64,000 nucleotides of DNA, taken from positions 124,001 through 188,000 of the forward strand of contig NZ_SDMK01000001.1 of assembly GCF_004123295.1 (NCBI RefSeq), read 5' to 3'. The number at the start of each line of letters is the position of its first letter. The first letter of the stretch is position 1. Shown piece by piece: positions 1-64,000 of this stretch. The translations under genes and the position numbers were made by a program. The stretch comes from Silvibacterium dinghuense (GTDB lineage: Bacteria > Acidobacteriota > Terriglobia > Terriglobales > Acidobacteriaceae). The notes under the pieces are model-generated. The model had not been told where the DNA came from. It saw only the letters and a list, made by a program, of their open reading frames with translations, and searched no databases.

Positions 1-384
1 TATTGCAGCAGCCCCGCGCGCAACCAGCACCTGGTGTGCGTGATCGAGGAACCGACCAATATCTCGACGGTCGAGAAGACGCGCTACAGCGGCGTCTATC
101 ATGTGCTGCACGGCACCCTGTCTCCCCTGCATGGTGTCGGACCGGAACAGCTGCGCATTGCCGGACTTGAAGCCCGGGTAGCCGCAGGCGGCATCGAAGA
201 GGTTATCCTGGCCACCTCGCCGACTGTGGAAGGCGAGGCTACGGCACATTATCTTGCCGATCTGCTGCGAAGCAGCGGCGTCAGGATCAGCAGGATTGCC
301 ACCGGAGTGCCGGCAGGCAGCGATATCGAATATGCGGATGAGGTATCGATGTCGCGGGCGATGGATGGACGGCGAGAGATGTAA
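1..384 (+). CDS. recR: Recombination protein RecR, C-terminal part (truncated by window start)
   Basis: The window opens inside this gene, so the N-terminal helix-hairpin-helix and zinc-finger parts lie outside. The visible 127 residues are the Toprim domain and tail: VIEEPTN near the start, the segment GVYHVLHGTLSPLHGVGP, then EVILATSPTVEGEATAHYL. RecR acts in the cytoplasm with RecF/RecO to load RecA at single-strand gaps. The frame is open from base 1 and ends at TAA 382-384. The gene start, and whether it follows dnaX and a YbaB-type gene as is usual, cannot be seen. Confidence 0.95.
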   Translation, partial: YCSSPARNQHLVCVIEEPTNISTVEKTRYSGVYHVLHGTLSPLHGVGPEQLRIAGLEARVAAGGIEEVILATSPTVEGEATAHYLADLLRSSGVRISRIATGVPAGSDIEYADEVSMSRAMDGRREM

Positions 385-536
385 AAACGAGCAGCCAGTC
401 GCAAAAACGGCCAGCAGTCAGTGAAACTCAGCCGGATGGAAATACTGACCGCTTCATCACTGGCCGTCTTTATCACTGACTGTTGGCATGCTGCCGGGCC
501 GCGACCGAAGGCACAGGGCGCCTGGACGGGCAGTCC

Positions 537-908
537 TTAAGCGCGCAGGCGGGCGAGCAGATCCTGAGGATGGACGGGCTTGGCGAGAATCTCGAACTCG
601 TGACCCTGCACGCGGGCGCGGTCGAGCAGATCGGCAGTCGCAGCCTGTCCGGAGAAGAGCAGGATCTTGCATGAGGGCAGGAAGCTGCGAATCTTGATTG
701 CGGCATCGATGCCATTCAGATCGGTCATGATGACGTCGCTGATGAGCATGTCCGGGGCCCATTCTCTGGCTGCGTCGACAGCCTTCTCGCCGCTGTACAC
801 AGCGCGAGCTTCAAAACCGCTCTGATTGAGAATGATGGCCAGGGTATCGGCAATCACACGTTCGTCGTCAGCTACCAGTACCTTGGGTCTTGCCAGGGTT
901 TCGGGCAT
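537..908 (-). CDS. Single-domain response regulator (CheY-like receiver)
   Basis: This 123-residue protein consists only of a receiver domain. The acidic pair is D14-D15 (VADDERV), the phospho-accepting aspartate is D58 (LISDVIM), the switch Ser is S86 (LLFSGQA) and the conserved lysine is K110 (ILAKPVHP). No output domain follows, so it would signal by protein contact or serve as a phosphorelay intermediate. No histidine kinase lies nearby, so its partner is unknown. It converges on recR. The start ATG at 908 has only a weak purine-rich stretch upstream. Confidence 0.85.
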   Translation of the reverse strand: MPETLARPKVLVADDERVIADTLAIILNQSGFEARAVYSGEKAVDAAREWAPDMLISDVIMTDLNGIDAAIKIRSFLPSCKILLFSGQAATADLLDRARVQGHEFEILAKPVHPQDLLARLRA

Positions 909-1297
909 TCGCTCTTTTTCTTCGCTTTCTTGGCTTGAATGAATCGGAAGATGTTTGATCTTCCCTCAAAATCGCGGATTGACTTCGAGCAACGTGCGCA
1001 CGAATCCAACACAATCCTATACACACACCCGCCCGTCCCCCAGTGTTTTTTCAAACCGGAAAACAGGCTCCTCTGATGATACCCTGTCCCCAGGAGGATG
1101 CTTCATCTTCCTGCAATCAAAACAACTTACTAATAAGCCAGAAATAAAACCACAACCCCCGGAAACGCTGCCTCGCCGGCACAACGACGGTCTCTCAAAT
1201 ACCTCATTGTCTGTTTCCGTTGTTTCTCTCCGGTCTCATCCCAGTCTGCGGACTGGCCCGGCTCCCGGGACTACTTTCTTGGAAATGGAATTCAGCG
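909..1297. other. Gene-free intergenic region between divergent genes
   Basis: These 389 bases separate the receiver-domain gene (minus strand) from the ABC transporter operon (plus strand). They should hold the promoters of both. An A-rich, lower-G+C tract lies around 1110-1155. No convincing coding region, hairpin or repeat was seen. A TTGACT at 979-984 is not followed by a good -10 box at normal spacing. Confidence 0.6.
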
Positions 1298-2650
1298 ATG
1301 GCCGAACCGATCATTCGCGCGCAACAGGTGGAAAAGTTTTATTCCCAGCCCAGCGAGAACCGCATTCAGGTGATCTCGCCAACGGACCTGTCCATCGTTC
1401 CCGGGGAGATTGTGGCGCTGCTCGGGCCATCAGGCTCCGGTAAATCGACGCTGCTGCGCATGCTCGCCGGGCTCTCGCAGCCCTCAGCCGGCGAGGTCTA
1501 CTGGCACGGCAAGCCAATCTCGACGGTGCAGATCAACGTGTCCATCGTCTTCCAGAGTTTCGCGCTCTTTCCCTGGCTGACGGTGCTTGAAAACGTCGAG
1601 GCGCCACTGAAGGCGCGCGGCATGGCCGCAGCCGAGCGGCGCGAGCGCAGCCTCAAAATCCTGGACACGGTCGGTCTCGACGGCTTCCAGGCAGCGTATC
1701 CCAAGGAACTCTCCGGCGGCATGCGGCAGCGTGTCGGCTTTGCCCGTGCGCTGGTCGTGGAGCCTGAAGTCCTCTTCATGGACGAGCCATTTTCAGCGCT
1801 CGACGTGCTGACGGCCGAAAACCTGCGCAGCGAACTGCTCGAACTGTGGCAGAAGAAGACGATCCCCACGCAGGCAATCTTCATCGTCACCCACAACATC
1901 GAGGAAGCGGTACTGCTGGCCGACCGCATCATCGTGCTGGGACGCAACCCGGGACACGTGCGCACCGACTTCAAGGTGACGAACCTCGTGCATCCCCGCG
2001 ACCGAAAGAGCCCGGCCTTCACCCAGCTGGTCGATTACATCTACAAGGTACTCACACGGCCCGATGTCTCTCCGGCCGAGATGCCCCGGCTGCAGCCAGG
2101 CCGTCGCAATGTGCGCGACCAGCGACAGATGCACTACGAGATGCTGCCGCATGCGCGTCCAGGCGGCATTGCCGGCCTGCTCGAGCTGATCATCGATCTC
2201 GGCGGACGGGCAGATATCTACAAACTGGCCGACGAGCTGGCCTTCGAGATCGACGATCTGTTGCCGATTGTCGAAGCGGCGAGCCTGCTGAAGTTCCTCA
2301 AGGTGGAAGAGGGCGACGTGAACATCACCCCGGCGGGGCACGAGTTCGCCGAGTCGGAGATTCTCAAGCAGAAGGAGCTCTTCCACAAGGCGGCGCTCGA
2401 AAATGTCCTGCTGCTGCGGCAGATCACGCGCGCGCTCAGCAACAAGAGCGATCACACCGTGCCCGAGGAGTTCTTCCTCGACATGCTCGACGAGCAGTTC
2501 AGCGAAGAAGAGACGCAGCGCCAGCTGGAAACAGCGATCAACTGGGGCCGTTACGCCGAGCTCTTCGACTTCGACGCCGGACGGCGGCGCTTCATTCTGC
2601 CGGAGGTGGAAGAACCCTCGGAAGAGACGGAGGAGGTCACCTCCGAGTGA
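1298..2650 (+). CDS. ABC transporter ATPase, nitrate/taurine (NitT/TauT) type, with C-terminal AAA-associated domain
   Basis: Energises uptake or export through the permease encoded next. Residues 1-250 are an ABC ATPase: Walker A GPSGSGKST (43-51), signature LSGGMRQR (near 139), Walker B VLFMDEP (near 158) and the switch His in IVTHNIEEA. Residues from about 290 on form the extra domain seen in some NitT-family ATPases (AAA-associated C-terminal type), rich in acidic helices. The reading frame is open further upstream, but ATG 1298 follows a GGAAATGGAA ribosome site and begins the conserved sequence MAEPIIRAQQVEKFY. The stop overlaps the GTG of the permease (GTGA), implying translational coupling. 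The substrate is unknown and no binding protein is adjacent. Confidence 0.88.
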   Translation: MAEPIIRAQQVEKFYSQPSENRIQVISPTDLSIVPGEIVALLGPSGSGKSTLLRMLAGLSQPSAGEVYWHGKPISTVQINVSIVFQSFALFPWLTVLENVEAPLKARGMAAAERRERSLKILDTVGLDGFQAAYPKELSGGMRQRVGFARALVVEPEVLFMDEPFSALDVLTAENLRSELLELWQKKTIPTQAIFIVTHNIEEAVLLADRIIVLGRNPGHVRTDFKVTNLVHPRDRKSPAFTQLVDYIYKVLTRPDVSPAEMPRLQPGRRNVRDQRQMHYEMLPHARPGGIAGLLELIIDLGGRADIYKLADELAFEIDDLLPIVEAASLLKFLKVEEGDVNITPAGHEFAESEILKQKELFHKAALENVLLLRQITRALSNKSDHTVPEEFFLDMLDEQFSEEETQRQLETAINWGRYAELFDFDAGRRRFILPEVEEPSEETEEVTSE

Positions 2651-4398
2651 AGACGCGCAACCAAACCTTCTCGCGCGAGCTGGTCATCGAGCGAACCTGG
2701 CCGTTTTTCATGGACCTCACGGTCGCGGCAGCCCTGCTGGCCGGCTTCTATGCCATCCTGTGGATCGCCAGGTTCTGGTTCAGCGGCGCGATCCCCGAGG
2801 TACAGATTTATCGCTCGCCCTCGCATCTGCCGCTCTACGCGTTTTACTCGACAGTACGCATCTTCGTCGCCTACCTGCTGAGCCTGGGCTTCGCGATCGC
2901 GTATGGCTACACCGCTGCGTATAACAAGCGCTTCGAAGCGCTGATGATCGCCATTCTCGACATCCTGCAATCGATCCCGGTTCTCAGCTTCCTGCCCGGC
3001 GTGATGCTGGCCATGATGTCGCTCTTCCCTTCCCGACAGATCGGCATCGAGCTGGGCGCGATCCTGCTGATTTTTACCGGCGAAGTCTGGAACATGGCCT
3101 TCAGCTTCTACAGCTCCCTCAAGAGCATTCCGCGCGAGCTGAATGAGGCCTGCAGCATCAACCGCTTCTCGCGCTGGCAGCGGCTCTTCCAGCTGGAGCT
3201 GCCTTTCGCCACCATCGGCCTGGTGTGGAATTCGATGGTTTCGGTCGCGAGCGGCTGGTTCTTCCTGATGGTCTGCGAGATGTTCCCGGTCGGAAGCAGA
3301 AATTTCCGCCTGCCCGGACTCGGCTCCTACCTGCAGACCGCCGCCGCCGATGGCGACAAAATGGCGATGGTCTACGGCCTGATCACGATGGTGCTGATTA
3401 TCGTGATGACCGACCAGCTGCTGTGGCGGCCCATCATTGCCTGGAGCGACAAGTTCAAGTTTGAGAGTGTCGAATCCTCGGTGCGGATCACCTCGCCGGT
3501 ACTGCACCTGATCCGCAACTCCAATCTTCTGGGCACGCTGCATCGTACGGCGTTTACTCCCATCAGCGAGGGCTTTTACCGGCGCGTTGCACAACGCACG
3601 GAACAGCGCATCACGCGGCAGGTGACACAGAAAGCCGGCACCCGGCCACGCTCCGCGGTTCTGTTCGTCGTGCTGGGCATCTTTCTCGCTGCAGCGATTG
3701 TCTATGCCGCAGTTCGCGCTGTCCTGCTGCTGCACAACATCCATGGCCACGAGGTCGTTGCCCTGTTTGAGGGCGCAGGCATGACTTTCCTGCGCGTGAA
3801 CCTCTCGCTGCTGCTGGCCTCGGCGTGGACGATTCCCGTGGGCGTCGCCATCGGCTTCCATCCGAAGCTCGCGAATATCACGCAGCCACTGGCGCAGATC
3901 GCCGCATCGTTCCCGGCTACGGCGCTCTTTCCCGTGATTCTGCTGGCGCTGACGCATGTCGGGCTGGGACTGGGCATCGGCTCCGTGGCCCTGATGATGC
4001 TGGGCACCCAGTGGTACATCCTGTTCAACGTGATTGCCGGCGCGATGGCTATTCCTTCGGACATGAAGGAGGTCGCCGACATCTTCCACTTCTCGAGCCT
4101 GCAGCGCTGGACGACGGTGATCCTGCCGGGGATCTTCCCCTTTCTGATCACCGGGCTGGTTACGGCTTCAGGCGGCGCGTGGAACGCGTCGATCGTGGCC
4201 GAGTACTTCCAGCTGAAGGACAAGACGCTGACCACGACCGGGCTGGGATCGCAGATCAGCCTGGCCAGCAACCAGGGCAACTTCCCCACGCTGCTGCTAG
4301 CTACGATCATCATGGCTCTCATGGTGGTGACGATCAACCGGCTGGTGTGGCGTCCGCTTTACCGTCTGGCGGAGACGAAGTACCGGCTCGAAGGCTAA
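2647..4398 (+). CDS. ABC transporter permease with two fused BPD_transp_1 domains
   Basis: Integral membrane partner of the preceding ATPase. The 583 residues contain two copies of the inner-membrane permease domain, roughly 60-270 and 360-575. Each has an EAA-type coupling loop: ELNEACSINRFSRWQ in the first copy, DMKEVADIFHFSSLQRW followed by ILPGIFPFLITG in the second. A hydrophilic linker rich in Arg, Thr and Gln (about residues 310-340) joins them. NitT/TauT systems normally use a single-domain permease as a homodimer; here one chain supplies both halves. It starts at GTG 2647, overlapping the ATPase stop by four bases. No periplasmic binding protein follows. Confidence 0.85.
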   Translation: MKTRNQTFSRELVIERTWPFFMDLTVAAALLAGFYAILWIARFWFSGAIPEVQIYRSPSHLPLYAFYSTVRIFVAYLLSLGFAIAYGYTAAYNKRFEALMIAILDILQSIPVLSFLPGVMLAMMSLFPSRQIGIELGAILLIFTGEVWNMAFSFYSSLKSIPRELNEACSINRFSRWQRLFQLELPFATIGLVWNSMVSVASGWFFLMVCEMFPVGSRNFRLPGLGSYLQTAAADGDKMAMVYGLITMVLIIVMTDQLLWRPIIAWSDKFKFESVESSVRITSPVLHLIRNSNLLGTLHRTAFTPISEGFYRRVAQRTEQRITRQVTQKAGTRPRSAVLFVVLGIFLAAAIVYAAVRAVLLLHNIHGHEVVALFEGAGMTFLRVNLSLLLASAWTIPVGVAIGFHPKLANITQPLAQIAASFPATALFPVILLALTHVGLGLGIGSVALMMLGTQWYILFNVIAGAMAIPSDMKEVADIFHFSSLQRWTTVILPGIFPFLITGLVTASGGAWNASIVAEYFQLKDKTLTTTGLGSQISLASNQGNFPTLLLATIIMALMVVTINRLVWRPLYRLAETKYRLEG

Positions 4399-4446
4399 GA
4401 TTCAGGGCGTGCCAGCGGCATGCCCTGTTCTGGTATCCTCGCGGGC

Positions 4447-4878
4447 ATGCCGCTGGAGACTCCTATGGCTGCCTTCCCCTACACGCTTGCTCCCTGGCTG
4501 AATGTCCGCGCAAGCTCGAGCCCCAGCGCGCTGGAGTTTTACAAAGCCGCGCTCGGAGCCGAAGAGCGCTTTCACGTGGATGATGGGGATGGGCACATCG
4601 TCGCCCGGCTCTCGATCCATGGCGCAGAATTCTGGCTCTCCGATGAGTCTCCGGAGCATGGCAACTACAGCCCGGAGAGCATTCATGGCTGCTCGGTGCG
4701 CCTGATCCTTTCTGTTCCCGATCCAGACGCAAGGGTCGCACGCGCAGTAGAGATGGGCGCAGAGCTGCTTTGCCCTGTGCAGGAAGACCATGGTTGGCGT
4801 GTCGGACGCATCCGGGACCCATTCGGCCATATCTGGGAAATCGCGCGTCCTCCGTCCTCCGCAGAGCTGACAGGGTAG
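4447..4878 (+). CDS. VOC-superfamily (glyoxalase/PhnB-like) protein
   Basis: A small cytoplasmic protein of about 143 residues with the vicinal-oxygen-chelate fold. It opens with a PhnB-type strand (APWLNVRASSSPSALEFY), then has ARLSIHGAEFWLSDE and the closing DPFGHIWEIA. Such proteins include glyoxalases, antibiotic-binding proteins and metal-free binders, so the substrate cannot be assigned. Two starts compete: ATG 4447, with a TATCCT hexamer 7 nt ahead (leaderless style), and ATG 4465, preceded by GGAG at 6 nt. The former is annotated; the fold itself begins after both. The gene stands alone between the ABC transporter and an MFS gene. Confidence 0.75.
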   Translation: MPLETPMAAFPYTLAPWLNVRASSSPSALEFYKAALGAEERFHVDDGDGHIVARLSIHGAEFWLSDESPEHGNYSPESIHGCSVRLILSVPDPDARVARAVEMGAELLCPVQEDHGWRVGRIRDPFGHIWEIARPPSSAELTG

Positions 4879-4917
4879 CGGTTGCGACCAAGAGGGGTAT
4901 AACGACATCCTGTATAT

Positions 4918-6177
4918 ATGCCCACCGCCACACTCAGGGCCTCGGACGATGCCCTGTTGGCCGCCGGGAGCCAATCTTCCCTGTCTTCTTCCAGCCTGAA
5001 GCCGCAACGCGGCGTTTTTCCCGTCTTCCTGTGCGGGATGCTCGCTTTTCTCGAGCTCTACTGCACGCAGCCGATGCTCCCCATGCTAGCGCATGTCTTC
5101 CACGCCTCAGAAGCCAGCGTGAGCGGCACGATCAGTGCTTCGACATTCGGGGTGGCCATCTCGGCCGCGCTGCTGGCGCTCTTCGGAGAACGCCTGGACC
5201 GTAAGAAAACGATCGTCGCTTCCATGGTGGCCCTGGCAATATGCACGCTGCTGACGGCCACAGCCACCAGTCTGCCTGTGCTGGCGTTATGGCGCATGCT
5301 GCAGGGATTGATTACGCCGGGCGTCTTCATTCTCACCATTGCCTATGTCACCGAAGAGTGGCCGCCGCTCGAGGTTCCCCGCGTGATGAGCTACTATGTC
5401 GGCGGCACGGTCTTTGGCGGATTCCTGGGACGCATTTCGGCCGGAATACTGGCAGAACGGCTGGGCTGGCGGCCGATCTTCCTGGTGCTGGGTATTCTGG
5501 GCCTGTTCGGCGCAGCCCTGGCGCAGAGAGTTCTCCCGCCCGCCCGCCCGAAAGAACGCAGAATCAAGAGCGCATCGCCTTTTACTCCGGTGCTGGCAAA
5601 CCTGCAGAATCCACGCTTACTCGCAACCTTCGGCATCGGCTTCTGCATGCTGTACACGCTGATCTCGATCTTCAGCTACATCACCTTCTACCTGGCAGCC
5701 GCCCCTTTTCACCTTTCCACGGCGGAGCTGAGCTGGCTCTTCACCGTATACCTGTGCGGGCTGGCAGCGACGCTGGCGGCGGGAACAGTGCTGGCGCGGG
5801 TTGGCCTGCGGCACGGCATGGTAACCGCGATCGGCTTCTGCCTGGGTGGATTGATGTTGACGCTGGTGCCTTCCCTGCCGGTGATCGGGCTGGGACTGGC
5901 CATGGCCAGCTCCGGGGTCTTCATCTCACAGACCTGCGCCAACAGCTTCCTCCGTGACGCCGCACCGGCGGGAAGCCGGGTCTCTGCCGCGGGCATGTAC
6001 ATCTGCAGCTACTACATTGGCGGAACGGTGGGTGGCATTCTGCCCGCAGCGGCGTGGCGCATGGCGGGATGGCCCGGCTGCGTGTCCCTTACCAGCACGC
6101 TGCTGATCACAGCCGGCCTGCTGGCCTTCTTCGGATGGAAGAAGCGGACTGCGGCGCCCGATCCCATTCCGCTCTAA
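4918..6177 (+). CDS. Major facilitator superfamily transporter (YnfM/Bcr-like)
   Basis: An inner-membrane secondary transporter of 419 residues with about 12 predicted hydrophobic helices and a Ser-rich cytoplasmic N-terminus. The MFS motif-A region appears as GERLDRKKTI after helix 2, and the matching loop of the second half is reduced. The segment LPVLALWRMLQGLITPG corresponds to helix 4 motif B. Overall it resembles YnfM-type drug or metabolite exporters; no substrate can be read from sequence. It ends just before a strong bidirectional terminator. The ATG at 4918 is the first in frame, with no clear ribosome site. Confidence 0.82.
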   Translation: MPTATLRASDDALLAAGSQSSLSSSSLKPQRGVFPVFLCGMLAFLELYCTQPMLPMLAHVFHASEASVSGTISASTFGVAISAALLALFGERLDRKKTIVASMVALAICTLLTATATSLPVLALWRMLQGLITPGVFILTIAYVTEEWPPLEVPRVMSYYVGGTVFGGFLGRISAGILAERLGWRPIFLVLGILGLFGAALAQRVLPPARPKERRIKSASPFTPVLANLQNPRLLATFGIGFCMLYTLISIFSYITFYLAAAPFHLSTAELSWLFTVYLCGLAATLAAGTVLARVGLRHGMVTAIGFCLGGLMLTLVPSLPVIGLGLAMASSGVFISQTCANSFLRDAAPAGSRVSAAGMYICSYYIGGTVGGILPAAAWRMAGWPGCVSLTSTLLITAGLLAFFGWKKRTAAPDPIPL

Positions 6178-6180
6178 ACA

Positions 6181-6213
6181 GAGAAAGAGCCGGGGATCCC
6201 CCGGCTCTTTCTC
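6181..6213. terminator. Bidirectional intrinsic terminator
   Basis: A perfect 15-bp stem (GAGAAAGAGCCGGGG against its complement) with an ATC loop. It lies between the converging MFS and secreted-protein genes. A/T-rich stem ends on both sides let it serve both strands. Confidence 0.85.
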
Positions 6214-6230
6214 CCGCACATAGCTGCGGA

Positions 6231-6746
6231 TTACTGCTGAGGCTGTGTGGTCGAAGAGCTATTGGCCTGCGATCCCGTTGCCGTCGGCGTGCTGCCGGTA
6301 GCGGTTGCTCCGCCACGCTGCGTATCCGCATGCTTTTCGTAAATCGAATACTGTCCGCTGGGCCGCTTCAGCTTGACCTCGATATCGCGCGTATCCGTAG
6401 TAATCGGATAATCGTCGCCGAAGGTCTGAAAGCCATTCGCAATGATCTGGAGGCGCACCACGTCCCCGATGGGAATCACTTCGATGACGGCCTTACCTTC
6501 TTCGTTTGTTTTGAGCTCGAGACCGCCTTCATCCTTGCCGTTCTTCATAGGATGAAAGATAACCGCGGCATTTTCGACGGGCTTGCCATTGGTAGCCTTG
6601 GTCACGGTTACTGTGATTTTGGCTGTCGGCGGTGGCGGCTGGTATTTGCGCCCACGGCCATCCTGGCCGTGCAGGGCGGTAGCGGCAAGTCCGATTGCGA
6701 GCAACGGCAGTGCAGTAAGGCAGCGAAGCGAGACTCCAGTCTTCAT
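6231..6746 (-). CDS. Secreted protein with a carboxypeptidase-regulatory-like beta-sandwich domain
   Basis: From ATG 6746 the protein has a signal peptide (MKTGVSLRC..., cleavage near ALHGQ). A Pro-rich stretch follows, then a prealbumin/carboxypeptidase-regulatory-type module: ITVTVTKATNGKPVENAAV, then NEEGKAVIEVIPIGDV and ANGFQTFGDDYPI. The C-terminus is a Thr/Ser/Gln-rich tail without helices. The module suggests cell-surface or periplasmic binding; the function is unknown. ATGs further upstream are in frame but would spoil the signal peptide. Confidence 0.65.
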   Translation of the reverse strand: MKTGVSLRCLTALPLLAIGLAATALHGQDGRGRKYQPPPPTAKITVTVTKATNGKPVENAAVIFHPMKNGKDEGGLELKTNEEGKAVIEVIPIGDVVRLQIIANGFQTFGDDYPITTDTRDIEVKLKRPSGQYSIYEKHADTQRGGATATGSTPTATGSQANSSSTTQPQQ

Positions 6747-6912
6747 GCCCCTCATTGTATGCATTTTGACCCGCTGCCGGGAAGCGGCTCCCACCCCAGG
6801 CAAAACTCCGGCCTCAGTTTGTGCGTCTAAAGAATTCGTGCGGTGGTGCGGTATAAGACTGAAAAAGCGTACTCTGCCGGAAGCGGAACGTCACAGAAAC
6901 ATGCTGAGGTCC

Positions 6913-7824
6913 ATGAAAGATCTGCGTTGCTCATCCCATTTTCTCTCGTTTTCCAGTCTGCTCCCGTGCCTCGTCATGGGCGTGGGCGCAGCTCTTTTAT
7001 CCCCGGCAGGACACGCAGTCCAGGTGACACCGGAGTCGGTGGCATCCGATCCAGTACCACTGGTGCGCCGGGCCGCGGCCAACGAACTGAAGCCCTCCGA
7101 TCCCCATCCCTACCGCTTCCGGCTGCGCAAGGTCGACGATGAGAAGATCATTACGAAGCTGACCGTAGAAACCAAGGAAGGCGATGTAGCGCGGATCGTC
7201 GAGTACAACGACAAGCCCGTCGGCCCGATCGTGAATCAGAACGAAATCGACCGCCTGACCAACCTGCTCGACCACCCCGATATCCAGGAACACCGGCGCA
7301 AGCGCGAGCAGGAAGACAGCAATCGCGCCAACGAGATGATTCGCATGCTGCCGGACGCCTTCCTCTATCACTTTGAAGGGATGGCCGACGGGCCGAGTGG
7401 ACCTGCCTTCCGGCTCACGCTGAAGCCCAACCCGAACTTCCATCCCCCGGACCGCGAGGCGGAGGTGTACGCCGGGATGGCCGGTGAGCTATGGATCGAC
7501 CAAAAGCAGGAACGCATGGTGCGGCTCGATGTGCACCTGATCGCCGATGTGAACTTCGGCTGGGGCATCCTGGGCAAGCTTTACAAAGGTGGCTCGATCC
7601 TGGTGGAGCAGAAGGACGTCGGCAACGGCCACTGGGAGCAGTTCCACTTCAAGATGAACCTCCAGGGCAAGGCGCTCCTCGTCAAGACACTGAACTTTTC
7701 CACGACCGAAGATGAGAGCGACTTTGAGCCCGTCCCGGCCGACTGGGGCTATCGCGATGCGGTAAAGCTACTGCTCGCGCAGAAACCTCCTCAGCCGGCC
7801 CAGGCAGATTCCAATGCCAAGTAA
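6913..7824 (+). CDS. Secreted protein of unknown function
   Basis: About 303 residues with an N-terminal signal peptide (hydrophobic stretch about residues 12-32, ending SPAGHAVQV). The mature part has alternating beta strands: YRFRLRKVDDEKIITKLTVE, later AGELWIDQKQERMVRLDVHL and GSILVEQKDVGNGHWEQFHF. This pattern resembles LolA/LolB-like or outer-membrane lipoprotein-sorting folds, but no motif is decisive. ATG 6913 is preceded by GAGG at 4 nt; ATG 6901 is an alternative. It faces away from the previous gene, and a long hairpin follows downstream. Confidence 0.65.
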   Translation: MKDLRCSSHFLSFSSLLPCLVMGVGAALLSPAGHAVQVTPESVASDPVPLVRRAAANELKPSDPHPYRFRLRKVDDEKIITKLTVETKEGDVARIVEYNDKPVGPIVNQNEIDRLTNLLDHPDIQEHRRKREQEDSNRANEMIRMLPDAFLYHFEGMADGPSGPAFRLTLKPNPNFHPPDREAEVYAGMAGELWIDQKQERMVRLDVHLIADVNFGWGILGKLYKGGSILVEQKDVGNGHWEQFHFKMNLQGKALLVKTLNFSTTEDESDFEPVPADWGYRDAVKLLLAQKPPQPAQADSNAK

Positions 7825-7911
7825 CGCAGACTTTTGCGGCCACATAAAACATATCTAAATTCAATAATTTGATGCAAATTACTTAAGCCATGAGATTAAG
7901 CATTTCGGCAT

Positions 7912-7965
7912 CGTATGCAACGAGAAAGGCGGCTCCATCTGGAGCCGCCTTTCTCGTTGCATACG
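7912..7965. repeat. Perfect 25-bp inverted repeat (long hairpin)
   Basis: Arms 7912-7936 and 7941-7965 are exact reverse complements around the 4-nt loop ATCT. The inner part (GAGAAAGGCGGCTCC) looks like an intrinsic terminator stem, but the pairing continues through TTGCATACG and no T-run follows. It lies 88 nt after the secreted-protein stop, in an intergenic region (7825-8105) that otherwise shows only short dyads, such as CCGCTATAGCGG at 7990. Confidence 0.85.
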
Positions 7966-8105
7966 AATAAGTTCAGAGGATGTCCAAGCCGCTATAGCGG
8001 AATCAGGACAGATATACCCAGAAGCCACACTCCTTCTGTGGCCTTTTCCTCAAGGAAAGGCCACCTGCATGCACATGGAGTGGGTACGGTTATCCAGATT
8101 CCGTT

Positions 8106-8381
8106 TTAAATGCCGAGCTTCTTGACCTCGTCGTTGTAGTACTTGCGGTAGAGGATATCCCACTCCTGGCTCCCCTCGGGGATGATCCGGCGTTGGGACT
8201 GGATCTTGAGACGGGCCGCCTGGTCGATCCTAAGTTCTTCCATCAGCAGCTTTTCGAGGACCTTACGGGCTTCCTGGCGGATGGTGTTGCGATCCTCGAG
8301 AAACTCGCACTCGTCGGTTTCAGCAAGGGTATCAGCCACCGTATGGGCTATTTTGTTGAGCTTGTCCCGAGAGATTCTCAC
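8106..8381 (-). CDS. DUF507 family protein (second of a tandem pair)
   Basis: A 91-residue basic, helical cytoplasmic protein matching the DUF507 family: MRISRDKLNKIAHTVADTL at the start, then an acidic helix with FLEDRNTIRQEARKVL, and an end with WDILYRKYYNDEVKKLGI. Function is unknown. Its GTG start at 8381 overlaps the stop of the upstream DUF507 gene (GTGA), so the two are co-translated and may form a heterodimer. Confidence 0.85.
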   Translation of the reverse strand: MRISRDKLNKIAHTVADTLAETDECEFLEDRNTIRQEARKVLEKLLMEELRIDQAARLKIQSQRRIIPEGSQEWDILYRKYYNDEVKKLGI

Positions 8382-8656
8382 AGCACCGCCTTGTACTTGC
8401 GCGCCAGCTCGGTCTTCACCTTCTTGAACATCTCGGCGTAGCCCGCTCCTGTGCGCCGCATCTCGTCCTGGTAGGCCTCCAGGATGACGCGTACCTCTTC
8501 GTTGATGCGATCCTCAAGAGACAGTTCGTCCTGCAAACCCGCCTGGACGCGCTCCTGAACGACGGGCAGCTTGTCCGTCCGGATCATCTTGGCGTCGATC
8601 AGATGCCGCACCGTCTGCCGTGCCAGATATCCCACATATTCGCGTGAAAAGATCAT
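8378..8656 (-). CDS. DUF507 family protein (first of a tandem pair)
   Basis: A 92-residue helical protein, paralogous to its downstream neighbour: MIFSREYVGYLARQTVRHL, then LSLEDRINEEVRVILEAY and a C-terminus ending ELARKYKAVL. Both share the pattern of an N-terminal helix with a conserved arginine and a central INxE/RxEA helix. Function is unknown. No Shine-Dalgarno precedes the ATG at 8656; a TATATT lies about 13 nt upstream. Confidence 0.85.
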   Translation of the reverse strand: MIFSREYVGYLARQTVRHLIDAKMIRTDKLPVVQERVQAGLQDELSLEDRINEEVRVILEAYQDEMRRTGAGYAEMFKKVKTELARKYKAVL

Positions 8657-8690
8657 GTATCTGGCTGGAAATATAGCACACAGAAGCAGG

Positions 8691-9059
8691 TTACGACTTG
8701 GCCGGGGGCGGTTGCCGGTGCGGGCAGCTCGGCGTGTTCAGGCATCCTTCGGGCAGGCGAAGGCGCTCCACGGGGCGGCCATGGACCAGGTGCTCGCTGA
8801 CAATCTCGGGCACATCCTCGGGCTTTACGAAGCCGTACCAGACCTCTCCCGGGTAGACGACCACCGCGGGACCATGCTCGCACTGGTCGAGGCAGCCAGA
8901 CTTGTTGACGCGGACGCGGTTGCCGAGCCCGGCAGCGCGAACGCCATCTTTCATGAGGGTATGGATTTCACTGTTGCCATTGGCCGTGCAGGAAGGGCGG
9001 GCTGCTTCCGGCGCGCGGAAGTTGGTGCAGACAAAGACATGGCGGTCGAAACGAGGCAA
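8691..9059 (-). CDS. Thioredoxin-like 2Fe-2S ferredoxin
   Basis: 122 residues with the four cysteines of the thioredoxin-fold ferredoxin family: C11 (VFVCTNF), C24, C56 (NKSGCLDQCEHGP) and C60. Related proteins carry electrons in nitrogen fixation, hydrogenases and complex I-like systems; here no redox partner gene is adjacent. The tail adds further Cys, His and Pro residues (C-x5-C-P-H). The start is TTG 9059, preceded by GGGGGAG at 8 nt. Initiation elsewhere would cut into the first strand. Confidence 0.85.
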   Translation of the reverse strand: MPRFDRHVFVCTNFRAPEAARPSCTANGNSEIHTLMKDGVRAAGLGNRVRVNKSGCLDQCEHGPAVVVYPGEVWYGFVKPEDVPEIVSEHLVHGRPVERLRLPEGCLNTPSCPHRQPPPAKS

Positions 9060-9208
9060 ATGAAACTCCCCCTTGGGCTATCGAATAGCTTCATTTTACG
9101 AAAATGCCTGAGCTTCTCGATATGCGGCCGGAACAATCCGACGGGCAGTTTTCCACTCCGACAGCGCGGCGGACAATGGGATAGACTGACAGTTCCGCTA
9201 AGAGAAAA

Positions 9209-9685
9209 ATGATGCTTCAGGATAATCTGCTCCCACTTATCGACGATATGGTGGCCTTCATCGAAGGTCACGGAATGCGCCGCGTCCCCACCTTTGTCGG
9301 CGAAGATGTGCCCTCCGTGCTGTGGGAGGACGAAGCCAACCCAGACAGCTGGAAGGACTTCGTAGAAACAGCGAAGGCTTCGAACTCCGTGTTCGTAACC
9401 ATGAGCGAAACCACGCTCGAAAAGGAAGACCTGGAACTGCTGATCCAGGAGCTCCAGGAAGCGAACTTTCCGGATGAAGAAGCGCCGGAGTTCGACGAGG
9501 CGCAGGCGCTGACCAGCCAGGTCGGCAAGGTCGGATATATCCAGCTGGGCTTTGTGCACCAGGGCGTCTTCTTTCTGCACGAGAGCATGACGCAGTGGTA
9601 TGAGCGCTACCAGCAGCTGCTCGATTCGGTGGAAGGCTTCAGCGACATCGTCTTCAACGACGAGGATGCCGACGACGAGTCGTAA
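9209..9685 (+). CDS. Acidic conserved protein of unknown function next to recJ
   Basis: 158 residues, strongly acidic, without signal peptide or membrane helices. Visible elements are an N-terminal amphipathic helix (LLPLIDDMVAFIEGHGMRR), a beta-rich middle (VPTFVGEDVPSVLW and SVFVTMSETTLEKEDLELL) and an Asp/Glu-rich end (IVFNDEDADDES). I do not recognise the family. It ends two bases before the GTG of recJ, so the two are surely co-transcribed. Start codons ATG 9209 and 9212 adjoin an AAGAGAAAA stretch. Confidence 0.7.
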   Translation: MMLQDNLLPLIDDMVAFIEGHGMRRVPTFVGEDVPSVLWEDEANPDSWKDFVETAKASNSVFVTMSETTLEKEDLELLIQELQEANFPDEEAPEFDEAQALTSQVGKVGYIQLGFVHQGVFFLHESMTQWYERYQQLLDSVEGFSDIVFNDEDADDES

Positions 9686-9687
9686 CC

Positions 9688-11439
9688 GTGACGGAAACGG
9701 CTCGATCCCGGCACGTATGGCTTTTCCCTGAACTCGACACCCGGCAGGCAGCGGCGCTCGCACACGAGGCGCAGCTGCCTCAGCTGATTGCCGAGCTGCT
9801 TGTGACCCGCGGCATTACCGACGCCGAAGCGGCCCAGGCATTTCTACACCCCAGCTTCGACCAGCTGCTCGATCCCTACACCATGCTGGGCATGGAGCAG
9901 GCCGTGGCGCGCATCCAGCAGGCCGCAGCCGCACGCGAGACGGTGCTGATCTACGGCGACTATGACGTGGACGGCACAACCGCTGTGGTGCTGCTCAAGA
10001 CGGCCATCGAGATGCTGGGCGGCGTGGTGCGCTTCCATGTACCGCATCGCATCCGCGAGGGCTACGGGATGCAGCGCGAAATCCTCGAGATCGCGGCCCG
10101 CGAGGGCGTGCGCCTGGTCATCAGCGTGGATACCGGCATCCGCGCCTTTGCCGCGGCCGAGGCCGCCGAGACGCTGGGACTGGACCTGATTGTGACCGAT
10201 CACCATCTGCCGGAGACGGCCATGGGGCTGCCACGGGCACGGGCGATCCTGAACCCGAACCAGCCGGACTGCGGCTATGCGTGCAAGTACATCTGCGGCG
10301 CGGGCGTGGCCTTCAAACTGTCCCAGGCTCTGCTCGAAGCCAAAGATCGCGAACGGGCGCGGACGAAGATTCTGCCCTCTTTTCTGAAACTGCTGGCGAT
10401 TGCCACGGTCGCCGACGCAGTGCCTTTGCTGGGCGAGAACCGCGCCATCGTCGCGCTGGGGCTCGAAGAGCTGCGCAAGCCGGTGAACCCGGGGCTGCGT
10501 GCCCTGATGCAGGTGGCGCAGCTCGATCCGGCGCGCAAGCGGCTCACCCCTTTCGATATCGGCTTTCGGCTGGGACCGCGCATCAACGCAGCGGGACGTA
10601 TGGATGTCGCCTCGGACGTGGTGGAGCTCTTCACCACCCGCGACCCGGTACAGGCGCAGACGCTGGCCGCCAAGCTTGAACAATTGAATCTAGACCGGCG
10701 CGAGACCGAGGCTGCGATTCTTGCCGAGATTCTCGAACGCGTGGCGCTCCCGGAGTTCGCAGAGAGCCGCTGCGTCGTGATGGACGGCGAGGGGTGGCAT
10801 CGAGGCGTCATCGGCATCCTGGCTTCGCGGATCGTGGACCAGACGGGCAAGCCTGCGCTGGTGCTGGCACATGAAGACGGCGAAGCCTACGGGTCGGGAC
10901 GCTCGGTTGCGGGCTTCCATCTGCTGGAGGCAATCGAGAGCTGCCACGAGCTGTTCACGCGCTTCGGCGGCCATGCGCATGCGGTAGGCTTTTCCCTGCC
11001 CTCGGAGCGCGTGCCGGAGCTGCGGGCGCGGCTGGCTGCCTATGCCGCAAATGCCATCACAGGAGAAATGACGGGACCTCCGCTCGCGTGCCAGGCCGAA
11101 CTACCGCTGGATCGCGTGACGCCGGCGACTTTCGCCTGGCTACGCCGCCTGGAACCCATGGGTATGGGCAACGAGGAGCCGGTGTTTGTGGCACGCGATG
11201 TGCGCCTGGCTGCGCCTCCTCGCCTGATGAAGGAGCGGCATGTGGCCCTGCAACTCGCGCAGGGGGGCAACGGTAAGGGAATTCGAGCACTGGGCTGGAA
11301 CTGGGCCGCCCGAGTGACGGCGATGGGGCTGACTGTAGGCTCACGCGTGGATGTGGCTTACCGGATGCGCGAAAACGAGCATCCGGAATTTGGCGGCCTG
11401 GAGCTGGAGATCGCCGACCTGCAGCCACTGGCTGACTGA
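9688..11439 (+). CDS. recJ: Single-stranded-DNA-specific exonuclease RecJ
   Basis: A 5'-3' single-strand exonuclease of recombination and mismatch repair, 583 residues, the usual family length. DHH-phosphoesterase motifs are intact: YGDYDVDGTT (D91, D93), SVDTGIRAF, VTDHHLP (D171-H172-H173) and INAAGRM. The DHHA1 domain follows with SGRSVAGFHLL and FGGHAHAVGF, then a C-terminal OB-like part. The GTG start at 9688 lies two bases after the previous stop. It converges on the M28 peptidase gene 10 bp downstream. Confidence 0.96.
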   Translation: MTETARSRHVWLFPELDTRQAAALAHEAQLPQLIAELLVTRGITDAEAAQAFLHPSFDQLLDPYTMLGMEQAVARIQQAAAARETVLIYGDYDVDGTTAVVLLKTAIEMLGGVVRFHVPHRIREGYGMQREILEIAAREGVRLVISVDTGIRAFAAAEAAETLGLDLIVTDHHLPETAMGLPRARAILNPNQPDCGYACKYICGAGVAFKLSQALLEAKDRERARTKILPSFLKLLAIATVADAVPLLGENRAIVALGLEELRKPVNPGLRALMQVAQLDPARKRLTPFDIGFRLGPRINAAGRMDVASDVVELFTTRDPVQAQTLAAKLEQLNLDRRETEAAILAEILERVALPEFAESRCVVMDGEGWHRGVIGILASRIVDQTGKPALVLAHEDGEAYGSGRSVAGFHLLEAIESCHELFTRFGGHAHAVGFSLPSERVPELRARLAAYAANAITGEMTGPPLACQAELPLDRVTPATFAWLRRLEPMGMGNEEPVFVARDVRLAAPPRLMKERHVALQLAQGGNGKGIRALGWNWAARVTAMGLTVGSRVDVAYRMRENEHPEFGGLELEIADLQPLAD

Positions 11440-11449
11440 AGCACCAGGC

Positions 11450-13015
11450 CTACTTCTGGGAAGGCTTTGCGAAGCTGCTCTCCGGCAGAATGGCAGGACG
11501 CTTTGGGTCATCCGCCACCGCTTCGACCAGCTTGTAAAAGAAATGATCGAACTTCGCCGCAGCGTCGAAGTCCACGGGCTGCGTCAGGTCGTCCTGCGGG
11601 CGATGGTAGCGGACACGGTACCACTCGCGGTAGCGGGTCTCGGCATCCGTGCCGGGATCGTAGCCGAAGATAAACCCGATAGCCGGCACGCCACTGCGCA
11701 GAAAGGGATAGTGATCGGCGCGCCGCAGCAGACCGCGCTCCGGCTCGCGGTCCGGGCGAATCTCGATATCCATGGACGCACCGACCTTACGGGCAGTCGC
11801 GCCCAGCGTGGTATCGTCCACCGCGAGCGCGGTAAGGATATGCAGCGGAAAAAGCGGACGGAGCTGGTCGAGATTGATGTCAGCAGCAAGCTGCGAAGCC
11901 GGCACGGTGGGATGCTCGACAAACCAGCTCGAGCCGAGCAAGCCTTTTTCCTCTCCGGTAAAGGCACAGAAGAGAATAGAGCGCTTCGGCTGGAGATGTT
12001 CACGCTTCAGGTCGTCGGCGAACTGGATCAGCAGCGCCACATAGGCAGCGTCGTCGAGCGTGCCGTTATAGAGAGCATCGCCATCGACAGAGGTGCCGTA
12101 GCCATAGCCGTCGAGGTGCGCCGCGATCACGACATATTGATCGCGCAGCACCGGGTCAGAGCCGGGCAAAACCGCCAGCACGTTCGGCGAACTCAGGGTG
12201 CGGGTTCCGAGCCGCAGATGAATATGCAGGCGCGCCGGGATATCGAAAGATGGCAGCGGCTGCTGCCTGCCGCCAGTCTCCAGGAGCGAAGCCGCATGGT
12301 AAGGCGTGCCCTTGAGCCAGGTGGTGAAAGCCTCGGCGCTGAGACGCATCACAGGCAGGGGCGTCGTTTCAGGTTTTATCGGAGCGGACTCCGAGGCAAG
12401 CGTCACGCTGCGGGCATAGGCGTAGGGCCAGCGTGGCGGCTCAATGCTGAAGTAAGGATCGTCCACATTGACGAGACCAGCAGCATGACCGGCACGGGCG
12501 TTGGCGACGCGCTCTCCGCCGGAAGGCAGGCCGCTGCGCTGGGTGCCAAAGCAGACGACAATCTTCCCGGCGATATCCTGCATGGCATCTTTGCCGCAAT
12601 AGCCGCGGAAGGTGAGCGGCGCTTCCGTATCCGGAAGAAGGCCGGCCATGGGTGAGATGGTGATCTGCGTGAGAAAGCCGATCGAAACGACGTCGCCGTT
12701 GCTGCGCAGCAGGGTAAAGAGAGAAGCAATGGGATCGGCCTCGATCTGGTTCATCGGGACGGACTGAAAGTAGCTGCCATGCTCTCCGGCCGGGCTGAGC
12801 CCTGCCTTGTGGAAACGATCGGCAACATACTCGGCGGCGCGCTGATACGCGGCAGAGCCGGTGTCCCGGCCCTCCATCGCATCATTCGAAAGCGCCTCCG
12901 TGGTGTGCCACCAGGCCGTCGTGTCTGCATCGTGGAGCTCACCGTCCCGGGGGTGCCGCTGTGCAACAGCTGGAACGGCTGCAACGAGAAGAAAGAGGGC
13001 AAGTGCGAGACGCAT
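11450..13015 (-). CDS. Secreted M28-family metallopeptidase with PA-like insert
   Basis: An exported di-zinc aminopeptidase-type enzyme of 521 residues. The signal peptide is MRLALALFLLVAAVPAVAQ. A PA-type segment lies around 130-210. The catalytic domain has zinc ligands in VIAAHLDGYGYG (His/Asp), the bridging Asp in LDDAAYVALL, the Glu pair in FTGEEKGLLGS, Asp in ADINLDQ and His in RRADHYPFL. It probably trims peptides in the periplasm or medium. An AGGAGG precedes the ATG at about 3 nt. It lies downstream of, and on the same strand as, the M61 peptidase gene, so the two are probably co-expressed. Confidence 0.9.
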   Translation of the reverse strand: MRLALALFLLVAAVPAVAQRHPRDGELHDADTTAWWHTTEALSNDAMEGRDTGSAAYQRAAEYVADRFHKAGLSPAGEHGSYFQSVPMNQIEADPIASLFTLLRSNGDVVSIGFLTQITISPMAGLLPDTEAPLTFRGYCGKDAMQDIAGKIVVCFGTQRSGLPSGGERVANARAGHAAGLVNVDDPYFSIEPPRWPYAYARSVTLASESAPIKPETTPLPVMRLSAEAFTTWLKGTPYHAASLLETGGRQQPLPSFDIPARLHIHLRLGTRTLSSPNVLAVLPGSDPVLRDQYVVIAAHLDGYGYGTSVDGDALYNGTLDDAAYVALLIQFADDLKREHLQPKRSILFCAFTGEEKGLLGSSWFVEHPTVPASQLAADINLDQLRPLFPLHILTALAVDDTTLGATARKVGASMDIEIRPDREPERGLLRRADHYPFLRSGVPAIGFIFGYDPGTDAETRYREWYRVRYHRPQDDLTQPVDFDAAAKFDHFFYKLVEAVADDPKRPAILPESSFAKPSQK

Positions 13016-13067
13016 CGCCTCCTACTATCCCTCACCTGCCGCGTTTTCGCACCGTATTTCTTTCGGC

Positions 13068-14984
13068 TTACTGCGGCTTTGGCTGCGTGGCCATCGGCTT
13101 CAGGATCTCATCCAGCAGATCCGGTGTGCCCTGGATGCGTTCGAGGTGCGGAAAACGGAGCCCATCGTGATAATCGAGCCTGATGACCTTGTAATAGCCG
13201 GTGTTCACGACGATCAGCTCGATGGGCGTGGTGTTGCCCTTGGAGCTGGTAATAGCGTCGCCCAGCAGCGAAGCGCTGTACTGGCGGCCATTCACTGCAA
13301 TGATCTGCATGCCGGGGCCGAGGCCTGCCTTGTCCGATACCGAGCCCACCAGCACATCTTCGATACGGCCATCACTGCCCACATCGATGCCGAGAGCCCA
13401 CCATGCCGGCGCGTCGCCGATAGCAGCTTCACGTGCCTGAATATATTCACCGGGAGTGTCGGAGTACACGAGGCGGTAGCCTGCGTGTTCGATGCCCTCA
13501 AGCGGCGCGTGCGATGACTTACGGTTGAGACGCTCACGCAGGAAGCCGGCCCAGTCATACGGCGCAACCTGATTGAGAGCGGCAACGACGTCATCAAAGC
13601 GATAGGGCACGACCTTCGGCGGCGTGTTGCCGCCTACACCTTCAAAGAGCGCGCAGAAGTCGTTGAGGCTCTTCTTGTCATGCGTAAGACGACGGATGGT
13701 GGTGTCGACGTCGAGCCAGATGAGTTCGCCCTCCTGGTAGTAGTCGACACTGCGGCGCCAGTTATCCCATTGCGAGCTGGTGTCGTAGAGAATCTGCGCG
13801 GAGGTGGCCGTATCCTGCAGGTTGCGCCAGGTGCGGCCGGGACGCGCGTCGAGCGTAGCGGCGCTGTAGGCGAGAGCCCCGCGATATTCATCGGAGGTTT
13901 CAATGCCGCTGCGCGCAGCCAGCACATCGCCGAGATACTGCGTGAGTCCCTCGTAGACCCAGAGCAGATCGCCCTTCATCGGATCTTCGTAATTACCGGT
14001 GGCGAGGCCCGCGGGACGGCGATACTTGCCGTTCCAGGAATGTGTGAACTCGTGCGGCAGAAGGTCGGCGGAGAGCAGTGCGAGATTGTCGTCCAGGAAG
14101 GTCTTCTCGCTCACGCGGTCGTCGCTGGACTGGTGGTGCTCGAGACCGAAGTGCGCAACCTGATCGCTGAGGGTGACGAGGAAGTGATAGCTCTCATAGT
14201 GGCGCGAGCGGTAGAGCGCCCCTGTCTCGCGGATGAGATTGCTGAATGCGGCCAGCGCTTCAGGCTTGATGCGCAGATCTTCCGGGCCGTCGGCGGCAAG
14301 GTCGAGGTAGTGCTTCGGCGAGACCTCGGGCGCGAGAGGAAACTCGGCAAAATAGCGGCCAGTGAGCAATGGCGAGTCGATGAGCTGCTCGAGCGTAACC
14401 GGGGCGAAATGAATCACGCCGTCGGCCTCGGTGGTTTTCGTCAGCGCAGTACCGTACTTCCAGTCGGAAGGCAGTTTCACAGCAGGAGCGAGTGTAATCT
14501 GCGACGCCTGCAACCCCGCCGGATAGAGCAAAATCTCGTTCCAGCTAAGCATGGCGAGATTTGCACTCGTCGATGCTCCGGCGGAGAAGCCTGAAGCCGC
14601 TGCCGTGGCGAGAAAGTCGTCACGCACATCGAGCGACGTGGTGCCCTCGGGCACATTCACATGGAAAGCAAACATGTTTACATCGTCGCGAGTCCAGGTG
14701 AGCAGTCTTCCCTCGGGACCTCCGGCGCGAATCACGAGTCCGGCAAGGTTATCGATGGGGCCGGTAGGACCATGCTCGCCGGGAATCCACTTGGGATAAA
14801 CGAGCGTGAGCGGGCCAGGCTGCACCGGAATCACCAGATGGGCGTGCAGGATCTTGCGGGGCGCATCTGTAACATCGACGGTTACCTGAATCGGCGAAGA
14901 GCTCTGCGTCGAGGATTGCGCCCATACGGCAGGCACGGCGATCAGAAAGGACAGGCAAAGACCCGAAAAGCGGCGACGATGCAA
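13068..14984 (-). CDS. Secreted M61-family metallopeptidase with PDZ domain
   Basis: A glycyl-aminopeptidase-like enzyme. It has a signal peptide (HRRRFSGLCLSFLIAV, cleavage near VWAQ), an N-terminal beta domain, a gluzincin catalytic domain with HEFTH (in LLPHEFTHSWNGKYRRP) and downstream glutamate helix GLTQYLGDVLA, and a C-terminal PDZ domain (GIDVGSDGRIEDVLVGSV, then GLGPGMQIIAVNG). The frame is open to GTG 15011. TTG 14984 is preferred because GGAGG sits 9 nt ahead and the resulting signal peptide is compact. A MITE-like element lies immediately upstream. Confidence 0.9.
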   Translation of the reverse strand: MHRRRFSGLCLSFLIAVPAVWAQSSTQSSSPIQVTVDVTDAPRKILHAHLVIPVQPGPLTLVYPKWIPGEHGPTGPIDNLAGLVIRAGGPEGRLLTWTRDDVNMFAFHVNVPEGTTSLDVRDDFLATAAASGFSAGASTSANLAMLSWNEILLYPAGLQASQITLAPAVKLPSDWKYGTALTKTTEADGVIHFAPVTLEQLIDSPLLTGRYFAEFPLAPEVSPKHYLDLAADGPEDLRIKPEALAAFSNLIRETGALYRSRHYESYHFLVTLSDQVAHFGLEHHQSSDDRVSEKTFLDDNLALLSADLLPHEFTHSWNGKYRRPAGLATGNYEDPMKGDLLWVYEGLTQYLGDVLAARSGIETSDEYRGALAYSAATLDARPGRTWRNLQDTATSAQILYDTSSQWDNWRRSVDYYQEGELIWLDVDTTIRRLTHDKKSLNDFCALFEGVGGNTPPKVVPYRFDDVVAALNQVAPYDWAGFLRERLNRKSSHAPLEGIEHAGYRLVYSDTPGEYIQAREAAIGDAPAWWALGIDVGSDGRIEDVLVGSVSDKAGLGPGMQIIAVNGRQYSASLLGDAITSSKGNTTPIELIVVNTGYYKVIRLDYHDGLRFPHLERIQGTPDLLDEILKPMATQPKPQ

Positions 14985-15016
14985 AAGAAAGATCCTCCAC
15001 GCAGGAACCACTGTTT

Positions 15017-15284
15017 AGGGCCTGCTAACTCTCCCCAGACGGCGGCGCCGGGAGCCATTTTTACTCAGTTCCAGGAGCAAGGAGCGACGCGTACCGAGTG
15101 TACGCGAGCGACGCGCGACGACGAAATGAGGGAAAACGGCCCCGGCCCTTCGGGTTGCGGCGGAAATCGGGCCCGACTTCATTCTCGCCCTCGACAGTGG
15201 TCCCGCCACAGCCCTCAGGCTCGGCTTCGTCGGGCCCGATTTTCGCTCGCAACGCCAGCCGCCTGGGGAGTGTTAACAGGCCCT
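15017..15284. repeat. MITE-like element with imperfect terminal inverted repeats
   Basis: A 268-bp segment bounded by 26-nt inverted arms, 15017-15042 and 15259-15284, with three mismatches; both arms begin AGGGCCTG when read inward. Inside is a second 17-nt inverted repeat (15161-15177 and 15229-15245, one mismatch) around GGGCCCGA. A short minus-strand frame (15252-15061) reads through it, but it has no recognisable domain and is probably not a gene. No target-site duplication was seen. It fills the divergent region between the M61 gene and tmk. Confidence 0.75.
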
Positions 15285-15353
15285 GGTCTATCCACTACAG
15301 ACGCACAGGCTTCCTTGAAGTTGCCACAAGCGTGTGGATGCTACACTCCGGCC

Positions 15354-16052
15354 ATGCAGGCAGGAAATCCGCGAGGTTTTTTCATTACATTCGAAGGCCT
15401 CGACGGGTCTGGCAAATCGACCCAGCTGCGCAGGCTCTCCGCACGGCTTGAGGCTGAGGGCTATGCCATGACGGTGACCCGGCAGCCGGGCGGGACGCGC
15501 ATCGGCGACCGCATCCGCACACTGCTGCTGGACTCGCGCACCGAGAATCTTGCGCCGAAAGCGGAGCTGGGATTGATGTTCTCCGATCGCGCACAAGCTA
15601 TTTCGGAGATCATTGAGCCGGCGCTGGCCGCAGGGCACGTGATACTGTGCGATCGCTTTACCGATTCCACCGAGGCCTACCAGGGCGGAGGCCGCGAACT
15701 CGGCAGCGAGCTGGTGCTGCGGCTGCATGCAGCCATCTGCGGCGGCCTGCAACCCGATCTCACCATCCTGCTGCTGCCTGACCTGGCTCGCTCCCTTGCC
15801 CGCGCGCGCAGGCGCAATCAGCGCACGGCATCTCAGGAAACGGATGAAAACCGCTTCGAGCGCGAGGAAGATCCCTTTTACCAGCGCGTGTGGGATGCGT
15901 ATCGCCAGATTGCGATCCGCGAGCCGCAGCGGGTGGTGGCCATCGAGGGTGACGCGGGTATCGATGAGATCCATCAACAGATTGTGGATGTTGTACTGAA
16001 ACGATTGGCGGACCATGATGCCCGAGGCCAGAACGGAAACGCCCAGTCCTGA
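15354..16052 (+). CDS. tmk: Thymidylate kinase
   Basis: Phosphorylates dTMP to dTDP. The P-loop is EGLDGSGKST (14-23), followed by the DR(Y/F) motif in VILCDRFTDST and the TMP-binding TRQPGGTRIGDRIR. The lid region is Arg-rich (ARSLARARRRNQR) and the C-terminus runs to QNGNAQS; 232 residues, slightly long because of this tail. A TACACT hexamer ends 6 nt before the ATG and no Shine-Dalgarno is present, suggesting a leaderless message. The end overlaps the P450 start by 38 bases. Confidence 0.95.
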   Translation: MQAGNPRGFFITFEGLDGSGKSTQLRRLSARLEAEGYAMTVTRQPGGTRIGDRIRTLLLDSRTENLAPKAELGLMFSDRAQAISEIIEPALAAGHVILCDRFTDSTEAYQGGGRELGSELVLRLHAAICGGLQPDLTILLLPDLARSLARARRRNQRTASQETDENRFEREEDPFYQRVWDAYRQIAIREPQRVVAIEGDAGIDEIHQQIVDVVLKRLADHDARGQNGNAQS

Positions 16053-17454
16053 TTTCACCGGCGCACCCGAAGAGAACCGCGAGTGGGTTGTCCTGGAGCG
16101 CGATGGCTATCGCTTCCCTCCCGGCCTCAGGCTGAATCTTCCGCTCTATCTCTCGCGCCGCTTCTTTCGCGTCGGCAATCCGATCCTGCTCTTCGAGCAC
16201 CTGGCTTCGACCTACGGACGCATGGCGCATTACCGTATCGGCCCGAGCGACATTGTACTGGTGAACGAGCCGGAGTTCGTACGCGAGATCCTCATCCACC
16301 AGGCACAGCATTTCATCAAAGAGCGCACGCAGAGGCGAATGCGCATTCTGCTGGGCGACGGGCTGATTACCAGCGAAGGCGAAATGCACAGGCGGCAGCG
16401 GCGCATTGCTGCGCCGGCCTTTCACCGGCAACGGATTCAGGCCTACAGCGAGCTGATGGTGGAGCGCGCCGCAGCCATGCGCGAGGCATGGCAACCGGGT
16501 ACAGAAATCGATGTCGCAGCGGAGATGATGCGGCTTTCCCTGCAGGTGGTGGCGCGCACGCTCTTCGCGCAGGAGGTCACGCCGGAGATCGAGAGCATCA
16601 GCCACGAGGTGAACGCGATCATGAAGCTCTACAACTTCCTGATCGCACTGCCGAAAGCCGAGGATTATCTTCACTGGCCGATTCCCGGACTGATGCGCTT
16701 CCGGCGCGCACGCAAGCGGCTGGACACGGTGGTGCATCGGATGATCGCCGAGCACCGGGCCAGCGGGGAAGACAAGGGCGATCTGCTCTCCATGCTGATG
16801 CGCTCGCAGGACGCAGAAGGCGACCACTCCGGCATGACCGATGAGCAGTTGCGCGATGAGGTCATGACCATCTTCCTGGCCGGTTACGAAACAGTGGCCA
16901 ATGCCCTGACGTGGACATGGATGCTGCTGGGGCAAAATCCTGAAGCCGAGAAGAAGCTGCATGTGGAGCTCGATGAGGTGCTCGCCGGGCGGCTGCCGAC
17001 ACTCGAGGACATCCCGCGACTGCACTACACCGAGATGGTGCTGTCCGAATCGATGCGGCTCTATCCGCCGGCATGGGCGATGGGACGGCAGGCAACGGTG
17101 GATGTGGAGATCGGGCCTTACAAACTGCCCGCAGGTACTTTTTTTTTCTTCAGCCAGTACCTGATCCAGCGAAACCCGGAGCACTTCCCTCACCCTCTGC
17201 ATTTCGAGCCGGAGCGATTTACTCCGGAGCAAAAAGCCGGGCGATCGAAGTTCGTCTATTTTCCGTTCGGCGCCGGGAACCGGCAGTGCATCGGCGAGTC
17301 GTTCGCGTGGATGGAGATGATCCTGGTGCTGGCAACCCTGGCACAGCACTGGCGTCTGCGACTGGTGTCAGGGCAATCCTTCGAAGTACAGCCGAAGATC
17401 ACGCTGCGTCCGAAGCATGGCATCAGGGTATTTGCCGAGCCCAGAGCCTGTTAG
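16015..17454 (+). CDS. Cytochrome P450
   Basis: A heme-thiolate monooxygenase of 479 residues. Hallmarks are the oxygen-activating I-helix FLAGYETVANALTW (near 286), the ExxR of the K-helix in SESMRLYPPAW, and the heme loop FPFGAGNRQCIG with ligand C425. There is no N-terminal membrane anchor, so it is soluble. The RPE-type region and the length suggest a class related to bacterial fatty-acid or terpene hydroxylases; the substrate is unknown, and no ferredoxin or reductase is adjacent. It begins inside the end of tmk and precedes holB, so it sits within a DNA-replication gene pair. Confidence 0.92.
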   Translation: MMPEARTETPSPDFTGAPEENREWVVLERDGYRFPPGLRLNLPLYLSRRFFRVGNPILLFEHLASTYGRMAHYRIGPSDIVLVNEPEFVREILIHQAQHFIKERTQRRMRILLGDGLITSEGEMHRRQRRIAAPAFHRQRIQAYSELMVERAAAMREAWQPGTEIDVAAEMMRLSLQVVARTLFAQEVTPEIESISHEVNAIMKLYNFLIALPKAEDYLHWPIPGLMRFRRARKRLDTVVHRMIAEHRASGEDKGDLLSMLMRSQDAEGDHSGMTDEQLRDEVMTIFLAGYETVANALTWTWMLLGQNPEAEKKLHVELDEVLAGRLPTLEDIPRLHYTEMVLSESMRLYPPAWAMGRQATVDVEIGPYKLPAGTFFFFSQYLIQRNPEHFPHPLHFEPERFTPEQKAGRSKFVYFPFGAGNRQCIGESFAWMEMILVLATLAQHWRLRLVSGQSFEVQPKITLRPKHGIRVFAEPRAC

Positions 17455-17483
17455 AGACGGGAGAAATGCCGTAATCTGGAGCC

Positions 17484-18584
17484 GTGGGATTCGGCGACTT
17501 TCTGGGCAATGCGACGACGGTACGGCATCTCCGTGAGGCCATTGCCGCCGGCCGTTTGCCGAACGCCATGATCCTGAGCGGGCCGCGGGGCGCAGGCAAA
17601 TACACGCTGGCCGTGATGCTGGCGCAGGCCGTCAACTGCCTCGAACAGCCGGTAACCGATGGATTGCCGGATTTTTGCGGCACCTGCTCGAACTGCACGC
17701 GGATCGGCCAGTCGGCCGACCTTGACGCGCGAATCGACGAGGCTATCGCCGCGCGCGAGGAACTGCGCGAAACAGACAAGAAAGAAACCCGCATCCTGGT
17801 GCAGACGCATCCGGATGTGCTGGTCATTCCGCCCGATCCGCCACAGCTGCTGATCAAACTGGGGCAGGTTCGCACGGTGATCCGCGAGATCTATCGCATT
17901 CCTGCGCAGGCGAGCCGGGCGGTCTACATCTTTACCAGCGCTTCTTTCATGAAAGAAGCCGCGAATTCGCTGCTGAAGGTGCTCGAAGAGCCGCCGTCGT
18001 ACGCCAGCATCTTCCTGCTGGCAGAAAATGTCGGCGACCTGCTGCCGACGATCCGCTCACGGGCTGGTATCTTTCGCCTGGGGGCGTTGCCGCTCGAAGA
18101 AATTGAAACCCTGCTGGCTGCGCGGCGCAGCCATTGGAAGCCGCAGCAGCGAGCGCTGGTGGCACGGCTCGCGCAGGGCGCGGTGGGACAGGCTTTGGGC
18201 TTCGATCTGGAAGGCTATCTGGCAAGCCGCAACGATGCCCTCCTGCTGTTGCGGCACGGCTTGAAGGACCCGGACTTCTCGGCACTGTTCAAGACGACGG
18301 AAACCTACCGCGCCGGAGCCGAGGGGCAGGAAAAGACATCGGGGATGCTGCGCGCCTTGCGCAGCCTGCTCGAGGATCTGCTGCTGATTCAGTCCGGGGC
18401 GCTAGCGATGATTCGCAATATCGACCTGACACCGCAACTGACGGAGTTTGCCGGGCAGACTACCTTCTCATGGATAGAGTTTGCCGAACGCGGCATCGCG
18501 CAGGTGGAGTCGGGCATGCGCCGCAACCTGCTGCGCTCGCTCTCGCTGGACAGCTTTGCGACGAGCCTCACCCCGCCGGCCTGA
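17484..18584 (+). CDS. holB: DNA polymerase III delta' subunit
   Basis: A clamp-loader subunit of 366 residues. The P-loop is GPRGAGKYT (33-41). A four-cysteine zinc module (C52, C65, C68, C71; FCGTCSNC) is followed by an acidic insertion, then VRTVIREIYRIPAQ, the sensor region NSLLKVLEEPPSYASIFLL and the SRAG arginine-containing motif. It starts at GTG 17484. TAATCT ends exactly 6 nt ahead of it and GGAG is too close to be a ribosome site, again suggesting a leaderless start. It follows the P450 gene by 29 bp. Confidence 0.92.
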   Translation: MGFGDFLGNATTVRHLREAIAAGRLPNAMILSGPRGAGKYTLAVMLAQAVNCLEQPVTDGLPDFCGTCSNCTRIGQSADLDARIDEAIAAREELRETDKKETRILVQTHPDVLVIPPDPPQLLIKLGQVRTVIREIYRIPAQASRAVYIFTSASFMKEAANSLLKVLEEPPSYASIFLLAENVGDLLPTIRSRAGIFRLGALPLEEIETLLAARRSHWKPQQRALVARLAQGAVGQALGFDLEGYLASRNDALLLLRHGLKDPDFSALFKTTETYRAGAEGQEKTSGMLRALRSLLEDLLLIQSGALAMIRNIDLTPQLTEFAGQTTFSWIEFAERGIAQVESGMRRNLLRSLSLDSFATSLTPPA

Positions 18585-18604
18585 TTTCTCCGCACCCCGA
18601 ACCC

Positions 18605-18630
18605 AAAATGAGATCCCAAAAATGAGATCC
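18605..18630 (+). repeat. Short tandem direct repeat
   Basis: The 12-mer AAAATGAGATCC occurs at 18605-18616 and 18619-18630, a 14-nt period, directly after holB. No gene lies in 18585-18781. The repeat could be a regulator site for the downstream Hfq-like gene or a relic; its function is unknown. Confidence 0.6.
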
Positions 18631-18781
18631 AGGATGAGCTTTTTGGGGGGCTTCCCAAAAGATGCTGACCCCGCTCAGAACTCTCCGGTAGGATACGGGT
18701 CAAACAAAAAAGCAATCTGCAGCGAAGGCAGGCGACAGCAAAGGGTAAAGCTGCATCCGAGCCTGTAACGAACCCAATTTC

Positions 18782-19225
18782 ATGGCCAATCCTTCTCGCT
18801 TTTCCATCGGGACGTTGCACGAAGTGCGTCCTGCTATGACTGCCGTCCCCGACGACCCCGCAACAGAGGCCGCCGCACTTGGCCCGCGCAAGCTTGTCCG
18901 CCCCAGGCTGCCGGAAGGCTCCGCACGGCGGAATACAGGCAATCGCGGCGAAAACACCATGCTGACTCACCAGGCTGCGCTCCTGGGCGCACTGGCCGGA
19001 CATGGACACGATGCCGAAGATGCGCACGCGGAAGCCTTTTACTTCCAGAAACAGATTCAGACGCAGACACTGATGGTCTTTGTGCTCGAGGACGGAGAAG
19101 AGATCGAAGGCTATATCGAGTGGTTCGACCGCAGCACGATCAAGGTGCGGAACGGGCGGAAAACCCTGATCTATAAGTCAGCGATCAAGTATCTCTACAA
19201 AGCCGGGGAGCGGCACCCTGACTAG
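18782..19225 (+). CDS. hfq: Hfq-like (LSm) RNA-binding protein with long N-terminal extension
   Basis: The last 65 residues match the Hfq fold. FYFQKQIQTQTLMVFVLED is Sm1, with the initial helix. GYIEWFDRSTIKV keeps the FD pair of the D40 strand, and IYKSAIKYLYKAGE is Sm2. In E. coli Hfq the Sm2 motif is YKHAI; here the His is Ser, and the rim arginines after the first helix are replaced by Gln/Thr. About 80 residues, Pro/Ala/Arg-rich and probably disordered, precede the domain, unlike standard Hfq. In-frame starts at 18836 and 18959 would shorten it, so the extension is not certain. Confidence 0.75.
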   Translation: MANPSRFSIGTLHEVRPAMTAVPDDPATEAAALGPRKLVRPRLPEGSARRNTGNRGENTMLTHQAALLGALAGHGHDAEDAHAEAFYFQKQIQTQTLMVFVLEDGEEIEGYIEWFDRSTIKVRNGRKTLIYKSAIKYLYKAGERHPD

Positions 19226-19253
19226 AGCAGAATCCGCTAGAGCCGAGCTTTTT

Positions 19254-20324
19254 CTACTCCGTACGAGCGGCCTTGCGAAGCCGGTCGGCGATGGCAGCGC
19301 CGATGCCCTGCTGCTCAGGCAGCGGGCAGAGGATCAGCTCGGCGCCCTCGGCATCGAGCCAGCGAAGGCCGGCAAAGAGACGCCGGGCCAGCTCTTCCGT
19401 GTCGCTCCAGCATCCCCAGGCATAACGAATTGCGCTCTCCGGAGCGCCCCACCCCTCGGGCAGCATCAGGCCGAGCTTCTGCGAGCCTGCGGCATGCTGC
19501 CGCGCAGCCTCTTCAAAGAGCGCCTGTTGCGCGAAAGCAGGTTCCACCAATAGCAGCCGGGCTCGAGGCGCGTAATGGCGGATTCCCACACCGGGAGACG
19601 GCATCGACTCCGGCGTTGCGGCCACCGTGCGCGCGGTCTCGGCGTAGGCAATGGCATTGGGACAAAGCGCACGCACCTGCTCGAGGGTGATCGCGCCGGG
19701 CCGATAGATCAGCACAGGCTGTCCAGTCGGGTCCACAACAGTCGACTCCACTCCGTGCGTTGTTTCAGCAGCCGCGCCCTCGGGAAAGCGCAGCTCGAGG
19801 ATGGCGTCAATGCGGCCGTCAAGGTCTTCCAGAACATGCGCAGCGGTCGTCGGGCTGGTGTGCCCAAAGCGATTGGCACTGGGCGCAGCTACCGGCACCT
19901 GCGCCGCGCGGATAAGAGCCTGGGCGACCGGATGCTGCGGTATGCGGACGCCAACCAGAGGGCGGCCTGCGGTGACAGCGTCCGGAATGGCGGCCTGCCG
20001 CGGCAAAAGCAGCGTGAGAGGACCGGGCCAGTATGCGTCGATCAGGCGCTTCGCACTGTCCGGAACCGAGGCCACGACCGACGGAAGCCTATCGCGATCG
20101 GCGATATGCACGATGAGCGGATCCCACGACGGGCGCTGCTTGGCAGCAAAGATCTTCGCCACCGCCTGGGCGCTCCGGGCATTCGCGCCCAGTCCATAGA
20201 CCGTCTCCGTCGGAAAAGCTACGGTACCGCCGCCGCGCAGGATGGCAGCCGCAGCGGTAATGGCGCTCCGGGAATCAGGCGAATCGGGAGCCGCGGCTTC
20301 GACGATGAGGCGTTCTGTATGCAT
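19254..20324 (-). CDS. L-threonylcarbamoyladenylate synthase (Sua5 type)
   Basis: Makes the threonylcarbamoyl-AMP used for tRNA t6A37. The YrdC/TsaC domain (residues about 15-210) has GGTVAFPTETVYGLGANA, AKQRPSWDPLIVHI, YWPGPLTLLLP, VGVRIPQHP and APSANRFGHTSPT. A linker leads to a Sua5 C-terminal domain (PSPGVGIRHYAPRARLLLV onward). The 356-residue length fits Sua5 rather than short TsaC. It converges on the Hfq-like gene. Confidence 0.93.
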   Translation of the reverse strand: MHTERLIVEAAAPDSPDSRSAITAAAAILRGGGTVAFPTETVYGLGANARSAQAVAKIFAAKQRPSWDPLIVHIADRDRLPSVVASVPDSAKRLIDAYWPGPLTLLLPRQAAIPDAVTAGRPLVGVRIPQHPVAQALIRAAQVPVAAPSANRFGHTSPTTAAHVLEDLDGRIDAILELRFPEGAAAETTHGVESTVVDPTGQPVLIYRPGAITLEQVRALCPNAIAYAETARTVAATPESMPSPGVGIRHYAPRARLLLVEPAFAQQALFEEAARQHAAGSQKLGLMLPEGWGAPESAIRYAWGCWSDTEELARRLFAGLRWLDAEGAELILCPLPEQQGIGAAIADRLRKAARTE

Positions 20325-20410
20325 GCGAATACGACAGGTATCTGCTTATTATCGCCTGCTTATGCTGACTTGCACGTCCAGGAGAGAACGCCGAGGCCTA
20401 TACTTTTTCT

Positions 20411-20995
20411 ATGAGCGCGGTCGAAATTGAAGTGAAGTTCCGCGTCGAGGACGTAGCCGCACTCCAGGAACGGCTTTCCGGCCTCGGCTTCTCCTGCATC
20501 ACGCCCCGTACTTTTGAACGCAACATGCTGTACGACACGCCGGACCGCCGGCTGCGCAGCCAGCATTCCATCCTGCGCATCCGTCTCTACGGCGAGCGCT
20601 GGGTGCTAACGCACAAGTGCGTGCCGGAGAATGACGATCCCGAAGCCCGGCACAAGCGTCGCGTGGAAACGGAGACGGAGATCGCCGACGGCGAGGCACT
20701 GGGTTCGGTCTTCGAGCGGCTTGGCTATGAGCCGGCCTTCGCCTACGAGAAGTGGCGCACGGAATACGCCGATGCAACCGGACATTGCGTTATCGACGAG
20801 ACGCCGATCGGTGTCTTCGCCGAGCTGGAGGGCCCGGAAGAGTGGATCGACCGGCGCGCGCAGGAGCTGGGACTTGAGCCATCCGTACTGCTGACAAAGA
20901 GCTACGGCCGGCTCTTTGACGACTGGCGCAGAGAAACCGGCAGCACCGCCGCCCATCTGACCTTTGCAGCCGTGGGCAGCGAAGCACTGGCTTAG
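20411..20995 (+). CDS. CYTH-domain protein (CyaB/ThTPase-like)
   Basis: A triphosphate tunnel metalloenzyme of 194 residues. It has the signature EIEVK (5-9) and alternating basic/acidic strands: SILRIRLYGERWVLTHK, RRVETETEI, YEKWRTEY, CVIDETPIGVFAELEG. A C-terminal KSYGRLFDDWR follows. Families with this fold include class IV adenylate cyclases and thiamine or inorganic triphosphatases; the substrate cannot be chosen from sequence. TATACT ends 6 nt before the ATG and there is no ribosome site. A strong terminator follows. Confidence 0.88.
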   Translation: MSAVEIEVKFRVEDVAALQERLSGLGFSCITPRTFERNMLYDTPDRRLRSQHSILRIRLYGERWVLTHKCVPENDDPEARHKRRVETETEIADGEALGSVFERLGYEPAFAYEKWRTEYADATGHCVIDETPIGVFAELEGPEEWIDRRAQELGLEPSVLLTKSYGRLFDDWRRETGSTAAHLTFAAVGSEALA

Positions 20996-21016
20996 CCAGG
21001 TCTCCGAGCAAAACAG

Positions 21017-21043
21017 AACGGCTGGGCATCGTGCCCAGCCGTT
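21017..21043 (+). terminator. Intrinsic terminator after the CYTH gene
   Basis: A 12-bp perfect stem (AACGGCTGGGCA with its complement) and a TCG loop, followed by TTCGTTCT. It lies between the CYTH gene and the end of secA and may serve both converging genes. Confidence 0.8.
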
Positions 21044-21074
21044 TCGTTCTAGCGCTCCACGTAGGAAGTGCGCT

Positions 21075-24071
<2,997 letters not shown>

Positions 24072-24217
24072 AGCGAAATTTCCTCAGCGTATAGTGTAAA
24101 CGCTCGGCTGCGTGAAGAGCGAGAACTGACCATCCAAGCAGCCACCTTTGGCTTGCAGCTCCTGCTGGCGGCGATTTGATAAATTTCCCCGGGCTTGGCC
24201 TGAGCGAATGTTTATGA

Positions 24218-24667
24218 ATGATGCAAACTCATGGGATGGGGTTAGGGCACACTCGCAACACCCGGTCTATCATAGCGTCCATGTTGGCCGGTATGGCGGC
24301 AAGTACGTGGTGCTTTCATTCTTATCGATGGTCGCAGCTTATGGATACACAACCACGAATACCTAATCCATATGCTGGATTGACATATCCCATGAACAAT
24401 CATGGCTGGGTGTTCTATGTTTCAGCCACTCAGAATACTGAATTATCCCTGCTGATCTGTCTTGCCATTTTCTGGTTCACGATTGCGGCAATTCTGAGCA
24501 GTGTGAATGTGAATTTGGGCCACCGATCGCCAAAGAAGCAGCCTGCGAATTTGGCACCTCTTCTATGCTTCGGAATCACATCTCTCATTTGGTTTGGCCT
24601 TCTTTGGACTTATAGCTCAAAAATCACATCTATATTGATAGCTAAAGGCTTCAGACTGTTTAGCTAA
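24218..24667 (+). CDS. Orphan membrane protein of unknown function, A+T-richer than surroundings
   Basis: 149 residues with two clear membrane helices (about 72-94, LLICLAIFWFTIAAILSS, and 110-132, LLCFGITSLIWFGLLW). A weaker hydrophobic stretch near 18-32 could be a signal anchor if translation starts at ATG 24281. A polar extracytoplasmic loop (TQPRIPNPYAGLTYPMNNHG) lies between. I recognise no family. Base composition is visibly less G+C-rich than the neighbours and no ribosome site precedes either ATG. It fits tightly between secA and xerC. It may be a recently acquired or lineage-specific gene, or a chance frame. Confidence 0.45.
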   Translation: MMQTHGMGLGHTRNTRSIIASMLAGMAASTWCFHSYRWSQLMDTQPRIPNPYAGLTYPMNNHGWVFYVSATQNTELSLLICLAIFWFTIAAILSSVNVNLGHRSPKKQPANLAPLLCFGITSLIWFGLLWTYSSKITSILIAKGFRLFS

Positions 24668-24674
24668 TGGAATT

Positions 24675-25631
24675 TCATTTCGCGCGGGGATGGGTCTGAT
24701 CGTAGACCTCAGCGACCTTGCCGATGGTGAGCTGGGTATAGCGCTGGGTGGTGGAAAGCCGCTCGTGGCCGAGCAGCTCCTGGATTGCCCGCAGATCGGC
24801 GCCCTCCTCCAGCATGTGCGCACCAAAGGCGTGGCGCAGGGTGTGAGGATGCACATCGGAAGGCAATCCATACGTCATGGCGATGCGCTTGACGATGCGG
24901 GCAACGGAACGGGTCGTCAGTCGCCCATTGCCACGTAGATGGGTATTGAGCAGCAGGGCGTCCTTGTCGAGACGGGCTGCGGCTTTTGCATTCTCGCGAA
25001 AGCGGACGGCCAGCTTTTCCTCGCGCTGCGCCAGATAGGTGCGAAGAGCCGCTGCCGCTGCATCTCCCATGGGCACATACCGCTCTTTGCGCCCCTTGCC
25101 GCGGATGAGAATGGCATCGTTGGCCCAGTGCAGGTCGCCGAGATCGAGACCGACCAGCTCGGCATTGCGGATACCACACCCGTATAACAGCTCGAAGATG
25201 ACGCGGTCACGCTCCAGCCAGGCAACGGTTTCCGCGTCACCGATCGCATCGACCGTCCGGTTCATCTCTTCAATCGTCGGAACGCGGGGCAGATGCTTGG
25301 GCAGGCGCGGGGAGGCAACAAGAGCCGCCGGATTCTGCTCGACGTAGCCATTGCGGGCCAGCCATTTGAACCAGGAGCGAATGGCCGCAAGCGCGCGTGC
25401 AGCCGAGGGACGCGAGAGCCCTCGGCCATAAAGCTCGCTGAGATAGGAACGAATAGTCTGATGCTCGATAGCCGCAGGTGCCGTTCCCTTGCCGATATTT
25501 TTTTCGATAAAGGCAGCGAACTCATGCAGTTCGCGCGTATAGGCACGCTGCGTATGCAGTGAAGCATTGCGCTCCCCGGCCAGCGAGGCGAGGAACTGCT
25601 CCACGAGCTTCGTGCTTGATTCGGAGTTCAC
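24675..25631 (-). CDS. xerC: Tyrosine recombinase XerC
   Basis: 318 residues with the N-terminal SAM-like arm-binding domain ([34 protein letters not shown]) and the catalytic domain. Active-site residues: Arg in [14 protein letters not shown], Lys in [13 protein letters not shown], His-x-x-Arg in [12 protein letters not shown], His in [11 protein letters not shown] and Tyr in QRYTQLT. It resolves chromosome dimers at dif together with XerD. The GTG start overlaps the stop of the upstream recombinase by four bases. No dif site was recognised here. Confidence 0.9.
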
Positions 25632-26578
25632 GACGCCGTCTCCTCTGTTTGCCCTTTCGTACGTGTGGCGCGCCCGCGGGGATGGTGCGAGCGATGCACT
25701 TCTTTCAAACGGCCAAGAGCCAGGTGGGTATACACCTGCGTCGTCGCAATATCGGCATGACCGAGAATGGTCTGCACCGTGCGCAGATCAGCCCCACCTT
25801 CAACCATATGCGTCGCGCAGCTGTGACGCAGCTTGTGCGGGCTGGCCGTTGCGTTTGAGGACCGGACGAGCTGCCAGATCCATTGGCGGGTGAGCGGCAG
25901 GCCGCGTACCGAGAGAAAGAGCCGCCCACGGTCTCGACGAGAGCGGGCAAGCGCCGGGCGGCCGTGCTGAAGATAGGTCTCTATGGCCTCGATGGCGATG
26001 CGGCCGAGCGGCACAATCCTCTCCTTATCGCCTTTGCCTCGTACCAGGGCCCGGCCGGCGGCGAGGGAGAGATCGGCGACATTCAGATCGGTCAGCTCGG
26101 AGACACGGAGCCCCCCCGCATAGAGGATTTCCAGAATGGCCCGGTCACGCAGCGAGACGGCGTCGGCATGCTCCGCATTGAGATTGGCGCGGTCAAGCAT
26201 GTCCTTCACTTCGGAGACGGCCAGCGACTTGGGCAGCACCTTCCAGGCTGCGGGCGACTCCATGGTGACGGTGGGATCTCGGTCGATCTTCTTCTCGAGC
26301 AGGAGCCATTTAAAAAATCCGCGCAGGCAGGAAAGCTTGCGCGCGGCCGAGCGGGATTCCACGCCGTGGCTGCTCAAGTGCGCAAGGAAACCGGAGACCT
26401 GCTCACGGCGGCATGCGATAAGCGCGGTCTGCTCTTTTTCAAGATATTCGGCGAACTGCAGGAGATCGCGCTCGTAGGCCTCGCAACTGAGCGGGCGCAG
26501 CCCCTTTTCGATGCGCAAATAGGCAAGATAGCCGCGCAACAACGAGAGATTCGTCTTCGACTCCGCAGACTCGGGCAC
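25628..26578 (-). CDS. xerD: Tyrosine recombinase XerD
   Basis: 316 residues, the same architecture as the downstream XerC but clearly divergent: [37 protein letters not shown], Arg in [14 protein letters not shown], Lys in [47 protein letters not shown]. Extra Arg residues end the protein. The start is GTG 26578. Which of the pair is XerC and which XerD is inferred from general similarity; the reverse is possible. Co-translation points to a heterotetrameric XerCD built from one operon. Confidence 0.85.
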
Positions 26579-26841
26579 GGTCTGATTATCGGGGATTCGG
26601 GGAAGGAATGCCGGATGTGCGCATCAAGTTAAATACATGCTGCCGCGCGCAGATGATCGCGATCCAGCGTGTTGCGCACAGGCGAGGAAATCGGGAACCC
26701 CGTCCAAGAACTGCCTGATTGGGCACCCGGCCTGAGCACGACCAACGGGAGCGGAGGCCGAAGGCGTCCCACGCTGCGCGAAGCAGTTGTAATGCAATTT
26801 TCTTCTGTCTCCAGCACAATATAGGGAGGAGCATCTTTATT

Positions 26842-27576
26842 TTGACGACCGTATCGACATCGCCCGCACGCTATCAGACCGAAGAGTTTGAGCAAGCCGT
26901 CCTTTCGCTTTCCCCGTCCATCGCAGTTTTCGACTGCGACGGCACGCTGTGGGGTGGAGACGCCGGCTATGGCTTCATGATCTGGTCGATCGAGACCGGA
27001 CTGGTTTCGCGCAATGCCGCCGACTGGATCGACTCCCGGTACCGGCAGTACCGGGCCGGTGAGGTCTCCGAGGCGGAGATGTGCGGCGAGATGGTGCAGA
27101 TTTACGCCGGTCTGCGCGAGGAAGAGCTGCGGCATGCCGCTGAGGAGTATTTCCGCCACCACATCGAAGCGCACATCTTCGAGGAAATGCGCGACCTGCT
27201 GGCACGCCTCACGCAAGATGGCGTGGAACTATGGGCCGTAAGCTCGACGAATCACTGGGTCATCGAAGAGGGCGTCAAGCGCTTCGGCATTTCCCCATCG
27301 CGAGTACTTGCGGCGCGGGTGCGCGTGGATGACGGGCTGATCACCAGCCAGTTGCTGGCTGTACCCACGGACGAGGCCAAGGCTTCCGGGCTGGTCGAAG
27401 CCGGTGTTCCTAACCCGGATGCGGTCTTCGGAAACTCCATCCACGATGCCGCGATGCTGGCGATCGCGCGCAAGGCCTTCCCGGTGAACCCCACCCCTGC
27501 GCTCTCGACCATCTCGGCGGAGCAGGGCTGGACGGTCTTCTATCCCAAGGCTGTGCTCGCCGACCAGAAACTCTAA
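26842..27576 (+). CDS. HAD-superfamily phosphatase
   Basis: A cytoplasmic hydrolase of the phosphoserine-phosphatase-like subgroup. Motif I is FDCDGTLWGGD (nucleophile D31, acid D33), motif II is AVSSTNHWVIEEG, and motif III/IV is AVFGNSIHDAAMLAIA, with Asn-Ser where many enzymes have GD. A helical cap lies between (residues about 45-115). The substrate is unknown. The frame has no nearby ATG; TTG 26842 follows GGGAGGA at 12 nt and is chosen. The stop TAA touches the ATG of the next gene, so they form one unit. The 26579-26841 gap upstream holds no recognised gene. Confidence 0.75.
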   Translation: MTTVSTSPARYQTEEFEQAVLSLSPSIAVFDCDGTLWGGDAGYGFMIWSIETGLVSRNAADWIDSRYRQYRAGEVSEAEMCGEMVQIYAGLREEELRHAAEEYFRHHIEAHIFEEMRDLLARLTQDGVELWAVSSTNHWVIEEGVKRFGISPSRVLAARVRVDDGLITSQLLAVPTDEAKASGLVEAGVPNPDAVFGNSIHDAAMLAIARKAFPVNPTPALSTISAEQGWTVFYPKAVLADQKL

Positions 27577-28401
27577 ATGCGCATTCTCTCGCTGCAGCCC
27601 AGCGTATCGATCCTGCTGCACCACCTGGGGCGGCTCGATACGCTGGTGGCCTGCACGCGGTACTGCCTCGACGCAGTACCGGAGCTGCGCGAGAGACACC
27701 TGGCCGGGAAACTGGCCATCGTGCAGGACTCCTGGTCCATCACCCCGGATGAGTTGCTGCCGGTTGCGGCCGACCTCATCGTTGCTTCTATTCCCTACCG
27801 CATGGAGTCGCTGGCAGCGATTCTGCGCGCCGGCCGGCCCGTGCTGGCGCTCGCTCCGCACACGCTCGAGGACATCTATCAGGAGATTCGCCTGCTGGCC
27901 GGCGTAGTGGGTGAAACCGCAAAGGGAGAAGCTCTGGTAACGGCTATGGATACCACCATCGCCGGCATGCGCGCACGGACGCGGGACTTCCAGCGGCCGC
28001 GTGTCTACTGCGAGGAATGGGGTAAACCGATGATCCACTCGCAGATCTGGGTCAAAGAGCTGGTCGAGGCCGCGGGCGGAAGCTTTCTCGGTGAGCCGGG
28101 TACCCATACGCAGGCGGAAGACATTGCAAAAGCCGATCCCGATGTCATCGTGATGGCATGGTGCGGCGCAGGCAACCGCGTTCCGCTCGAGCGCGTGGTG
28201 GAACAGCGAGCCTGGGAAGAGCTCCGCGCAGTGCGCGAAGGGCGTGTTTACTGCATTGCCGACGAGATGCTGAATACGCCGGCGCCCACGCTGGCCGCAG
28301 GATTGGCCGCTCTGGCCCAATGCCTGCACCCTGACGTGTTTGGTACCCTCGCACCCCCTTCCGGCCGACCGCTTTCGCAGTTTCCGCCTCACTGCGTCTA
28401 A
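27577..28401 (+). CDS. BtuF-like periplasmic-binding-fold protein without signal peptide
   Basis: 274 residues of the class III (BtuF/FhuD) binding fold: MRILSLQPSVSILLHHLG, then LAIVQDSWSITPDELLPVAA, DLIVASIPYRMESLAAILRA, the long helix joining two lobes (LEDIYQEIRLLAGVVGETA) and a C-lobe with AEDIAKADPDVIVMAWCGAG. Family members bind cobalamin or Fe-siderophores. This one has no export signal, so it would act in the cytoplasm or be a relic. It follows the HAD phosphatase with no gap and precedes mutT by 12 bp. No ABC permease is nearby. Confidence 0.78.
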   Translation: MRILSLQPSVSILLHHLGRLDTLVACTRYCLDAVPELRERHLAGKLAIVQDSWSITPDELLPVAADLIVASIPYRMESLAAILRAGRPVLALAPHTLEDIYQEIRLLAGVVGETAKGEALVTAMDTTIAGMRARTRDFQRPRVYCEEWGKPMIHSQIWVKELVEAAGGSFLGEPGTHTQAEDIAKADPDVIVMAWCGAGNRVPLERVVEQRAWEELRAVREGRVYCIADEMLNTPAPTLAAGLAALAQCLHPDVFGTLAPPSGRPLSQFPPHCV

Positions 28402-28413
28402 ACTGTAGAGACC

Positions 28414-28842
28414 ATGGAGGAAACAGCAACCCAAAACGGTCAGAAGACGGTGCGCTACGTGGCTGCCGCACTCATCCTTCGGGGTGACGAGGTACTCATC
28501 TGCCAACGCCGCCCCGACCAGCCCATGGCGCTCAAGTGGGAGTTTCCCGGTGGAAAGATCGAGGCCGGCGAAACCGCCGAACAGGCCCTGGCCCGGGAAC
28601 TCGACGAGGAGCTGGCGATCGAAGCGGAGATCGGCGCGCGCATTGCCCGCACCCGGCATACCTACCGCAGCGGCGGAGCGGTGGATCTGCAATTTTTTGC
28701 CGTGCACTCTTTCCAGAAGGAAATTGTGAACCGCATCTTTCACGATGTGCGCTGGGTATCGCTCCGCGACCTTATTTCCTACGATTTTCTCGCCGCGGAC
28801 CGGGATCTGATCCGGGATCTGGCCGCCGGCAAGCTGCTTTAA
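28414..28842 (+). CDS. mutT: MutT-like Nudix hydrolase (8-oxo-dGTP diphosphatase)
   Basis: Sanitises oxidised nucleotides. 142 residues with the Nudix box GGKIEAGETAEQALARELDE and then ELAIEAE, matching G-x5-E-x7-REUxEE. The flanks RYVAAALILRGDEVLICQRR and MALKWEFPGGK are typical of MutT. Other small-nucleotide substrates are possible. It sits at the end of the HAD/BtuF-like unit and is followed by a palindromic repeat element. Confidence 0.88.
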   Translation: MEETATQNGQKTVRYVAAALILRGDEVLICQRRPDQPMALKWEFPGGKIEAGETAEQALARELDEELAIEAEIGARIARTRHTYRSGGAVDLQFFAVHSFQKEIVNRIFHDVRWVSLRDLISYDFLAADRDLIRDLAAGKLL

Positions 28843-28872
28843 GTCGTATCCACTCTATAGCTCAGCAAATTG

Positions 28873-28996
28873 TTGTCATTTCGACTGGAGTAGGACAGCT
28901 TTACCGTCCTGCGAAGTGGAGAAACCTGCTGTTCCCCCCTGGTCCAGCGAAAACTACAGGTCCCTCCACTTCGCTACGCTTCGGTCGGGATGACAA
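28873..28996. repeat. REP/MITE-like palindromic element
   Basis: A 124-bp segment bounded by 18-nt inverted arms (28873-28890 and 28979-28996; four mismatches) reading TTGTCATttCGACtGgAG and TTGTCATccCGACcGaAG. A nested exact 10-bp inverted repeat, GCGAAGTGGA at 28911-28920, pairs with 28965-28974. It lies between the converging mutT and transporter genes. Similar GTCATnnCGAC palindromes occur as intergenic repeats in many bacterial genomes. Confidence 0.7.
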
Positions 28997-29022
28997 TGCG
29001 TGAGGTGGAGCAAGATTTCCGT

Positions 29023-30261
29023 CTACGAGCCGCCGTGGATCATCAGCATCACGGACAGGATGCTGACGATAATGGCAGTCACCCAGGCGACGATGTTGAA
29101 CCAGCGGCTGTTTACGTGCTCACCCATCAGGTCCTTGCGATTGATAAGCAGCAACATGAGCACGATAACAATGGGCAACAAAACGCCGTTGAGGACCTGA
29201 GACTCCACCGCCCACTTGATCAGAGGGAAGTTCGGGATCAGCACCACCGCAGCTCCGCCGGCAATGAGGATGGTGTACAGCCAGTAGAAGAAGGGCGCCT
29301 CTTTGAACTTGCGGTCGATACCGGATTCAAGGCCCAGGCCTTCGCAGACCACATAGGCCGTCGAGAGCGGAAGCACTGAAGCGGCAAAGAACGAGGCGTT
29401 GAAAAGGCCGACCGCAAAGAGGAGAAACGCATACGCTCCGGCGAGCGGCTTCATCGCTGTCGCCGCGTCCGCGGCACTCTGAATAGAGCCGAGTCCGTGC
29501 ACGTAAAGCGTTGCCGCGCACGCCACAATGATGAACCACGCAACGATATCCGTGAAGATGGACCCGACGATCACGTCGAGCCGCGATGCGGCATAGTTCT
29601 TGGCGGTAATTCCCTTCTCGACAATCGAGGACTGCAGGTAGAACTGCATCCACGGGGCGATGGTGGTGCCGATGACGGCAATCACCATGAAGAGATAGGC
29701 GTGATTTCCCCACACGGCATGAGGCGGAAGCTTGATCGTGTCCAGCAACGCCGTATGCCAGCTGGGGCCTGAGAGCACCCCGGCGATGATGTACGCGATG
29801 TAGAAGACGGACGCAGCGAGAAAGACCTTCTCGACCTTCTTGTAGTCGCCGCGCACGGCCAGAAGCCATACCAGCAGGCTGCAGATGGGTACGGAGATGT
29901 ATTTGCTGAGCCCGAAGAGCTCGAGGCTGCTGGCGATGCCGGCAAACTCGCCAATTACGTTGCCGAAGTTCACCAGCACCAGCAGCGCCATGATGATGAC
30001 CGTAACGCGCAGGCCAAACTCTTCGCGGATGAGATCGCTGAGCCCCTTGCCCGTCACCGCTCCCATGCGCGCGCACATTTCCTGCACCACGTAGAGCGAA
30101 AGCGTGATGGGGATCATCGTCCACAGCAGCTCATAGCCGTACTGCGCGCCGGACTGAGAATACGTGAATATGCCGTTCGGATCGTTGTCCACGTTGGCCG
30201 TGATGAATCCCGGACCGAGGACGGCGAGAAAAAGCAGTATCCGGGTTCTCCAGCGTTTCAC
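29023..30261 (-). CDS. NRAMP-related divalent cation transporter (NRMT-like, probably Mg2+)
   Basis: 412 residues with about 11 membrane helices of the SLC11 (NRAMP/MntH) fold. The unwound first helix reads ITANVDNDPNGIFTYSQ, where classical MntH has DPGN. The sixth helix reads GTTIAPWMQFYLQSS, where MntH has a Met-Pro-His motif. The metal-selecting methionine is therefore Ala. From memory, such changes mark the NRAMP-related magnesium transporters. It starts at GTG 30261 with GGAG about 7 nt ahead, 95 bp after the MgtE-like gene on the same strand. Confidence 0.85.
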   Translation of the reverse strand: MKRWRTRILLFLAVLGPGFITANVDNDPNGIFTYSQSGAQYGYELLWTMIPITLSLYVVQEMCARMGAVTGKGLSDLIREEFGLRVTVIIMALLVLVNFGNVIGEFAGIASSLELFGLSKYISVPICSLLVWLLAVRGDYKKVEKVFLAASVFYIAYIIAGVLSGPSWHTALLDTIKLPPHAVWGNHAYLFMVIAVIGTTIAPWMQFYLQSSIVEKGITAKNYAASRLDVIVGSIFTDIVAWFIIVACAATLYVHGLGSIQSAADAATAMKPLAGAYAFLLFAVGLFNASFFAASVLPLSTAYVVCEGLGLESGIDRKFKEAPFFYWLYTILIAGGAAVVLIPNFPLIKWAVESQVLNGVLLPIVIVLMLLLINRKDLMGEHVNSRWFNIVAWVTAIIVSILSVMLMIHGGS

Positions 30262-30356
30262 GGCAGGCTCCTGAAGCAGTCAGCAGTTAAGGGGTCACGC
30301 CTTCGCAGGAAGGCTCTCAGCCGAACATACCAGACACGGACAGCGATTGCTGCTGT

Positions 30357-31643
30357 CTACCGGTCGGCGCGGAGAAAGGCAATCACGTGATCGGCTTCAA
30401 TCACCCCTGCGAGACGCCCCTTCGAATCGATCACGGGCAGAGCGCGGAGATTGTATCGATCGAAGAGCTCGGCCACCTCGTTCTCGTGCGCATCTGCAGG
30501 GCAGGTATGGAAATGAATCTCGGTAAGGACATCGAGCCGCGTATCGGGCTGGGCCAGGACCATCCGCGCCAGCGACACAACCCCCTTCAGCACCTCATCA
30601 GCATCGACGAGATAGACCTCGGTGATGGTCTCGACATCGCCTTCAAACTCCCGCAGAGCCTGGATGGCCTCTCCCACCGAGGCGGTAACAGGCACAGCGA
30701 CATATTCGGTGGTCATACGGCCGGCAGCAGAATCCTCGCGGAATTCGAGGAGCTCTTCGACCTCCTGCCGCTCCTCGGGGTGCATCTCCTCGAGGATCGC
30801 TTCAGAGCGTTCTTCCGGCAGCTCGGCCAGCAGATCGGCAGCGGCGGACGGGTCCATCTCTTCGACGATGGCAGCCGCAGTCTCCGAATCGAGAGATTCG
30901 ACCATCGAAACCTGCAGCTTGGGCTCGACCTCCTCGAGCGCCTCGGCGGCAACCTCCTCGTCGAGCGTCATGAGGATGGCCTCGCGCTCAGCCGGGGCAA
31001 GCTCTTCGAGGATGTCGGCGATGTCCGAAGGATGCAGCTGGGCCAGGCGCTCGTGCTCGATCTTGAGCTTGACGCGGCGGGCGGGATCGACCTCGATCAT
31101 GTCGACGAAGTCCCAGGGGATGACACGCGGAGAAAAGCGGCTGGCGATCGAATCGATCCCCGGCCGGGGCAAAAGGCCCTGCAGGAGGCGCCGCACCGCG
31201 CCGCGCATGCCAACCTCGACTTCGCGCACACGCAGATCCCAGGTAGCGGTCAGATTCCCGGCAGAAGGCGCCTGGGTTGCGGGGTCGAACCACTGCAGGT
31301 CCACGTCATTCACGCGGACCACCTTGCGCCCATGGACATCGATGATCTGGCGGTCGAGCAGATCACCGCGCAGCAGGATGTAATTCTCAAAATCGGCAAG
31401 CGGGCGGGGTGAAGCCTCCGGACGCAGCTCAAGGGCTCCACTGGGTGTCTGCCGGACATCGGTGGCGGGAACCAGGGCTCGGCCTCCACGCGCCTTGAGG
31501 ACCAGGCCCATGACGCGGCCGGCCTCATCGCCTGTTCCCACGGCCAGATCCGCCACGCGGCCGCGGAGCTGCCCCTGCGCATCGGTCACCGGGGTGCCGA
31601 TCAGCGAAGTCAGCGTGATCATGGGCTGGCGTTCCTGCATCAT
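30357..31643 (-). CDS. Soluble MgtE-like protein: PRC-barrel, MgtE_N and two CBS domains, no membrane domain
   Basis: A cytoplasmic protein of about 428 residues. An N-terminal PRC-barrel (ITLTSLIGTPVTDAQGQLRG) is followed by a second barrel-like segment (LLDRQIIDVHGRKVVRVNDV). Then comes an acidic superhelical MgtE_N domain (LHPSDIADILEELAPAERE, repeated ALEEVEP/IVEEMDP/LLAELPE turns) and two CBS domains (TTEYVAVPVTASVGEAIQAL, and YNLRALPVIDSKGRLAGVIE). This is the Mg2+-sensing gate module of the MgtE channel without its pore. The start is taken as ATG 31643 (GGAG 11 nt ahead); the frame is open to 31835. It lies upstream of the NRAMP-like gene, presumably as its regulator. Confidence 0.85.
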   Translation of the reverse strand: MMQERQPMITLTSLIGTPVTDAQGQLRGRVADLAVGTGDEAGRVMGLVLKARGGRALVPATDVRQTPSGALELRPEASPRPLADFENYILLRGDLLDRQIIDVHGRKVVRVNDVDLQWFDPATQAPSAGNLTATWDLRVREVEVGMRGAVRRLLQGLLPRPGIDSIASRFSPRVIPWDFVDMIEVDPARRVKLKIEHERLAQLHPSDIADILEELAPAEREAILMTLDEEVAAEALEEVEPKLQVSMVESLDSETAAAIVEEMDPSAAADLLAELPEERSEAILEEMHPEERQEVEELLEFREDSAAGRMTTEYVAVPVTASVGEAIQALREFEGDVETITEVYLVDADEVLKGVVSLARMVLAQPDTRLDVLTEIHFHTCPADAHENEVAELFDRYNLRALPVIDSKGRLAGVIEADHVIAFLRADR

Positions 31644-31942
31644 TTTTGCGTGGTCTCCGTTGAAGTCTATACCGATTTGACGCGCCTGCATGCAGGGAAG
31701 CATGGCAGCTTCCACGGCAAAGACCGGGGCATACAAAATTTCAGGAATCTGCCGGAGAGCTGGCCACCCAAACACGGAGAACGACTTCTTACCCACAGCG
31801 GATGGAGAGTCCGTTTTCGGGGAGCGTAAGGCCAACGATCAGCTTTGCTTGACATTACCCGCTTCAGCAAGCAAACTGCCACGTACAGGCTGGTTGGCGA
31901 AGCCACCCACAGCACGTCATGCCGCACTGCGAGGAAGAGCAT

Positions 31943-32383
31943 TTGACGGGACAACAGGCAGGCCGTATCACCTACACACTTGAGTCCTCGCTGGACAGCG
32001 TCAACAAGGTCGAGGAGACCGCCGAACAGCTGGCCAAGAAGGCCGGCATCGACGAAGACGAGATCTTCAAGATCACCATGGCGGTGCGTGAAGCGGCCGT
32101 CAACGCTGTACTCCATGGCAACTCCTACGATCCGGACAAGCGGATCACGGCTTCTTTTGAAAATAACGGGAAATCACTGGTCATCCGCATCACGGACCAG
32201 GGCAAGGGGCTGGACCCCGAGACGCTTCCCGATCCTCTCGCACCGGAAAACCTTCTGCGCGGTTCCGGGCGCGGTATCTTCCTCATTCGCTCTTTCATGG
32301 ATGAGGTACACTTCAAGCAATTACACCCGGGCACTGAGTTGACGCTCATCAAGCATCTGGGGACGACTCAATCAGGCAGCTAA
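31943..32383 (+). CDS. RsbW-like anti-sigma-factor serine kinase (GHKL ATPase)
   Basis: A 146-residue HATPase of the RsbW/SpoIIAB type. The N-box is [18 protein letters not shown]1 is [14 protein letters not shown], and the G2 lid is [16 protein letters not shown]. Such kinases bind a sigma factor or phosphorylate a STAS antagonist, and the antagonist is encoded 13 bp downstream. No sigma factor or PP2C phosphatase is adjacent. TTG 31943 follows GAGGAAGAG at good spacing; ATG 31919 is an alternative. A TTGACA at 31849 could belong to its promoter, but the -10 is weak. Confidence 0.85.
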
Positions 32384-32396
32384 GGAGGGACTTTTC

Positions 32397-32747
32397 GTGA
32401 GCATGAAGGTAAGCACCCGTCAGGTAGACGGTGTAACAATTCTCGATCTCAGCGGACGCATCACCCTCGGAGAAGGCAGTGTGCAGTTGCGCGACGCTGT
32501 TCGGGATCTTCTGGCCAAGGGTTCGAAGTATATTCTGCTGAACCTCGGGGATGTGAACTACATCGACAGCTCGGGGATCGGTGAGCTGGTGAGCGCCTAC
32601 ACGACGGTTCGCAACCAGGGCGGCGAACTGAAGCTGCTCAACCTCACCAAGAAGGTCCACGACCTGCTTCAGATCACCAAGCTCTACACCGTGTTCGACG
32701 TAAAGGACGACGAGGCTTCGGCCATCGCTTCCTATTCGCGCTCGTAA
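32397..32747 (+). CDS. STAS-domain anti-sigma-factor antagonist (RsbV/SpoIIAA-like)
   Basis: 116 residues forming one STAS domain: [19 protein letters not shown] at the start, then [20 protein letters not shown] with the phosphorylatable serine S58 or S59, and [17 protein letters not shown]. It counteracts a cognate kinase, here surely the preceding gene. The start GTG 32397 has AAGGAGGGA at ideal spacing; ATG 32403 is also possible. A strong terminator closes the two-gene unit. Confidence 0.92.
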
Positions 32748-32775
32748 ACGCGATATAACCCACAACGCCTTACAG

Positions 32776-32810
32776 AAAAGCTGCCCGGAGCATGGCTCCG
32801 GGCAGCTTTT
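32776..32810 (+). terminator. Intrinsic terminator of the rsbWV-like unit
   Basis: A perfect 16-bp stem (AAAAGCTGCCCGGAGC with its complement), ATG loop, ending in TTTTCTT. Confidence 0.92.
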
Positions 32811-32878
32811 CTTGTGCCTATTGATTCATCGGGATTTGCGCCTACCCACCCAAGCAAGCCCAGCTGCGAAGCATGAAA

Positions 32879-32909
32879 AAGGGGCAGGGCAAACGACACC
32901 CTGCCCTTT
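32879..32909 (-). terminator. Intrinsic terminator of the lemA unit
   Basis: The stem GGGCAGGG/CCCTGCCC extends by wobble and A-T pairs. On the minus strand it is followed by a run of T (complement of GAAAAAGG). It lies 21 bp after the LemA stop. Confidence 0.8.
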
Positions 32910-32929
32910 ATGCCCTACACTCTCACCTG

Positions 32930-33511
32930 TTAGAACTTCACCACCGGCGCGGTCTTTGAAGACTCGCTGGCTTCGAAGTACTCGTTATCCGGCTGGAAGC
33001 CGGCCATGCCCGCCCAGATGCTGTTCGGGAACTGGCGGATGAATGTGTTGTAGTCACGCAGCGTGTCGTTATAACGATGGCGCTCGACAGCGATGCGGTT
33101 CTCCGTCCCCTCGAGCTGATCCTGCAACTGCAGGAAGTTTTCGTTCGCCTTCAGGTTCGGATAGCTCTCGGAAAGCGCAAGCAGGCGGCCGAGCGCGCCG
33201 TCGAGCTGTCCGTTCGCTTTGATCTTGCCATCCGGATCGTGCGCGTTGAGCAGGGCCGAGCGCGCGCTGGCGATGTCATCAAACACCTTCTCCTCGTGCG
33301 TGGCATAGCCCTTCACGGTAGAGACGAGATTCGGAATAAGGTCGGCACGGCGCTGCAGGACGACATCGACCTGCGACCACTCTTCGTGGACCGACTCCTG
33401 CTTGGCCACCATCTGATTCTTGGCGCTCACGTAGCTGCCGAAGATCATCAGCACCACCAGGACAAGTACCACCACAATGCCAATTGCGACCCACAAACCA
33501 CGACGCATCAT
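32930..33511 (-). CDS. lemA: LemA family protein
   Basis: 193 residues with one N-terminal membrane helix (LWVAIGIVVVLVLVVLMIFG) and a helical domain outside: NQMVAKQESVHEEWSQVDVV, QRRADLIPNLVSTVKGYA, then YPNLKANENFLQLQDQLEGT and RHRYNDTLRDYNTFIRQFP, the LemA signature. The role is unclear, linked to envelope stress and polymer surface structures. The ATG has GGGAG about 10 nt upstream. It is the second gene after the TPM protein, the common LemA-TPM partnership. Confidence 0.93.
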   Translation of the reverse strand: MMRRGLWVAIGIVVVLVLVVLMIFGSYVSAKNQMVAKQESVHEEWSQVDVVLQRRADLIPNLVSTVKGYATHEEKVFDDIASARSALLNAHDPDGKIKANGQLDGALGRLLALSESYPNLKANENFLQLQDQLEGTENRIAVERHRYNDTLRDYNTFIRQFPNSIWAGMAGFQPDNEYFEASESSKTAPVVKF

Positions 33512-33607
33512 CGTTTGATTCTCCCGGTTCGCATGAGCGAACCAACTGTGATCTTATCAATAGCCCGGAAAAACGAATGCCTCGAGCGAAAGGCTCATGA
33601 CCAGCAG

Positions 33608-34384
33608 CTACCAGTCGCCACCCGCTCCACCGCCGCCGGTACTGCCCCCACCGAAACCGCCGAAGCCGCTGCCGCCGCCATCTCCACCACCGCCTCCCCA
33701 GCCGTCTCCGCCGCGGCCGCCGCCCCCCAGGAACATGCCAAGCAGAAAGCCGATCAGCCCCGAACCGCCGGTGCGTATCAGAAAGATGAGGACCAGAGTA
33801 ATGATGATGCCAAAGATAAGCAGTTGGCCGATGCCGATGTGAGCCTGCTGCTGGCGCTGCGTCGGAGTGAGCGCAGTCAGCTTTAGGCCCGCGTCATCGG
33901 CAATGGCCTGCGCCACCTGGCCGACGCCGATCGTGAAGGCGTAATCGAAATCATTGGAGCGGAGCGCCGGGACCATCTGGCGGCCGATCTGACCCAGCTT
34001 CGCATCGGGCAAAACGCCCTCGAGGCCATAGCCGGTGGAGATGAAGCGCTTGCGATCCTTCACCGCGACAATGAAGAGCACACCGCGGTCGGTCTTCTTC
34101 CCGCCAATACCCCACGCCTGGTAAAGATCCACCGCGTATTGCTGGATCGGCTCACCATCCGTGGTGTTGATGGTAACGACGGCAATCTGCGCGTGAGCTT
34201 CGTGGTCCACCTGGCCGCAAAGCAGGTCAAGCCGGCGGATAGCTTCGGGGGACATGACATGCGCAAGATCGCTGACGTAATCGGTCGGCTTGGGAAGGCT
34301 TTGAACGGATTCAGCGGAAGCCAGCCGTGTGATGCAAACCAGCATCAGCAACAGGCCGCCGGCAACTCGGATCATTCTCGACAT
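33608..34384 (-). CDS. TPM-domain (YgcG-like) membrane protein with glycine-rich tail
   Basis: 258 residues. It has a signal peptide (MSRMIRVAGGLLLMLVC, cleavage near LASAES) and a TPM domain from DYVSDLAHVMSPEAIRRLD through IAVVTINTTDGEPIQQYAVD, GKKTDRGVLFIVAVKDRK and GYGLEGVLPDAK. One or two membrane helices follow (LLIFGIIITLVLIFLI, then GLIGFLLGMFLGG), and the tail is almost pure Gly with Asp/Trp. These proteins act at the envelope with LemA. The two genes share an operon with a 96-bp gap. Confidence 0.9.
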   Translation of the reverse strand: MSRMIRVAGGLLLMLVCITRLASAESVQSLPKPTDYVSDLAHVMSPEAIRRLDLLCGQVDHEAHAQIAVVTINTTDGEPIQQYAVDLYQAWGIGGKKTDRGVLFIVAVKDRKRFISTGYGLEGVLPDAKLGQIGRQMVPALRSNDFDYAFTIGVGQVAQAIADDAGLKLTALTPTQRQQQAHIGIGQLLIFGIIITLVLIFLIRTGGSGLIGFLLGMFLGGGGRGGDGWGGGGGDGGGSGFGGFGGGSTGGGGAGGDW

Positions 34385-34426
34385 CGCTCCTCATTCTACC
34401 GGCTAATTCACTCCGAACCCCATCGA

Positions 34427-34467
34427 GACACGACAAGGGCGCCCATAATGGACGCCCTTGTCGTGTC
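34427..34467 (-). terminator. Hairpin after the DUF4142 gene
   Basis: A perfect 15-bp inverted repeat (GACACGACAAGGGCG with its complement) around an 11-nt loop. It lies between the DUF4142 stop and the TPM gene start on the minus strand. No strong T-run follows. Confidence 0.7.
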
Positions 34468-34481
34468 CGATGAAAAGCCGA

Positions 34482-35168
34482 TTACTCGCCGTTCACGACC
34501 TTTCCTTTGTCGTTGACGACGTTATGCGCCTTGCCGATCTGCTCGATCATGGCCAGGTGCTGCTGGATCATCTGGTCCCCTTGCGCTGCCAGTTGTTTCA
34601 AGGCAGGGTTCTGCGCCTGCTGGGCTTCCAGCTGAAAGTCCTGATTATCCTTCTTATGATCCTTCACCATGGCGGCGATATACGCATCGTCAAATTGCTG
34701 GCCGGAGAGCCCTTGCAGCTTCTCCATCAGTTCGCGATCCTTCTTGGATGGCTCTTTCGGCGGTTTCACTCCGAGCTGTGTAGCCACCGTTTTCATCGCA
34801 TCGCCAAGTTTTGTATGGTCGGCAACCATGCGCTGGCCGAACTGCCGCACATCGCCGCTTGAACCTTTTTGTGCGGCCAATTGCCCAAGCTGCACCTCGG
34901 CCATCCCTCCCTGCAATGCGGTCTCAACAAAATCCTTGTCCTGCATGGCTCCGGCACCGTTATCGCCTGTGGCAGTATTCATCGCGTTCGCATTCGCTCC
35001 AGGCGCCATGGTTGTACTCTGCGGCTGATTCTGCGACGGTGAATTTTGCGTACCGCTGACACTTGCCTGTGCGAACAAACTGCTGCCGCCAAAAAGTAGG
35101 CCAGCAGCAAGCATCGTTATTCCGGCATAGTTCTCGATCCTGTTCCCTTTATTTCCGCTTTGACGCAT
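34482..35168 (-). CDS. Exported DUF4142 protein
   Basis: About 228 residues. The signal peptide includes ITMLAAGLLFGGSSLFAQA. A low-complexity Asn/Gln/Thr/Ser linker is followed by the DUF4142 helical bundle: DKDFVETALQGGMAEVQLG, RQFGQRMVADHTKLGDAM, FDDAYIAAMVKDHKKDNQ, and LKQLAAQGDQMIQQHLAMIE. The ferritin-like helix pattern suggests a periplasmic role; the function is unknown. ATG 35168 is chosen because GGAG lies 8 nt upstream; the frame is open further upstream without function. Confidence 0.85.
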   Translation of the reverse strand: MRQSGNKGNRIENYAGITMLAAGLLFGGSSLFAQASVSGTQNSPSQNQPQSTTMAPGANANAMNTATGDNGAGAMQDKDFVETALQGGMAEVQLGQLAAQKGSSGDVRQFGQRMVADHTKLGDAMKTVATQLGVKPPKEPSKKDRELMEKLQGLSGQQFDDAYIAAMVKDHKKDNQDFQLEAQQAQNPALKQLAAQGDQMIQQHLAMIEQIGKAHNVVNDKGKVVNGE

Positions 35169-35274
35169 CACATTTCTCCTTTCTTCGCGTTTTATTTGGA
35201 GAGGCAGATTCGAATGCAGCCATTTGCATCCATGGCAAAAGTGAGAACGGCTTCCGGTACACTCAATCCATCCT

Positions 35275-35979
35275 GTGGGCGACCGACTCATATTGGAATG
35301 CCGCGACCTCGGACGGGAGTTGCCTTCGTCGCCGGGAACACTGATGCCCGGGCACGTGAGTTTTTCATTGCATGAAGGCGAAGTGCTGGCCATCGTGGGG
35401 CCGAGCGGGGCCGGCAAAAGCTCGCTGCTGCGGCTTATGAACCGCCTCGATGAGCCGACCGAAGGCACAGTACTGCTCAAAGAGCGCAACACGCGCGAGA
35501 TCCCGGTGAACGAGTTGCGCCGTGCCGTCGGCATGGTGATGCAGCGAGCCTGGCTCTTTCCCGGTACAGTCGCAGAAAATATCGCTTTCGGCCCGGCACA
35601 GCAGGGTATTTCTCTTCCGGCGGAAGAGATCGATACGCTGCTCGCGCATGTGGGCCTGGCAGGCTATACCAGCCGCGATGTTTCCACTCTCTCCGGCGGA
35701 GAAGCGCAGCGAGTAGCCATCACGCGGGCGCTGGCCAACCGTCCGGAGGTACTGTTGCTGGATGAGCCGACCTCGGCGCTCGACGACGCCTCACGAGAAG
35801 ATGTCGAAGCCCTGCTGAGGAAGCTGATCCGCGAAGAGAAGCACAAGGACGGGCAGCGTTTAACCTGTATCTGGATCACGCACAACCGCGAGCAGGCGCG
35901 CACCATGGCCGATCGCGTGCTGGCCATGCGCGCCGGGCGCGTCGAAGCTCTGGGCACACCGGCAGAGGTGCTGCGATGA
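35275..35979 (+). CDS. fetA: ABC exporter ATPase, FetA/YbbL type
   Basis: 234 residues. Walker A is GPSGAGKSS, the Q-loop is in VGMVMQRAWLFPGTV, the signature is LSGGEAQRVA and Walker B is VLLLDEPTSALDD, followed by the switch ITHNREQA. With the overlapping permease gene it forms the FetAB-type system, implicated in E. coli in iron export and peroxide tolerance. The start is GTG 35275 without a clear Shine-Dalgarno. The stop overlaps the permease start (ATGATGA). Confidence 0.85.
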   Translation: MGDRLILECRDLGRELPSSPGTLMPGHVSFSLHEGEVLAIVGPSGAGKSSLLRLMNRLDEPTEGTVLLKERNTREIPVNELRRAVGMVMQRAWLFPGTVAENIAFGPAQQGISLPAEEIDTLLAHVGLAGYTSRDVSTLSGGEAQRVAITRALANRPEVLLLDEPTSALDDASREDVEALLRKLIREEKHKDGQRLTCIWITHNREQARTMADRVLAMRAGRVEALGTPAEVLR

Positions 35980-36770
35980 TGACGCGGCTTTTCCCCGCTC
36001 TCGCACACAATCAGGTGATGCATGGAGCAGTACAGTGCCTGCTGACCGGCCTGCTGGCGCTGGGTGTCGTACTGCTACTGCGACGGCGGGTGCCGAAGCT
36101 GTTTGGCGAGGTTGCCCTTGCAGAGATACGCGGTCTCGCGCAGATCCTTGCCGTTGGCGCGATCCTTGCGCTCCTGCTGCATGGACCGCAGTGGACATCG
36201 ATCTTCGTATTAGCCGGTATGGCACTGGCCGCCGCGTCCATCGTGCGCAAGCGTGCCAGGCAGATTCCTCGCATTTATTCGCTGGCGCTCGCAGGCATCA
36301 CCGGCGGCGCCGGAGCTGTGCTCACGCTGCTGGTGATCCTGGGGGTGATTCCGCTGGGCATTTCGATGCTCGTACCGGTGGGCAGCATGGTGATTGCCAA
36401 CACCATGAATACGCAATCGATGTTTCTCGACCGGCTGCGCGGAGAAATTGCCGCACATGTAGGTGAGATTGAGTCGGCGCTGGCGCTTGGCGCAACAGCA
36501 GAGAAAGCCATCGAACGATCCATGCAGGCCGCCTTTCGCGCCAGCCTGATCCCCTCCATCGATAACCTGCGGTCGCTGGGCATCGTATGGATTCCCGGCA
36601 TGATGGCGGGCATCGTGCTTTCCGGAGCTTCACCCGTCTATGCCGCGCTGTATCAGTTCGTCGTGCTCACGACTATCCTGGCCTCCACCGGGCTCTCCTG
36701 CCTGGTGACGAGCTATCTCGTGGTGGGAAGGGTATTCTCGCGCCACGAACAGCTGCTGCTGCGCGGCTGA
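35976..36770 (+). CDS. fetB: ABC exporter permease, FetB/YbbM (UPF0014) family
   Basis: 264 residues with about seven membrane helices. Family marks are QIPRIYSLALAGITGG, IPLGISMLVPVGSMVIANTM with the conserved MVIANTMNT stretch, RLRGEIAAHVGEIE, and IPGMMAGIVLSGASPVYA. It pairs with the ATPase encoded just upstream, overlapping by four bases, to move metal (probably iron) outward. It converges on the TRIC-like gene with a one-base gap. Confidence 0.92.
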   Translation: MMTRLFPALAHNQVMHGAVQCLLTGLLALGVVLLLRRRVPKLFGEVALAEIRGLAQILAVGAILALLLHGPQWTSIFVLAGMALAAASIVRKRARQIPRIYSLALAGITGGAGAVLTLLVILGVIPLGISMLVPVGSMVIANTMNTQSMFLDRLRGEIAAHVGEIESALALGATAEKAIERSMQAAFRASLIPSIDNLRSLGIVWIPGMMAGIVLSGASPVYAALYQFVVLTTILASTGLSCLVTSYLVVGRVFSRHEQLLLRG

Positions 36771-36771
36771 C

Positions 36772-37395
36772 TTACTTCACCGTCGGCAGGCTCCAGTGCA
36801 GCCATACGCTCACCATGCGCAACAGAAAGCAGACTGTACCGCCAGCAATGGTCACAGGCGTGCGAGGCAGCTTGAGCCTGAGCCCAAGAATGACGATTCC
36901 AGCACCTGCCAGCGCGGCGGTGGCGTACACATCCGCGCGCAGAACGGTAGGAACCTCCGCAAGAAGAAGGTCGCGAATCGTCCCTCCACCAACACCGGTA
37001 ACGCCACCCATGAGGATGGCGATAAAGGGATGGATCTCGTACTCCAGCGCCTTTTCTGCTCCGGCCACGGCAAAGAGGCTCAGACCAGCGGCATCCAACA
37101 GCGTGAGCAGCGATGCCGGCACCTCCTGCACCAGAGAATGGAAGAAGAAGGCCGTCGCCGCGCCGAAAAAAGCAATCGCTCCATAACGCCAGTTGCGGAT
37201 CGAGTTAGGTGGAACGGCTCCGATGAGTAGGTCGCGAATGATTCCGCCACCCAGTGCTGTGACGAAGGCCAGTACCATCGCGCCGAACAGATCAAGATGG
37301 CCGTGGGCAGCCGCCATGCCTCCTTCAATCGCAAAGATGTAGGTGCCTGCAAAATCGAGGACAAGCAGCAGCGTGTCGGCCTTCGACCTGAGCAT
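36772..37395 (-). CDS. Trimeric intracellular cation (TRIC) channel family protein (YicG/UPF0126)
   Basis: 207 residues with about seven membrane helices in two repeated halves. Each half has the Gly-rich kinked motif: VTALGGGIIRDLLIG and GVTGVGGGTIRDLLLAEVP. Prokaryotic TRIC channels pass K+ and Na+. The ATG at 37395 has AAAGGA rather far upstream. It is a single-gene unit. Confidence 0.9.
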   Translation of the reverse strand: MLRSKADTLLLVLDFAGTYIFAIEGGMAAAHGHLDLFGAMVLAFVTALGGGIIRDLLIGAVPPNSIRNWRYGAIAFFGAATAFFFHSLVQEVPASLLTLLDAAGLSLFAVAGAEKALEYEIHPFIAILMGGVTGVGGGTIRDLLLAEVPTVLRADVYATAALAGAGIVILGLRLKLPRTPVTIAGGTVCFLLRMVSVWLHWSLPTVK

Positions 37396-37606
37396 TCGGT
37401 TATGTGTCCTTTCAAAAAAAGCGGGCTCGGAGGAATTGTAACGGTGTGTAAAAGATACGAGGATTTCGAATCGGCAGGTCCCCGCAGGCGTCTAAACGGA
37501 TAAGAGCAACACGGCATCGAGGCGCTGGACGCCGCTGAAAATGGAGCGCAGCGAGCACAGGCTCGGCAGAATGACAGGCACAATACAAGATTGTCCCCCG
37601 AAGAGA

Positions 37607-40150
37607 ATGGGCTGCCCTTTCTCTCGCAGAATTGCAGGTCTGCTGCTTGCCGGCACAGCTGCTTTTGCAACACCGCAGATGAAGGCGCAGAGCCCTTCAC
37701 CTCAGCAAGCTACCACTCAAAGCGCGGCAACAAGTGCCATTGCAATTACCGTGCAGGGAGAAGATCATCTGCCGATTCCGGGCGCGGCCGTCGTCGGCAC
37801 GCAGAAGGGTGCGGAGGTCTGCCGCGGCATCACCGATGCCGCCGGCCATGCCAGCCTCATCTGTCCTGTCGTCCATGATTTACAGCTGCAGGTCAGCCTC
37901 GATGGCTACGTCCCGGCAACGGCTGCGGTTACGCAGGAAGAAGCAGCCAGCCATGCGGAGATCGAGATGACGCTGCTCCGCTCCCAGACTGTGCAGCAAA
38001 ATGTCACCGTGCAGGCCGACTCCGAGAGTCCGCTGACGGAGACGACGAGCAGTGCAGGCCAGCTGCCTGTAGAGCAGGCGAAAGTCAGCCCGCTGCGTCC
38101 GGCGACGCTGGTGGACGCACTGCCTCTGGTGCCGGGGGTAATTCGCACCCCCGATGGGCGCACGCAGATCAATGGCGTGGATGAGAGCCACTCCGCTCTT
38201 CTGATCAATTCGGTCAATGTGAATGATCCGGCGACGGGCGACTTCGGGTTAAGCGTGCCGGTAGACAGCGTGGAGACGCTGAAAGTGCTGCAATCTCCTT
38301 ATCTGGCGCAGTACGGCAGCTTTCTGACCGGCGTGGTGAATGCCGATACGAAGCGCGGCGGCGACAAGTGGGATTACGGATTGAACGATCCGCTGCCGGA
38401 CTTTCGCATTCGCAGCGGCCACCTGGTAGGAGTCCGCGACGCCTCGCCACGGCTGAACTTCGGCGGACCGCTGGTGAAGAACCACCTCTATGTGGCCGAA
38501 GGCTCGGAATACCTGGTCGACAAGTCTGAAGTACGAACGCTTCCCTTTCCCGACGACGAAACACGCTTCAATGCGTTTAACTCATTCACGCAGGTCGATG
38601 CACTGATCGGCTCACGCAACACGCTCACCGGCACGCTGCACTTTGCGCCCCACTCCCTGCGATATGCCAACCTGAACTATTTCGATCCTCAACCGGTAAC
38701 GCCCAATGGCGACTACCAGGAGGACTCAGGCGCGCTTACCCACCGGCTGGGTCTGGGTGGAGGCGAGCTGGTGTCGACGGTCGCCGGAATCCGCGATGCC
38801 TCGAATATCGATGGCCAGGGAACAGCAACCATGCTGCTCTCGCCAACCGGCAACTCCGGTAGCTACTTCAACCAGCAGACCCGCGAGGCCACGCGCTACC
38901 AGTGGCTGGAGACGTGGAGTCCGGCGCCGATCGAGCTGCATGGACAGCATATGCTGCAGTTCGGCACGGTGATGGGCCACGCCGAGGACGACGGCCAGGT
39001 CACGAGCCGCGATGTGGAGATTCACAACACCAGCGGCCAGCTGCTGCGCACGATCTCCTGGCAGGGCAATGGCCTCTACAGCCTGAAAGACTTCGAAGGC
39101 GCCGTCTACGGCCAGGATCACTGGATTCTCAACTCGAGGTTGGCCATCGATGCCGGTCTGCGCGCCGAGACACAGTCGCTTACCTATACCAACCGCATCG
39201 CGCCGCGAACCGGCTTCACCCTGACACCGTGGGAAAACAACCGAACGGTCATCCGAGGCGGAATCGGCGTTTTCTACGACACCGTGCCGCTCGACACCTA
39301 TGCCTTTGAAAGCTATCCGGAGCAGGTAGTCACGACTTACGACGGCAACGGTAAAATCACCGATGGTCCGCGGACCTATTTAAATCTGACCAGCACCGAT
39401 GCGCAGTCGAAGTTTCCGTTTCTCGATCAGGACCCGCATGCAGGAAACTTTGCCCCCTACAGCATTGCGTGGAACCTGGAAGCGGAGCACACCATTGTGC
39501 CTGCCTTCGCACTGCGGGTGCGCTATGTGAACTCGGCCGCACGGAACCAGCTGACGCTGACCCCGGAGATCACCTCCACACAGAGCGCACTGGTCCTCAA
39601 CGGATCGGGAGAGCTAAATACGCACCAGACCGAATTCACCGCACGGGTAGGCGCTGAGAAAGAGCGGCAGTTCTTCTTCTCCTATGTAAGGCAGTTTGCA
39701 CGGGGAGATATCTCCAACGCATCGAGCTATCTCGGCGACTTCCCTTCTCCGGTGGTGCAGCAGGAGATCGAAGCCAGCACTCCAGGCGAGGTGCCGAACC
39801 GTTTTCTTTTCTGGGGCATGTCCAAGCTGCCCTGGCGCATGCGCATTTCGCCGCACCTCGAGTACCGCAACGGCTTTACCTGGCAGCCGGTCGACGTGAT
39901 GCAGAACTATATCCCCCTCGAGTCCGCTCCGCAGCCACGCTATCCACGCTATTTCTCAGCCAATGCCCGGCTCGCCAAGGACTTCGACGTAGGCTCGCAT
40001 CACGCGATCCGGCTGTCGGTCACCGGCATCAACCTGACGAACCATAACAACTGGCTTCAGGTGCATAACAACATCGCCGATCCGGAGTACGGAACCTTCT
40101 TCGGAAACTACGGCCGGCATCTGCTGCTGGACTTCGATTTCCTTCACTAG
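37607..40150 (+). CDS. TonB-dependent outer-membrane receptor with carboxypeptidase-regulatory domain
   Basis: About 847 residues. Signal peptide FSRRIAGLLLAGTAAFA (cleavage near MKAQ). A carboxypeptidase-regulatory-like domain follows (AITVQGEDHLPIPGAAVVG, then DAAGHASLICPV). The plug domain shows DALPLVPGVIRTPDGRTQIN and TLKVLQSPYLAQYG. A long beta-barrel follows, ending in LLLDFDFLH with a terminal aromatic-rich strand. It imports an unknown ligand using TonB/ExbBD encoded elsewhere. ATG 37607 fits the signal peptide; ATGs at 37541 and 37571 are in frame. Confidence 0.85.
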   Translation: MGCPFSRRIAGLLLAGTAAFATPQMKAQSPSPQQATTQSAATSAIAITVQGEDHLPIPGAAVVGTQKGAEVCRGITDAAGHASLICPVVHDLQLQVSLDGYVPATAAVTQEEAASHAEIEMTLLRSQTVQQNVTVQADSESPLTETTSSAGQLPVEQAKVSPLRPATLVDALPLVPGVIRTPDGRTQINGVDESHSALLINSVNVNDPATGDFGLSVPVDSVETLKVLQSPYLAQYGSFLTGVVNADTKRGGDKWDYGLNDPLPDFRIRSGHLVGVRDASPRLNFGGPLVKNHLYVAEGSEYLVDKSEVRTLPFPDDETRFNAFNSFTQVDALIGSRNTLTGTLHFAPHSLRYANLNYFDPQPVTPNGDYQEDSGALTHRLGLGGGELVSTVAGIRDASNIDGQGTATMLLSPTGNSGSYFNQQTREATRYQWLETWSPAPIELHGQHMLQFGTVMGHAEDDGQVTSRDVEIHNTSGQLLRTISWQGNGLYSLKDFEGAVYGQDHWILNSRLAIDAGLRAETQSLTYTNRIAPRTGFTLTPWENNRTVIRGGIGVFYDTVPLDTYAFESYPEQVVTTYDGNGKITDGPRTYLNLTSTDAQSKFPFLDQDPHAGNFAPYSIAWNLEAEHTIVPAFALRVRYVNSAARNQLTLTPEITSTQSALVLNGSGELNTHQTEFTARVGAEKERQFFFSYVRQFARGDISNASSYLGDFPSPVVQQEIEASTPGEVPNRFLFWGMSKLPWRMRISPHLEYRNGFTWQPVDVMQNYIPLESAPQPRYPRYFSANARLAKDFDVGSHHAIRLSVTGINLTNHNNWLQVHNNIADPEYGTFFGNYGRHLLLDFDFLH

Positions 40151-40264
40151 TCCGCGTATCTGCCTTACTTCGCAGGGCCCTCTCGGCCATGTCCATCAGG
40201 GCCGAGAGCTCACGATGCATTCTCTCAAGTGACACAATCTGCGCTGCAAAGACGCATTCATTAT

Positions 40265-40293
40265 TTGTTTGAGCAGAAAATCTACGTTATAGT
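40265..40293 (+). promoter_or_regulatory. Sigma-70-like promoter close to the start of the small His/Cys protein gene
   Basis: TTGTTT (40265-40270) and TATAGT (40288-40293) lie 17 bp apart. Transcription would begin about 40300, one or two bases before the ATG at 40302, giving a nearly leaderless message. Confidence 0.6.
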
Positions 40294-40301
40294 CCAGTTA
40301 C

Positions 40302-40616
40302 ATGCGTCCATTGCTGGCACAACTGCGCTCGCGACGTTCCTGGCTTGCCTTGCTGGGAGTGTTCTGTATTGCGCTGGTGCTTGCGGCAGCCGTCGTGCAG
40401 GTGACACACAGTCACACTTCGGGGCAACCCGATCACGACTGTTCGCTCTGTATTTCAGCGCATCACGTCATCCAGGTTGCTACTTCGGTCCGGCTGAATG
40501 TGACCAGCCTGCCAGTCGGCACCCTCACCACCGAAGCACGATCGGTCCTGCCTGTCAGGCGATTCTTCGTGCAACTGGCCTCCCGGCCGCCCCCTGCAGA
40601 TCAGCTTCCAGCCTGA
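40302..40616 (+). CDS. Small membrane-anchored His/Cys-rich protein (DUF2946-like)
   Basis: 104 residues. One N-terminal helix (WLALLGVFCIALVLAAAVV) is followed at once by a metal-ligand-like cluster, HSHTSGQPDHDCSLCISAHH, then a Pro/Arg-rich tail. Similar small proteins with HxH and CxxC motifs often precede TonB receptor genes for copper or other metals, which is the arrangement here (the receptor starts 54 bp downstream). The assignment to DUF2946 is tentative. Confidence 0.65.
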   Translation: MRPLLAQLRSRRSWLALLGVFCIALVLAAAVVQVTHSHTSGQPDHDCSLCISAHHVIQVATSVRLNVTSLPVGTLTTEARSVLPVRRFFVQLASRPPPADQLPA

Positions 40617-40669
40617 TTTCCGAGCAGGACCCAATTCACAATTCATAGCTTCCCCGGGAGGTCGTCATC

Positions 40670-43399
40670 ATGCGCACATTCGTGCGATGCTTCGTCGTTC
40701 TACTCTCTGCACTCGTGGTGCAGGCATTTCCATATTCCCTTTTTGCTCAGTCCGCGGGCGCTTCCGGCACCGTCAATGTCTCAGTCACCGATGCCTCGGG
40801 CGCAGTCATCCCCGGCGCAACGGTCATTATCGAAAACCCGGTGAGCGGGCTCAATCGCAAGGCCACAACGGACGCGAGCGGCAACAGCCAGTTCACCAAC
40901 CTGCCGTTGAACCCCTATCACCTGTCGGTGATGATGACTGGGTTTGCAGCTCAGTCGCAGGACGTGAGCGTGCGTTCGACAGTACCGCAGGCGGTGAAGA
41001 TCGCACTGCAGATCGGCACGGCCTCTACAACCGTGACGGTCACCGGTAGCGATCTGATCGAGGACACCTCGAGCCTGCACACGGATCTTGACCGCGGCCT
41101 CTTCCAGAAGGTTCCGCTTGAGAGCCAGTCTTCAGGCCTGAGCTCGCTGGTCACGATGGCGACACCGGGCGTCGCTGCCGACTCCAACGGCCTCTTCCAC
41201 GGCCTCGGCGATCACGCCTCGAACTCCTTCGCTGTCGATGGGCAGGACATCACCGATCAGCAGAGCAAGGTTTTCTCGAATCAGCTTCCTTCGAATGCCG
41301 TGCAGTCGATCGAGGTCATCTCCGGCGCGCCTCCGGCCGAATATGGCGACAAGACCAGCCTCATCATCAATGTCACGACGCGCTCCGGCCAGGGCATCAC
41401 CCGGCCCACGGGCAGCATCACCAGCTCCTACGGGACGTTCGGAGCGACCACGGAGTCCTTCGACCTGAGCTATGGCCAGCAGAACTGGGGTAATTTCCTC
41501 GAGGCCGACGGTCTGAATACCTCGCGCTTCCTCGATCCGCCTGAGTTCAAAGTCTTCCACGATCGCGGCAACGAGGAAAACTTCTTCGACCGCATCGACC
41601 GCACGCTCAGCGCGCAGGACTCGGTTCATCTGAATCTGAACTACAGCCGTTCGTGGTTCCAGAACCCGAACTCCTACGACAACCTGAACGTGCAGAACGT
41701 GATCAGCGGCGGCGCGACCGACAACCCGGTGATCGGCACCGTGGGCGACACAGACCAGAAGTCGAAGATCGAGACCTTCAACATTGCTCCGCTCTATACG
41801 CGCGTGTTGAATGCGAACTCCGTTTTCAACTTTGGTCCTTATATCCGCAAAGACTCCTATAACTACTATCCGAGCGCAGATCCTCTGGCCGACCGTGGTC
41901 CTGCAAACCTGCAGACCTCGTCAATCGAGCAGAACCGCACCCTGACCAACGCGGGCGTGCATTCGGATATTTCCTGGACGAAGGGCATCAACACGGCGAA
42001 GGCCGGCGCGCGCTACGAGCAGACGATCCTGCGCGAGAATGACGCTTTGGGTATCGTGGACCCGACCTACAACTCCCCCTGCGTGGATGCAAACGGCAAC
42101 CCGGTCGCGGGCTACTCAGCAACCAACGAATGCCCGGTGGCAGCAAACCCGGACTACATCGCGGTGCTCGGCCCCTATGACATCACGCGCGGCGGCAATT
42201 ACTATCACTGGTTCGGACACACGGATGTAAAGGAACTCGCGCTCTACGTCGAGGACCAGATCAAGGCCGGAAACTGGCTCTTCAACCTGGGCATTCGTGG
42301 CGATATGTATAACGGCCTGACCAAGGCCAGCCAGGCGGAGCCGCGTCTCGGCACGGCCTATACCATCAAGCAGACGAACACGGTGTTACGTGCCTCCTAT
42401 GCGCGTACCCTCGAAACCCCGTTCAACGAAAACCTGGTGCTCTCCAGTCTTGGCTGCGGCAACGATGTGCTCTCGCCGCTGCTCCTCTGCTCGTCCGGCG
42501 TCGCTACCACGATGCAGCCAGGCTACAAGAACGAGTTTCATGCCGGGTTGCAGCAGGCCTTCGGCAAGAACCTCGTCATCAGCGGCGACTATATCTGGAA
42601 ATACACGCACAACGCCTTCGACTTCAGCGTGCTCGGCAATACGCCGATCACCTTCCCTATCGACTGGCATAACTCGAAGATTCCGGGCTTCGCGCTGCGC
42701 GCCGATGTGCCGGACTTCCATCACCTCTCGGCCTATGTCGTAATGTCCTCGGTCGCAGCGCGCTTCTTCCCGCCGCAGGTAGCCGGCGCAGGTGCAACCG
42801 TCGGCCAGAGCGGCTATCCCTTCCGCATCGACCATGATGAGCGGTACAACGAGACCACGCACGTCCAGTACCTGATCCCCGGCAAGCATTCGCCCTGGGT
42901 CGGTTTCAACTGGCGTTTCGACAGCGGCCTCGTCGCCGGCTCGGTGCCCTGCTACAACCCCGACTCCAACGATCCGAACACGGCCTGCGGAGACACCAGC
43001 ATCACGCTGGCGGATGGGCGTCCGGGGGTCGATCTGAGCAGCCTGACCAACGATGAGGAATTCGAGGCTGGCCTGACCTGCGATGGCGTGAAGGCCACCC
43101 CGACCTCGGGCTTTACCGAGTGCGACGCTGCCGGCCTAACCTCGAAGCTGGTGAAGATTCCGGCTCCTGGCACCGGAGACAACGACAAGAATCCTCCGCG
43201 CATTGCGTCGAGAAATCTTTTCGATCTCTCCGTCGGCCAGGACAACCTCTTCAACGGCGACCGCTATAAGTGGAGCCTGAAGCTGACCGGCACCAACATC
43301 ACCAACAAGTACGCGCTCTATAACTTCCTCTCAACCTTCAGCGGCACGCACTACGTAAGTCCGCGCGCGATGACGGCCGAGCTTGGCTTCCACTTCTAA
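40670..43399 (+). CDS. TonB-dependent outer-membrane receptor
   Basis: 909 residues. Signal peptide MRTFVRCFVVLLSALVV (cleavage near LFAQ). A carboxypeptidase-regulatory domain follows: VNVSVTDASGAVIPGATVI and NSQFTNLPLNPYHLSV. The plug contains FAVDGQDITDQQSKVFSNQL and SIEVISGAPPAEYGDKTSL, and the barrel ends with a terminal Phe (LGFHF). GGGAGG lies 8 nt before the ATG. It is probably in one unit with the small His/Cys protein, so a metal complex is one possible ligand. A terminator follows. Confidence 0.9.
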   Translation: MRTFVRCFVVLLSALVVQAFPYSLFAQSAGASGTVNVSVTDASGAVIPGATVIIENPVSGLNRKATTDASGNSQFTNLPLNPYHLSVMMTGFAAQSQDVSVRSTVPQAVKIALQIGTASTTVTVTGSDLIEDTSSLHTDLDRGLFQKVPLESQSSGLSSLVTMATPGVAADSNGLFHGLGDHASNSFAVDGQDITDQQSKVFSNQLPSNAVQSIEVISGAPPAEYGDKTSLIINVTTRSGQGITRPTGSITSSYGTFGATTESFDLSYGQQNWGNFLEADGLNTSRFLDPPEFKVFHDRGNEENFFDRIDRTLSAQDSVHLNLNYSRSWFQNPNSYDNLNVQNVISGGATDNPVIGTVGDTDQKSKIETFNIAPLYTRVLNANSVFNFGPYIRKDSYNYYPSADPLADRGPANLQTSSIEQNRTLTNAGVHSDISWTKGINTAKAGARYEQTILRENDALGIVDPTYNSPCVDANGNPVAGYSATNECPVAANPDYIAVLGPYDITRGGNYYHWFGHTDVKELALYVEDQIKAGNWLFNLGIRGDMYNGLTKASQAEPRLGTAYTIKQTNTVLRASYARTLETPFNENLVLSSLGCGNDVLSPLLLCSSGVATTMQPGYKNEFHAGLQQAFGKNLVISGDYIWKYTHNAFDFSVLGNTPITFPIDWHNSKIPGFALRADVPDFHHLSAYVVMSSVAARFFPPQVAGAGATVGQSGYPFRIDHDERYNETTHVQYLIPGKHSPWVGFNWRFDSGLVAGSVPCYNPDSNDPNTACGDTSITLADGRPGVDLSSLTNDEEFEAGLTCDGVKATPTSGFTECDAAGLTSKLVKIPAPGTGDNDKNPPRIASRNLFDLSVGQDNLFNGDRYKWSLKLTGTNITNKYALYNFLSTFSGTHYVSPRAMTAELGFHF

Positions 43400-43420
43400 C
43401 CCTAATCTCCATACGAACAA

Positions 43421-43448
43421 AGAAGCCCCGGTCCTAGCCGGGGCTTCT
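43421..43448. terminator. Intrinsic terminator after the second TonB receptor
   Basis: Stem of 11 bp (AGAAGCCCCGG with its complement), 6-nt loop TCCTAG, then GCTTTTGC. It lies between converging genes and can serve both. Confidence 0.85.
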
Positions 43449-43466
43449 GCTTTTGCTCGGGTGCAA

Positions 43467-44606
43467 TCAGGAGGATTGAAACAGAGAGACGATCGAGGAA
43501 GGCAGCCGTTGCGAGTTATAGCGTTGCTCGAAACAGCGCCGAGCAGCAGCACGCATGGCATCTTTCTGTGAAACAGGCATGTTTTCCCACTGCTCGATCA
43601 TGCGCCGGGTTCCGTCGAGCGTGTCCGGCTCGACGATCGCAGCGCCATCGCTCTTGACCTCGGCATGGATATTCACCTGATCGGAGATCAGCACCGGAAG
43701 CCTGCAGGCCAGAGCTTCTGCAACCGAAATGCCGAAGTTCTCCTGGTGCGAAGGCAGAATAAAGGCATCGGCACAGAAATATGCGCCCCACTTCGTATCT
43801 CCGCTGAGCATTCCCGGCCAGTGGATGCGGTCTGCCACTCCAAGCTCGACAGCGCGGGCTTCGAGTTGCGCCTTCCATCCTGTCTGATCAGGACCAGCTA
43901 TTACCAGGTGAAGATCGGCCGCAGCAGCCGCGGCAAAGGCTTCGATCAGCAGATCGCATCCCTTCTTCGGATGAATGCGGCCCAGAAAAAGCAGGAACCT
44001 CTTTTCTTCCATCTGCGGGCAAAGCTCAAGGAAAGCACGCCGATACAGAGCCGTGTCTTTACCAGGTCCAGGAGTGCCGTACGGAACGACCATGCCTTCG
44101 GCGCGATACGGCCACATGCTCTTCGCGGCAAGATGCATCTCAGCCTCCGAGGTAAAAAGCACACGGTGAGCATCGCGGATGAGCTTGTATTCGTTGAAGA
44201 GCCAGTAAGGCCACTTCTTCGCAAACTTGGTGAGATACGGCTTATTGAAATAAGGATCAAGCATGCCATGCATAAAAACGGCATACCTCTGGCGTCCGTG
44301 GAGAGCCAGCCACGCCGCGCGGCCGTGATATTGCCAGAGCCCATTCACCACCACGCCATCGAAACGTGAAGCGTTCTCGCGCAACCAGGGCAATAGCGTT
44401 GGCGAATAGCCATAGGTATTCTTTCTCGGACCATGCGCCGAGACCGGGAACGGCAACTCGCGGAGAAACTCCGCCCGCGGATCGTCCAGTGTCGCCACTT
44501 CGACATCGTGGCCCTCGCGGAGATAGCCCGCAGCAAGACGGCGCAGCCCCTCCGGCGGTCCACCGTACGCGAGATCGAGAGACGGGATGATATGCAGGAT
44601 GCGCAT
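43467..44606 (-). CDS. GT4-family glycosyltransferase
   Basis: 379 residues of the GT-B fold. The N-lobe starts MRILHIIPSLDLAYGGPPEG, with the Gly-rich loop typical of GT4. The C-lobe has FLLFLGRIHPKKGCDLLIEA, the donor-binding ADAFILPSHQENFGISVAEA (E-x7-E motif) and LACRLPVLISDQVNI. It transfers a sugar from a nucleotide donor, probably for surface polysaccharide; the substrate is unknown. It stands alone, divergent from oligopeptidase B. Confidence 0.9.
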   Translation of the reverse strand: MRILHIIPSLDLAYGGPPEGLRRLAAGYLREGHDVEVATLDDPRAEFLRELPFPVSAHGPRKNTYGYSPTLLPWLRENASRFDGVVVNGLWQYHGRAAWLALHGRQRYAVFMHGMLDPYFNKPYLTKFAKKWPYWLFNEYKLIRDAHRVLFTSEAEMHLAAKSMWPYRAEGMVVPYGTPGPGKDTALYRRAFLELCPQMEEKRFLLFLGRIHPKKGCDLLIEAFAAAAAADLHLVIAGPDQTGWKAQLEARAVELGVADRIHWPGMLSGDTKWGAYFCADAFILPSHQENFGISVAEALACRLPVLISDQVNIHAEVKSDGAAIVEPDTLDGTRRMIEQWENMPVSQKDAMRAAARRCFEQRYNSQRLPSSIVSLFQSS

Positions 44607-44653
44607 GCGATTTGCGGCTACCTGCCCATTAAAGCATGCAAGCCGCCATACTG

Positions 44654-44681
44654 TTGCCGCATAGAGAGGCCGCTATATCCT
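44654..44681 (+). promoter_or_regulatory. Probable promoter of the oligopeptidase B gene
   Basis: TTGCCG (44654-44659) and TATCCT (44676-44681) are 16 bp apart. The -10 box ends 8 nt before the ATG at 44690 and there is no ribosome site, so the message would have almost no leader. Confidence 0.5.
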
Positions 44682-44689
44682 AGAACGGT

Positions 44690-46789
44690 ATGTCGAACCC
44701 CACCGAAATGAAGCCTCCCGTCGCCGCCATCCGCCACACCGAAACAACCCTGCACGGCACCACTCTGGTGGACGACTACGCATGGCTGCGCGAGAAAGAC
44801 AATCCCGAGGTCATTGCCTACCTTGAAGCGGAAAATGCATGGACCGCCGCAGATCTCGCACCGACAGCCGAACTGCAAAAAACGCTCTACCAGGAAATGG
44901 TGAGTCACATCAAGGAAACCGACGTTTCGGTTCCCTTCCGCGACGGCAGCTGGTGGTATTACTCGCGCACCGAGCAGGGTGCGCAGTATCCCATCTACTG
45001 CCGCAAAGCTGCTCTTACCGATGATCTCGACCGCTTTCCCGGTGATGCCGCACAGGAAGAGACTGTGCTCGATATCAATGAGCTGGCCAAGGGCGAGCCG
45101 TACATGGCAGTCAGCGCACTCACCGTCTCCGATGACGGTCATCTGCTGGCCTATGCCGTAGACAACAAGGGCTTTCGCCAGTACACGCTGCAGGTCAAGG
45201 ATCTGCGCACCGGCGCGCTGCTGAGCGAGCGCGTGGAGCGCGTCGGCTCCGTGCTCTGGGCTGCGGACAATGCGACCCTCTGCTACACCGTCGAAGATGA
45301 GGTACAGAAGCGGCAGTTCCAGTTCTTCCGCCATACTCTAGGCCGTCCGCACAGTGAAGATGTGCTGGTTTTCGAGGAGAAAGACGAGCGTTTCAATCTC
45401 GGCGCAGGCCGCACGCGGGATGGTATCTACACGATTCTCGAAAGCTCGAGCCATACAACGACTGAGAACTGGTTCCTGCGCTCCGATGATCCCGCCGGCA
45501 AGTGGCAACTGATTGAGCCGCGACGCGATGATTTCGAGTACTACGTGGATCACCGCCACGGCCTCTTCTATATCCGCGCCAACGACACGGGACGCAACTT
45601 CCGGCTGGTCACGACACCGGTTGAGACCCCCTCAAAGGCATACTGGCGTGAAGTGCTGCCACATCGCGAAGACTCGATGCTCGAAGAGATCGATCTCTTT
45701 GCTTCGTTCTTTGTCGCCTGTGAGCGAACGCTTGGCCTGCAGCACCTGCGCATTCTTCCCTTTTCCGGACAAGACGGCACGCTGGGCACGGTGCAGGAGA
45801 TCGCCTTTCCCGAGCCGGCCTACAGCGCACATCCGCACATCAATCGTAACTTTGACACGCACAAATTCCGTTATGGCTATCAGTCGCTGGTGACACCCAG
45901 CTCTGTCTTCGAGTATGACGTCGCCACCGGGGAGTCGACGCTGCTCAAACAGATTGAAGTACCGGGCGGATTTGATCGCTCGCACTATCACTCCGAACGT
46001 CTGTTCGCCACGGCCTCCGACGGCACGCAGGTTCCAGTGTCGCTGGTCTATCGCTCTGATCGCTTCGAGCACGGCAAGAATCCTCTCTACATTTATGGAT
46101 ATGGCTCGTATGGCTACTCGCTGCCGAACAACTTCAGCAGCAGCCGGCTAAGCCTGCTCGACCGCGGCTTCGTCATGGCCTTCGCGCATATCCGCGGCGG
46201 CGGCGATCTCGGCAAGAAATGGCACGATGCAGGCCGCCTGATGGAAAAACGGAACACGTTCACCGATTTCATCGCGGTCACGGAACATCTCGTTGCCAGC
46301 GGATATGGCGATGCGAAGCGCATAGCTATGGAAGGCGGAAGCGCAGGCGGGCTGCTGATGGGCGCAGTGTGCAACCTCCGTCCCGACCTTTATCGGGCGG
46401 TGCTCTCGCACGTGCCGTTCGTGGATGTGATGAACACCATGCTCGACGCCTCTCTGCCGCTGACGGTGCCGGAGTACGAGGAGTGGGGCAATCCAAATGA
46501 ACCTGAGGCATTCCGCTACATGCTGAGCTATTCGCCGTATGACAATGTGGAAGCCAAGGCCTACCCCGCAATGCTGGTAAAGACCTCGCTTCACGACAGC
46601 CAGGTAATGTATTGGGAGCCGGCCAAATATATAGCGAAGCTGCGGACGCTCAAGACCGACAACCATACGCTGCTTTTCCATACCAATATGACAGCCGGAC
46701 ACTCCGGCGCCTCAGGGCGCTACGACTATCTCGAAGAGATAGCAATGGACTATGCCTTTCTCCTGCGCGAGCTTCACGTCGAAGGCTGA
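44690..46789 (+). CDS. ptrB: Oligopeptidase B (S9 prolyl oligopeptidase family)
   Basis: A cytoplasmic serine peptidase of 699 residues that cleaves small peptides, typically after basic residues. An N-terminal beta-propeller (about 80-415) precedes the alpha/beta-hydrolase domain. Catalytic residues: S551 in MEGGSAGGLL, D636 in SLHDSQV and H671 in TAGHSGASG. The oxyanion-hole strand is GYGSYGYS, and FAHIRGGGDLGKKWHDAG is diagnostic. The start is ATG 44690. Confidence 0.93.
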   Translation: MSNPTEMKPPVAAIRHTETTLHGTTLVDDYAWLREKDNPEVIAYLEAENAWTAADLAPTAELQKTLYQEMVSHIKETDVSVPFRDGSWWYYSRTEQGAQYPIYCRKAALTDDLDRFPGDAAQEETVLDINELAKGEPYMAVSALTVSDDGHLLAYAVDNKGFRQYTLQVKDLRTGALLSERVERVGSVLWAADNATLCYTVEDEVQKRQFQFFRHTLGRPHSEDVLVFEEKDERFNLGAGRTRDGIYTILESSSHTTTENWFLRSDDPAGKWQLIEPRRDDFEYYVDHRHGLFYIRANDTGRNFRLVTTPVETPSKAYWREVLPHREDSMLEEIDLFASFFVACERTLGLQHLRILPFSGQDGTLGTVQEIAFPEPAYSAHPHINRNFDTHKFRYGYQSLVTPSSVFEYDVATGESTLLKQIEVPGGFDRSHYHSERLFATASDGTQVPVSLVYRSDRFEHGKNPLYIYGYGSYGYSLPNNFSSSRLSLLDRGFVMAFAHIRGGGDLGKKWHDAGRLMEKRNTFTDFIAVTEHLVASGYGDAKRIAMEGGSAGGLLMGAVCNLRPDLYRAVLSHVPFVDVMNTMLDASLPLTVPEYEEWGNPNEPEAFRYMLSYSPYDNVEAKAYPAMLVKTSLHDSQVMYWEPAKYIAKLRTLKTDNHTLLFHTNMTAGHSGASGRYDYLEEIAMDYAFLLRELHVEG

Positions 46790-46841
46790 TCCCACGGGCG
46801 CAGCGCAATGCGCCCTCACTTTATCCGAATAAGGATCCTGT

Positions 46842-47903
46842 ATGTCCAGTACTGCAGAAACACTCTCCACCCCGGTAATCGACCTGCGCAGCGATACAGT
46901 CACGAAACCCACCGCAGCCATGCGCGCGGCGATGGCCGATGCCGAAGTCGGCGATGACGTGTACGGAGAAGACCCCACGGTGAATCGCCTCGAAGCGCGC
47001 GCCGCGGAGCTCTTTGGACGTGAGGCTGCCATCTTTGTGCCCACCGGCAGCATGGGCAACCAGATCGCGATCAAGCTGCATACACAGCCAGGACAGGAAA
47101 TCATCTGCGACGCGCGCGGGCATATCGTCGACTGGGAGATGGCCATGGTATCGGCGTTCTCCGGCTGCCATCTGCGCACCGTTCCCGGCGATCGCGGCGT
47201 ACTGCAATGGGAGCAGATCAAGGCAGCGATTGCGCCGAAGCTCTACTATCGCGCGCAAACGGGGCTGATCTCGCTCGAAAACTCGCACAACATGGCGGGA
47301 GGCACGGTCACGCCGCTTGAAGTGTACGAAGAGATCTGGAACGGCGCACGCGATGCCGGCATTCCGGTACACCTCGACGGAGCCCGTGTCTTCAATGCAG
47401 CCACAGCGCTCGGCATCAATGTGGCCACATTGACCAGCGGCTTCCAGAGCGTGATGTTCTGCCTCTCGAAGGGACTCTGCGCGCCGGTCGGCTCCATTCT
47501 GGTCGGCAGCCGACGCTTCATCGAGCGGGCCCGCAGCGTGCGCAAGATGCTGGGCGGAGGTATGCGTCAGGCAGGCATTCTGGCGGCAGCAGGACTGATC
47601 GCACTTGAAGAGATGCCGCAGCGCCTGCACGAAGATCATGCCAACGCACGACTGCTGGCTGAAGGTTTAGCAGCAATTCCAGGGATTGAAATCGATCTCA
47701 CGGCAGTACAGACAAACATCGTGATCTTCCGCCTGCGCGGCGTCGCGGATGTTGCGCCGGTGCTGGCGAAGCTGAAGCAAAAAGGAGTGCTGGCGGGCGC
47801 GGCAGCAGCAGACCAGATCCGCTTTGTGACGCATCATGATATTTCGCGCGAAGCCTGTGAGCATGCACTGGCCATCTCTATTGAGACATTCACTGCTTCA
47901 TAA
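46842..47903 (+). CDS. ltaE: Low-specificity L-threonine aldolase
   Basis: A PLP enzyme splitting threonine into glycine and acetaldehyde, 353 residues. The N-terminus has [17 protein letters not shown] and [14 protein letters not shown]. The cofactor region is [15 protein letters not shown]. The substrate segment is [13 protein letters not shown], the PLP-anchoring Asp is in [11 protein letters not shown], and Lys210 lies in [18 protein letters not shown] lies 7 nt before the ATG. It follows oligopeptidase B by 52 bp, possibly as one unit. Related beta-eliminating lyases are the main alternative. Confidence 0.9.
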
Positions 47904-47925
47904 CGCGAACTTCGAATCGAAACAG

Positions 47926-47954
47926 GAAGGCCGGGAGAAAATCTCCCGGCCTTC
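47926..47954. terminator. Intrinsic terminator after threonine aldolase
   Basis: Perfect 13-bp stem (GAAGGCCGGGAGA with its complement), AAA loop, then TTTCTT. It may also end the converging TonB receptor message. Confidence 0.9.
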
Positions 47955-48011
47955 TTTCTTATCTATCCTGCTGCAGGCAGGATAAGCCCACTGCAAGAGC
48001 TGTGGTTCGAG

Positions 48012-51000
48012 TTAGAACGCGTACTTCAGCGAAAGCTGGATACGGCGTTCGGTGGAGGTCGTGCCGGTAATCTGGCCAAAGTTCGAGTCGGTAACCGTAG
48101 CATGCGGTGCGCTGTAGCTGGCTACGTTCAGCAGGTTGAAGAAATCGGCACGGAAGGCCAGCGCATGTTCTTTCCAGATCGGGAAGGACTTGGAGAGAGC
48201 TGCGTCAACCTGCTCGTAGCCATCGCCACGCAGGGTCATGGGGCGAACGTCGCCGAAGGTGGTCGTGGGCTGCGGCCCGAAGACGCAGGTGCCATTGTTG
48301 GTATCGACCGAGCACGCCGCTTCGGAGCCACCGGGCTGTACCGCGGTTCCGAACCATGCATTCAGTGAGCGGCCGGTTACGTGAAGGGGACGATACTGGT
48401 TGGGACGGGCGGTCGCCGAATACACCTTGCTGGAGTAGTTAGAGGTCGTGCCCGCGGTCAGGGGGAAGGCAGTGTAGGTAACGTCGGTCAAAGCCAGCTT
48501 CCAGCCGCCGACAGCCTCGTCGAAAGCACGGTTCATGTTGGCGCCGAACTGACGGCCGCGGCCGAAAGGCAATGCATATTCACCCGAGACGCTTAGAGCC
48601 TGGCGGATATCGAAACCCGCGTCGCCCCACTCGGCCCGCATGTCATAGGCATTCTGCTGGTAGTAACCGCCGCTGATGTTCGACACACCGTAGTAGCCAA
48701 AGCTGTCGGTCATCGAGTGCGAAAGCGTGTAGTTGGCCGTCAGTTCCAGACCGTCGGTCAGGCGCTGGCGAAGGACCGCCTGCATGGCGTTGTAGTTGCT
48801 GGCGGCGTTGGTGGCGCTGATCTTCACCACGCCGGTGTCCACCGTCGACGGATCAGGGTTGGTGCCAGCGGCATAATTCTCACCGTTCACCGTGCCCACC
48901 AGGCTGTCATAGGGACCAAGCTGGTCGGGCGATGGACGCTGGTTGCCCCAGTACGGGTCGGTGAGGTGATGACCGAGGATGCCGACATAACCGAGCTGTA
49001 CTGAAGTATTGGCGGCAAGCTGATATTCGGTAGTAAGGGTGATTTCCTGCGTAGAAGAAGGCTTCATGTTCTTCGGCCACGCGTAAAAAGTGGTGGTCGG
49101 CGGCGTAGTGGTCGGGAAGCCATTCGAAGTTTCGTAGTAGGTTCCCGTAGAGGTTACAACGCCATCGCTGATGGTCGGATTGACACCAGTTTCCTGATAG
49201 TCGGTATGGAAGGGCGGATTCTGGGTCAGACGAAGGTTGGCGCCCATACCTTCAAAGTAGCTGGTGATGCCGTAGCCGCCGCGGATGACCCAGCGCGGGG
49301 TGATCGCATAGGCAAAGCCGAAACGGGGCTGGACCTGCGCATAGTACGGATCGTAGAGAGCGCGGCTGTTGCCGTCCACGCCTGCATACTCCACCGCACC
49401 GGTCGCCAGGTTCAGGTTGGCCATCTTGTTATTCACTTCGTAGATGGGCTGATCGAACTCCCAGCGGACGCCGAGGTTCAGCGTCAGCTTGTCGCTGAAC
49501 TTCCAGTCGTCCTGCGCAAAAATACCGTCGCGCCACTGACGCTGACCGGTAAGGCCGGTGACCGCGCCCACCGAAGCCGAGTTCACACGGTCGAGCAGGA
49601 AGTCGGCAAAAGGATAAGCGGTGCCGCCATCGGTCGAGTACTGACCGTCATAGCTGAAGCTACCCAATTCACCGTCATTGCCGGGATAGAAGCTGTTTTG
49701 CTGGTAACGGATGAACGAAGCACCGAACTTGAACAGATGCTTGCCATACTGCCAGGTCAGATCGTCGGCGTATTCAAAAACATTGTCGACGAAGACTTCC
49801 GGCGTCGGGTTGGCGCCGAAGTTGCTGGGCATGCCGGTGGCATCGTTGGTCGAGAAGGACTGAAGGCTGAAGCCCGCGGTTTCCTGCGCCTTGCTGGGAA
49901 TGCCGACGATGGAGTTGCCGTCGAGACCGAAGATACCGCTCGGGTCAGTGGTGACGCCGCTGTTGAACTGGATGCGCGAGTAGGAAGCACGCGCCAGGTT
50001 CACGATGGCAGGCGAGAGGGTGTGGGTCCAGGTGATGTTACCCAGGTGGTCGGGGTAATTCGAGGCGCTGGGAAACTCGACCGGGAGCGGATCCTTGGTC
50101 GTAGCGTTCTGCGCATATCCCTGAGAATAGCGGCCGGAAATGACGTCGTTGAGCCGGGGATGATAGTCGATCTTGACGTCACCCTGGTCGTTCGTCTGGA
50201 AGGTGCCCGAAGGACCGACAAAGTTGTTATAGATCCCCGTCGGATCGCTGGTTGGGTTGTTCGGGGCCGGATAGGCATTCTGATGAGCAGCCAGATACTG
50301 GGCGATCGAGCTGTTTACTGGAACCTGGTTGTTGGTATAAGGCGTCGGCGTACCGTTGGCCTCAAGCGTCTGCGTATCGTACAACTGAATGCCACCGGTC
50401 GAGTTGATGCTGTATAGGTTGGAGAGGTCGCCCTTCAGCATGTCCTGGGTAGCAAGGCTGTAGTCCGTCTCGCCGCCCGTGTGGTACCGCATGCCTTCAT
50501 AGTCGACGAAGAAGAACAGCTTATCCTTGATGATCGGACCGCCGAAGGTAGCACCGAAGATCGCCTGCGTAAACGGATTCTTGGCGACAGGAATCACGTT
50601 ATGGTCGTTGGCCCAGGAGTTGGCGTCCAGGTTGTCGTTCTGCAGAAAGCCGAAGACCGAACCGTGGAACTTGTTGCTGCCGCTCTTCATGACCATCAGC
50701 ACTTCGCCGCCGTTCACGTTGCCGAATTCGGCGTTCGCATTCGACGAGACGACGCGCAGCTGTTCGATGGAGTCCGGGCTGGGAGTATAGCCGACCGTGT
50801 TGTTGATGTTCTCGTTGATTTCCTGGCCGTCGAGCAGGTAGTTGTTCGACTGCTGGCGGCTGCCGTTGACGTTGGCTTCGTTCGAGTCGCCAGTCGAGCG
50901 CTCGGTCGAGTTCGATCCGCCGAAGCTGCCGTAGCCGGTGACCACCGCGCCGGGGGTGAAGGCGGTCAGCTGGGTGAAGTCGCGACCGTTGAGCGGCACA

Positions 51001-51437
51001 CTGTTGATGGTGTTCTCGGTGAAGGTTTCACCGTTGGTCGCGTTCTCGGTCTGAAGGATCGGCTGGAGCTCTTCCTTCACAGTCACGGTAGTGCTGGTCT
51101 GGCCTACGGTAAGGGGAATATCAATCTTGGCGTCCTGATCAATTTCCAGCGCAAACGGACCGTAGTGCGCAGTGCTGAACCCCTGCGCTTCCACTGTGAT
51201 GGTGTACTGACCAATTTGCAGGAAGCGAACCGAATACTCACCCGCATTGTTGGTCGTCGCTACCGTATTAACACCGGTAGCCGTATTTGTTGCCGTCACC
51301 TTCGCACTAGGGACAATGGCCCCGCTTGGGTCAGTGATGGTGCCGCGGATGGAGCCGGTGACGGTCTGTGCCATCCCCGGGATACACGCGACAGCCAGCA
51401 TCAGCGCCCACATGAGACATGTGGATATGCGTTTCAT
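48012..51437 (-). CDS. Large TonB-dependent receptor with carboxypeptidase-regulatory-like domain
   Basis: 1141 residues, the long acidobacterial receptor type. Signal peptide MKRISTCLMWALMLAVAC (cleavage near GMAQ). Then the regulatory-like fold: GSIRGTITDPSGAIVPSAKV and NNAGEYSVRFLQIGQYTITV. The plug shows NSVPLNGRDFTQLTAFTPG, NVNGSRQQSNNYLLDGQEIN and SIEQLRVVSSNANAEFG. The large barrel ends ERRIQLSLKYAF with terminal Phe. The ligand is unknown; relatives often sit with polysaccharide genes. ATG 51437 has GGAGG 10 nt ahead; the frame continues upstream only without a signal peptide. Confidence 0.9.
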   Translation of the reverse strand: MKRISTCLMWALMLAVACIPGMAQTVTGSIRGTITDPSGAIVPSAKVTATNTATGVNTVATTNNAGEYSVRFLQIGQYTITVEAQGFSTAHYGPFALEIDQDAKIDIPLTVGQTSTTVTVKEELQPILQTENATNGETFTENTINSVPLNGRDFTQLTAFTPGAVVTGYGSFGGSNSTERSTGDSNEANVNGSRQQSNNYLLDGQEINENINNTVGYTPSPDSIEQLRVVSSNANAEFGNVNGGEVLMVMKSGSNKFHGSVFGFLQNDNLDANSWANDHNVIPVAKNPFTQAIFGATFGGPIIKDKLFFFVDYEGMRYHTGGETDYSLATQDMLKGDLSNLYSINSTGGIQLYDTQTLEANGTPTPYTNNQVPVNSSIAQYLAAHQNAYPAPNNPTSDPTGIYNNFVGPSGTFQTNDQGDVKIDYHPRLNDVISGRYSQGYAQNATTKDPLPVEFPSASNYPDHLGNITWTHTLSPAIVNLARASYSRIQFNSGVTTDPSGIFGLDGNSIVGIPSKAQETAGFSLQSFSTNDATGMPSNFGANPTPEVFVDNVFEYADDLTWQYGKHLFKFGASFIRYQQNSFYPGNDGELGSFSYDGQYSTDGGTAYPFADFLLDRVNSASVGAVTGLTGQRQWRDGIFAQDDWKFSDKLTLNLGVRWEFDQPIYEVNNKMANLNLATGAVEYAGVDGNSRALYDPYYAQVQPRFGFAYAITPRWVIRGGYGITSYFEGMGANLRLTQNPPFHTDYQETGVNPTISDGVVTSTGTYYETSNGFPTTTPPTTTFYAWPKNMKPSSTQEITLTTEYQLAANTSVQLGYVGILGHHLTDPYWGNQRPSPDQLGPYDSLVGTVNGENYAAGTNPDPSTVDTGVVKISATNAASNYNAMQAVLRQRLTDGLELTANYTLSHSMTDSFGYYGVSNISGGYYQQNAYDMRAEWGDAGFDIRQALSVSGEYALPFGRGRQFGANMNRAFDEAVGGWKLALTDVTYTAFPLTAGTTSNYSSKVYSATARPNQYRPLHVTGRSLNAWFGTAVQPGGSEAACSVDTNNGTCVFGPQPTTTFGDVRPMTLRGDGYEQVDAALSKSFPIWKEHALAFRADFFNLLNVASYSAPHATVTDSNFGQITGTTSTERRIQLSLKYAF

Positions 51438-51827
51438 AGTTTTGTTGCCTCCAAAGAGAAACGGGTCTTTCTTGAAACAGGTGTTTCTTCGCCATACGGC
51501 AGTGCAAACGACAGCAAAACGGGACCAAGATTGCTGCATTGGCTACATCATTTCTGCCGGCAGTTCTTCCGCCGATCATGAATGTGGAGATAAAGGTATA
51601 GACAACTGGACACTGATGCAAGCAGGAAAAAAGGACGCAATGAGGAGGATCAGGACGGCCTTATAGGGCAACATGCGTCTCTCTGCAGGACAAACGCTCC
51701 CACGAGCCAAGCAGGGCGTATCTGTCGTCCCGCTGAAGGGCTATATATCGGGAGGGGGTATACCGAGAAAGCCCCCCAAGAAACCTTTGGTGACTTGCTG
51801 CAAGGGGAAAATTGCTAGAATAGAAGC
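51438..51827. other. Gene-free divergent intergenic region
   Basis: These 390 bases lie between the large receptor (minus) and the GT2 gene (plus). Apart from the promoter-like boxes next to the GT2 start and a G-rich/C-rich weak dyad around 51748-51780, nothing was recognised. No coding frame with domain character is present. Confidence 0.6.
51795..51821 (+). promoter_or_regulatory. Possible promoter giving a leaderless GT2 message
   Basis: TTGCTG (51795-51800) and TAGAAT (51816-51821) are 15 bp apart, slightly short. The -10 ends exactly 6 nt before the ATG at 51828, so transcription would begin at the start codon. No Shine-Dalgarno is in range. Confidence 0.45.
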
Positions 51828-52811
51828 ATGCCGAAGTACTCCATCGTCGTCCCTTTCCACAACGAAGAAGAAAACATCACCGCCATGTACGACCGGCTCA
51901 AGGCTGTCATGGAGCAGGTGGGGGACAGCTTCGAGCTGGTGCTCGTCGACGACGGCTCAAGCGACCGCAGCTACAAGCTGCTGGAGGAGATCGCCGCGGT
52001 GGACAGCCGCGTGCTGGTCGTAAAGCTGCGCCGCAATTTCGGACAGACCTCGGCCCTGGCCGCCGGCTTCGACCACGCCCAGGGTGACTACATCCTGGCC
52101 ATGGATGGCGACCTGCAGCACGACCCCAACGAAATCCCCAACTTCCTCGAGAAACTCGAAGAAGGCTATGACGTGGTCAGCGGATGGCGCAAGGAGCGTA
52201 TCGACAATTTTGTCATGCGCCGCTTCCCTTCGCGCTGCGCTAACTGGCTGATGGCCAAGCTCTCCGGCGTCGATATCCACGACTTCGGCACCACCTTCAA
52301 GGCCTATCGCCGCGAGGTGATTCACAACGTTCCGCTGTATGGCGAGATGCACCGGTTTATCCCGGCCCTGGCAGCCTGGTACGGGGCCAGCATCTGCGAA
52401 ATTCCGATCAAGAACGTGAACCGCGAGCGGGGCAAGAGCCACTATGGCATCGGCCGCACCTTCCGCGTCTTCTTCGACCTGCTGACGATCCGCTTCCTGC
52501 TCAAGTACATGACCCGGCCGTTGCACTTCTTCGGCATCTTCGGCGCACTGGGCATGCTCTTCGGCTCGATCATCGCCTTCAGCCTGTGCGTGTTGAAGCT
52601 CTTCACCCACCAGCACGTGATGGATCAGCATGGCCCGTGGTTTGTGATCGCCGGTGTCCTGATCCTGGGCGGCATCCAGATGCTGGCTATCGGCCTGCTG
52701 GGCGAACTGCAGGTTCGCCACTACCACACCAATTCGCACCGCGCGCCTTACACCATCGACCGGCTGGTGCGCCTGCGCGCTCCGGGCGAGCCGAGCATCC
52801 TCCAGGATTAA
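51828..52811 (+). CDS. GT2-family membrane glycosyltransferase (polyprenyl-phosphate sugar transferase-like)
   Basis: 327 residues. The GT-A domain has YSIVVPFHNEEENITAMY, ELVLVDDGSSDRSYKLLEE, the DxD motif in ILAMDGDLQHDPNEIP and GWRKERIDNFVMRRFPSR. NRERGKSHYGIGRTFRVFFD follows, and two C-terminal membrane helices (FGIFGALGMLFGSIIAFSL and FVIAGVLILGGIQMLAIGLL). This is the dolichol-phosphate-mannose-synthase/GtrB pattern, loading a sugar onto a lipid carrier. The sugar and final product are unknown. A strong terminator follows. Confidence 0.9.
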   Translation: MPKYSIVVPFHNEEENITAMYDRLKAVMEQVGDSFELVLVDDGSSDRSYKLLEEIAAVDSRVLVVKLRRNFGQTSALAAGFDHAQGDYILAMDGDLQHDPNEIPNFLEKLEEGYDVVSGWRKERIDNFVMRRFPSRCANWLMAKLSGVDIHDFGTTFKAYRREVIHNVPLYGEMHRFIPALAAWYGASICEIPIKNVNRERGKSHYGIGRTFRVFFDLLTIRFLLKYMTRPLHFFGIFGALGMLFGSIIAFSLCVLKLFTHQHVMDQHGPWFVIAGVLILGGIQMLAIGLLGELQVRHYHTNSHRAPYTIDRLVRLRAPGEPSILQD

Positions 52812-52826
52812 GCAGTTGAAAACCCC

Positions 52827-52850
52827 AGAGCCGTCCTTCGGGACGGCTCT
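52827..52850 (+). terminator. Intrinsic terminator after the GT2 gene
   Basis: 10-bp stem AGAGCCGTCC with its complement, stable TTCG tetraloop, then TTTCTTTTC. Confidence 0.92.
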
Positions 52851-52895
52851 TTTCTTTTCGGCATCCTTCGCAACGGCTTGCTCATCCTGTGTCTT

Positions 52896-53864
52896 ATGAA
52901 AGCCATCCAGATCACCCGCACCGGCAGTCCTGAAGTCCTCGAACTGGTCGATCTCCCCATTCCCTCCCCCCAAGCTGGAGAGGTTCTGGTCAAGATTCGC
53001 GCTTCCGGCGTCAACTTCATCGATATCTACTATCGCGAAGGCCGGTACAAAGCGCCGCTGCCCTTGATCGATGGGCAGGAGGCAGCCGGTATCGTGGAAT
53101 CTGTCGGCGAAGGTGTAACTGGGTTCCAGCCTGGTGACCCGGTAGCCTGGTGCAATGTACTTGGCACCTATGCCGAGTATGCGATCGCTCCCGCGGACCG
53201 CCTGGTGCATATCCCGGAGGGGGTCGATCTGCGTCTCGCCGCGGCCGTGATGCTGCAAGGCCTGACCGCCCACTACCTGGCATACTCGACCTTTCCACTG
53301 AAGGCAGGCGACACGGCTCTGGTGCACGCCGCAGCCGGTGGCGTGGGGCTGCTGCTTACGCAGATGGCTGCGCAGATCGGCGCAAGGGTGATTGCCACGG
53401 TTTCAACCGAAGAGAAGGCCGAACTCGCACGCCAGGCCGGCGCCGCGGAGATCATTTTCTACACGCGCGAGGACTTCGAAGCACGGACACGCGAGCTGAC
53501 AGAGGGATGCGGCGTGGATGTCGTCTACGACTCCGTGGGCCTGACGACATTTGAAAAATCACTCAACGTGCTGCGCCCGCGTGGCCTGATGGCGCTCTTC
53601 GGAGGCTCCAGTGGCGCAGTACCGCCCTTCGACCTGATCGAGCTCTCGACAAAGGGATCGCTCTACGTGACGCGGCCGACGCTGAAGCACTATGTGCAGA
53701 CCCGGGATGAGCTGGTTACGCGAGCGGCCGCGGTTTTTCAGGCTGTCAAAGCCGGAACGCTGCAGGTACGCACAGAGCATGATTATCCCCTGGCCAATGC
53801 GGCACAGGCACAGATGGACCTTGCAGGCAGAAAAACCACTGGCAAAGCGTTGCTCATTCCTTAA
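52896..53864 (+). CDS. qor: NADPH:quinone oxidoreductase (MDR family, zinc-free)
   Basis: 322 residues of the zeta-crystallin/QOR type. The N-terminal GroES-like domain has MKAIQITRTGSPEVLELVDL and ASGVNFIDIYYREGRYKAPL. The Rossmann part has VHAAAGGVGLLLTQMAAQIG with the NADPH-binding AxxGGVG, and DVVYDSVGLTTFEKSL. Zinc ligands of alcohol dehydrogenases are absent. It reduces quinones by one electron in known members. The start ATG 52896 matches the conserved beginning. Its stop shares four bases with the stop of the converging channel gene. Confidence 0.92.
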   Translation: MKAIQITRTGSPEVLELVDLPIPSPQAGEVLVKIRASGVNFIDIYYREGRYKAPLPLIDGQEAAGIVESVGEGVTGFQPGDPVAWCNVLGTYAEYAIAPADRLVHIPEGVDLRLAAAVMLQGLTAHYLAYSTFPLKAGDTALVHAAAGGVGLLLTQMAAQIGARVIATVSTEEKAELARQAGAAEIIFYTREDFEARTRELTEGCGVDVVYDSVGLTTFEKSLNVLRPRGLMALFGGSSGAVPPFDLIELSTKGSLYVTRPTLKHYVQTRDELVTRAAAVFQAVKAGTLQVRTEHDYPLANAAQAQMDLAGRKTTGKALLIP

Positions 53865-54565
53865 AAGTGCTGCAGCCGCTCCGCCGGAGCATGCTCCGGC
53901 GGACGCGCGCTTTCACGCTCCAGGGAGCGACTGACCAGATCGCGCGATCCTAGTCCGACCGCCAGCGCCAACGCCAACACAATGCCGCCGAAGAGGATGC
54001 CGAAGGCAAGATCGACAATCTGGCCTCCGATGGAAAGATGGTCGAGAGCCATGGCTGTCGTCAGGATCAGCACCAGCCACTTCGCACCCGTGGCCAGCAG
54101 GCGGGCATAGTGCAGATTGAGGTTGACAGCCGTGATCAGCACGCTCCGTGAAAGGAAGCGTGCGACGATGTTGCCGATGAAAAAGAGCAGCGCAGCGGCA
54201 AAGATGTGCGGCAGGTAGGGAAAAACATAGGCCGTGATGGCAGGCTCGGCGGACGCGGCATCGAAGGCCGAGACACCGACCAGAACACCGAGCGCAACAA
54301 AGATCCAGAAGACAACACGGGTGACGAGGGTGGTTGGAGTATTCGTCGGCGACCACTCGGCCAGAGTATCCGCGCCCTTCCGCAACCGCTCGTCAAAGCG
54401 CAGCCTGGTAAGAACGCTCCTCACCAGCCAGGAGAAGAGCCATCCCAGGGCAAGAAAGATCAGCAGCGCGACGATGAAAGCCAGTATGCCGGGAAGCAGC
54501 ATGGCAATCTTCGTCGTCACGCGGCTCATCGAGTCCCGCAGTGCCTGTTCAATCTGGTTCCACAT
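53861..54565 (-). CDS. Membrane protein with conserved TM-helix (MscS-related) segments
   Basis: 234 residues with about five hydrophobic helices: ILAFIVALLIFLALGWLFSW, FWIFVALGVLVGVSAFD, LPHIFAAALLFFIGNIVARF, WLVLILTTAMALDHLSIG and LAFGILFGGIVLALALAVGL, then GSRDLVSRSLERE. The repeated G/A-rich helix with a following LGSRDLV motif is the conserved TM-helix type seen with small mechanosensitive channels, but the MscS beta-domain is missing. ATG 54565 follows AGGAGG at 8 nt. It is the third gene of an operon after treS and a GT78-like gene, fitting a role in osmotic adjustment. Confidence 0.78.
   Translation of the reverse strand: MWNQIEQALRDSMSRVTTKIAMLLPGILAFIVALLIFLALGWLFSWLVRSVLTRLRFDERLRKGADTLAEWSPTNTPTTLVTRVVFWIFVALGVLVGVSAFDAASAEPAITAYVFPYLPHIFAAALLFFIGNIVARFLSRSVLITAVNLNLHYARLLATGAKWLVLILTTAMALDHLSIGGQIVDLAFGILFGGIVLALALAVGLGSRDLVSRSLERESARPPEHAPAERLQHF
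53879..53902. repeat. Perfect 24-nt palindrome inside the 3' end of the channel gene
   Basis: TCCGCCGGAGCA followed directly by its reverse complement, with no loop. It codes for part of the PPEHAPAERL tail of the minus-strand protein. It lies 15 bp after the converging quinone reductase stop and may stop transcription from that side, although no T-run follows. Confidence 0.75.
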
Positions 54566-54591
54566 GACGAAATCCTCCTGGTCTTCGCGAA

Positions 54592-55830
54592 TCAGCTCAC
54601 GCGATCCGGCCATCTCCAACGCGATACGAAATAGGGCTTATACACTTCAAATGCCTGCGCCAGTTCTTCCAGGCGCGCCTGTGTCTTCACCAGAGAAAGA
54701 TCGCTTACGCTTCGCACATAGGAAGCAACCCAGCCAAGATAGAGCGGCGTCAGCGCGCCCAGCAGGTGTCCACGGCTGATGCGGCGCACGTGCCAGGCGA
54801 CTGCGAAGTCATAGACGATCTTCACCCAGAGCTCATCCGGCATGGAAAACTCCGCCGGAGACAGACGAGCGAGCCGCTGCAGCTCAAAGAGTGAGAGAGG
54901 CGGCAGGGCAATCCGCCATACCTCTTCGAGGTTGCGGAAGCCGAGCACGAAGGAATCGATCAGCGGCTGCGGATCGGGAGCGGGCAGCTCAGCCGTCTCC
55001 GGCCCGGCTCCGCTCTGCGCTGTGAGGGCACGCATGGCCTGAGAGCCGCGGACACGCTGCCATTGCGCCGCCTGCAGCTCTACTTCCTGGAAGAGCGAGC
55101 CGACGAGCTGCCCGATGACCGTACTCAGCTCGAGTCCTTCACTCTGCGTGCTGTGCCGGATATGCAGAGGCGCTTCGCATATCTCTCCGCCATCCATACC
55201 CGCCACTGTTGCCGGCCATAACAACCGTGGTGCGGTGAGTGCGCGCTGCGGCTGCCCCGCAGTCATGCGGGATATCATGCGCGCGGAAACTCCGAAGTCA
55301 GAAGGCAGCGGTGCTGAAACACGACGCCCGCAAAGCGAACGCGAAAGCGGAGCAAGAAGCCCCTTGTTCAGCAGGCCTTCGTATTTCCCTTCCGGGTAGA
55401 CAGGCATGACCAGATCACAGTTGCCTTCGAGAATGGGGATAGCGAGCTGCAAGGAACCAGGATCATCGAACGCAGCAAGATCGGGGTGAAAGACAATGCA
55501 GCCGCGAGCCTCAAGGATGGAAGCCAGCCCGATCACCGCAAGCTGTGCGCTGGACAGCTCAATCCAGGGCCCAAGCGAAGGATCATGTGCCGCCGGAACA
55601 AAAGGCAGAAGCTCCAGGCCTTCAGGCAGGGGCTGCGACGGCATCTCCTGCACGCCAGCGAAGGCCAGTACCGTGCGTCCCGGCGATGGAGAGAGCCGCT
55701 GCAGCCATGACGGTATCTTTTCGAGCAGAAGCTCGAACGGCGCAACACCCGCCACGCCGATCACCAGATCTGCGCTGCCAATTTCCTCGACTCGTTTGCG
55801 CGTCTCTTCTGAGAGCTCGAATCTAGCCAT
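54592..55830 (-). CDS. GT78-like (mannosylglycerate-synthase-related) protein, probably divergent
   Basis: 412 residues, cytoplasmic. The order of segments parallels mannosylglycerate synthase (GT78) as I remember it: CIVFHPDLAAFDDPG where the enzyme has its YDAD metal motif, LVMPVYPEGKYEGLLNKGLL, SDFGVSARMISRM, and a helical end with ELWVKIVYDFAVAWH and LTPLYLGWVASYVR. The DxD is changed to HPD, so activity is doubtful or altered. It lies 13 bp after treS and 26 bp before the channel gene on the same strand. The family call is tentative. Confidence 0.55.
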   Translation of the reverse strand: MARFELSEETRKRVEEIGSADLVIGVAGVAPFELLLEKIPSWLQRLSPSPGRTVLAFAGVQEMPSQPLPEGLELLPFVPAAHDPSLGPWIELSSAQLAVIGLASILEARGCIVFHPDLAAFDDPGSLQLAIPILEGNCDLVMPVYPEGKYEGLLNKGLLAPLSRSLCGRRVSAPLPSDFGVSARMISRMTAGQPQRALTAPRLLWPATVAGMDGGEICEAPLHIRHSTQSEGLELSTVIGQLVGSLFQEVELQAAQWQRVRGSQAMRALTAQSGAGPETAELPAPDPQPLIDSFVLGFRNLEEVWRIALPPLSLFELQRLARLSPAEFSMPDELWVKIVYDFAVAWHVRRISRGHLLGALTPLYLGWVASYVRSVSDLSLVKTQARLEELAQAFEVYKPYFVSRWRWPDRVS

Positions 55831-55843
55831 CGCTCCTTAATCC

Positions 55844-57544
55844 TTACAAGTTGCCGTATGTCGCTGCCATGTTCTGCTGCAGTTCCAGCCAGAGGAATTC
55901 ATAAGGGCCGAGAGTCACCCGGTAGGGTGCACTGGTCACAGCCGGGAATTCGACATAGCCGAGCATCTCGACAGGGAGCATACCTTCAAAGCCGGAGAGA
56001 TCGAGCTCCGCAGGCTGCCAGACATGCGAGAGGTTGGCCACGCAGAGAATCTGTACTCCGTCGAGCTCACGGATATAGGCCATGATCTTGCGATTCAGGG
56101 CTCCCAGGAAGCGCAGCGTGCCGCGCCCGAAGACCGGGAACAGCTTGCGCAGAGCAATCATGTTGCGCATCCAGTTCAGCAGCGACGAGGGATCGCCTTG
56201 CTGCGCCTCGACATTGATCGCCTCATAGCCCCAAACCGGGTCCATGATGACCGGGCTGTACAGACGCGCGGGATTGGCGCGCGAAAAGCCTGCGTTGCGA
56301 TCGCCCGACCACTGCATCGGCGTGCGCACGCCGTTCCGGTCGCCGAGATAGATGTTGTCCCCCATCCCGATCTCATCGCCGTAATAAAGAATAGGCGTGC
56401 CGGGGAAGGAAAAGAGCAGGCTGTTGAGCAGCTCGATACGACGGCGATTATTGTCCATCAACGGGGCGAGCCTGCGACGGATACCAACATTGATTCTCAT
56501 TCTCGGGTCGGCGCTGTAGGCCAGATACATGTAATCGCGCTCGTCGCCGGTGACCATCTCAAGCGTGAGCTCATCATGGTTACGCAGGAACATGCCCCAC
56601 TGGCAGATCTCAGGAATCTCCGGAGTCTGCGCCATGATATCGGTAATCGGCTGACGATCCTCCTGGCTCAGAGCCATATAGATGCGCGGCATCAGAGGGA
56701 AGTGGAAAGCCATGTGGCATTCGTCGCCATCGCCAAAGTAGTCGCGCACGTTGATCGGAGGCTGATTGGCTTCGGCCAGGATCATGCGGCCTTCGTAGCG
56801 CTCATCGAGAGCGGCGCGGATTTTCTTGATGGCAGCGTGCGTCTCGGCGAGATTCTCGCAGTTGGTGCCATCTCGTTCGACGAGATAGGGAATCGCATCC
56901 AGCCGCAAACCATCCACGCCCATATCGAGCCAGAAATGCAGAACCTTGATGACCTCTTCCATCACACGCGGGTTGTCGAAGTTCAGATCCGGCTGATGCG
57001 AAAAGAATCGGTGCCAGTAATACGCCTGCGCAACAGGATCCCACGACCAGTTCGACTTCTCCGTGTCGGTGAAGATAATGCGGGCGTCCTTATAGAGCTG
57101 ATCGCTGTCCGACCAGACATAAAACTCACGTGCCGGCGAACCGGGAGGCGAAGTACGAGCAGCCTGAAACCAGGGATGCTGGTCCGAAGTGTGATTGATG
57201 ACCAGCTCGATCATGACCTGCAGCCCCCGCTCATGCGCGGCATCGAGGAAGAGCTGAAAATCATTGATCGTGCCATAGCTGGGGTGCACGTTCATGTAAT
57301 CGGAGATGTCGTAGCCATCGTCGCGCAGCGGCGAAGGAAAGAAGGGCAGAAGCCAGATGCAGGTCACGCCAAGATCTGTCAGGTAATCGAGCTTCTGCAT
57401 CAGGCCGCGAAAATCTCCGATGCCGTCGTTGTTACTGTCGGCAAAGGCCTTCACATGCAGTTCGTAGATGATTGCGTCCTTGTACCAGAGAGGATCAGAA
57501 ACACTCCCTGGCTTACGCATCTTCTTCACCGTACCTGTCGCCAT
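55844..57544 (-). CDS. treS: Trehalose synthase (maltose alpha-D-glucosyltransferase), GH13
   Basis: 566 residues interconverting maltose and trehalose. The TIM barrel shows DPLWYKDAIIYELHVKAFAD, LPFFPSPLRDDGYDISDY, ELVINHTSDQHPWF, nucleophile Asp in GVDGLRLDAIPYLVERDG, acid Glu in ILAEANQPP, and Asp in LRNHDELTLEM. A C-terminal beta domain ends the protein; the maltokinase fusion found in some relatives is absent. ATG 57544 is chosen by the conserved beginning and a distant GGGAGAG; ATG 57628 is in frame. It is the first gene of the osmoadaptation-like operon. Confidence 0.92.
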   Translation of the reverse strand: MATGTVKKMRKPGSVSDPLWYKDAIIYELHVKAFADSNNDGIGDFRGLMQKLDYLTDLGVTCIWLLPFFPSPLRDDGYDISDYMNVHPSYGTINDFQLFLDAAHERGLQVMIELVINHTSDQHPWFQAARTSPPGSPAREFYVWSDSDQLYKDARIIFTDTEKSNWSWDPVAQAYYWHRFFSHQPDLNFDNPRVMEEVIKVLHFWLDMGVDGLRLDAIPYLVERDGTNCENLAETHAAIKKIRAALDERYEGRMILAEANQPPINVRDYFGDGDECHMAFHFPLMPRIYMALSQEDRQPITDIMAQTPEIPEICQWGMFLRNHDELTLEMVTGDERDYMYLAYSADPRMRINVGIRRRLAPLMDNNRRRIELLNSLLFSFPGTPILYYGDEIGMGDNIYLGDRNGVRTPMQWSGDRNAGFSRANPARLYSPVIMDPVWGYEAINVEAQQGDPSSLLNWMRNMIALRKLFPVFGRGTLRFLGALNRKIMAYIRELDGVQILCVANLSHVWQPAELDLSGFEGMLPVEMLGYVEFPAVTSAPYRVTLGPYEFLWLELQQNMAATYGNL

Positions 57545-57706
57545 CGTTCTCGTGCTCTCCCTGCGCTCCGCCGCATTTTCCTGGGGAAAAGGACTCACGC
57601 TCTCTGCCGATTCTGCCTGTTCAGGCATTGAGATGCGCAATTGGCAGCGTTCGGTGGCTGACGAATCAGAAACATCCGCCTCGGCGCCTCATCGCCCAAT
57701 CGCCCC

Positions 57707-59125
57707 TCAAAGACCATGCGTGCGCAGGGCCAGCTGCGCCGCCCGGTATCCGCACATGCCATGCACCCCTCCTCCTGGCGGCGTCGAAGACGAGCAGAGA
57801 TACAGGTTACGATCCGGCGTGGCGTATTGCTTCCAGGTAGGGCGCAGGAAGGTCTGCCCGAGGGTCATCGCACCACCGCTGATATCTCCACCGACGAGAT
57901 TCGAGTCGGCAGCTTCAAGATCGGCAGGGGTCGAAACACGTCGGGCCAGAACGCAATCGCGGAAGCCAGGGGCAAAGCGCTCGATCTGACACTCGACGAT
58001 CTCCGTCATGTCCACGGTGCAGCCATTCGGCACATGGCAGTAGACCCACGCAATGTGCTTCCCTTCCGGCGCGCGTGACGGGTCAAAGAGCGTCGGCTGC
58101 GCGAGGATCATGTAGGGGCGCTCACTGATACGGCCGCGGGACATCGCATCCTCGGAGCGGGCAATCTCTGCGAGCGATCCGCCGAGATGCAGGCAGATGG
58201 CGCGGCGGCAATCGGCTGCGGTCCAGGGGATCGGCTCCGAGAGCGCATAGTCGATCTTGAAGGCGCCCGGACCCGGCTCAAAGCGCTCAAGACAGCGCCG
58301 GAACCCTGCCGGCAGACGCGATCCGGCGATAGAGGCAAGATGCCGCGGGGCCGTATCAAACAAGACAGGGTGGCCAGCATCCGAAGCAGCCAGCTCCTCA
58401 AGAGAGACAATCCGACGGCCTGTTTCCACGCTTCCGCCCAGGCTGCGAAGGTACCCAGCCAATGCATTCGGAATCGCCTGCGCTCCCCCTGCCGGAACCG
58501 GCCAGCCGACGACATGCGTCGAGGCCGCCAGAACAATGCCGATCGCCGAACTCAGCGGCGCCTCAAGGCTGAGAAAAGAGTGGGCCGCCATCCCGGCAAA
58601 GAGCGCCTTCGTCCGCTCGCTGCGGAAGCGCCGGGCGAGAAGCGTAGCCGGCAGCATGGCGCGGAGCCCAAACCCGGCAAGCAGCAACGGATGCCGCGGA
58701 AGATGTGGAATGGGACCCAGGATCTCATTCGCAAAGACATCCCAATTCCGGACGAGCGGCTCGACCAAACGCCGCCACGCCTCGCCGTCTTCGCCCAGCA
58801 GGCGGACAGCTTCGCCCAGATCCCGCTCCAGCACCACCGCCGTCCCGTCATCCAGCGGATGAGCCAGGGGAATAAGCCCATGCACCCAGCGGAGGCCGTA
58901 ATCGGCCAATGGCAGGCTGCGGAAAAACGGCGAGCTCGCACCCATGGGATGCACCGCCGATCCGAAATCATGGCGAAAGCCGGGCAGCGTCAGCTCGAGC
59001 GTGCGCGAAGCGCCGCCAAGAATGCTCTCTGCCTCGAAAACAGTCACACCATATCCGGCCTGCGCCATCGTAATGGCGGCGGCGAGACCATTGGGACCGG
59101 CTCCGATCACAGAAGCGCGAGGCAC
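57707..59125 (-). CDS. FAD-dependent phytoene-desaturase-like oxidoreductase
   Basis: About 472 residues. The N-terminal dinucleotide-binding motif is SVIGAGPNGLAAAITMAQAG, followed by FEAESILGGASRTLEL. Mid-protein has GWPVPAGGAQAIPNALAGYL, and the C-terminal FAD contact is CSSSTPPGGGVHGMCGYRAA. It belongs to the CrtI-like/amine-oxidase group (pyridine nucleotide-disulfide oxidoreductase domain 2-like). Substrates range from carotenoids to retinoids; none can be chosen, as no carotenoid gene is adjacent. The start is uncertain: GTG 59125 begins the conserved part, and a TTG at 59197 is also in frame. Confidence 0.82.
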   Translation of the reverse strand: MPRASVIGAGPNGLAAAITMAQAGYGVTVFEAESILGGASRTLELTLPGFRHDFGSAVHPMGASSPFFRSLPLADYGLRWVHGLIPLAHPLDDGTAVVLERDLGEAVRLLGEDGEAWRRLVEPLVRNWDVFANEILGPIPHLPRHPLLLAGFGLRAMLPATLLARRFRSERTKALFAGMAAHSFLSLEAPLSSAIGIVLAASTHVVGWPVPAGGAQAIPNALAGYLRSLGGSVETGRRIVSLEELAASDAGHPVLFDTAPRHLASIAGSRLPAGFRRCLERFEPGPGAFKIDYALSEPIPWTAADCRRAICLHLGGSLAEIARSEDAMSRGRISERPYMILAQPTLFDPSRAPEGKHIAWVYCHVPNGCTVDMTEIVECQIERFAPGFRDCVLARRVSTPADLEAADSNLVGGDISGGAMTLGQTFLRPTWKQYATPDRNLYLCSSSTPPGGGVHGMCGYRAAQLALRTHGL

Positions 59126-59211
59126 ATCCGTATTACAACAGGAACCCGCCTCTTGCGGACAGGAATGCGCACGCCACTGGCGGCACCACCGTATCAAAGA
59201 TCAGAAATGCT

Positions 59212-60891
59212 CTAATCGTGCGGAGGCAGGCTCATCGGCATGGCGACGACGGTCACTTCCCCGTTTGCCGTGGTCGTCAGTTCCGGCGCGTACAGGCCGA
59301 GGAGCTCGCGGCGCCACCAGTTCCCTGTCCTGCGTTTTTCCTCGAGCGAAGTAAACCAGTATTGCCAGAGCACGGCCCGGACATACTTCGGCGGCGCAGC
59401 AGCAAAGGGGTTGCTCCGGAAGAGGGCTAACACATCGCGATCATTCTGCAACAGGTGTTCCTCCGCGAGAGGCACGATCTGGTTCTGCCTCCACTCGCCG
59501 AGCGAAGAGAACCAGAGATTCCAGTCGAAGCGGGGCTGGTAAGGCGCATAGATGCCCGGCCGCTCATTGAGCGCCTGCGGCTTGTATCGGAAGGGATATG
59601 CAATCCACGTCTGGCCATCGTTTGAGCCCTGGAACTCGATCTCGTACCGGCCCCGCGTCATGACCGCAAAGAGGCCGTACTGGTTGGCGATGCGAAACGG
59701 TTCGAGAGCGCGGATCGGCTCCATCGGCAGCGGCAGATCATGAAGCGGGATGAGGATGAGCTTTGCCGTCGTCACATAAGCAATCCAGGTGAGGGCAACT
59801 GCGCTCACAGCCAGGCGCAGCGCTCCCAGATGCCCCTGAAGGCCACGCGATGATGCCGCACTTCCCTGCTGCTCTGCATCCGTATGCAAAATGGAGAGCG
59901 GCGGCTCATCTTCGAAGCCGGCGTCCGCGACTGGTGCCACAGGATCAGGCGTCCGCAGGCGGCGCGGTATCCAGCGGCGAAGCCAGCCGTCATCGAGCAG
60001 CAGGATACCCAGCGAAAGCACGAGGTAATTCAGAAAGGTGTAATTCGCCGTGAGAATTACACCCGCTTCCCATGGCGTGACGATGCAGAAGCAGATCAGC
60101 CGCAGGCGGCGCGGGCAGAAGAGCAGCAGCACGACGCCAAATTCCATCACCAACGTGAGAGCGACGGTAGTGGCATGGAATCTATGCGGAAGATGCTGTA
60201 CATACCAGCCAACCCAGGTTGGCAGAGGACCGTTCTGGTAGTACTGGTCCATCGCGCTGAAGTTGCGCCACTGCTCATCGCCCGAGAGCAGCTTGACCAT
60301 ACCGGATTCGAAGTAAATGCGGAACCATTCCCACTGCAAAAGGAAGAGACTGACACGCGAAGGCGGTGTCGCTTCTCCCCAACCCGGCCGCAGTCCGCTC
60401 GGGACGAAAAAGAGCGCGAGGAAGCCGGCTTCGAGCAACATTCCATCTGACTGGTAGCCGGAGAAATCCGACGCGGCAACCACAAAAGACAGGAAGCAGA
60501 CGAAGCAGACAAGGAAACTCAGGCGTGGCCAGAGATTCAGCAGTGCAGCCAGCGCCGCGAGCATGCCAATCCAGCAGAGCGCCATGAGCATGTCGGAACT
60601 CGGGGAGAGCCACAGCAGCGTCGGCGCAAACCAGAACCTCGCCGGGCCGAGCGCTCGTGCAATCGCCGGAAGATACTGGGTGATCGGCAGAATGCCCTCA
60701 GGGCCGATAAGCCCTTTGATCTGGAACGCGAGCGAGTAGAAGGCGGAGAAATAGATCAGCGCGAGCGCACGCAGAAAGAGCCAGCGCGTGATCAGGTGTC
60801 CTCGGCCTGAGAGGTTCGGGGCGAAGAGCCAGTGCAGCCACGCTCGCGGCTGCGAAACCGGAGAAGACGGCGCTGCGAATGCACGGCTCAT
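59212..60891 (-). CDS. Lipase maturation factor family membrane protein
   Basis: 559 residues. The N-terminal half has about eight membrane helices starting at LITRWLFLRALALIYFSAFY, with the family signature GPEGILPITQYL and LQWEWFRIYFESGMVKLLSG. The second half carries TPWEAGVILTANYTFLNYL, and the C-terminal globular part contains YRYKPQALNERPGIYAPYQP, RFDWNLWFSSLGEW and WRRELLGLY. Eukaryotic homologues (LMF1) aid lipase folding; the bacterial role is unknown. It follows, on the same strand, the GH18 gene and precedes the desaturase-like gene. Confidence 0.9.
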   Translation of the reverse strand: MSRAFAAPSSPVSQPRAWLHWLFAPNLSGRGHLITRWLFLRALALIYFSAFYSLAFQIKGLIGPEGILPITQYLPAIARALGPARFWFAPTLLWLSPSSDMLMALCWIGMLAALAALLNLWPRLSFLVCFVCFLSFVVAASDFSGYQSDGMLLEAGFLALFFVPSGLRPGWGEATPPSRVSLFLLQWEWFRIYFESGMVKLLSGDEQWRNFSAMDQYYQNGPLPTWVGWYVQHLPHRFHATTVALTLVMEFGVVLLLFCPRRLRLICFCIVTPWEAGVILTANYTFLNYLVLSLGILLLDDGWLRRWIPRRLRTPDPVAPVADAGFEDEPPLSILHTDAEQQGSAASSRGLQGHLGALRLAVSAVALTWIAYVTTAKLILIPLHDLPLPMEPIRALEPFRIANQYGLFAVMTRGRYEIEFQGSNDGQTWIAYPFRYKPQALNERPGIYAPYQPRFDWNLWFSSLGEWRQNQIVPLAEEHLLQNDRDVLALFRSNPFAAAPPKYVRAVLWQYWFTSLEEKRRTGNWWRRELLGLYAPELTTTANGEVTVVAMPMSLPPHD

Positions 60892-60927
60892 GACGCAATC
60901 AGGATAGCCGCAATCCGAATCCCGGCG

Positions 60928-62241
60928 TTACTGAGCAGGGAGAGCCTGCTCCGATTGTGGATGTTCTGACTCCACGGGCGCCTGCACAAAATCCTCCGGG
61001 CCAAGCGGGTGGCGCAGAGCTTCCCATGCCGTGCGCAGCAGGATGCCGTCACTGGTATCGCCGCTGAGCTCCCAGATCATGATGCCCTCGAGATGCTGGT
61101 TCGCAGCGAAGCTGGCCTTGTAACGCACCGAGACCGGGTCTTCATAGGTCCAGAAGGTCTTGCCGTCGTAGAGCCATGGTGCCTGCGAATGCGGGTCGCG
61201 ATGGATGGTGAACTCAGGCAGCAATGCCTGGATAAAGTGGTACGGCTGATCCTCGTGGATGGGCTTGCCTGTCTGGTGCAGGCCGTCGTTGGAATCCACC
61301 ACGTTGGTCCAGCTATAGCCGTAAAACGGCAGCCCCATGAGTATTTTTTCCGGCGGCACGCCTGCCTCTTTGTATTCCGAGATGTTCTGCTCCACGCTGC
61401 CATGGTGGAGAGCGCCGGGGATGGGAAAGAGCGGCGCAATAAAGCCGGTGCTGTGCTCCCAGGGACCGGTGTAGTCATAATTCATCACGCCCACCTGGTC
61501 GACAATCCTGGCAATTTCACCGAAATCCGTACCCGGCAGCATGCGAGGCGAGTGTCCGACGGCAACAGACAGGCGCAGATCGCGGCGCACCGCATTCATC
61601 TGGCGACGGAACTCTTCGAGCAAAGCGCGATAGTTCGCCGCATCCTCTTCCTGCGGAAACTCCCAATTGATATCGAAGCCGTCAAAAAGCCTGGGCTCAT
61701 GAATCCCGGGAGCGAAGTTGCCCCGAATAAAGGTGTCGATGCAGGAGGCAACAAAGGCCGCACGATTCTCCGGTTGCGCATCGAAGGCGAAATCCTTCGG
61801 ATTGCCTTCGAGCGAGATCAGCACCTTCAGTTTTGAATAGCGGTGCTTGAGCTCCTGCATCTGGTGGAAATACCCTCGAAAAGGCGAGGCCGGATCGTCG
61901 GCATGATCGCTGATGCTCTGCTCCGCGGTATAGGCGGTCTGCAGATCGGCACGCGGGTCCGCAACCGAACAACGGCCATTGGTGACAAACCCTTGCGCGT
62001 AATTGATCTGGTCCAGCTGGCGGATCGCGCCGCTGATAACAATCGCCTTCACCGTGTAGGGATTGCCGGCATAGAGCCCCCATTGCGGGAAATATCCCAC
62101 AACGACCGGGCGCCGGCCACGATGATGCCCGGGAAATGACCACGCATGCGCCAGAGGCAACGCGCCGGCTACACAGGCGAGGATCACGGTGCCGAATAGC
62201 ATCCAGCGCAGCAAAGGAAAAAAGGAGTGCCGAGGTCTCAC
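60928..62241 (-). CDS. GH18-family (chitinase-like) secreted protein with Asp-to-Asn change
   Basis: About 437 residues. An N-terminal signal anchor (FFPLLRWMLFGTVILACVAG) precedes the GH18 barrel: VVVGYFPQWGLYAGNP, YSKLKVLISLEGNP, the catalytic strand FDGFDINWEFP, QVGVMNYDYTGPWE and GIMIWELSGD. The usual motif is DGxDxDWE; the acid/base Glu is present but the neighbouring Asp is Asn. It probably acts on N-acetyl-hexosamine glycans outside the cytoplasm, unless it is a lectin. The start is uncertain: GTG 62241 is used, with ATG 62202 and TTG 62325 also in frame. Confidence 0.85.
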   Translation of the reverse strand: MRPRHSFFPLLRWMLFGTVILACVAGALPLAHAWSFPGHHRGRRPVVVGYFPQWGLYAGNPYTVKAIVISGAIRQLDQINYAQGFVTNGRCSVADPRADLQTAYTAEQSISDHADDPASPFRGYFHQMQELKHRYSKLKVLISLEGNPKDFAFDAQPENRAAFVASCIDTFIRGNFAPGIHEPRLFDGFDINWEFPQEEDAANYRALLEEFRRQMNAVRRDLRLSVAVGHSPRMLPGTDFGEIARIVDQVGVMNYDYTGPWEHSTGFIAPLFPIPGALHHGSVEQNISEYKEAGVPPEKILMGLPFYGYSWTNVVDSNDGLHQTGKPIHEDQPYHFIQALLPEFTIHRDPHSQAPWLYDGKTFWTYEDPVSVRYKASFAANQHLEGIMIWELSGDTSDGILLRTAWEALRHPLGPEDFVQAPVESEHPQSEQALPAQ

Positions 62242-62321
62242 ACAGGAAGAGACGAACGGGGCGGAATGAAGGATGTATTCATTTTCGATCGTCCTTGCTG
62301 TATCCGGATACGCTGGAAGAA

Positions 62322-63251
62322 TCAACCGACCTTGTCCGCCACTGCGAGGAGTGTCTGGAAATGAGGCGGCTCGCTCTCACGATGGACGACCGACGTATGC
62401 ACCGCAGCGAAGCCTGCGGCTCCCAGCATGGCTTCGATCTCTGCCTCGGCAAAACCCAGCCACTCGTCCGCATAAAGTTCGCGGGCCTCTTCAACGCGAT
62501 GCTTCACCAGGTCGAGGATGGCGATGCGGCCGCCCGGACGGAGAATACGTGCCGCTTCGAGCACTGCTCGCTCCGGATGCAGTGCATGGTGCAATGACTG
62601 CGAGAAGAAAGCCAGATCGACCGATGCGCTCTCGATGGGCAGCTCTTCCATGTCCCCAAGCCGGAATTCCAGATTCGTGATGGCCTCTTTTCGCGCCTGT
62701 TCACGGCCTACCTCAATCATGCGGGCGGAGTTGTCTACGGCAATCACTTTTACAGCCCGTTGCGCCAGCAGCAGCGAAAAAGCACCCTCTCCGGCACCCA
62801 GATCGGCAATCACCATCGGCGGCATCAGTTTCAGCAGCGTCTCGGCCATCGCCTTCCAGCTCTTCCCCGGCACGTAATTGCGGCCATAACGCCCGGCAAC
62901 CTCGTCGAAGAAGCTGCGCATGCGGTCCTGCCGCTTGCGCACCACGCTGCGAACGACGGCCGCATCGCTCGCAGCCTCGGCAATCTGTCCGCGGGCCTCG
63001 GCCAGCAGTCCGGTAAACACCCCTGTCCTGCCATCCGCGCTCAGCCGATAGAGACTGTATTTACCGATGCGCCGGTCCTCGACCAAACCCGCCTGCCGGA
63101 GCTGCGCAAGATGCGTGGAGATGGTGCTCTGGCCCATCACGAGGATCTCCTGCAGTTCAGCCACAGAGAGTTCCTCGTTCTCCAAAAGCAGGAGAATACG
63201 CAGGCGGTTGGGGTCGGCAGTGGCCCGCAAAATTTTCACAAGCGAAGACAT
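62322..63251 (-). CDS. ArsR-family regulator fused to SAM-dependent methyltransferase (SahR-like)
   Basis: 309 residues. The winged helix (1-95) has LRATADPNRLRILLLL, LQEILVMGQSTISTHLAQLR and VEDRRIGKYSLYRL. It lacks the CxC metal site of classical ArsR. A linker helix leads to a class I methyltransferase: motif I VIADLGAGEGAFSLLLAQ, acidic end of strand 2 VIAVDNSARMIEVG, GDMEELPIESASVDLAF. In proteobacteria such fusions (SahR) sense S-adenosylhomocysteine and repress ahcY and methionine genes. Here it is divergent from ahcY with a dyad between them. Confidence 0.88.
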   Translation of the reverse strand: MSSLVKILRATADPNRLRILLLLENEELSVAELQEILVMGQSTISTHLAQLRQAGLVEDRRIGKYSLYRLSADGRTGVFTGLLAEARGQIAEAASDAAVVRSVVRKRQDRMRSFFDEVAGRYGRNYVPGKSWKAMAETLLKLMPPMVIADLGAGEGAFSLLLAQRAVKVIAVDNSARMIEVGREQARKEAITNLEFRLGDMEELPIESASVDLAFFSQSLHHALHPERAVLEAARILRPGGRIAILDLVKHRVEEARELYADEWLGFAEAEIEAMLGAAGFAAVHTSVVHRESEPPHFQTLLAVADKVG

Positions 63252-63266
63252 GGCTCTTCTGAGATA

Positions 63267-63294
63267 ATATCAACATATCTTGATGTAACGATAT
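63267..63294. promoter_or_regulatory. Probable operator of the SahR-like regulator
   Basis: Imperfect 28-bp dyad with outer arms ATATC...GATAT and a central ATCTTGAT. It fills most of the 55-bp gap between the regulator and ahcY, the position where it could control both genes. AGGTG at 63295-63299 just after it is the ahcY ribosome site. Confidence 0.6.
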
Positions 63295-63306
63295 GAGGTG
63301 ATCTGC

Positions 63307-64000
63307 ATGGCAACCGCTACGCTTGAAACCAACGCGACCGACTTCCAGGTTGCGGACCTGTCCCTGGCCGACTGGGGCCGCAAGGAAATCTCCATTGCCG
63401 AGCATGAAATGCCCGGCCTGATGTCGATTCGCCGCAAGTATGCCGCCGAGAAGCCGCTGGCCGGCGTCCGCGTCACCGGATCGCTGCACATGACCATCCA
63501 GACGGCCGTGCTCATCGAGACGCTGGTCGATCTCGGCGCCGAAGTCCGCTGGGCCTCGTGCAACATCTTCTCTACGCAGGACCACGCGGCGGCAGCCATT
63601 GCGAAGGCGGGCGTGCCGGTCTTCGCCTGGAAGGGCGAGACGCTCGAAGAGTACTGGGATTGCACCTTCAAGGCGCTCTCGCACAAGGGCGGCCTCGGAC
63701 CTCAGCTCGTCGTTGATGACGGCGGCGACGTGACCCTGCTGATCCACAAGGGTTACGAGCTCGAGAACGGCGACGGCTGGGTGAACACGCCTTCCTCGAA
63801 CCACGAGGAGCAGGTCATCAAGGATCTGCTAAAGCGCGTGCATGCAGAAGATCCACAGCACTGGCACAAGCTAGCCAAGGAGTGGCGCGGCGTCTCGGAA
63901 GAGACCACGACCGGCGTGCATCGCCTCTACAAGATGAAGGAGCAGGGCCAGCTGCTGGTTCCGGCCATCAACGTCAACGATTCGGTGACCAAGTCGAAGT
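63307..64000 (+). CDS. ahcY: Adenosylhomocysteinase, N-terminal part (truncated by window end)
   Basis: Hydrolyses S-adenosylhomocysteine to adenosine and homocysteine, keeping methylation going. The visible 231 residues include [68 protein letters not shown] and the substrate-binding [28 protein letters not shown] and [12 protein letters not shown] (catalytic Lys). The NAD-binding domain lies beyond the window. ATG 63307 follows AGGTG at 7 nt. It is divergent from the SahR-like gene. Confidence 0.96.

Follow-up and report, generated by a model that had tools for sequence, protein, structure and literature searches.

In the 64,000-nucleotide stretch of Silvibacterium dinghuense DNA analysed here (the window), an NRMT-type transporter gene lies directly downstream of a gene for a soluble relative of the cytoplasmic part of MgtE. 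We interpret the two genes, with a probability of about 0.6, as an uptake system for Mg2+ (and Mn2+) of the NrmT kind, in which the soluble protein would serve as a dedicated regulatory subunit. The pair is a further case of a known combination of NrmT and an MgtE fragment. The preliminary description of this DNA took the combination to be undescribed. This was mistaken, as the pairing was described, and regulation in trans proposed and tested, in 2014 (Shin et al., PMC4072509). Relative to the available text of that paper, the additions are the PRC barrels, the ligand losses and the replacement of MgtE.

Results

Gene layout

The partner gene lies upstream of the transporter gene on the same strand (Table 1), and a scan of the 95-base gap between them found no terminator-like site. 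The transporter's GTG start codon at 30261 has CAGGAG just 5' of it. For the partner we use the ATG at 31643; an alternative TTG at 31835 gives an open 492-aa reading frame. Across the whole window there was no Rfam match to the M-box riboswitch at the gathering threshold.

Table 1. Genes, domains and metal-site motifs of the two-gene locus, in window positions.
Feature	Position	Strand	Basis
NRMT-type SLC11/NRAMP transporter, 412 aa, GTG start	29023..30261	-	ORF; Pfam Nramp, 317.9 bits; EleNRMT, 5.3e-113; tree
Helix 1 metal-site motif DNDPNG, residues 25-30 (DxxG)	30172..30189	-	Motif reading
Helix 6 metal-site motif TTIAPW, residues 199-204 (TxxA; MntH Met to Ala)	29650..29667	-	Motif reading; EleNRMT alignment
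Soluble partner, 428 aa: PRC, PRC, MgtE_N, CBS pair	30357..31643	-	ORF; domain matches; AlphaFold2 model
Tandem PRC-barrel region, residues 5-188	31080..31631	-	Pfam PRC in homologues; model; CdpB fold match
MgtE intracellular N domain, residues 203-304	30732..31037	-	Profile match, 92.3 bits
CBS pair, residues about 305-428	30360..30731	-	Profile match; alignment; structure comparison

The transporter

The transporter belongs to the NRMT type of the SLC11/NRAMP family and, judging from its sequence, is predicted to carry Mg2+. It shares SLC11 membership with MntH and other canonical NRAMPs (Pfam Nramp, 317.9 bits), but differs from them in lacking the DPGN and MPH motifs, in whose place stand DPNG and IAPW, in falling outside the MntH clade, and in missing the cut-offs of the NCBIfam MntH models (NF001923, 146.1 of 430; TIGR01197, 64.8 of 272.5). 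It does clear the general NCBIfam model NF037982 (57.6 against a cut-off of 50). Its metal site, D27-P-N-G30 (D27xxG30) with T199-T-I-A202 (T199xxA202), agrees with the NRMT signature (helix 1, DxxG; helix 6, TxxA/T; PMC8806188). NRMT proteins transport Mg2+ and Mn2+ (PMC4072509, PMC8806188). A further mark of the class is Mg2+ transport uncoupled from H+.

Among solved relatives the best match is EleNRMT (PDB 7qia; PMC8806188), at an E-value of 5.3e-113, with DraNramp (8e6i) far weaker at 2.4e-25. In a tree of 84 rows, the window transporter and EleNRMT share a 47-row clade (support 99/94, with a long-branch warning from the program), and both DraNramp and the genome's own MntH fall outside it. 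The model scores, the EleNRMT match and the tree position together rule out a second MntH. They bear out the preliminary description, which had proposed an NRAMP-related Mg2+-type transporter from the helix 6 Ala and the helix 1 DNDPNG. EleNRMT shares the clade and the DxxG-TxxA/T site but has DAGG in helix 1, and the available text of PMC8806188 mentions no partner protein for it. DPNG also occurs in four further loci (L103-L106) and in all seven same-genus transporter loci examined (L213-L219); most other relatives have DAGG or DSGG.

The partner protein

The partner is an MgtE cytoplasmic unit without the channel, and is soluble. A Pfam search matched it to PRC, MgtE_N and CBS profiles and did not find the MgtE channel domain PF01769 in it, in agreement with the initial reading of a same-strand upstream protein with MgtE_N and a CBS pair but no channel domain. 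That reading also included a PRC barrel, which is present; the count of one was wrong, as there are two. The first matches PF05239 (31.5 bits against 21.2) and the second is recognised by profile repeat and fold. Pfam PRC was matched in 34 of 36 partner homologues. The AlphaFold2 model has a mean pLDDT of 89.0. VIA-align on the whole model weighed mostly residues 274-428, and the PRC part was therefore modelled separately; this model resembles CdpB (8qzo_F; Z 11.7, rmsd 2.6, 128 aligned). Structure matches to RimM and CdpB show that PRC barrels also occur in proteins with different functions.

Resemblance to the cytosolic domain of Thermus thermophilus MgtE (PDB 2yvx/2yvy; E 1.3e-29, and Z 20.6 in structure comparison) lies in MgtE_N and the CBS pair. 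The partner differs in having two added PRC barrels, in lacking the channel domain and plug helix, and in the replacement of metal ligands and ATP side-chain contacts. We rejected the explanation that it is a broken MgtE, as several phyla have it as a free protein with roughly the same end point, although this common end partly reflects the choice of a set with tails under 60 residues. A natural partner-transporter fusion was likewise discarded: on inspection, two candidate loci (L100 and L027) have long reading frames that run across the partner gene out of frame with it. An Acetoanaerobium match considered as a split partner turned out to be an ordinary full-length MgtE.

Using the MgtE ligand list of PMC5882242, we find by alignment that D91, D226, D247 and D250 of Thermus MgtE are S, N, H and A in the window partner, that E59 and D95 are retained, and that Y170, R187, D188, N203 and F227 all differ. 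The C-terminus falls where the MgtE plug helix (E258/D259) would begin. The window's copy has lost Mg4/Mg5 ligands and ATP-phosphate contacts. Given this and the missing plug, an MgtE-like response to Mg2+ and ATP, which the preliminary description had suggested, cannot be assumed and is unsupported for this protein. The window partner differs from MgtE at most ligand positions, and this counts against our main reading.

The individual positions differ in what they reveal. D226, D188, N203 and F227 vary among ordinary MgtE too: F227 is useless as a sign of ATP loss, as Leu stands there in 17 of 23 MgtE. D95 is retained in 92 of 95 partners versus 6 of 23 MgtE, which speaks against a simple story of loss. 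Where the transporter is at least 68.7% identical and the partner was read (25 loci), both members of the MgtE Mg4 pair are replaced without exception, D91 by S, G or A and D247 by H, Q or N; below that identity, both are kept in 44 of 61 loci. The idea that the partner's metal site and the DPNG motif changed together on a single branch did not hold up, as the loss of D91/D247 spans a wider branch than DPNG.

Co-occurrence and neighbourhood

The pairing of partner and transporter recurs far beyond chance, in counts that are uncorrected for ancestry. Our survey took in 149 genomes of the phylum, counted raw with shared ancestry uncorrected. The PRC-type partner is present in 41 of the 42 genomes with the transporter (NRMT-A/B) and was seen in none of the other 107, which shows that the pairing is widespread and not unique to this genome. 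Within NRMT-A the partner lies upstream, within 6.5 kb, in 23 of 31 genomes and is unlinked in eight; within NRMT-B, whose boundary to the next clade was drawn once neighbours had been seen, it lies downstream, within 1 kb, in 10 of 11. Gene order is thus conserved yet opposite in the two groups, and linked pairs are always on the same strand. All nine genomes of the window's genus have both genes.

Across 80 transporter loci, the partner is missing from the examined flanks of 27. Adjacent pairs also occur in Bacillota, Enterobacterales and Actinomycetota plasmids; two of five plasmid transporter matches that were opened, from Alicyclobacillus curvatus and Rhizobium, have no adjoining partner. 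An M-box lies 5' of the pair in three of 12 sources scanned. A relative of the partner adjoins DUF1003 genes in three actinobacteria.

The MgtE channel is found in 5 of 42 pair-bearing genomes versus 81 of 107 others; in our interpretation, the pair stands in for it in these bacteria. Among the MgtE_N matches listed from 82 NRMT-less genomes, the channel domain lies just downstream in 92 of 100. The other eight comprise two that adjoin a full MgtE and have no match in the PRC part (G054, G067), two at contig ends (G012, G006), two in genomes about 75-81% complete (G090, G080) and two weak matches in frames of ~345 aa (G082, G102), which we guess may be FliG. In the window genome we found no CorA, no MgtE channel domain (PF01769) and no MgtA above the cut-off, making the pair its best candidate Mg2+ importer. 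The genome has a separate canonical MntH, identified by motifs and tree; all nine genus genomes match at the same weak level as that MntH, its motifs having been read in the window genome only.

Discussion

Shin et al. (2014) reported an MgtE-like gene beside most NrmT genes and proposed cytoplasmic feedback by its product (PMC4072509). The window has the arrangement of their operons, in which the gene for the MgtE cytoplasmic part comes first and that for the NRMT-clade transporter follows directly. They describe the M-box as upstream of only a subset of NrmT operons, and its absence from the Acidobacterium capsulatum operon is matched in the window. The nearest named relatives of the window are Acidobacterium sp. 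records, so A. capsulatum is probably close to it. When its pair, ACP_2976/ACP_2977, was co-expressed, the partner brought no added Mg2+ rescue; the transporter rescued a Mn2+ defect fully and a Mg2+ defect partially, at low millimolar concentrations only (PMC4072509). The literature that we searched yielded no subsequent study of this MgtE-like gene. The missing Mg2+ gain from the A. capsulatum partner counts against our main reading, as do the weaker rescue of Mg2+ than of Mn2+ by its transporter and the loci at which the partner is unlinked or absent.

In the system that we propose, the NRMT protein would be the membrane transporter and the partner would bind it, its two PRC barrels docking on the cytoplasmic face. 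The MgtE_N-CBS unit may change shape with a cytosolic divalent metal, its putative ligand, and in a replete cell the partner would presumably lower uptake. Gating in trans by the partner is plausible. Alternatively, the partner may respond to metal or nucleotide and influence expression or assembly, or it may be a metal chaperone, the alternative that Shin et al. named. Transport in published assays proceeds without the partner, as with the Clostridium acetobutylicum NrmT, which moves Mg2+ (PMC4072509), a point against our main reading as well, and PRC barrels serve other roles in RimM and CdpB. We nevertheless regard a non-gating role as quite improbable, because near-perfect co-occurrence and the MgtE-derived core favour direct control.

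It is also conceivable, though we doubt it, that the pair in the window's lineage has shifted to manganese, with a transporter that mainly imports Mn2+ and a partner that senses it. Arguing for this case, the A. capsulatum NrmT was more effective in rescuing the Mn2+ than the Mg2+ defect, and sensing of Mn2+ was suggested by Shin et al. (PMC4072509); the Mg4 pair is replaced in every near locus whose partner was read and often kept farther away; within this branch, DPNG in the window's genus contrasts with DAGG or DSGG in relatives; and the window has no M-box. Counter to this, the genome already has a canonical MntH, with matches throughout the genus, and an Mn-only role would leave it with no known Mg2+ importer, as no CorA, MgtE channel or MgtA was found above cut-off. 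Rescue in Bacillus subtilis is also a weak guide to the substrate in the native cell.

A broader and equally tentative reading extends the proposed regulatory system. PRC-PRC-MgtE_N-CBS may be a portable subunit, attached in trans to membrane proteins that are unrelated to each other (NRMT in most of the lineages examined, DUF1003 in some actinobacteria), that regulates by docking rather than plugging, since it has no plug helix. Its metal site would have been rebuilt in the window's branch (at D91 and D247), followed by the helix 1 DPNG in the genus, such that sensor and then pore shifted metal preference.

The 2014 study did not settle what the MgtE-like neighbour of NrmT does (PMC4072509), and sequence data now sharpen the tests. 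The residues that set the partners of the window's branch apart from M-box-linked ones, together with the co-occurrence and the exchange for MgtE, offer a direct one. The genome evidence bears on NRMT as a possible main Mg2+ importer of a cell, and it connects metal-sensing domains with DUF1003, a family of unknown function.

Results

Across 149 genomes of the window's phylum, which we searched with the NRMT-type transporter, with MgtE_N and with the whole partner (the soluble protein with PRC, MgtE_N and CBS matches in Pfam), the partner goes with the transporter. It is present in 41 of 42 NRMT-A/B genomes, called in 32 by a match through the PRC part and in nine NRMT-B genomes by an ORF adjoining the transporter, and was seen in none of the 107 others (Fisher p = 5e-36, genomes counted as independent of ancestry). 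The preliminary description had proposed such a survey of the pairing, and the outcome bears it out. The sole exception, G136 (NRMT-B), is 67% complete with its transporter at a contig end. NRMT-A denotes 31 genomes with transporter identity of 47% or more, and NRMT-B 11 further genomes at 36-39% with the motif NDAGG, a border set by motif and tree but after the neighbouring genes had been viewed. Among MgtE_N places listed in genomes lacking NRMT-A/B, 92 of 100 have the channel domain downstream, and none of the eight channel-less places has a PRC-part match. Two of these eight, frames in G054 and G067, adjoin full MgtE and are possibly another free MgtE-type regulator.

In NRMT-A (n = 31) the partner lies upstream within 1 kb in 15 genomes and within 1-6.5 kb in eight, more than 100 kb away in one and on another contig in seven, whereas in NRMT-B it is downstream within 1 kb in 10 of 11. 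This opposite gene order speaks against the simple inheritance of a single locus. All nine genomes of the window's genus have both genes. Among the best 80 transporter loci of the matches listed, which come from named relatives, mostly Acidobacteriota, the examined flank has the partner or part of it upstream and on the transporter's strand in 53 and lacks it in 27, close relatives L103 and L105 included. Four loci have a single gene inserted between partner and transporter, which Pfam assigns to Glyco_trans_1_2 in L044 and L113, the two examined; L048 has more inserted genes. The records L153 (titled Bifidobacterium breve) and L117 (titled Rhodanobacteraceae) carry acidobacterial-type loci and are probably mislabelled MAGs.

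In the window the two genes adjoin on the minus strand across a gap of 95 bases, inspection of which revealed no terminator-like site; a Shine-Dalgarno-like CAGGAG precedes the transporter gene. A longer partner frame of 492 aa, beginning with a TTG at 31835, is also open, but most of the 95 collected partner ORFs have about 390-465 aa, which makes the ATG at 31643 more likely as the start. An Rfam scan of the window returned 0 families at gathering score, so no M-box was found there.

Coordinates of the gene pair, its neighbours and features at related loci
Feature	Position	Strand	Remark
Partner gene, window	31643..30357	-	428 aa, soluble protein
Transporter gene, window	30261..29023	-	412 aa, NRAMP family
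Consecutive HATPase_c_2 and STAS domain genes, window	31919-32747	+	divergent from partner gene; arranged as in anti-sigma/anti-anti-sigma pairs
Two neighbouring tyrosine-recombinase genes, window	24675-26578	-	Pfam Phage_integrase in both; XerC/XerD-like by eye
Canonical MntH, window genome	C1:1805545
PRC-MgtE_N-CBS gene and DUF1003, L188	3995-5675		Pfam
PRC-MgtE_N-CBS gene and DUF1003, L232	3486-5299		Pfam
PRC-MgtE_N-CBS gene and DUF1003, L234	2001-3859		Pfam
Single inserted gene, L044	4726-5841		~350-370 aa
Single inserted gene, L113	3901-4983		~350-370 aa
Single inserted gene, L131	3946-4995		~350-370 aa
Single inserted gene, L046	5087-6154		~350-370 aa
NRMT and partner pair with MntH-like canonical gene, L102 (G119:C17)	2665-8284		MntH-like gene (DPGN, MPH) just downstream, same strand
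NRMT-type genes in tandem, L162	4767 and 6322		no partner gene in examined flank
Divergent NRAMP-related protein, L087	3295-4665		helix 1 ENDGPS, helix 6 GATVTPW
Divergent NRAMP-related protein, L090	3417-4811		helix 1 ENDGPS, helix 6 GATVTPW
Channel-less MgtE_N frame, G054:C3	122169-124240		383 aa; adjoins full MgtE
Channel-less MgtE_N frame, G067:C3	129006-131098		292 aa; adjoins full MgtE

The transporter's closest solved relative is EleNRMT (E 5.3e-113, against 2.4e-25 or weaker for canonical MntH structures). Its score of 146.1 bits falls short of the MntH cut-off of 430 in NCBIfam, where a general Nramp model is the only one that it passes. Its metal site, D27xxG30 with T199xxA202, has the D..G / T..A pattern given as the NRMT signature in the accessible part of PMC8806188 and is of the type found in EleNRMT. 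As the preliminary description expected, an 84-row maximum-likelihood tree, several long branches of which were flagged by the program, places the transporter with EleNRMT in a 47-row clade (support 99/94), with DraNramp and the genome's own MntH outside. Ten of the 11 NRMT-B sequences fall in a 19-row group next to this clade (66 rows jointly, 97/88), that of G136 being too short for the tree. Helix 1 reads DPNG in L103-L106 and in 7/7 same-genus loci examined (L213-L219), and DAGG or DSGG in most other relatives. A distinct 11-row NRAMP-related clade (L079-L086, L088, L089, L192; motif DDDPSG with TT/TSISPY; identity up to 37%) has the partner gene in the flank of 0/11 rows and was left out of the NRMT-A/B counts; genomes G009, G087 and G095 have transporters of this clade only, and no partner.

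The MgtE cytosolic domain is the partner's best solved relative both by sequence (E 1.3e-29) and by fold (Foldseek 1.2e-18; Z 20.6, rmsd 5.9, 237 aligned). In the AlphaFold2 model of the whole partner (mean pLDDT 89.0, pTM 0.53) the domains are trustworthy and their relative placement is not. Two PRC barrels in tandem make up the partner's N-terminal part. Pfam PRC is found in 34 of 36 homologues, and the two N-terminal halves align as profiles with probability 82.1 (E 1e-5), against 28.9 or less in three controls that used the CBS and MgtE_N parts. Modelled separately (pLDDT 90.6, pTM 0.85), this part matches the CdpB1/CdpB2 crystal structure 8qzo_F over residues 3-181 (Z 11.7, rmsd 2.6, 128 aligned) and, more weakly, PRC domains of photosynthetic reaction-centre H subunits (Z about 3.4-4.3). 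The latter matches are only suggestive of a membrane-docking role.

Thermus MgtE served as the reference for an alignment of 95 partners with 23 MgtE proteins; for MgtE, cytosolic Mg2+ sites assigned by mutants and ATP contacts are given in the accessible parts of PMC5882242 and PMC5529423, respectively. Partners lack the plug helix (E258/D259): 93 of 95 end within 11 residues of Thermus residue 255, and two extend 21 and 24 residues further. Asp is found at D91 in 23/23 MgtE versus 51/95 partners, at D247 in 23/23 versus 62/95 and at D250 in 22/23 versus 5/95; Y170 is Tyr in 20/23 versus 24/95 and R187 is Arg or Lys in 22/23 versus 27/95. At E59, Glu or Asp occurs in 19/23 versus 83/95, and at D95, Asp in 6/23 versus 92/95. 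F227, D188, N203 and D226 vary within MgtE itself and so prove nothing. The window partner retains MgtE_N and CBS but has S, H, E and A at D91, D247, Y170 and R187. Both D91 and D247 are lost in all 25 loci, the window included, with transporter identity of 68.7% or more and an aligned partner, whereas among 61 less similar loci 44 keep both and six have lost both; the window's branch has thus rebuilt this site. For this reason, the sensing of Mg2+ and ATP at first ascribed to the partner is not transferable from MgtE.

Outside the phylum, adjoining pairs occur on plasmids of Alicyclobacillus fastidiosus, Serratia, Mycolicibacterium, Leifsonia and Arthrobacter and in Geobacteraceae (L177, L178, L181); in two other matches inspected, from Alicyclobacillus curvatus and Rhizobium, the transporter lacks a neighbouring partner. 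An M-box lies upstream of the pair in three of 12 sources scanned (A. fastidiosus and two Geobacteraceae), and the M-box-linked partners L177, L181 and L183 retain D91, D247, Y170 and R/K187. In Nonomuraea, Tsukamurella and Nocardia (L188, L232 and L234) the gene directly downstream of a partner relative is instead one for DUF1003 (Pfam); in Nonomuraea an ORF resembling an Mrp-type ATPase by eye comes after it. A search of the plasmid collection with the Nonomuraea protein gave 11 records matching at least 80% of its length, eight neighbouring an NRAMP gene (by coordinates) and three DUF1003.

Discussion

The core finding, the pairing of NRMT with an MgtE-type partner, is already known and not, as first supposed, undescribed. 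The accessible part of Shin et al. 2014 (PMC4072509) reports most NrmT group members near a gene for the cytoplasmic part of MgtE and speculates on cytoplasmic feedback or chaperone activity of its product. Expressed in B. subtilis, the A. capsulatum pair ACP_2976/2977 gave full Mn2+ rescue and Mg2+ rescue only at low millimolar, without gain from the partner, whose role was concluded to be unknown. A literature search, with most subscription papers outside its reach, found no paper taking the NrmT partner further, none joining MgtE with a PRC barrel and none on DUF1003 and magnesium; the accessible parts of PMC8806188, PMC12873925, PMC13060092, PMC5122736 and PMC13209247 do not mention the partner.

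We suggest, with a probability of roughly 0.6, that the NRMT protein is an Mg2+/Mn2+ importer and the partner its dedicated cytoplasmic regulator, which would dock on the transporter through its PRC barrels and brake uptake when the metal supply is ample. Since such a brake would bring no growth benefit at low Mg2+, the 2014 co-expression result is compatible with it. The same data, with full Mn2+ and weak Mg2+ rescue, and the altered MgtE ligands speak for the main alternative, a manganese-directed pair in the window's lineage. We consider this less likely, given that the window genome has a separate canonical MntH and lacks other known Mg2+ importers. The odds that the partner serves as a trans regulatory subunit for unrelated membrane proteins (NRMT, DUF1003) were unchanged by our checks, in which the DUF1003 genera rose from two to three; the view that sensor and pore altered together in a single step is weakened, and the comparisons may instead indicate two successive changes.

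The distribution of importers bears on the role of NRMT. Five of 42 NRMT-A/B genomes have the MgtE channel domain (E up to 0.001), versus 81 of 107 others, and CorA has no such pattern (24/42 versus 66/107); NRMT-A/B occurs in 16 of the 22 genomes with neither. In the window genome (99.93% complete) no CorA, MgtE channel or MgtA was found above cut-off, the MgtA search giving weak P-type ATPase matches only. Nine of the 15 genomes of the window's family lack CorA and MgtE, and two of these (G130 and G139) have MgtA above cut-off, leaving seven that have none of the three. Judged from gene content, the simplest reading is that NRMT would carry Mg2+ uptake in these family genomes, the alternative being an importer of unrecognised kind.
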